Positions 1-14,806 of a DNA stretch of 14,806 nt are shown in pieces. The translations under genes were made by a program, and so were the position numbers. The notes beneath the pieces were generated by a model, which made no database searches, had not been told where the DNA came from, and was given only the letters and a program-made list of their open reading frames with translations. Position 1 is the stretch's first letter; every line of letters begins with the position of its first letter. Origin of the DNA: Pseudomonadota bacterium. Its GTDB lineage: Bacteria; Myxococcota; Myxococcia; Myxococcales; Myxococcaceae. The DNA lies in NCBI GenBank assembly GCA_023424585.1, contig JAFADT010000203.1, positions 1 to 14,806 of the forward strand, given 5' to 3'.

Positions 1-487
1 GGAGGGGCCCGGGCAGGCCGCGCCAGGCCACGCCGGTGAAGACGAGCACCAGCGCGTAGGTGCCCATGCAGGTGGGGCACACCACGCCCAGCCGGGCGCT
101 GACGACGGCGAAGACGATGATGGAGACGACGCCCGCGAGCGCCAGGAGCCGCAGGCCGTTGGCGGCCGGACGCACGGAGCGGCCCGCCTTCACCCAGGCG
201 AGGTACAGCGCGGCGAGCCCCACCGCGGCCAGCCCCCACACCAGGCCCAGGCCCGCGATGGGGATGCCCAGCGCGTCGTGCACGGCGCTGGCGAAGTCCG
301 AGTTCCAGACGGTGGCGCAGTTGACGGTCTCGCTGATGCTGCACGCGGTGGTGCCGCCAGCGCGCACCGTGAGCAGCTCCAGCCATTGGTAGACGGCGAG
401 CCCGCTGGTGACGAGTCCCAGCACCAACAGCGCGAGTGCGCCACGGGTGGGAACGGGGGCGGCCGGGGTCGGGGCCTTCTTGCTCAT
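1..487 (-). CDS. VKOR-family disulfide-forming membrane protein, C-terminus cut by the window edge
   Basis: The first 162 residues are visible, from the ATG at 487 to the left edge, with no stop. Vitamin K epoxide reductase homologues are membrane proteins that reoxidise a periplasmic DsbA/Trx-like partner using quinone. The sequence shows a first membrane segment at about residues 16-36, loop cysteines C49 and C57 followed by a conserved-type WNS, two or three more hydrophobic segments (about 74-98 and 114-131), and the redox motif CPTC (C137, C140) in the last helix. Many bacterial VKORs continue into a thioredoxin/DsbA domain. That would lie outside the window and cannot be judged. The ATG overlaps the TGA of the upstream cupin gene by 4 bp (ATGA), so the two are probably translationally coupled. 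The family call is confident; the physiological partner is unknown. Confidence 0.88.
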   Translation of the reverse strand, partial: MSKKAPTPAAPVPTRGALALLVLGLVTSGLAVYQWLELLTVRAGGTTACSISETVNCATVWNSDFASAVHDALGIPIAGLGLVWGLAAVGLAALYLAWVKAGRSVRPAANGLRLLALAGVVSIIVFAVVSARLGVVCPTCMGTYALVLVFTGVAWRGLPGPL

Positions 488-810
488 GCGTGCTCCGGAG
501 GCGGGGTCATCAAGACGAGGAGGCGGGCGTTGTCCGGGCCGTCGTTGACGACGCCGTGCTCGGTGCCCGCCGGGGCGAAGAGGGTGGAACCGGGGCCATG
601 CGTCGCTTCCTCGTCGCCGATGCGGAAGCGGCAGCGCCCCTCCAGCACGAGGTACACCTTGTCGGACGTGGCGTGCCGGTGGGGCTTCTGCGCCTGGCCC
701 GGGGTCAGGCAGTAGACGTCGAGGAAGAAGCGACCGGACTGGAAGACGGCGTGCTTCTGGAGCTTCTCCGGGGAGAAGCCCTGGAAGGCCGCAAGCTGCT
801 TCACATCCAT
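484..810 (-). CDS. Small single-domain cupin protein
   Basis: A 108-residue protein that is essentially one cupin beta-barrel. Cupin motif 1 is visible as PHRH (H44, H46), with D50 where many family members have Glu, then YLVLEG. Motif 2 matches the classical pattern well: G74, P80, G82, H85 and N89 in GSTLFAPAGTEHGVVN. H44, H46 and H85 would bind a divalent metal. Stand-alone cupins range from sugar isomerases and dioxygenases to sensors, so substrate and reaction cannot be assigned. The ATG at 810 is preceded by AGGAG (822-826 complement) 11 bp upstream. The stop overlaps the start of the VKOR gene, suggesting a two-gene operon. It is divergent from ygfZ with only 38 bp between the starts. 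Confidence 0.85.
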   Translation of the reverse strand: MDVKQLAAFQGFSPEKLQKHAVFQSGRFFLDVYCLTPGQAQKPHRHATSDKVYLVLEGRCRFRIGDEEATHGPGSTLFAPAGTEHGVVNDGPDNARLLVLMTPPPEHA

Positions 811-833
811 CGTGGCATCCGCTCCTGCGCCTC

Positions 834-840
834 TATATAG
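834..840. promoter_or_regulatory. AT-rich TATATAG in the divergent cupin/ygfZ intergenic region, possible -10
   Basis: This is the only AT-rich stretch in the 38-bp gap between divergent starts. Read on plus it could be a -10 giving a start site within a few bases of the ygfZ ATG (849). TATATA is self-complementary and could also serve the cupin gene. No convincing -35 was seen at 16-18 bp on either strand, so this is a weak call. Confidence 0.25.
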
Positions 841-848
841 CGACGGGC

Positions 849-1925
849 ATGGAACCGCTGACGCTGCATTTTGTTCACGAGCGGGTGGGTGCCCGCTTCA
901 TTCCGGTGGGGGGCCGCGAAGTGGTGGCCGGGTATGGAGACGTGGGCGCGGAGTATGGCGCGGCCCGTGACGCCGTGGCACTGCACGATGCGTCCTACCG
1001 CGAAATCCTCCGGATAACGGGGGAGGATCGCGCCTCCTTCCTCCACGGCATGGTGACCCAGGAAGTGAAGAACCTCCCGGTGGGCTCGGCCGCCTACGCC
1101 GCCTTCCTCACGGTGAAGGGCGCCATGGTGGGAGACGCGCGCATCCTCAAGCGGGAGGACGACCTCCTCCTGGACCTGGAGCCCGGCCTGGGCGCCAAGG
1201 TGCGGGAGTTCCTGGACAAATACCTCATCTCCGAGGACGCGGAGCTGCACGACGGCACCCCGGAGGCAGGCTGGCTGAAGCTGCTCGGCCCCCGGACGGC
1301 CCAGGTGCTGGCCGCCGTCCTGGGCGGCCCCTTCGAGCCGCTGGCGCCGCTCGCCAGCCGCGAGGCGGCCATCGCCGGGCAGGACGTGTGGCTGCTGGGG
1401 ACGGCGCTGCCGGGCGGGCTGTCCGGCGTGGACGTGCTGGTGCCGCGCGCGGGGCTGGAGGCGGTGTGGACGGCGCTGGTCCAGGCCGGCGGGGCGCACG
1501 GGCTGAAGCCGCTGGGCTTCGACGCGCTGGAGCGGGTGCGGGTGGAGGCGGGGGTGCCGCGCTACGGGCAGGACATGGTGGACACCACCATCCCGCTGGA
1601 GGCGAACCTCACCCACGCCATCTCCTACAACAAGGGCTGCTACATCGGGCAGGAGGTCATCGCCCGGGCCACCTTCCGCGGGCACATGAACCGGAAGCTG
1701 GCGGGGCTGCTGCTGGGTGAAGCGGACGCGGCGCCCGGCACGGAGCTGCGCAAGGGGGAGAAGAAGGTGGGCTGGGTGACCAGCGTGGTGACGTCCCCGG
1801 TGAAGGGCCAGCGGGTGGCGCTGGGCTACGTGCACCGCGACTCGCTGGAGCCGGGCACGGAGCTGACGCTGGGGGATGGCGCGGGCACCGTCACCGTGGC
1901 CGCCCTGCCCTTCACCGCCGCGTAG
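849..1925 (+). CDS. ygfZ: YgfZ/GcvT-like folate-binding protein
   Basis: A 358-residue protein of the GcvT-fold family. YgfZ proteins bind tetrahydrofolate and support assembly or repair of certain Fe-S enzymes in the cytoplasm (in E. coli, for example, MiaB). The diagnostic signature is present as NKGCYIGQE (K262, G263, C264, Y265, Q268, E269), the conserved K-G-C-[FY]-x-G-Q-E of YgfZ, which separates it from true aminomethyltransferase T-protein. The N-terminal part (residues 30-75) shows the GcvT-like stretch ALHDASYREILRITGEDR. The C-terminal 70 residues match the barrel domain that ends in GYVHRD. Length is in the usual 320-370 range. The ATG is the first plausible start after the divergent cupin promoter. 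No strong Shine-Dalgarno is visible, only GACGGGC, so a very short leader is possible. Confidence 0.92.
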   Translation: MEPLTLHFVHERVGARFIPVGGREVVAGYGDVGAEYGAARDAVALHDASYREILRITGEDRASFLHGMVTQEVKNLPVGSAAYAAFLTVKGAMVGDARILKREDDLLLDLEPGLGAKVREFLDKYLISEDAELHDGTPEAGWLKLLGPRTAQVLAAVLGGPFEPLAPLASREAAIAGQDVWLLGTALPGGLSGVDVLVPRAGLEAVWTALVQAGGAHGLKPLGFDALERVRVEAGVPRYGQDMVDTTIPLEANLTHAISYNKGCYIGQEVIARATFRGHMNRKLAGLLLGEADAAPGTELRKGEKKVGWVTSVVTSPVKGQRVALGYVHRDSLEPGTELTLGDGAGTVTVAALPFTAA

Positions 1926-1955
1926 GGGGCCTTGCGCGGGGGCTCCCCCGGCCCC
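1926..1955. terminator. GC-rich hairpin between convergent genes, possible bidirectional terminator
   Basis: CGGGGG (1937-1942) and CCCCCG (1945-1950) form a tight stem. An outer pair, GGGGCC (1926-1931) with GGCCCC (1950-1955), could extend or replace it. It sits directly after the ygfZ stop and before the end of the convergent sigma gene. There is no T-tract, so intrinsic termination is uncertain. Confidence 0.35.
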
Positions 1956-2010
1956 GACGTGCGCCCATGACCGCCCCTCGCGGCGGCCGTGCGGCGACGG
2001 CGGGCCCCCC

Positions 2011-2841
2011 TCAGGCCGGAGGGTCCGCGGGGCGGGCGGACAGCGCGCGTGACAGCGCCTGGCGCACCGCCGCGCGCACCGGCGCGGGCACCTCGTCCCC
2101 CGGGATGCGCCGGCACAGGGACACCGTGCGCTTGAGCGCGTCGCACGCGTCGCGACAACGCGGGCAGCTCGACAGATGCGCCTCCAGACGCACGCAGGTG
2201 GCCTGATCCACCTCCTGCGCGGCGAACTCGGAGAGCTCCCCCGCAAGCTCCGGGCACGCCGGGGCCTGCGCCTGGGCGCCCTCCCCCATCAGCGTGGAGA
2301 GGTGTTCGCGCAGTTGGAGCCTCGCGCGGTGCAGCCGGCTCTTGAGCGCCCGCACCTCGATGCCCACCACCTTCGCCGCCTCCTCCGCGGAGAGCCCCTC
2401 CACGTCCCGGAGGATGAGCACCTCGCGTTGGGCCTCCGGCAGCGCGAGGATGGCCGCCTGCAACATCTCCCCCAGCTGCCGCGCATGGGAGACCATGTCT
2501 GGCGGGGCCTCCTCCGCGGCGACGCGGGTGGCCGCGGGTGAGTCGAGGGGCTGGAACTCCTCGGGCGCGCCGGCGCGCTTGCGGCGCAGGCGGAAGCAGT
2601 GCGTGCGGGCCACCTGATACAGCCACGTGGACAGCTCCGCGTCGCCCCGGAACGCATGGATGCCCCGGAAGGCCGCGAGCAGCGTCTCCTGGAGGACCTC
2701 CCTGGCGTCTTCCTCCGAGCCGCACATGCGCAGGCCAAAGCGATACACCTGCTTCTCGTGGCGGGCGAGGACTTCATCCAGCGCCTTGTCGTCGCCAGCG
2801 CGCGCGGCCTCCATCAACTGCTCATCGGTTCGCGTCGACAT
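2011..2841 (-). CDS. ECF sigma factor with C-terminal zinc-finger (zf-HC2) anti-sigma-like domain
   Basis: A 276-residue protein. Residues 5-85 are sigma region 2 (EDAREVLQETLLAAFRG and the promoter-melting stretch ELSTWLYQVARTHCFRLRRKR). Residues 118-185 are region 4 with the helix-turn-helix (LPEAQREVLILRDVEGLS then AEEAAKVVGIEVRALKSRLH). The C-terminal third resembles a zinc-binding anti-sigma domain: C196, then HLSSCPRC giving H222, C226 and C229, with further cysteines C216, C233 and C243. A free-standing ECF sigma is about 170-200 residues, so the extra 80 residues look like a fused, possibly metal- or redox-sensing, regulatory domain. Myxococcus CorE-type factors also carry a Cys-rich C-terminal domain, but whether this protein belongs with them was not established. 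A strong Shine-Dalgarno (GGAGGTGA) precedes the ATG at 2841. No separate anti-sigma gene adjoins it. Confidence 0.9.
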   Translation of the reverse strand: MSTRTDEQLMEAARAGDDKALDEVLARHEKQVYRFGLRMCGSEEDAREVLQETLLAAFRGIHAFRGDAELSTWLYQVARTHCFRLRRKRAGAPEEFQPLDSPAATRVAAEEAPPDMVSHARQLGEMLQAAILALPEAQREVLILRDVEGLSAEEAAKVVGIEVRALKSRLHRARLQLREHLSTLMGEGAQAQAPACPELAGELSEFAAQEVDQATCVRLEAHLSSCPRCRDACDALKRTVSLCRRIPGDEVPAPVRAAVRQALSRALSARPADPPA

Positions 2842-2893
2842 CGCCCGGTCACCTCCCCACGTGTCCCCGTCACGTCGCAGGCGGAGACCGCCC

Positions 2894-2921
2894 GGTCGTC
2901 AGGATGACGACCTGGTCATCC
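2894..2921 (-). repeat. Two overlapping inverted repeats upstream of the sigma gene
   Basis: GGTCGTCA (2894-2901) pairs with TGACGACC (2905-2912). GGATGAC (2902-2908) pairs with GTCATCC (2915-2921). The two share bases, so only one hairpin could form at a time. They lie 53-80 bp upstream of the sigma ATG, where an operator or leader structure would sit. Confidence 0.5.
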
Positions 2922-3044
2922 GCATGGAGCTGCATAGCGGGAATCCGGCGCCGATGCTGAAGGGACACGCCGAACTGTCTCATGGGGGCGAGGGGCGTGG
3001 CCCCGGAGGTCGCGCCACGGACGGCGGACAGCAGGGGCCGCCTT

Positions 3045-3073
3045 CTCCTCCCCCTCCCCCTGGGACGGAGGAG
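3045..3073 (-). terminator. Possible terminator after the dsrE-like gene
   Basis: Read on minus, CTCCTCC (3073-3067) and GGAGGAG (3051-3045) flank a 15-base G/C-rich loop starting 5 bp past the DsrE stop. There is no clear U-run, so it may be a weak or Rho-assisted end of the transcript. Confidence 0.35.
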
Positions 3074-3078
3074 GCCCT

Positions 3079-3540
3079 CTAGTAGCGGATGACCTGATAG
3101 CCCTCGGCCACCAGGCGCGACAGCTCCGCCACGCCGTTGTCCACCACCTCCGCCTCCGGCTGGAGCTTCTTCGGATCAATGTCGAACTTCGCGAGCGCGT
3201 GGCCGCACGCCACCAGCCGGACGCCCGCGGCCTTCGCGGCCTGGGCCTCCTTGCGGACCGCCTCCGGAACGGCCTTCACCGTCGGGTCCAACGCCACCAC
3301 CGCGCGGCCATAGCTCAGCCACACCACGTCCGAGAGGTAGCCGGACTCCCTGGCCGTCTTCGCGTGCCGGAAGGAACTGGAGAGGGTGCCGAGGTCCTCC
3401 AGGCCCGTGGTGGAGACGAAGACGAGCTTGCCCTGGCGCGCGGGCGGCTTCTTCTCGACGGCCTGCGACGGCGCCGTGGCGACGGCGGCGAGAGGGACGA
3501 TGACGAGCGCGGCGAGGACGAGCAGCAGGTTGCGATTCAT
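3079..3540 (-). CDS. Exported DsrE/DsrF-family protein
   Basis: A 153-residue protein with an N-terminal signal peptide (MNRNLL, hydrophobic core to about residue 23, likely cleavage near ATA or SQA at 23-27). The mature part looks like a DsrE-like alpha/beta fold. It opens with KLVFVST (38-44) and ends each half with hydrophobic strands (VVWLSYGRAVV; VRLVACGHALAKFDI). C112 lies where DsrE-family sulfur carriers place their reactive cysteine. DsrE/TusD proteins move sulfane sulfur between partners, but most are cytoplasmic, so an exported one suggests periplasmic use. The ATG at 3540 has GGAG 8 bp upstream. It is the last gene of the sigma-controlled block and has its own degenerate copy of the shared promoter motif. 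The specific role is inference. Confidence 0.85.
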   Translation of the reverse strand: MNRNLLLVLAALVIVPLAAVATAPSQAVEKKPPARQGKLVFVSTTGLEDLGTLSSSFRHAKTARESGYLSDVVWLSYGRAVVALDPTVKAVPEAVRKEAQAAKAAGVRLVACGHALAKFDIDPKKLQPEAEVVDNGVAELSRLVAEGYQVIRY

Positions 3541-3584
3541 TCGAGGAGCTCCACTTCGAGGTTGAGGGGGACTCTTCATCTGGG

Positions 3585-3614
3585 AGGACACGAGGAGCCC
3601 GAGCTGGGGTTCTC
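3585..3614 (-). promoter_or_regulatory. Degenerate ECF-type promoter for the dsrE-like gene
   Basis: On minus: GAGAACCCC (3614-3606), 15 bp, then TGTCCT (3590-3585). Spacing and -10 are identical to the three better copies, and the -35 core GAAC is kept. Predicted start is about 3578, leaving a 38-base leader with the ribosome site. Confidence 0.5.
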
Positions 3615-3641
3615 GCGCTCCGGGGCTGGCCGGGACGAGGC

Positions 3642-5258
3642 TCACTGCACCTGCTGGGTCCGCAGCACGGGCGGGAGGTCCTCGCCCACGACGCGCCCTT
3701 GCAGCGCGTCGTCCAGGCGCGGCTCGCTGGCGAGGAAACGGCGCACCGCCTCGTGCGCGTCCAGGTCCAGGACACGCGGCTCCTGGACGTCGGGAATCCG
3801 GCACACCATGTCCGGGGCATCGCCCTCGCGCTCGCAGGCCGTCACGGTGTAGAGGCGGTCGTCCTCCACGGGCTGGCCGCCGACCTCGAGGGCCAGCAGG
3901 CGCTCGCCCCGGGGCGCGTGGGCCCGGAAGCGCAGCGTCATCCCCGAGGGACGCGGCAGCCACCCCCCGAAGCGCTCCTCCGGGTCCTTCGCGAAGACGT
4001 TCTCCAGCTCCTGCTCCCAGAAGGCGCGAAGCTGCCGGCCGCTCACCTTGCCCGTCTTCAGCTTGTTGACGATGGGGAAGAGGTTCCACAGGTCCGCCTC
4101 GCGCAACGGCCCGGGCAGCAGCGGCGTGCCGAAGCGGAAGCCGTTGGAGAGGCCGATCTCCGTCCCCCCGGCGGCGCGGATGGCGTCGGCCAGCACGTTG
4201 TCGAGCGGGTTCTCCACCACCGCGTAGCGCGCGAGCGCGACGTCGGTGTGGCCCACCGGCGCGGCCAGCTTCGCCTCGTATGGGGCGAGGGCGGCGTCCA
4301 CCAGCCGGGCCACCTCCGGGTCCTCGGGGAAGCGCGAGGCGGTCAGCTCGATGAGCTCCCAGCGGCGCTCCACCACCCGCCCCTCCTCCACCCACAGGTC
4401 CAGCCGTCCAAGGAAGGAGCCGAAGGCACCGGGCTCCACCACCCAGCTCCCGGTCCGCGCTATCGGCGCATAGGTGCGCTCGTGCGTGTCCCCCGACAGG
4501 TGGACGTCCACCCCGGGCACCCTGGCGGCGAGGCCCACCGCCTTGGCGAGCCCCACGTGCGTCATCAACAGCACCACCTGGGCCCCCTCGCGCTCGCGCA
4601 CCTCGCGCACGAGCGCCGGCAGCGCCTCCGGGCCGTCATAGCGCAGGCCCTGGCTGTAGCCGGGAGGCTGGCGGCGCGGGACGTCCGGGTCCGTGAAGCC
4701 GACGACGGCCACCTTCACCCCGCCCACCTCCTTCACGAAGTACGGCGGGAAGAGGCGCTCACCGCTCGCCGCATCGCGCAGGTTGGCGGCGAGGAGCGGA
4801 TGCCTCAGCTCGCGAGCGCGCTGGCGCAGCACCCTGGGGCCGTACACCACCTCCCAGTTGCCAGGCACCGCGGCGTCCAGCCCGAGCGCATTGAGCGGCT
4901 CGATGAGGACGCCGCCCTCGGTGAGGGCCGCCGCGCCCGAGCCCTGAAGGGTGTCTCCGCCATCGAGCACCAGCACGTCACCGCCGCGCTCGGCGCGAAT
5001 CCGCTGGATGGCGGCGGCCACGCGGGCGAAGCCGCCAGCCTCCTCGATGCGCTCCTTCCCCTCGCGCCAGAACAGCTCGGGGTGGGCGCGCAGCTGCGCG
5101 TGCAGGTCCGCCACGTAGAGGACGGTGAGCTGCTTGCGCTGGGGCGCGGAACCGCTGGCGGCCCGCGGGGTGAGGGAGCCCGGTCGCGCCAGGGTACAGC
5201 CGGAGCCCAGGCCGCCCAGCGCGAACAGCGCGCCGAGCAGGGAGAGGAGACGCATCAT
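3642..5258 (-). CDS. SoxB-like binuclear metallohydrolase, exported lipoprotein
   Basis: A 538-residue protein of the calcineurin-like metallophosphatase plus 5'-nucleotidase C-terminal domain family. The N-terminus is a signal peptide ending LGSGC (C21). The lipobox is slightly atypical, with Gly at -3, but lipidation is likely. Metal-site motifs are DLHAQ (D51, H53), DGGDTLQGS (D102), GNWE (N134), MTH (H234) and SGDTHE (D257, H259). Several features favour SoxB over UshA-type nucleotidases: GNWEVVYG in place of GNHEFD, GFRFGTPLLPG (373-383) in place of NGGGIR, and the ENVFAKDPEERFGGW stretch (419-433), which resembles the equivalent part of SoxB. SoxB releases sulfate from sulfonated SoxYZ in the periplasm, but no SoxYZ is present here, so the substrate is unknown and a nucleotidase role stays possible. 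The first of two tandem ATGs (5258) has AAGGTG 7 bp upstream. It has its own ECF-type promoter. Confidence 0.88.
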   Translation of the reverse strand: MMRLLSLLGALFALGGLGSGCTLARPGSLTPRAASGSAPQRKQLTVLYVADLHAQLRAHPELFWREGKERIEEAGGFARVAAAIQRIRAERGGDVLVLDGGDTLQGSGAAALTEGGVLIEPLNALGLDAAVPGNWEVVYGPRVLRQRARELRHPLLAANLRDAASGERLFPPYFVKEVGGVKVAVVGFTDPDVPRRQPPGYSQGLRYDGPEALPALVREVREREGAQVVLLMTHVGLAKAVGLAARVPGVDVHLSGDTHERTYAPIARTGSWVVEPGAFGSFLGRLDLWVEEGRVVERRWELIELTASRFPEDPEVARLVDAALAPYEAKLAAPVGHTDVALARYAVVENPLDNVLADAIRAAGGTEIGLSNGFRFGTPLLPGPLREADLWNLFPIVNKLKTGKVSGRQLRAFWEQELENVFAKDPEERFGGWLPRPSGMTLRFRAHAPRGERLLALEVGGQPVEDDRLYTVTACEREGDAPDMVCRIPDVQEPRVLDLDAHEAVRRFLASEPRLDDALQGRVVGEDLPPVLRTQQVQ

Positions 5259-5291
5259 CGTGAAGCACCTTGAGTGGGAGGGACAGCGGAG

Positions 5292-5321
5292 GGGACACGA
5301 GGCGCGCCGCGCGAAGTTCCC
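5292..5321 (-). promoter_or_regulatory. ECF-type promoter for the soxB-like gene
   Basis: On minus: GGGAACTTC (5321-5313), 15 bp, then TGTCCC (5297-5292). It matches the copies before the sigma and ccdA genes in sequence and spacing. Predicted start is near 5285, giving a leader of about 27 bases that contains the AAGGTG ribosome site. Confidence 0.65.
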
Positions 5322-5344
5322 GCGGCGCGAGCCCGCGCCCCCCG

Positions 5345-5686
5345 TCACTCCCAGGCCGACATGGGGCCGAGGTTGAAGACGTCCTGGAAGCCACGCTCCC
5401 TCAGGAGGTGCTCGGCGCGGCTGCTGCGCGCGCCACTGCGGCAGTAGATGACGAAGGGCTTCTCCGGCGAGCCGAGCTCGGCGAGCCGCCGGGGCAGCTC
5501 CTCCACGGGGATGTTCACCGCGCCGGGAAGGTGCCCGGCGGCGAACTCCTCCGGCGTGCGGACATCCACCAGGGTCGCGCCTGCCGCCACCCGCTGGTGG
5601 GCCTCGGCTCCGACGGAGCGCCCGTGCACACAGGAGACGAGGAACAGCCCGGCGAACAGGACAGCGGCGGCGAGAAAGGACCTCAC
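5345..5686 (-). CDS. Lipoprotein single-domain rhodanese
   Basis: A 113-residue protein from the GTG at 5686, which has GGAG 7 bp upstream. An in-frame ATG at 5758 would add 24 residues that do not look like a signal peptide. The N-terminus is a lipoprotein signal ending LVSC (C19). The rhodanese domain follows, with DVRTPEEFAAGHLPGAVNIP (41-60) and the active-site loop CRSGAR (C82). Rhodaneses transfer sulfane sulfur through a cysteine persulfide. The lipid anchor places this one on the periplasmic side or the outer membrane. It lies 125 bp downstream of the ccdA-thioredoxin gene, with no copy of the ECF motif in that gap, so it is probably co-transcribed with it. The soxB-like gene follows after 86 bp with its own promoter. 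Sulfur donor and acceptor are not known. Confidence 0.9.
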   Translation of the reverse strand: MRSFLAAAVLFAGLFLVSCVHGRSVGAEAHQRVAAGATLVDVRTPEEFAAGHLPGAVNIPVEELPRRLAELGSPEKPFVIYCRSGARSSRAEHLLRERGFQDVFNLGPMSAWE

Positions 5687-5811
5687 GGAGTGGCTCCAAC
5701 CGGGCCCAGCGGCCGCTGGCCCCTGGGGAAATGCGGTACAGCGGGTGAGAGCCCCCAAGGCGGCAAGAGGATTCGCCCCCGCCTCGCGCGAGGCGCTCCG
5801 CGGCGGTTCGG

Positions 5812-7014
5812 TCAGGAGCCCGAGCCGTCGTCGCCCGCTGACGGGAGACCGGAGGCCCCCGGAGGGAGGAGCCCGGCGCAGCGGGTCCCCGCGATGGACT
5901 CCAGGCCCTCGCGAATGGACGTCAGGGACTGCTCGCCCACCCGGCGCGTCACCTCCTGGCCAACGCTATCGAGGAAGAGGAACGTGGGGACGCCGCGGAT
6001 GCCGTGGCGGGCGGCGGCCTGCCGCCCCTCGGTCGTCCCGACATCGACGCGGAGGACGCCGACGCCCTGGCCCGCGCAATGGTGCTCGGCCAGGGCGACC
6101 ACGGGCTCCATCCGCTGGCAGACGGGGCAGCCGTGGCTCACGAACTCCACCATCGTCGGGCGCTCGAGCTGGGACAGCGCGGAGGGGCCGCGGGTGGACA
6201 GCACGAAGCCCTCCTCCGGGAGCGCGCACGCGCCGCCCCCTTCGGAGGTACACGCCGCCTCCGCCGGGGTGGAGGGAGAGGCCGAGCCGTCGACCTCGGC
6301 CACCGCGGCGGGCGCCTCCTCCGACGGCATGAGCACTCCCAGCGAGTCGGTGAACAGCAGCACGCCCAACCCGGCGAGCAGCGCCCCCGTGGCGAGCTCG
6401 AACTTGCGCACATGCCGCTTCACCCGGTCCAGCCACCGCAGCGCCAGCGGCGCGACGGCGGCCACGAGCAGCAGCGGAACGGACAGGCCCGCGGCATAGG
6501 TGCCGAGGTAGAGCGCCCCCAGGGCGGGCTCCGACGTGGAGGAGGCGGTATAGGTGAGCACCGCGCCGAGCACCGGCCCGATGCACGGCGTCCACCCCAG
6601 GGCGAAGGCCGCCCCGAAGAGGAAGGCCCCCAGCAGGCTGCCGCCCCGCCGCACCCGCCCGAGCAGGGGCCGGGCCTCCCCCTCCAGCCAGGGAACCTGG
6701 ATGAGCCCGAGCTGCTTGAGCCCCAGCAGGAAGAGCGCGAGCCCGCCGAACTGGAGGAGCCCCCCGCGGTGCGCCGCGAGCGCCCCGCCCACGGCGGTGG
6801 CCGCCATCCCCAGCGCGACGAACACGGTGCCGAGCCCGAGCGAGAACGCCAGCGCCACGCCCCATGGCCGCCGCGCACCGCCGTCCGCCTCCCGCAGCTG
6901 GGACAGGGACACGCCCGCGAGGAAGGACAGGTAGAGCGGGATGAGCGGGAGGACGCAGGGCGACAGGAACGTCAGCAGACCCGCGAGGAAGATGCCGAAG
7001 AGGCCGAGGCTCAT
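5812..7014 (-). CDS. CcdA/DsbD-type membrane thiol transporter fused to a C-terminal thioredoxin domain
   Basis: A 400-residue protein. Residues 4-225 contain about six membrane segments of the CcdA/DsbD-beta family, with the transmembrane redox pair C20 (LSPCVLP) and C144 (WTPCIGP). These proteins carry electrons from cytoplasmic thioredoxin to the periplasm. A linker (about 230-270) has C255 and C263. The thioredoxin-like domain (about 270-375) has CPVC (C296, C299) and the cis-proline loop GVPT (342-345). C313 and C379 are extra. It resembles DsbD without the alpha domain, or a SoxV (CcdA-like) and SoxW (thioredoxin) pair in one chain, which suits the adjacent SoxB-like gene. The ATG at 7014 has no clear Shine-Dalgarno and sits about where the predicted promoter would start transcription. 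Cytochrome c maturation is an alternative role, but no ccm genes are near. Confidence 0.9.
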   Translation of the reverse strand: MSLGLFGIFLAGLLTFLSPCVLPLIPLYLSFLAGVSLSQLREADGGARRPWGVALAFSLGLGTVFVALGMAATAVGGALAAHRGGLLQFGGLALFLLGLKQLGLIQVPWLEGEARPLLGRVRRGGSLLGAFLFGAAFALGWTPCIGPVLGAVLTYTASSTSEPALGALYLGTYAAGLSVPLLLVAAVAPLALRWLDRVKRHVRKFELATGALLAGLGVLLFTDSLGVLMPSEEAPAAVAEVDGSASPSTPAEAACTSEGGGACALPEEGFVLSTRGPSALSQLERPTMVEFVSHGCPVCQRMEPVVALAEHHCAGQGVGVLRVDVGTTEGRQAAARHGIRGVPTFLFLDSVGQEVTRRVGEQSLTSIREGLESIAGTRCAGLLPPGASGLPSAGDDGSGS

Positions 7015-7020
7015 GCCCCG

Positions 7021-7050
7021 AGGACACGGCCGGGAACCTCGAAAGTTCCC
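7021..7050 (-). promoter_or_regulatory. ECF-type promoter for the ccdA-thioredoxin gene
   Basis: On minus: GGGAACTTT (7050-7042), 15 bp, then TGTCCT (7026-7021). The -35 and -10 hexamers are identical to those before the sigma gene. The predicted start is about 7014, at the ATG itself. Confidence 0.65.
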
Positions 7051-7054
7051 GGCC
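7028..7054. repeat. Perfect 10-bp inverted repeat overlapping the ccdA promoter
   Basis: GGCCGGGAAC (7028-7037) and GTTCCCGGCC (7045-7054) are separated by 7 bases (CTCGAAA). The right arm contains the -35 GGGAAC on minus. The left arm fills much of the spacer. It could be an operator or a hairpin at the end of the sigma/anti-sigma message. Confidence 0.65.
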
Positions 7055-7062
7055 TCGCGACC

Positions 7063-7821
7063 TCACGGGGTCAGGCGGGCCAGGGCGTCGACGAGCACCG
7101 GCTGCTCCAGCTCGGAGACGGCGAGCGCGGGCTGCCCGCCCCCGCGAGGCGCCACACAGATGCGCTCACCGATGGGGCCCTGCGTGCAGCGCGTCTCCTC
7201 CCCGGCGAAGCTCGCCGCCTCCCGCGCCGCGGGCGAGCCCGGCGGCGGAAGGAAGAGCGTCATCGCCTTGCCCCCCTCGTGCCGGTACAGCAGCGAGGCG
7301 GCGAGCTGCCCATGCAGCCGGCAGCGGCGAGCGCCCAGCAGTCTCGCGCCGGGCACCACCGGCACCTCCACCGCATAGCCCACCTCCCGCACCACCCAGG
7401 CCTTCACCTCGGCCGGGTCCGCGGACTCGAACTCGCAGGGAGCGGCGCGCGAGAAGGCCTTGAGGTGGTGTCGCTCGAGGTCCATCGCCAGCGCGTCATT
7501 CATGCCGCGGGGCCACGACGTCCAGAGGATGCCCACGGACGCGACCGCCGCGGCCAGGCCCACCGTCCACCGTCGCCGGAAGGCGGGGCGGGAGCGCGGG
7601 GCCAGGCGGGAGACACGCGCCCGCAGCTCCGGCGGCACGTGCGTCTCAGCGGCGGCCTGGGCCTTCAGCGCCTCGCGCAGCGAGCCATAGCGGGCCACCT
7701 CCCGGGCACAGCCCACGCAGCGGGTCAGGTGTTGCTCCACGGCCTGCCGCTCATCCGCCGGGCCCTCCCCATCGAACCACGCGGAGAGACGCTCCTGCCA
7801 CGCGGGGCTACAGGCTTCCAT
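7063..7821 (-). CDS. Membrane-anchored zinc-finger anti-sigma factor
   Basis: A 252-residue protein. The N-terminal zf-HC2 anti-sigma domain shows C4, then HLTRCVGC giving H31, C35 and C38. One membrane segment spans about residues 86-101, so the C-terminal 150 residues would be periplasmic. That part contains the stretch VKAWVVREVGYAVEVP followed by GARRCRLHGQLAASLLYRH, of a kind found in the sensor part of other anti-sigma factors. It has four cysteines (C129, C167, C212, C222) and an HH pair (118-119), so redox or metal sensing is possible but unproven. The start codon lies inside the end of the sigma gene (14-bp overlap), a standard coupled sigma/anti-sigma pair. It should hold that sigma factor inactive at the membrane. 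Confidence 0.9.
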   Translation of the reverse strand: MEACSPAWQERLSAWFDGEGPADERQAVEQHLTRCVGCAREVARYGSLREALKAQAAAETHVPPELRARVSRLAPRSRPAFRRRWTVGLAAAVASVGILWTSWPRGMNDALAMDLERHHLKAFSRAAPCEFESADPAEVKAWVVREVGYAVEVPVVPGARLLGARRCRLHGQLAASLLYRHEGGKAMTLFLPPPGSPAAREAASFAGEETRCTQGPIGERICVAPRGGGQPALAVSELEQPVLVDALARLTP

Positions 7822-8329
7822 GAGCCTTCTCCTTCTCCAGGAAGTCGAGCATCGCCCCCCGGGCCCGCGCCAGGCGCGAGCGCACGGTGCCCACCGGGCA
7901 GCCCTGGACCCGGGCGATCTCCTCGTAACTCAGCTCTTCGACTTCGCGCAGCCACAGCGCATCACGCCACTCCGGGGCCAGCGACTCCAGCGCCGCCTTC
8001 ATGCCCGAGCTGAGCGTGTGGGCGTGCAGCTCCGCCTCCAGGTCCGCGGAGGGCTCGGGAGCGGCCTCCTTCCCCAAATCGCCCTCCAGCACCTCCAGCC
8101 GGGGGCGCAGGCCGCGCCGGGAGTTGAGGAAGACGGCGCGCTGCACGGCGAGCAGCCATCCCTTGAGCCGCTCCGGGTCTCGCAGCTCGTCGCGCCGCTC
8201 CAGCGCGCGCGCCACCGTCTCCTGCACCAGGTCATCCGCCTCGGAGGCGCTGCCGGTCAGCCGGCGGCCCACCCGTCGCAGGGCTGGCAGGTGCTCCAGG
8301 GCACGTTCGATGAAGGACCGGCTGCTCAC
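7808..8329 (-). CDS. ECF RNA polymerase sigma factor, first gene of the sulfur/thiol block
   Basis: A 173-residue protein from the GTG at 8329, or 178 from the in-frame GTG at 8344. Region 2 carries ASEADDLVQETVARAL and the melting segment RLKGWLLAVQRAVFLNSRR. Region 4 carries LAPEWRDALWLREVEELS and the helix-turn-helix YEEIARVQGCPVGTVRSRLA. Length is normal for an ECF factor. The 8344 start would overlap the predicted -10 of its own promoter and lacks a ribosome site, so 8329 is preferred, although GGGGAG is only 2 bases upstream of it. It overlaps the downstream anti-sigma gene by 14 bp. A GGGAACTTT-N15-TGTCCT element lies just upstream and the same element precedes three downstream genes, so it probably drives its own operon and this regulon. 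Confidence 0.9.
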   Translation of the reverse strand: MSSRSFIERALEHLPALRRVGRRLTGSASEADDLVQETVARALERRDELRDPERLKGWLLAVQRAVFLNSRRGLRPRLEVLEGDLGKEAAPEPSADLEAELHAHTLSSGMKAALESLAPEWRDALWLREVEELSYEEIARVQGCPVGTVRSRLARARGAMLDFLEKEKAHGSL

Positions 8330-8337
8330 GTCTCCCC

Positions 8338-8367
8338 AGGACACAGGGGCGGCTGGGAAAAGTTCCC
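8338..8367 (-). promoter_or_regulatory. Autoregulatory ECF-type promoter of the sigma/anti-sigma operon
   Basis: On minus: GGGAACTTT (8367-8359), 15 bp, then TGTCCT (8343-8338). The GGAAC -35 is typical of ECF promoters. The predicted start is about 8331, leaving almost no leader before the GTG at 8329. Confidence 0.65.
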
Positions 8368-8494
8368 GCGCAACGCACCCCGCCGCGCAACTCCTCTCCT
8401 CTCAAGCCCGGGCCGCCACGTCCGCCCCGGGGGGCATGGACAGCGCAAGGATGGGATTGACGCACTTCACGGCAACCACCTCAAGGACCCTCCC

Positions 8495-8842
8495 ATGCGC
8501 TTGTCATTCATTGCGGCGTTGCTGTCGGTGGGCCTCTTCGCGGGCTGTGGCGGCGTGGAGCAGGAGGCGCAGGAGGAGGAAGTGACGGCCGCCCTGGCCC
8601 CTCCGCCCTGTGAGCGCATCTGCATCCCCCTCTACAACCGCTGTACGCGGAGCGCGACGACGCCCGAGCAGCAGGCCCAGTGCGGGCAGGACCTGGACGA
8701 CTGCCTCCGGGGCTGCGACCCCGTGCAGGCCATGCGTCCGCCGCCGTGCGAGGACGCGTGCGACCTGGCCTCTAACGCCTGCGCGCGCGGCGCCTCGACG
8801 CAGGAGCAGAAGGACGTCTGCGCCGCCGAGCGGGTGGACTGA
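8495..8842 (+). CDS. Small Cys-repeat lipoprotein, probably shortened by a frameshift
   Basis: A 115-residue protein with a lipoprotein signal ending FAGC (C18), then an acidic linker (EQEAQEEE). Two copies of a Cys-rich repeat follow. Each starts PPPCE and has spacing C-x3-C-x6-C-x12-C. Copy 1 is C39, C43, C50, C63, continuing to C70 and C74. Copy 2 is C85, C89, C96, C109. The TGA falls exactly where the C70 equivalent should be, and a 4-bp tandem duplication creates it (see the repeat at 8837). Secreted disulfide-rich lipoproteins of this kind are common in myxobacteria; no function is recognised. The ATG has AAGGA 7 bp upstream. It is divergent from the ECF sigma operon across 165 bp, with no clear promoter on plus. 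Whether it is functionally linked to that operon is unknown. Confidence 0.8.
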   Translation: MRLSFIAALLSVGLFAGCGGVEQEAQEEEVTAALAPPPCERICIPLYNRCTRSATTPEQQAQCGQDLDDCLRGCDPVQAMRPPPCEDACDLASNACARGASTQEQKDVCAAERVD

Positions 8843-8844
8843 CT
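8837..8844 (+). repeat. Tandem GACT duplication creating a stop in the lipoprotein gene
   Basis: GACTGACT puts TGA (8840-8842) in frame. Removing one GACT restores D-C-Y-G-G-G and an open frame to the TGA at 8885, giving 128 residues, with the new cysteine at position 116, the x6 spacing seen in the first repeat. Confidence 0.6.
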
Positions 8845-8936
8845 GCTACGGCGGCGGCGCCCCGCTGGCTCCCGCGCGCGGCTGACCCCGCCTGACGCGC
8901 GGCCACGGGCTCGCCGGAGACGCGGCGCCGCCCACC

Positions 8937-9170
8937 TCAGCGGCGCTCCTCCGGCGGTGCCCCTCGCAGCAGCGCGCGAGGCCCGTCCTTGACCAGCGTC
9001 ATCAGCATCGCCAGGACGAGCAGCAGCAGCAGCAAGCAGAGGGGGCCCAGCACGACGCCCCCGACGAGGCCCGCCGCCGCCCAGCCGGGTCCCGAGCCGA
9101 AGCCCCAGACCGCGCCCGTCACGCCGCCCACGGCGGCGCCCACGAGCATGATGGGTTCGAGGAGGGTCAT
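8937..9170 (-). CDS. Small hypothetical membrane protein
   Basis: A 77-residue protein from the ATG at 9170, or 80 residues from the GTG at 9179. It has two hydrophobic stretches: a Gly/Ala-rich one (about residues 7-24 and continuing through 30-42) and a very hydrophobic Leu-rich one (about 43-58, PLCLLLLLLVLAMLM), followed by a basic/acidic cytoplasmic-type tail (KDGPRALLRG...EERR). No family is recognised. No good Shine-Dalgarno is visible. TATCTT (minus, 9187-9182) could be a -10 giving a nearly leaderless message, but no matching -35 was seen. It lies just past the terminator of the tyrosine operon on the same strand and is convergent with the lipoprotein gene. It is plausible as a real gene but not proven. 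Confidence 0.55.
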   Translation of the reverse strand: MTLLEPIMLVGAAVGGVTGAVWGFGSGPGWAAAGLVGGVVLGPLCLLLLLLVLAMLMTLVKDGPRALLRGAPPEERR

Positions 9171-9201
9171 GGCCGGCACGAAGATAGGCCACTCCCAGCA
9201 T

Positions 9202-9247
9202 GAAGAAACCCCACCGCTCGCGGCCCGTGAGGGGGCGAGGGGTGGGG
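9202..9247 (-). terminator. Intrinsic terminator of the tyrosine-degradation operon
   Basis: On minus, CCCCACCCCTCG (9247-9236) and CGAGCGGTGGGG (9220-9209) form a 12-bp stem with one mismatch and a 15-base loop. The T-rich run TTTCTTC (9208-9202) follows immediately. It starts 25 bp after the hpd stop. It is the only hairpin in the window with a proper T-tract. Confidence 0.72.
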
Positions 9248-9271
9248 CCTCCCTGCCGCGACCGCGTGAAG

Positions 9272-10435
9272 CTAGACGCGCCCTTCGGCCTTCTGCGCGC
9301 GCTCGATGCTCTCGAAGAGGGCGCGGAAGTTGCCGCCGCCGAAGCCCTGGTCGCCCTTGCGCTGGATGATCTCGTAGAAGAACGGGCCCGCGTCCGCCTG
9401 CTTGTAGAGGCTCGCCGCGTCCTTCATGAAGATCTGGAGCATGTAGCTGCGCTCCTTGTCACCGTCGATGAGCACCTCCAGGTCGCGCAGGACGTTGATG
9501 TCCTCGTCGATCTTCTTGATGCCCATGCGCTGGATGCGCTCCGGCAGCGCGTCGTAGTACGAGCCCGGCGTGGGCATGAACTGGATGCCCGCGTTCTGCC
9601 GCATGTCCCTCACCGAGGACAGGATGTCCTTCACCGTGATGGCCAGGTGCTGCACGCCGTCACCGCGGTGGTCCTCGTTGAAGATGTTGATCTGGCTGGC
9701 CTTGAAGAACGGGAACTTGGGCTCGTTGTTCGCGAACTTCACCCCGCTCTTCGGATCCCACATCACCTCCGACTTCAGGCCGCTGCCGTGGTCGCGCTTC
9801 TGCTGCGACGCCACGTCCTCCGTGTGGAACTCGATGTGCCAGAAGTTCTCGAAGCCCATCACGTGCTCCATCCACAGGAGCATGGGCTTCATCGTCTGGA
9901 AGTTCGACGTGACGTGGTCCACCTTGTCGAAGCCGTACTTGTTCTTGCCGCCCTTGGGCTGCGCGTGCACCTGGAAGCCCGGGTAGATGGACTTGTAGTT
10001 GTCCCGCTGCAGGAAGCGGAACGTGGTGTCGCCGAACGGCGTGGTGATGGAGAAGAACGCCAGCTTGCCGCCCGCGTCGTCCGTGAAGCGCTGGATGTCC
10101 GTGATGAACGTGGCGCCCCGCTGCTCCAGCAGCTTGAACGTCTTCTCCACGTCCTCCACCTCGAAGTTCAGCGTGCCCACGCCGTCCGGGTGCTTGCGCA
10201 GATAGCGCCACGCCCGGCCGCCCTCGCCCACCGGCTGGCTCACCACCAGGGCGATCTCCCCCGCCTGGAACAGCGCCGACTTCTGCTTGCCGTGCGCATC
10301 CAGCTCCGGCCCGGACACCGCGACCTCCGCGAAGTCCAACCCCTTCGTGTAGAACTGGCGGCTGCGCTCCAGGTCATGCACGTACCAGTGGATGCTCTCC
10401 AGGGTCTTGATGCCCAGCGATTCCTGCTTGGCCAT
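9272..10435 (-). CDS. hpd: 4-hydroxyphenylpyruvate dioxygenase
   Basis: A 387-residue protein of the HPPD family, which converts 4-hydroxyphenylpyruvate to homogentisate using Fe(II) and O2 (second step of tyrosine catabolism, cytoplasm). The N-terminal vicinal-oxygen-chelate half (10-150) contains LESIHWYVHDLERSRQFY. The catalytic half has the iron ligands H174 (KVDHVTSN), H263 (GVQHLAI) and E355 (PFFYEIIQRKG). The C-terminal lid GFGGGNFRALFESIE (364-378) is the classic HPPD ending. Length is typical (360-390). Hydroxymandelate synthase is a related fold, but the catabolic neighbours favour HPPD. The ATG at 10435 has GAGGAG 8 bp upstream. It lies 37 bp after maiA and is the last gene of the operon, followed by a strong terminator. 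Confidence 0.97.
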   Translation of the reverse strand: MAKQESLGIKTLESIHWYVHDLERSRQFYTKGLDFAEVAVSGPELDAHGKQKSALFQAGEIALVVSQPVGEGGRAWRYLRKHPDGVGTLNFEVEDVEKTFKLLEQRGATFITDIQRFTDDAGGKLAFFSITTPFGDTTFRFLQRDNYKSIYPGFQVHAQPKGGKNKYGFDKVDHVTSNFQTMKPMLLWMEHVMGFENFWHIEFHTEDVASQQKRDHGSGLKSEVMWDPKSGVKFANNEPKFPFFKASQINIFNEDHRGDGVQHLAITVKDILSSVRDMRQNAGIQFMPTPGSYYDALPERIQRMGIKKIDEDINVLRDLEVLIDGDKERSYMLQIFMKDAASLYKQADAGPFFYEIIQRKGDQGFGGGNFRALFESIERAQKAEGRV

Positions 10436-10472
10436 GTCGCTGACTCCTCGTGATGAAGAAGATGGTTCGTGA

Positions 10473-11132
10473 CTACGCCGGCTGCGCGTCAGGCTGCCGG
10501 TCCGGCTGCGCCGCCTGGAAGGCGGGGAGTTCGTTGCACGCCGCCTCGATGCGCAGCAGCGTGGGATAGGGCCTCAGGTCTACACCGAACCGGCGCGCCC
10601 CGTAGAGCTGGGGAACGAGCAGCACGTCCGCGAACGACACTGCGTCCCCCACACAATAACGCCCCGCCGTCGCCTGCACCGCCGCCTCCAGCGCCGACAG
10701 CCCGTGCGCGTTCCAGTGCGACGCCCAGGCCTTGTCGTCCGCCTTCAGCTCGTTCTTGATGCGCAGCGTCACCGAGGTGTTCTGCAAAGGCTGGATGCCG
10801 GAATTCACCATCTGCGCCAGCATGCGCGCCCTGGCGCGGAGGTACGCGTCGGTGGGCAGGAGGGCGGGCGAGGGCACGCGCTCCTCCAGATACTCCAGGA
10901 TGGCCATGGACTCGGACAGCCTGCGCGCCTGCCCGTCGGCCTCCGTCCACTCCAGCGTGGGCACGCGGGCCATGGGGTTCACCGCGCGGTAGTCCGCGGA
11001 GAACTGCTGGCCGCCGTCCTTGAGCAGGTGCACCGCCAGGTACTCGAAGGGGAGCCCCTTCCAGTTCAGCGCGATGCGCACGCGCCAGGACGCGGAGGAG
11101 CGCCAGTAGCCGTGGAGCCGCAGGTTCCTCAT
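10473..11132 (-). CDS. maiA: Maleylacetoacetate isomerase (zeta-class glutathione S-transferase)
   Basis: A 219-residue protein that isomerises maleylacetoacetate to fumarylacetoacetate with glutathione. The N-terminal thioredoxin-like domain has the zeta-GST motif SSASWRVRIAL (12-22; S12 and S13 kept, the usual Cys replaced by A14), the cis-proline region RVPTLE (56-61) and the glutathione-binding ESMAILEYLEE (74-84). The helical domain has QPLQN (114-118) and HWNAHGLSALE (139-149). The C-terminus ends in a Pro/Gln/Asp tail (PDRQPDAQPA). The ATG overlaps the TGA of the upstream fumarylacetoacetase gene by 4 bp. Some myxobacterial homologues may use another thiol; that cannot be seen here. 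Confidence 0.95.
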   Translation of the reverse strand: MRNLRLHGYWRSSASWRVRIALNWKGLPFEYLAVHLLKDGGQQFSADYRAVNPMARVPTLEWTEADGQARRLSESMAILEYLEERVPSPALLPTDAYLRARARMLAQMVNSGIQPLQNTSVTLRIKNELKADDKAWASHWNAHGLSALEAAVQATAGRYCVGDAVSFADVLLVPQLYGARRFGVDLRPYPTLLRIEAACNELPAFQAAQPDRQPDAQPA

Positions 11133-12109
11133 GGCGCCTTCACCACCGTCTGGCAGATGCGGCCAAAGAGGCTGTGCCCCTCGCCGTCCAGCATCTCGAT
11201 CTCGATGGTGTCCCCGGGCTTCATGAAGGGCGTCCTGGGCTTCCCCTCGTCGATGGTCTCGATCATCCGGCGCGCGGCGAGGCAGGAGATGCCGCGCGCG
11301 CGGTCCTCGTTGGACACCGTGCCGCTGCCCAGGATGGTGCCCGCGGTGAAGGCGCGCGTGCGCGTCAGGTGCTGGATGAGGTCGCGGAAGGAGAAGTGCA
11401 TCTCCGGGCCCGCGTCCGTGTCCCCCACGAGCTGGCCGTTGAGCGTGCTGCGCATGCGCAGGTGCACGCGGCCCTCCCTCCACGCCTCGCCCAGCTCGTC
11501 CGGCGTCAGCGCGAAGGGGCCGAAGGCGGTGGCCGGCTTGCTCTGGAAGAAGCCGAAGCCCTTGGCCAGCTCCTCCGGGATGAGGTTCCGCAGGGACACG
11601 TCGTTGGCGATCATCACCAGCTTGATGTGCCGGTCCGCGTCCTCGGCCCTCGTGCCCATGGGCGTGTCGCCCAGCACGACGCAGACCTCGCTCTCGAAGT
11701 CCAGGCCCCACGCCTCGTCGCGCAGGGGGATGTCCTGCGTGGGCGCGAGGAAGTCGCCTGAGCCGCCCTGGTACACCAGCGGATCCGTGCGCAGCGTGGC
11801 GGGCGGCTCCGCGTTGCGCGCCTTGCGCACCAGCACCACGTGGTTGATGTACGCGCTGCCGTCCACCCACTCGTAGGCGCGCGGCAGGGGCGCGTGCAGC
11901 GCCTTCACGTCCAGCGGGCGGCTCTGCACCGCGCCCGCCTCCAGCTGCTGCGCCAGCGCACGCAGCTGCGGCTCCTTCTGGTCCCAGTCATCCAGGGCCG
12001 CTTGCAGCGTGAGGGCCACGTTCGTGGCCAGCGCGTAGGCGGAGTTGTCCCGCTTGACGACGATGAGCCGCCCGTCGCGAGTTCCGTCCTTGAGCGTCGC
12101 GAGCTTCAA
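11129..12109 (-). CDS. fah: Fumarylacetoacetase / FAH-family hydrolase
   Basis: A 326-residue protein from the TTG at 12109. That TTG starts KLATLKDGTRDG, the usual N-terminus of this family, and has GGGAG 7 bp upstream. The frame stays open further upstream but loses homology-like character there. FAH hydrolyses fumarylacetoacetate to fumarate and acetoacetate, the last step of tyrosine breakdown. Metal-site residues are visible in LDFESEVCVV (E139, E141) and ANDVSLRN (D170). The substrate-binding QSKPATAFGPFA (189-200) and the GTILGSGTVSNE (257-268) segment follow. It matches the shorter bacterial type rather than the 420-residue eukaryotic type. First gene of the operon with maiA and hpd. 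Confidence 0.93.
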   Translation of the reverse strand: MKLATLKDGTRDGRLIVVKRDNSAYALATNVALTLQAALDDWDQKEPQLRALAQQLEAGAVQSRPLDVKALHAPLPRAYEWVDGSAYINHVVLVRKARNAEPPATLRTDPLVYQGGSGDFLAPTQDIPLRDEAWGLDFESEVCVVLGDTPMGTRAEDADRHIKLVMIANDVSLRNLIPEELAKGFGFFQSKPATAFGPFALTPDELGEAWREGRVHLRMRSTLNGQLVGDTDAGPEMHFSFRDLIQHLTRTRAFTAGTILGSGTVSNEDRARGISCLAARRMIETIDEGKPRTPFMKPGDTIEIEMLDGEGHSLFGRICQTVVKAP

Positions 12110-12123
12110 TTCCGCGCTCCCTC

Positions 12124-12155
12124 GGCGGCCTGTGGGGGAGGAAGGGGAGGCCGCC
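12124..12155 (-). promoter_or_regulatory. Hairpin in the fah leader next to the ribosome-binding site
   Basis: GGCGGCCT (12124-12131) and AGGCCGCC (12148-12155) are perfect 8-bp arms around a 16-base loop. In the fah message the loop is pyrimidine-rich and contains CUCCC, complementary to the GGGAG ribosome site about 5 bases past the stem. A pseudoknot-like masking of translation is possible but speculative. Confidence 0.4.
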
Positions 12156-12266
12156 TGACCCGACGGGCTTTTCCGACGGGCCACCAGGGGAGTCAAGCAC
12201 GCCCGTTGAACGCGGCGCGGCATCCCCCCTCGCTCCAGCAACGCTCCTGGCCGCACGCATTCGCCT

Positions 12267-12301
12267 GGCTGTCGGCTCCAGCGCCCGGCTGTCGGATCCA
12301 G
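12267..12301. repeat. 15-bp direct repeats with 20-bp period
   Basis: GGCTGTCGGCTCCAG (12267-12281) and GGCTGTCGGATCCAG (12287-12301) differ at one base. The 20-bp period is about two helical turns, as for tandem regulator sites on one DNA face. They lie 158-192 bp upstream of fah and about 270 bp upstream of the kinase gene. Confidence 0.6.
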
Positions 12302-12441
12302 GACGAAGCGCGGCCCTCCCCAGCCCCGGAGACATGGTGGAAACCCACCAGGCGGCACGGCGGGTCGCCCGGCCCACGAACGGGCGGGGGGCACCGGGGG
12401 ACAGGGTTGGGAAGCGGGCGCGCGCCGACTGTTCAAACCCC

Positions 12442-12470
12442 GAGCAGTGCACGCACGGCGTGGGCTGCTC
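12442..12470. repeat. Imperfect 29-bp palindrome upstream of the kinase gene
   Basis: GAGCAG (12442-12447) pairs with CTGCTC (12465-12470), and inner CACG (12450-12453) pairs with CGTG (12459-12462). Two unpaired positions lie between and the centre is 5 bases. It is centred 117 bp before the kinase ATG. It could be an operator or a leader hairpin. Confidence 0.45.
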
Positions 12471-12572
12471 CCCCCTGGCAGGGACCCGGGCGGCAACCCA
12501 GCTTGAGGAAGAGGGGCGTCCGGCCGACCGCGCCGCCGGAGCGGCATGGCCGGGGGCTCGTGAGGGCACTGA

Positions 12573-14806
12573 ATGGCGCAAGGCTTCCCACAGGCCGGCG
12601 ACCCCCCCAGGGAGCCACACCCGGGCCAGCGGCTGGGCAACCGCTACGAGCTGCGCCGGCGGGTGAAGGCCGGCCGGGGCATCTCCACCTGGCAGGGGCT
12701 GGACCTGCTCACGCACGAGCCCGTGCTCGTGAAGGTGGCCCCGCTGTCCTCGTTCGTCCCCACGGCCCGCCACCGGCTGGAGCACGAGGCGGAGGTGCTG
12801 TCGCGGCTGCGCGGCCCCGCGCTCGTGCCCGTGCGCGACCTGGGCACCTCGGCCGACCTGTTCTACCTCGTCACGCCGTGGGTGGACGGGGAGACGCTGG
12901 AGGCGCGCCTGCGGCGCGGCCCCCTGTCCCTGCCGGAGGCCCTCATGCTGGGTCAGCGCCTGCTGAAGGCGCTCGCGGAGGCGCACCGCGAGGGCGTCCT
13001 CCACCGCGACGTGAAGCCCTCCAACATCCTGGTGCGGGACCAGCCGCTGTCCGCCGCGTGGCTCACCGACTTCGGGCTGTCGCGCAGCGAGCGGCTGGAC
13101 CCGTCGCTGCGAGACCTGCCCGTGGGCACCGCGCGCTACCTGGCGCCGGAGCAGGCGGGGCTCATCAACCAGCCGGTGGAGGCGCCGTCGGACCTGTACG
13201 CCGTGGGCCTGGTGCTCTTCGAGGCGCTGTCGGGCCGGCCCGCGCTGGAGGGCGCGACCGTGGGCGAGGTGCTGCGCCTGCACCTCGACTCACGCCCGCG
13301 CCTGAGGGTGCTGGGCGTGGAGGTGCCGCTGGCGATGGAGGAGCTCATCTCCCGCCTGAGCCAGACCGACCCGCGCGACCGCTACCAGTCCGCGGACGCC
13401 GCGCTCGCGGACCTGGACGCGCTGGAGGCCGCGCTGGCCCGGGGCGAGTCGGAGCCCGCGCTCGTCACCGGCGCGCACGACCACCGGCAGAGCCTCACCG
13501 AGCCGTCCTTCGTGGGCCGCCGCGAGGAGCTGGTGGCGCTGGAGCGCGAGCTGGTGCACGTGCGCGAGGACGGCTCGCGCGCCGTGGTGGTGGAGGGCGA
13601 GTCCGGCGGCGGCAAGAGCCGGCTGCTGGCGGAGTTCTCCGCCCGGGCCGCGAGCCAGCGCGCGTGGGTGCTGCGAGGCCAGGCGCAGGACCAGGCCGCG
13701 CAGCGCCCCTTCCAGCTCTTCGCGGGCGTGGCGGAGGGCATCGCCGCCGCCGCGCGCCAGGAGCCCGCGCTGGGAGCGCTGCTGCGCGAGCGGCTCGCGG
13801 GCCAGGAGGCCGGCCTGTGCACGGTGCTGCCCACGCTCACGGAGGTGTTCTTCCCCGGCGCGCGGCCGCCGCAGTCCCAGGGGCTGGGGCCGGAGTCCCT
13901 GAGCGAGAGCCGCAGCGCCTGGAGCCTCACCGCGCTGCTGAGCGTGCTGGGCACGCCGGACGCGCCCGCGGTGGTGGTGCTGGAGGACTGCCAGTGGGCG
14001 GACACGCTCACGCTGCGCGCGCTGGAGGCGTGGTCGCAGGGCCGCCGCGCCGGGGACGGGCGGCTGCTGCTCATCGTGTCCTTCCGCAGCGAGGACCTCC
14101 ACGCGGACCACGCGCTGAGGCGGCTGGCGCCGAGCGCGCACCTGAAGCTGTCCGCCTTCGGCGCGGCGGAGGTGGCGCTGCTGGCGGAGTCCATGGCCGG
14201 CGTGCTGCCGCCGGAGGCCGTGGAGCAGGTGACGCGGCTGGCGGAGGGCAACCCGTTCATGGCCTCCGCGGTGCTGCACGGGCTGGTGGAGGACGGCGTC
14301 CTCGTGCCCGGCCCGGACGGCTGGCGGGTGCAGCCGGAGGCCATGGCGCACGCGCGCTCGTCGCGGCAGGCGGCCACCTTCCTGGTGCGGCGCCTGCGCC
14401 TGCTGCCGCCGGAGTCCCTGCACGTGCTCAGCGTGGGCGCCGTGCTGGGCAAGTCCTTCGACGCGAAGGCGGTGGCGGCCCTGTCTGGCACGCCGCTGGA
14501 GGCCGTCACCACCGCGCTGGAGCCGCCGCGCCGCCGGCACATGCTGTGGACGGAGGGCACGCGCTCCACCTTCGTGCACGACAAGCTGCGCGAGGTGCTG
14601 CTGGACCTGCTCTCGCCGGAGGAGCGCCGGGAGCTGCACCGGCTGGCCGCGCGCGCCGCGCAGCAGGCCGTGCCCACCGACCCGTTCGAGCTGGCCTACC
14701 ACTTCGACGCGGCGGGGGAGGACGCGCAGGCGCTGCCCCACGCGCTGGTGGCGGCCCGGCTGGCGCGCGCGCGCTTCGCGCTGGAGTCCGCGGAGCTCAA
14801 CTACCG
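12573..14806 (+). CDS. Serine/threonine protein kinase fused to an AAA-type ATPase, C-terminus beyond the window
   Basis: The first 744 residues are visible. Residues 25-285 form a Hanks-type kinase: ATP-loop AGRGIST (33-39, last Gly of the GxGxxG replaced), lysine K54 (VLVKVAP), helix-C E72, catalytic HRDVKPSN (H144, R145, D146, K148, N151), DFG (166-168) and APE (191-193). It should therefore be active. After a linker, FVGRREEL (313-320) opens an AAA/Orc1-like ATPase with Walker A GESGGGKS (342-349) and Walker B VVVLED (467-472). A helical region follows to the right edge. This order matches the large myxobacterial kinase-ATPase proteins that often continue into TPR, GAF or histidine-kinase domains, none of which can be seen. 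The start is firm: TGA (12570-12572) directly precedes the ATG in frame, and GAGGG lies 6 bp upstream. Confidence 0.93.
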   Translation, partial: MAQGFPQAGDPPREPHPGQRLGNRYELRRRVKAGRGISTWQGLDLLTHEPVLVKVAPLSSFVPTARHRLEHEAEVLSRLRGPALVPVRDLGTSADLFYLVTPWVDGETLEARLRRGPLSLPEALMLGQRLLKALAEAHREGVLHRDVKPSNILVRDQPLSAAWLTDFGLSRSERLDPSLRDLPVGTARYLAPEQAGLINQPVEAPSDLYAVGLVLFEALSGRPALEGATVGEVLRLHLDSRPRLRVLGVEVPLAMEELISRLSQTDPRDRYQSADAALADLDALEAALARGESEPALVTGAHDHRQSLTEPSFVGRREELVALERELVHVREDGSRAVVVEGESGGGKSRLLAEFSARAASQRAWVLRGQAQDQAAQRPFQLFAGVAEGIAAAARQEPALGALLRERLAGQEAGLCTVLPTLTEVFFPGARPPQSQGLGPESLSESRSAWSLTALLSVLGTPDAPAVVVLEDCQWADTLTLRALEAWSQGRRAGDGRLLLIVSFRSEDLHADHALRRLAPSAHLKLSAFGAAEVALLAESMAGVLPPEAVEQVTRLAEGNPFMASAVLHGLVEDGVLVPGPDGWRVQPEAMAHARSSRQAATFLVRRLRLLPPESLHVLSVGAVLGKSFDAKAVAALSGTPLEAVTTALEPPRRRHMLWTEGTRSTFVHDKLREVLLDLLSPEERRELHRLAARAAQQAVPTDPFELAYHFDAAGEDAQALPHALVAARLARARFALESAELNY

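Follow-up and report, generated by a model that had tools for sequence, protein, structure and literature searches.

A candidate autoregulated ECF sigma factor and sulfur-compound genes sharing a promoter motif in a myxobacterium

Genes and promoter sites in the window

The window, meaning the whole analysed stretch of 14,806 nucleotides, encodes an ECF sigma factor and an anti-sigma factor on its minus strand. The sigma gene (7808..8329, GTG start at 8329) specifies a 173 aa protein with Pfam domains Sigma70_r2 and r4_2. It has regions 2 and 4 only and a length within the range of about 170-200 aa that defines ECF (group 4) sigma factors, and it is 91% identical to an equally long Myxococcus sp. 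protein. The adjoining anti-sigma gene (7063..7821, minus strand; zf-HC2) overlaps the sigma gene. Its product has a zinc-type N-terminus (C4, H31, C35 and C38) with the HxxxCxxC motif of class I zinc anti-sigma factors, followed by a hydrophobic stretch at about residues 84-103, assigned by reading only. The C-terminal domain carries four cysteines (C129, C167, C212 and C222) that are nearly invariant across relatives, and a fold match of this candidate domain (residues about 131-252) suggests a fold resembling the RseB/MucB C-terminal domain. The anti-sigma factor shares 100% identity with one from Corallococcus sp. RDP092CA.

Four further minus-strand genes are of interest. A CcdA/DsbD-type membrane protein fused to thioredoxin (DsbD_TM and Thioredoxin) is encoded at 5812..7014, and a rhodanese with a lipoprotein-like N-terminus at 5345..5758 (Rhodanese, E 2.7e-20; likely start, by reading, a GTG near 5685). 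The rhodanese gene has no site of its own and is probably transcribed by read-through from ccdA. At 3642..5258 lies a gene for a metallohydrolase that, by reading, has a lipoprotein-like signal and whose closest solved relative is SoxB (2wdc, E 5.7e-50; next non-SoxB structure 3ivd, E 4.9e-28). It scores 279.9 bits against TIGR04486 SoxB, about half the curated cut-off of 550, and is therefore named SoxB-like only; we do not claim a true SoxB thiosulfohydrolase. Scanning 12 distinct window proteins turned up neither soxYZ nor soxAX. The fourth gene (3079..3540) encodes a DsrE-family protein (DsrE, E 1.5e-08) with an N-terminal signal or anchor, again by reading. Judged from their N-termini, these proteins look exported or membrane-bound.

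Three near-identical sites and one weak one are present in the window, every one just upstream of a gene and on the minus strand. The pattern GGGAACTTY-N15-TGTCCY matches exactly upstream of the sigma gene (8338..8367; GGGAACTTT-N15-TGTCCT), the ccdA-thioredoxin gene (7021..7050) and the soxB-like gene (5292..5321), and with 3 mismatches at a weak candidate site upstream of dsrE (3585..3614; GAGAACCCC-N15-TGTCCT). All four sites listed in the initial annotation are thus where it had placed them and, given the sigma start at GTG 8329, intergenic as it had claimed; a gene starting at 8344, as in the mechanical ORF call, would run into the sigma promoter site. The same annotation counted CG or TG before TGTCC in three of the four spacers, which is one too few, as all four have it. 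Comparison with relatives shows that YGTGTC, in many cases with CT after it, is the better reading of the conserved downstream box. The core of the sigma-gene site in this form, GGAACTTY-N13-YGTGTC, spans 8366-8340 (minus strand), and the YGTGTC box is followed 10 nt downstream by the sigma GTG and, at the ccdA site, 8 nt downstream by the ccdA-thioredoxin ATG.

Within the window, GGAACTT[CT] and [CT]GTGTC occur together three times at one spacing and not once at each of ten other spacings. Allowing up to 3 mismatches, the full pattern matches four times, compared with 0.54 expected from 200 window shuffles. One of these 200 shuffles also reached four matches, which speaks for the repeated sites being a product of chance or of composition in GC-rich DNA. 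For the three strong sites, this explanation is already refuted by the exact matches, by conservation across classes and by control patterns at background (see below), and overall we give it practically no weight.

Co-occurrence of the motif and the sigma gene

In a different class of myxobacteria, the boxes recur with identical spacing ahead of the transcription units to which the sigma orthologues belong. A matrix was built from 16 sites near these orthologous genes, using no window sites; among all positions of the window it places the four sites at ranks 1-4, its GGAAC and [TC]GTC letters being partly imposed because the sites were first picked with a window-derived pattern (GGAAC, 15-21 bases, [TC]GTC). 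This picking did not dictate that there is a single spacing, nor the TT that follows GGAAC or the G that precedes TGTC. The ccdA site scores 32.5 bits (rank 1), the sigma site 29.7 (rank 2), the soxB-like site 26.6 (rank 3) and the dsrE site 5.6 (rank 4), with the next position at 3.2 bits.

Across 317 genomes of that class, a core match was found in 15/15 sigma-bearing and 13/302 sigma-lacking genomes (Fisher p 2e-18, related genomes not being independent), where a genome counts as sigma-lacking if none of its scored candidates, at most 11 per genome, matched at E 1e-40. The 15 sigma-bearing genomes are partly close relatives, and several of their sites are near-identical. In 14 of the 15 a core match lies within the sigma cluster. 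The 14 core matches in the 13 sigma-lacking genomes correspond to a rate close to that of the reversed-pattern control, which gave, counted by eye, 19 matches in the 317 genomes. When the 15 genomes were scanned for the near-consensus, 14 of these genomes had a match; of the 16 matches in total, 14 fell into the sigma gene cluster, and the reversed control pattern gave 3. In genome G584, the site near sigma is off consensus (GGAACCAAT) and the near-consensus scan finds no match there.

The conserved boxes at orthologous sigma units link this sigma factor to the motif and support autoregulation, which the initial annotation had proposed: the sigma gene is preceded by the motif of its putative regulon, and relatives keep that motif upstream of their sigma unit. 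The broader proposal that one sigma reads all four sites is supported. For the dsrE site on its own, sigma control is no more than plausible.

A conserved and clustered motif would also be expected if it were the operator of a separate transcription factor that controls the sigma operon together with the sulfur genes. The ccdA site does hold an inverted repeat, GGGAAC-N7-GTTCCC, and at one related locus (L112) an ArsR-rhodanese gene is located just upstream of the site. The other sites of the window lack this repeat, however, and for this reason the operator explanation is not preferred. Further, the sites point towards a gene and consist of two boxes at one fixed spacing, GGAAC is the -35 found in ECF promoters (GGAACTT in the part of PMC8103513 that describes E. 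coli RpoE), and motif presence tracks the sigma gene across genomes. We consider an operator improbable and favor promoters read by the sigma factor.

The 80 loci retained from a scan of genome contigs comprised one Sorangium MAG at 57% identity, the other records showing 31-41%. In a phylum draw of 377 genomes, 3 sigma matches were found at 1e-40, and the window's HPPD reached at most 70% identity in the same draw. Viral contigs gave one weak match of 45 residues (E 2e-4).

Genes behind the motif

Sigma and anti-sigma genes are present at 15/15 loci of relatives and a CcdA-thioredoxin match at 13/15, covering only the thioredoxin part in 4 of the 13. SoxB-like genes are found at 2/15 sigma loci; their membership in the regulon varies. 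A SoxB-family search of 10 sigma-bearing genomes yielded 0/10 above the cut-off, and only G554 came near the window's strength (274.3 bits, at the sigma locus; next 108.7). The arrangements differ between loci. In L104 and L112 a DsrE gene separates the site from sigma, a DoxD-DoxA fusion takes this position in L111, and L110 has two sites, one ahead of sigma and the other ahead of dsrE-soxB. In L154, which is situated on another contig and was found by the motif alone, the site precedes a soxB-like and dsrE pair. Two other core matches, G582:C275 (L153) and G584:C134 (L155), have no recognised sulfur gene within about 2.5 kb downstream (by reading) and are probably chance; the near-consensus scan returned a further match in the sigma-bearing genomes, G569:C134. 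That sigma-bearing genomes contain hardly any near-consensus matches elsewhere and that the same genes recur behind the motif bears out the local regulon suggested initially.

The dsrE site differs from the other three in strength, with 5.6 bits compared with 26.6-32.5. Shuffled windows contain on average 0.67 positions with a matrix score of at least 5.5, and such a score turns up in 52.5% of 200 shuffles; on score alone the site is not beyond chance. In L154 the dsrE start follows soxB by about 21 nt, resembling one unit behind one site, so that dsrE does not require a promoter of its own. Only the sigma, ccdA and soxB sites may thus be promoters, with the dsrE site a chance match and dsrE cotranscribed with soxB. 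The site is nevertheless the fourth best position in the window, on the right strand and with the right spacing, and lies in a 101-nt gap before dsrE with a full CGTGTCCT box. We regard the reading with three promoters as a serious possibility that falls just short of probable.

The gene content also bears on what the regulon is for. A response to general envelope thiol/disulfide or oxidative stress, with misfolding or oxidation as the signal and the sulfur enzymes acting as scavengers, would fit CcdA/thioredoxin being the most constant target (13/15 loci, versus 2/15 for SoxB-like) as well as an anti-sigma factor with an apparent RseB/MucB-C-like fold and four nearly invariant cysteines. Against this, SoxB-like, rhodanese, DsrE and DoxD-DoxA proteins have links to sulfur compounds and reappear in varying arrangements, and no chaperone or protease gene was noticed behind the sites in the ORFs read (by eye only). 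We consider a general stress regulon rather unlikely, and a dedicated role in sulfur-compound handling is preferred.

Proposed switch and related systems

Taken together, it is likely that an autoregulated ECF sigma/anti-sigma pair drives a small, local set of sulfur-compound genes via these promoters. The anti-sigma factor would hold the sigma factor (encoded at 8329-7808) until a signal from outside the cytoplasm releases it, and the freed sigma would read -35 GGAACTTY and -10 YGTGTC at their fixed spacing. The sigma gene carrying its own such promoter, the switch would be autoregulated. The same promoter would drive the ccdA-thioredoxin unit, probably including the rhodanese, and the soxB-like unit, probably including dsrE, whose separate site is a weak candidate. 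Because the promoter sequence of the sigma gene is repeated at its neighbours and kept by distant relatives at the same spacing, sigma and its sulfur-handling neighbours are very probably switched on together. The outputs, namely the SoxB-like hydrolase, rhodanese, DsrE-type protein and CcdA/thioredoxin, plus a DoxD-DoxA thiosulfate:quinone oxidoreductase in some relatives, would act on thiosulfate, tetrathionate or sulfane sulfur and deliver reducing power across the membrane.

The C-terminal domain with its four cysteines is possibly the sensor of the anti-sigma factor. We tentatively hypothesize that the protein could be a one-piece sensor, in which a zinc domain and a membrane segment are followed by an RseB/MucB-C-like periplasmic lobe whose four cysteines would detect periplasmic sulfane sulfur or thiosulfate via disulfides. 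CcdA-thioredoxin from the regulon might then reset the sensor, closing a redox loop that would supply both sulfur enzymes and reductant and be conserved across two classes of myxobacteria.

In searches of open-licence literature, no listed paper described this regulon in its title or the opening of its abstract. The closest known systems, by shared features rather than sigma kinship, are RpoE4 of Sinorhizobium meliloti and SigE of Starkeya novella, ECF26 sigma factors that control sulfite oxidation (PMC3511301 and PMC6527743). As portrayed there, both share with the window an ECF sigma gene beside an anti-sigma gene, a small regulon and a sulfur-compound enzyme as target, and are activated on thiosulfate or taurine, compared with the putative sulfur link here. 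Autoregulation is common to RpoE4 and, by prediction, the window sigma, whereas SigE did not activate its own promoter (PMC3511301, PMC6527743). Their target is a sulfite-oxidizing enzyme, accompanied by genes for cytochrome c and pseudoazurin, instead of SoxB-like, CcdA, rhodanese and DsrE genes. The ECF26 consensus given in PMC6527743 (-35 GGAAT, -10 CGTC) differs from GGAACTTY and YGTGTC, and ECF26 membership is not claimed. A further system (PMC3445524) likewise shows ECF regulation of soxB and sulfur oxidation, but with a soxCDXYZAB cluster and further targets, e.g. nitrate reductase and citrate transport; the passages describing it name no promoter motif.

The -35 GGAACTT is shared with E. 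coli RpoE-RseA-RseB (PMC8103513), and the anti-sigma C-terminal domain appears to resemble that of RseB/MucB from this system and from Pseudomonas AlgU-MucA-MucB. Unlike in both of these, the putative RseB-C-like fold is located within the anti-sigma factor itself, together with four conserved cysteines, no gene for a separate RseB-like protein was noticed, and the putative regulon is tiny and sulfur-linked. CorE and CorE2 of Myxococcus xanthus are also myxobacterial ECF sigma factors and are metal-dependent (PMC8999054). CorE has, by that account, a C-terminal metal-sensing extension instead of an anti-sigma factor; the 173-aa length of the window sigma and the presence of a zinc-type anti-sigma factor rule out CorE-type regulation.

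Myxobacteria are known mostly as predators, and for many of their ECF sigma factors no target is known. Here, a motif, a sigma factor, an anti-sigma factor and a short series of targets can be linked by comparison alone, and these targets suggest that myxobacteria handle sulfur compounds. With a near-consensus motif that has hardly any other match in genomes as large as 16 Mb, the system lends itself to a clean test as a switch, and the cysteines of the anti-sigma factor yield a concrete sensor hypothesis. Sulfur-oxidation genes have also been reported in marine-sediment Myxococcota MAGs (PMC12345210).

Genes and probable promoter sites of the window

The candidate regulon lies on the minus strand. 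Its ECF sigma factor gene (8329-7808) overlaps the gene for a zinc-type anti-sigma factor (7821-7063); these are followed by ccdA-thioredoxin (7014-5812), a rhodanese gene (ending at 5345) and genes for a SoxB-like (5258-3642) and a DsrE-type protein (3540-3079). Judged by sequence identity, the encoded proteins match Myxococcaceae, with the sigma factor being 91% identical to a Myxococcus sp. protein and the anti-sigma factor 100% identical to a protein of Corallococcus sp. RDP092CA. The four promoter sites proposed in the initial annotation were all located, specifically, before the sigma (8367-8338), ccdA (7050-7021), soxB (5321-5292) and dsrE (3614-3585) genes. The accompanying consensus GGGAACTTY-N15-TGTCCY is exact at three sites and carries three mismatches at the dsrE site, while spacers ending in CG or TG, earlier counted at three of the four sites, are found at all four. 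Four motif matches were observed in the window vs 0.54 expected. The core boxes GGAACTTY and YGTGTC occur three times at one spacing and not at all at ten other spacings in the window.

A second ECF sigma factor (2841-2011, minus strand), with a zf-HC2 zinc finger located behind the sigma regions in the same protein, is preceded by none of the four sites. Divergently encoded (8495-8842, plus strand) is a small protein that resembles a lipoprotein, contains repeated cysteine motifs and has no match in Pfam or NCBIfam. An HPPD-like dioxygenase with Glyoxalase domains (10435-9272, minus strand) and adjoining minus-strand ORFs resembling maleylacetoacetate isomerase and fumarylacetoacetase form an apparent tyrosine-degradation cluster, the names being assigned by reading only.

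Motif and sigma factor in another class of myxobacteria

A comparison class of 317 genomes was reached via L001, a locus of a Sorangium-labelled MAG. Scoring at most 11 first-look candidates per genome, a sigma match with an E-value of 1e-40 or better and 55-60% identity was found in 15 of the 317 genomes; in one genome, G001, the best match scored 172.8 bits, twice the 86.4 bits of the next paralogue.

A scoring matrix was built from the regions around these 15 sigma genes without any window sequence. Sites were first picked by a loose pattern (GGAAC, 15-21 bases, [TC]GTC), yielding 16 sites upstream of sigma transcription units and, at locus L110, also upstream of dsrE. Spacing is identical in all 16, each of the two positions after GGAAC is T in 15, and G precedes TGTC in every one; the picking pattern partly imposed the letters of these sites, but not the spacing or the other letters. 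The window sites scored 32.5 (ccdA), 29.7 (sigma), 26.6 (soxB) and 5.6 bits (dsrE), ranking first to fourth of all window positions, with the fifth position at 3.2 bits. Zeroing weakly informative columns left these ranks unchanged (fifth position 3.7). Across 200 shuffled windows, one position in total reached at least 20 bits, while 52.5% of windows contained some position of at least 5.5 bits. The ccdA, sigma and soxB sites are therefore secure by score, whereas the dsrE site, on score alone, is not.

Matches to the core pattern were present in 28 of the 317 genomes, namely all 15 with the sigma gene and 13 of the 302 without it (Fisher p 2e-18, which overstates independence because some of the genomes are closely related to one another). 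With the reversed control pattern, 19 matches were counted by eye across the 317 genomes. The sigma gene cluster holds 14 of the 17 core matches in sigma-bearing genomes; the other three (L153, L154 and L155) lie outside it. Genome G503 matches the core at its second site, before dsrE-soxB, and its sigma site is one base off; in G584, L155 is the sole core match and the near-sigma site is weaker (GGAACCAAT). An extended pattern, allowing one mismatch, was scanned over the 15 genomes (about 169 Mb together) and gave 16 matches in 14 of them, 14 in the sigma cluster, vs 3 control matches. Thus, the regulon in this class consists of one or two promoters at near-consensus strength; weaker sites would escape.

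Probable target genes and predicted leaders in the relatives

Tblastn with the window proteins identified sigma and anti-sigma genes at all 15 loci (a contig end truncates one anti-sigma gene). CcdA-thioredoxin was matched at 13 of the 15, at four of these by the thioredoxin part only, and SoxB-like at two. When 10 of the 15 genomes were screened for the SoxB family, one match came near the window's strength, at the G554 sigma locus (274.3 bits), and nothing elsewhere in the same genomes exceeded 108.7 bits. SoxB-like is thus an occasional regulon member. Between site and sigma gene, L104 and L112 encode a DsrE-family protein and L111 a DoxD-DoxA fusion. L108 reads alike, and L113 carries near-identical sequence after its site. 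At L110, one site precedes the sigma gene and a second precedes dsrE-soxB. L154, on a second contig of G362, comes closest to a blind prediction in these data: found by motif only, the match stops 19 nt short of a plausible start of a soxB-like gene, behind which dsrE lies. Both G362 contigs are shorter than 4 kb, and this site and the sigma gene are on separate contigs. Directly upstream of the dsrE-sigma unit of L112, a gene joining an ArsR-type regulator to a rhodanese domain (L112:1127-1783) possibly encodes a second sulfur-responsive regulator.

The distance from YGTGTC to the start codon is 10 nt for the window sigma gene (GTG, 8329), 8 nt for ccdA (ATG, 7014), 9 nt for the L110 sigma gene (L110:638) and, if the first ATG is the start, 12 nt for L111 doxDA (about 6931). 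If transcription begins 3-6 nt downstream of the -10 box, as assumed for two ECF groups in PMC10880074, these gaps of 8-12 nt predict that all four mRNAs are leaderless or nearly so. In the window, soxB and dsrE start farther from the box (35 and 46 nt).

Sulfur chemistry and known systems

In PMC12345210, DoxD is described as a thiosulfate:quinone enzyme with tetrathionate as its product, and tetrathionate conversion is proposed for SoxB. We therefore infer a coherent route in which thiosulfate would be converted to tetrathionate and on to sulfate and sulfane sulfur, the latter presumably handled by rhodanese and DsrE.

Among open-licence papers, searched by title and opening of the abstract, none was found that describes this sigma/sulfur-gene regulon. 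The nearest known system is the RpoE4/SigE sulfite response, which shares its logic with the window regulon but differs in its -35/-10 elements and targets (PMC3511301, PMC6527743). The window regulon itself is well supported. In Arcobacter, ECF factors likewise affect sox genes (PMC3445524).
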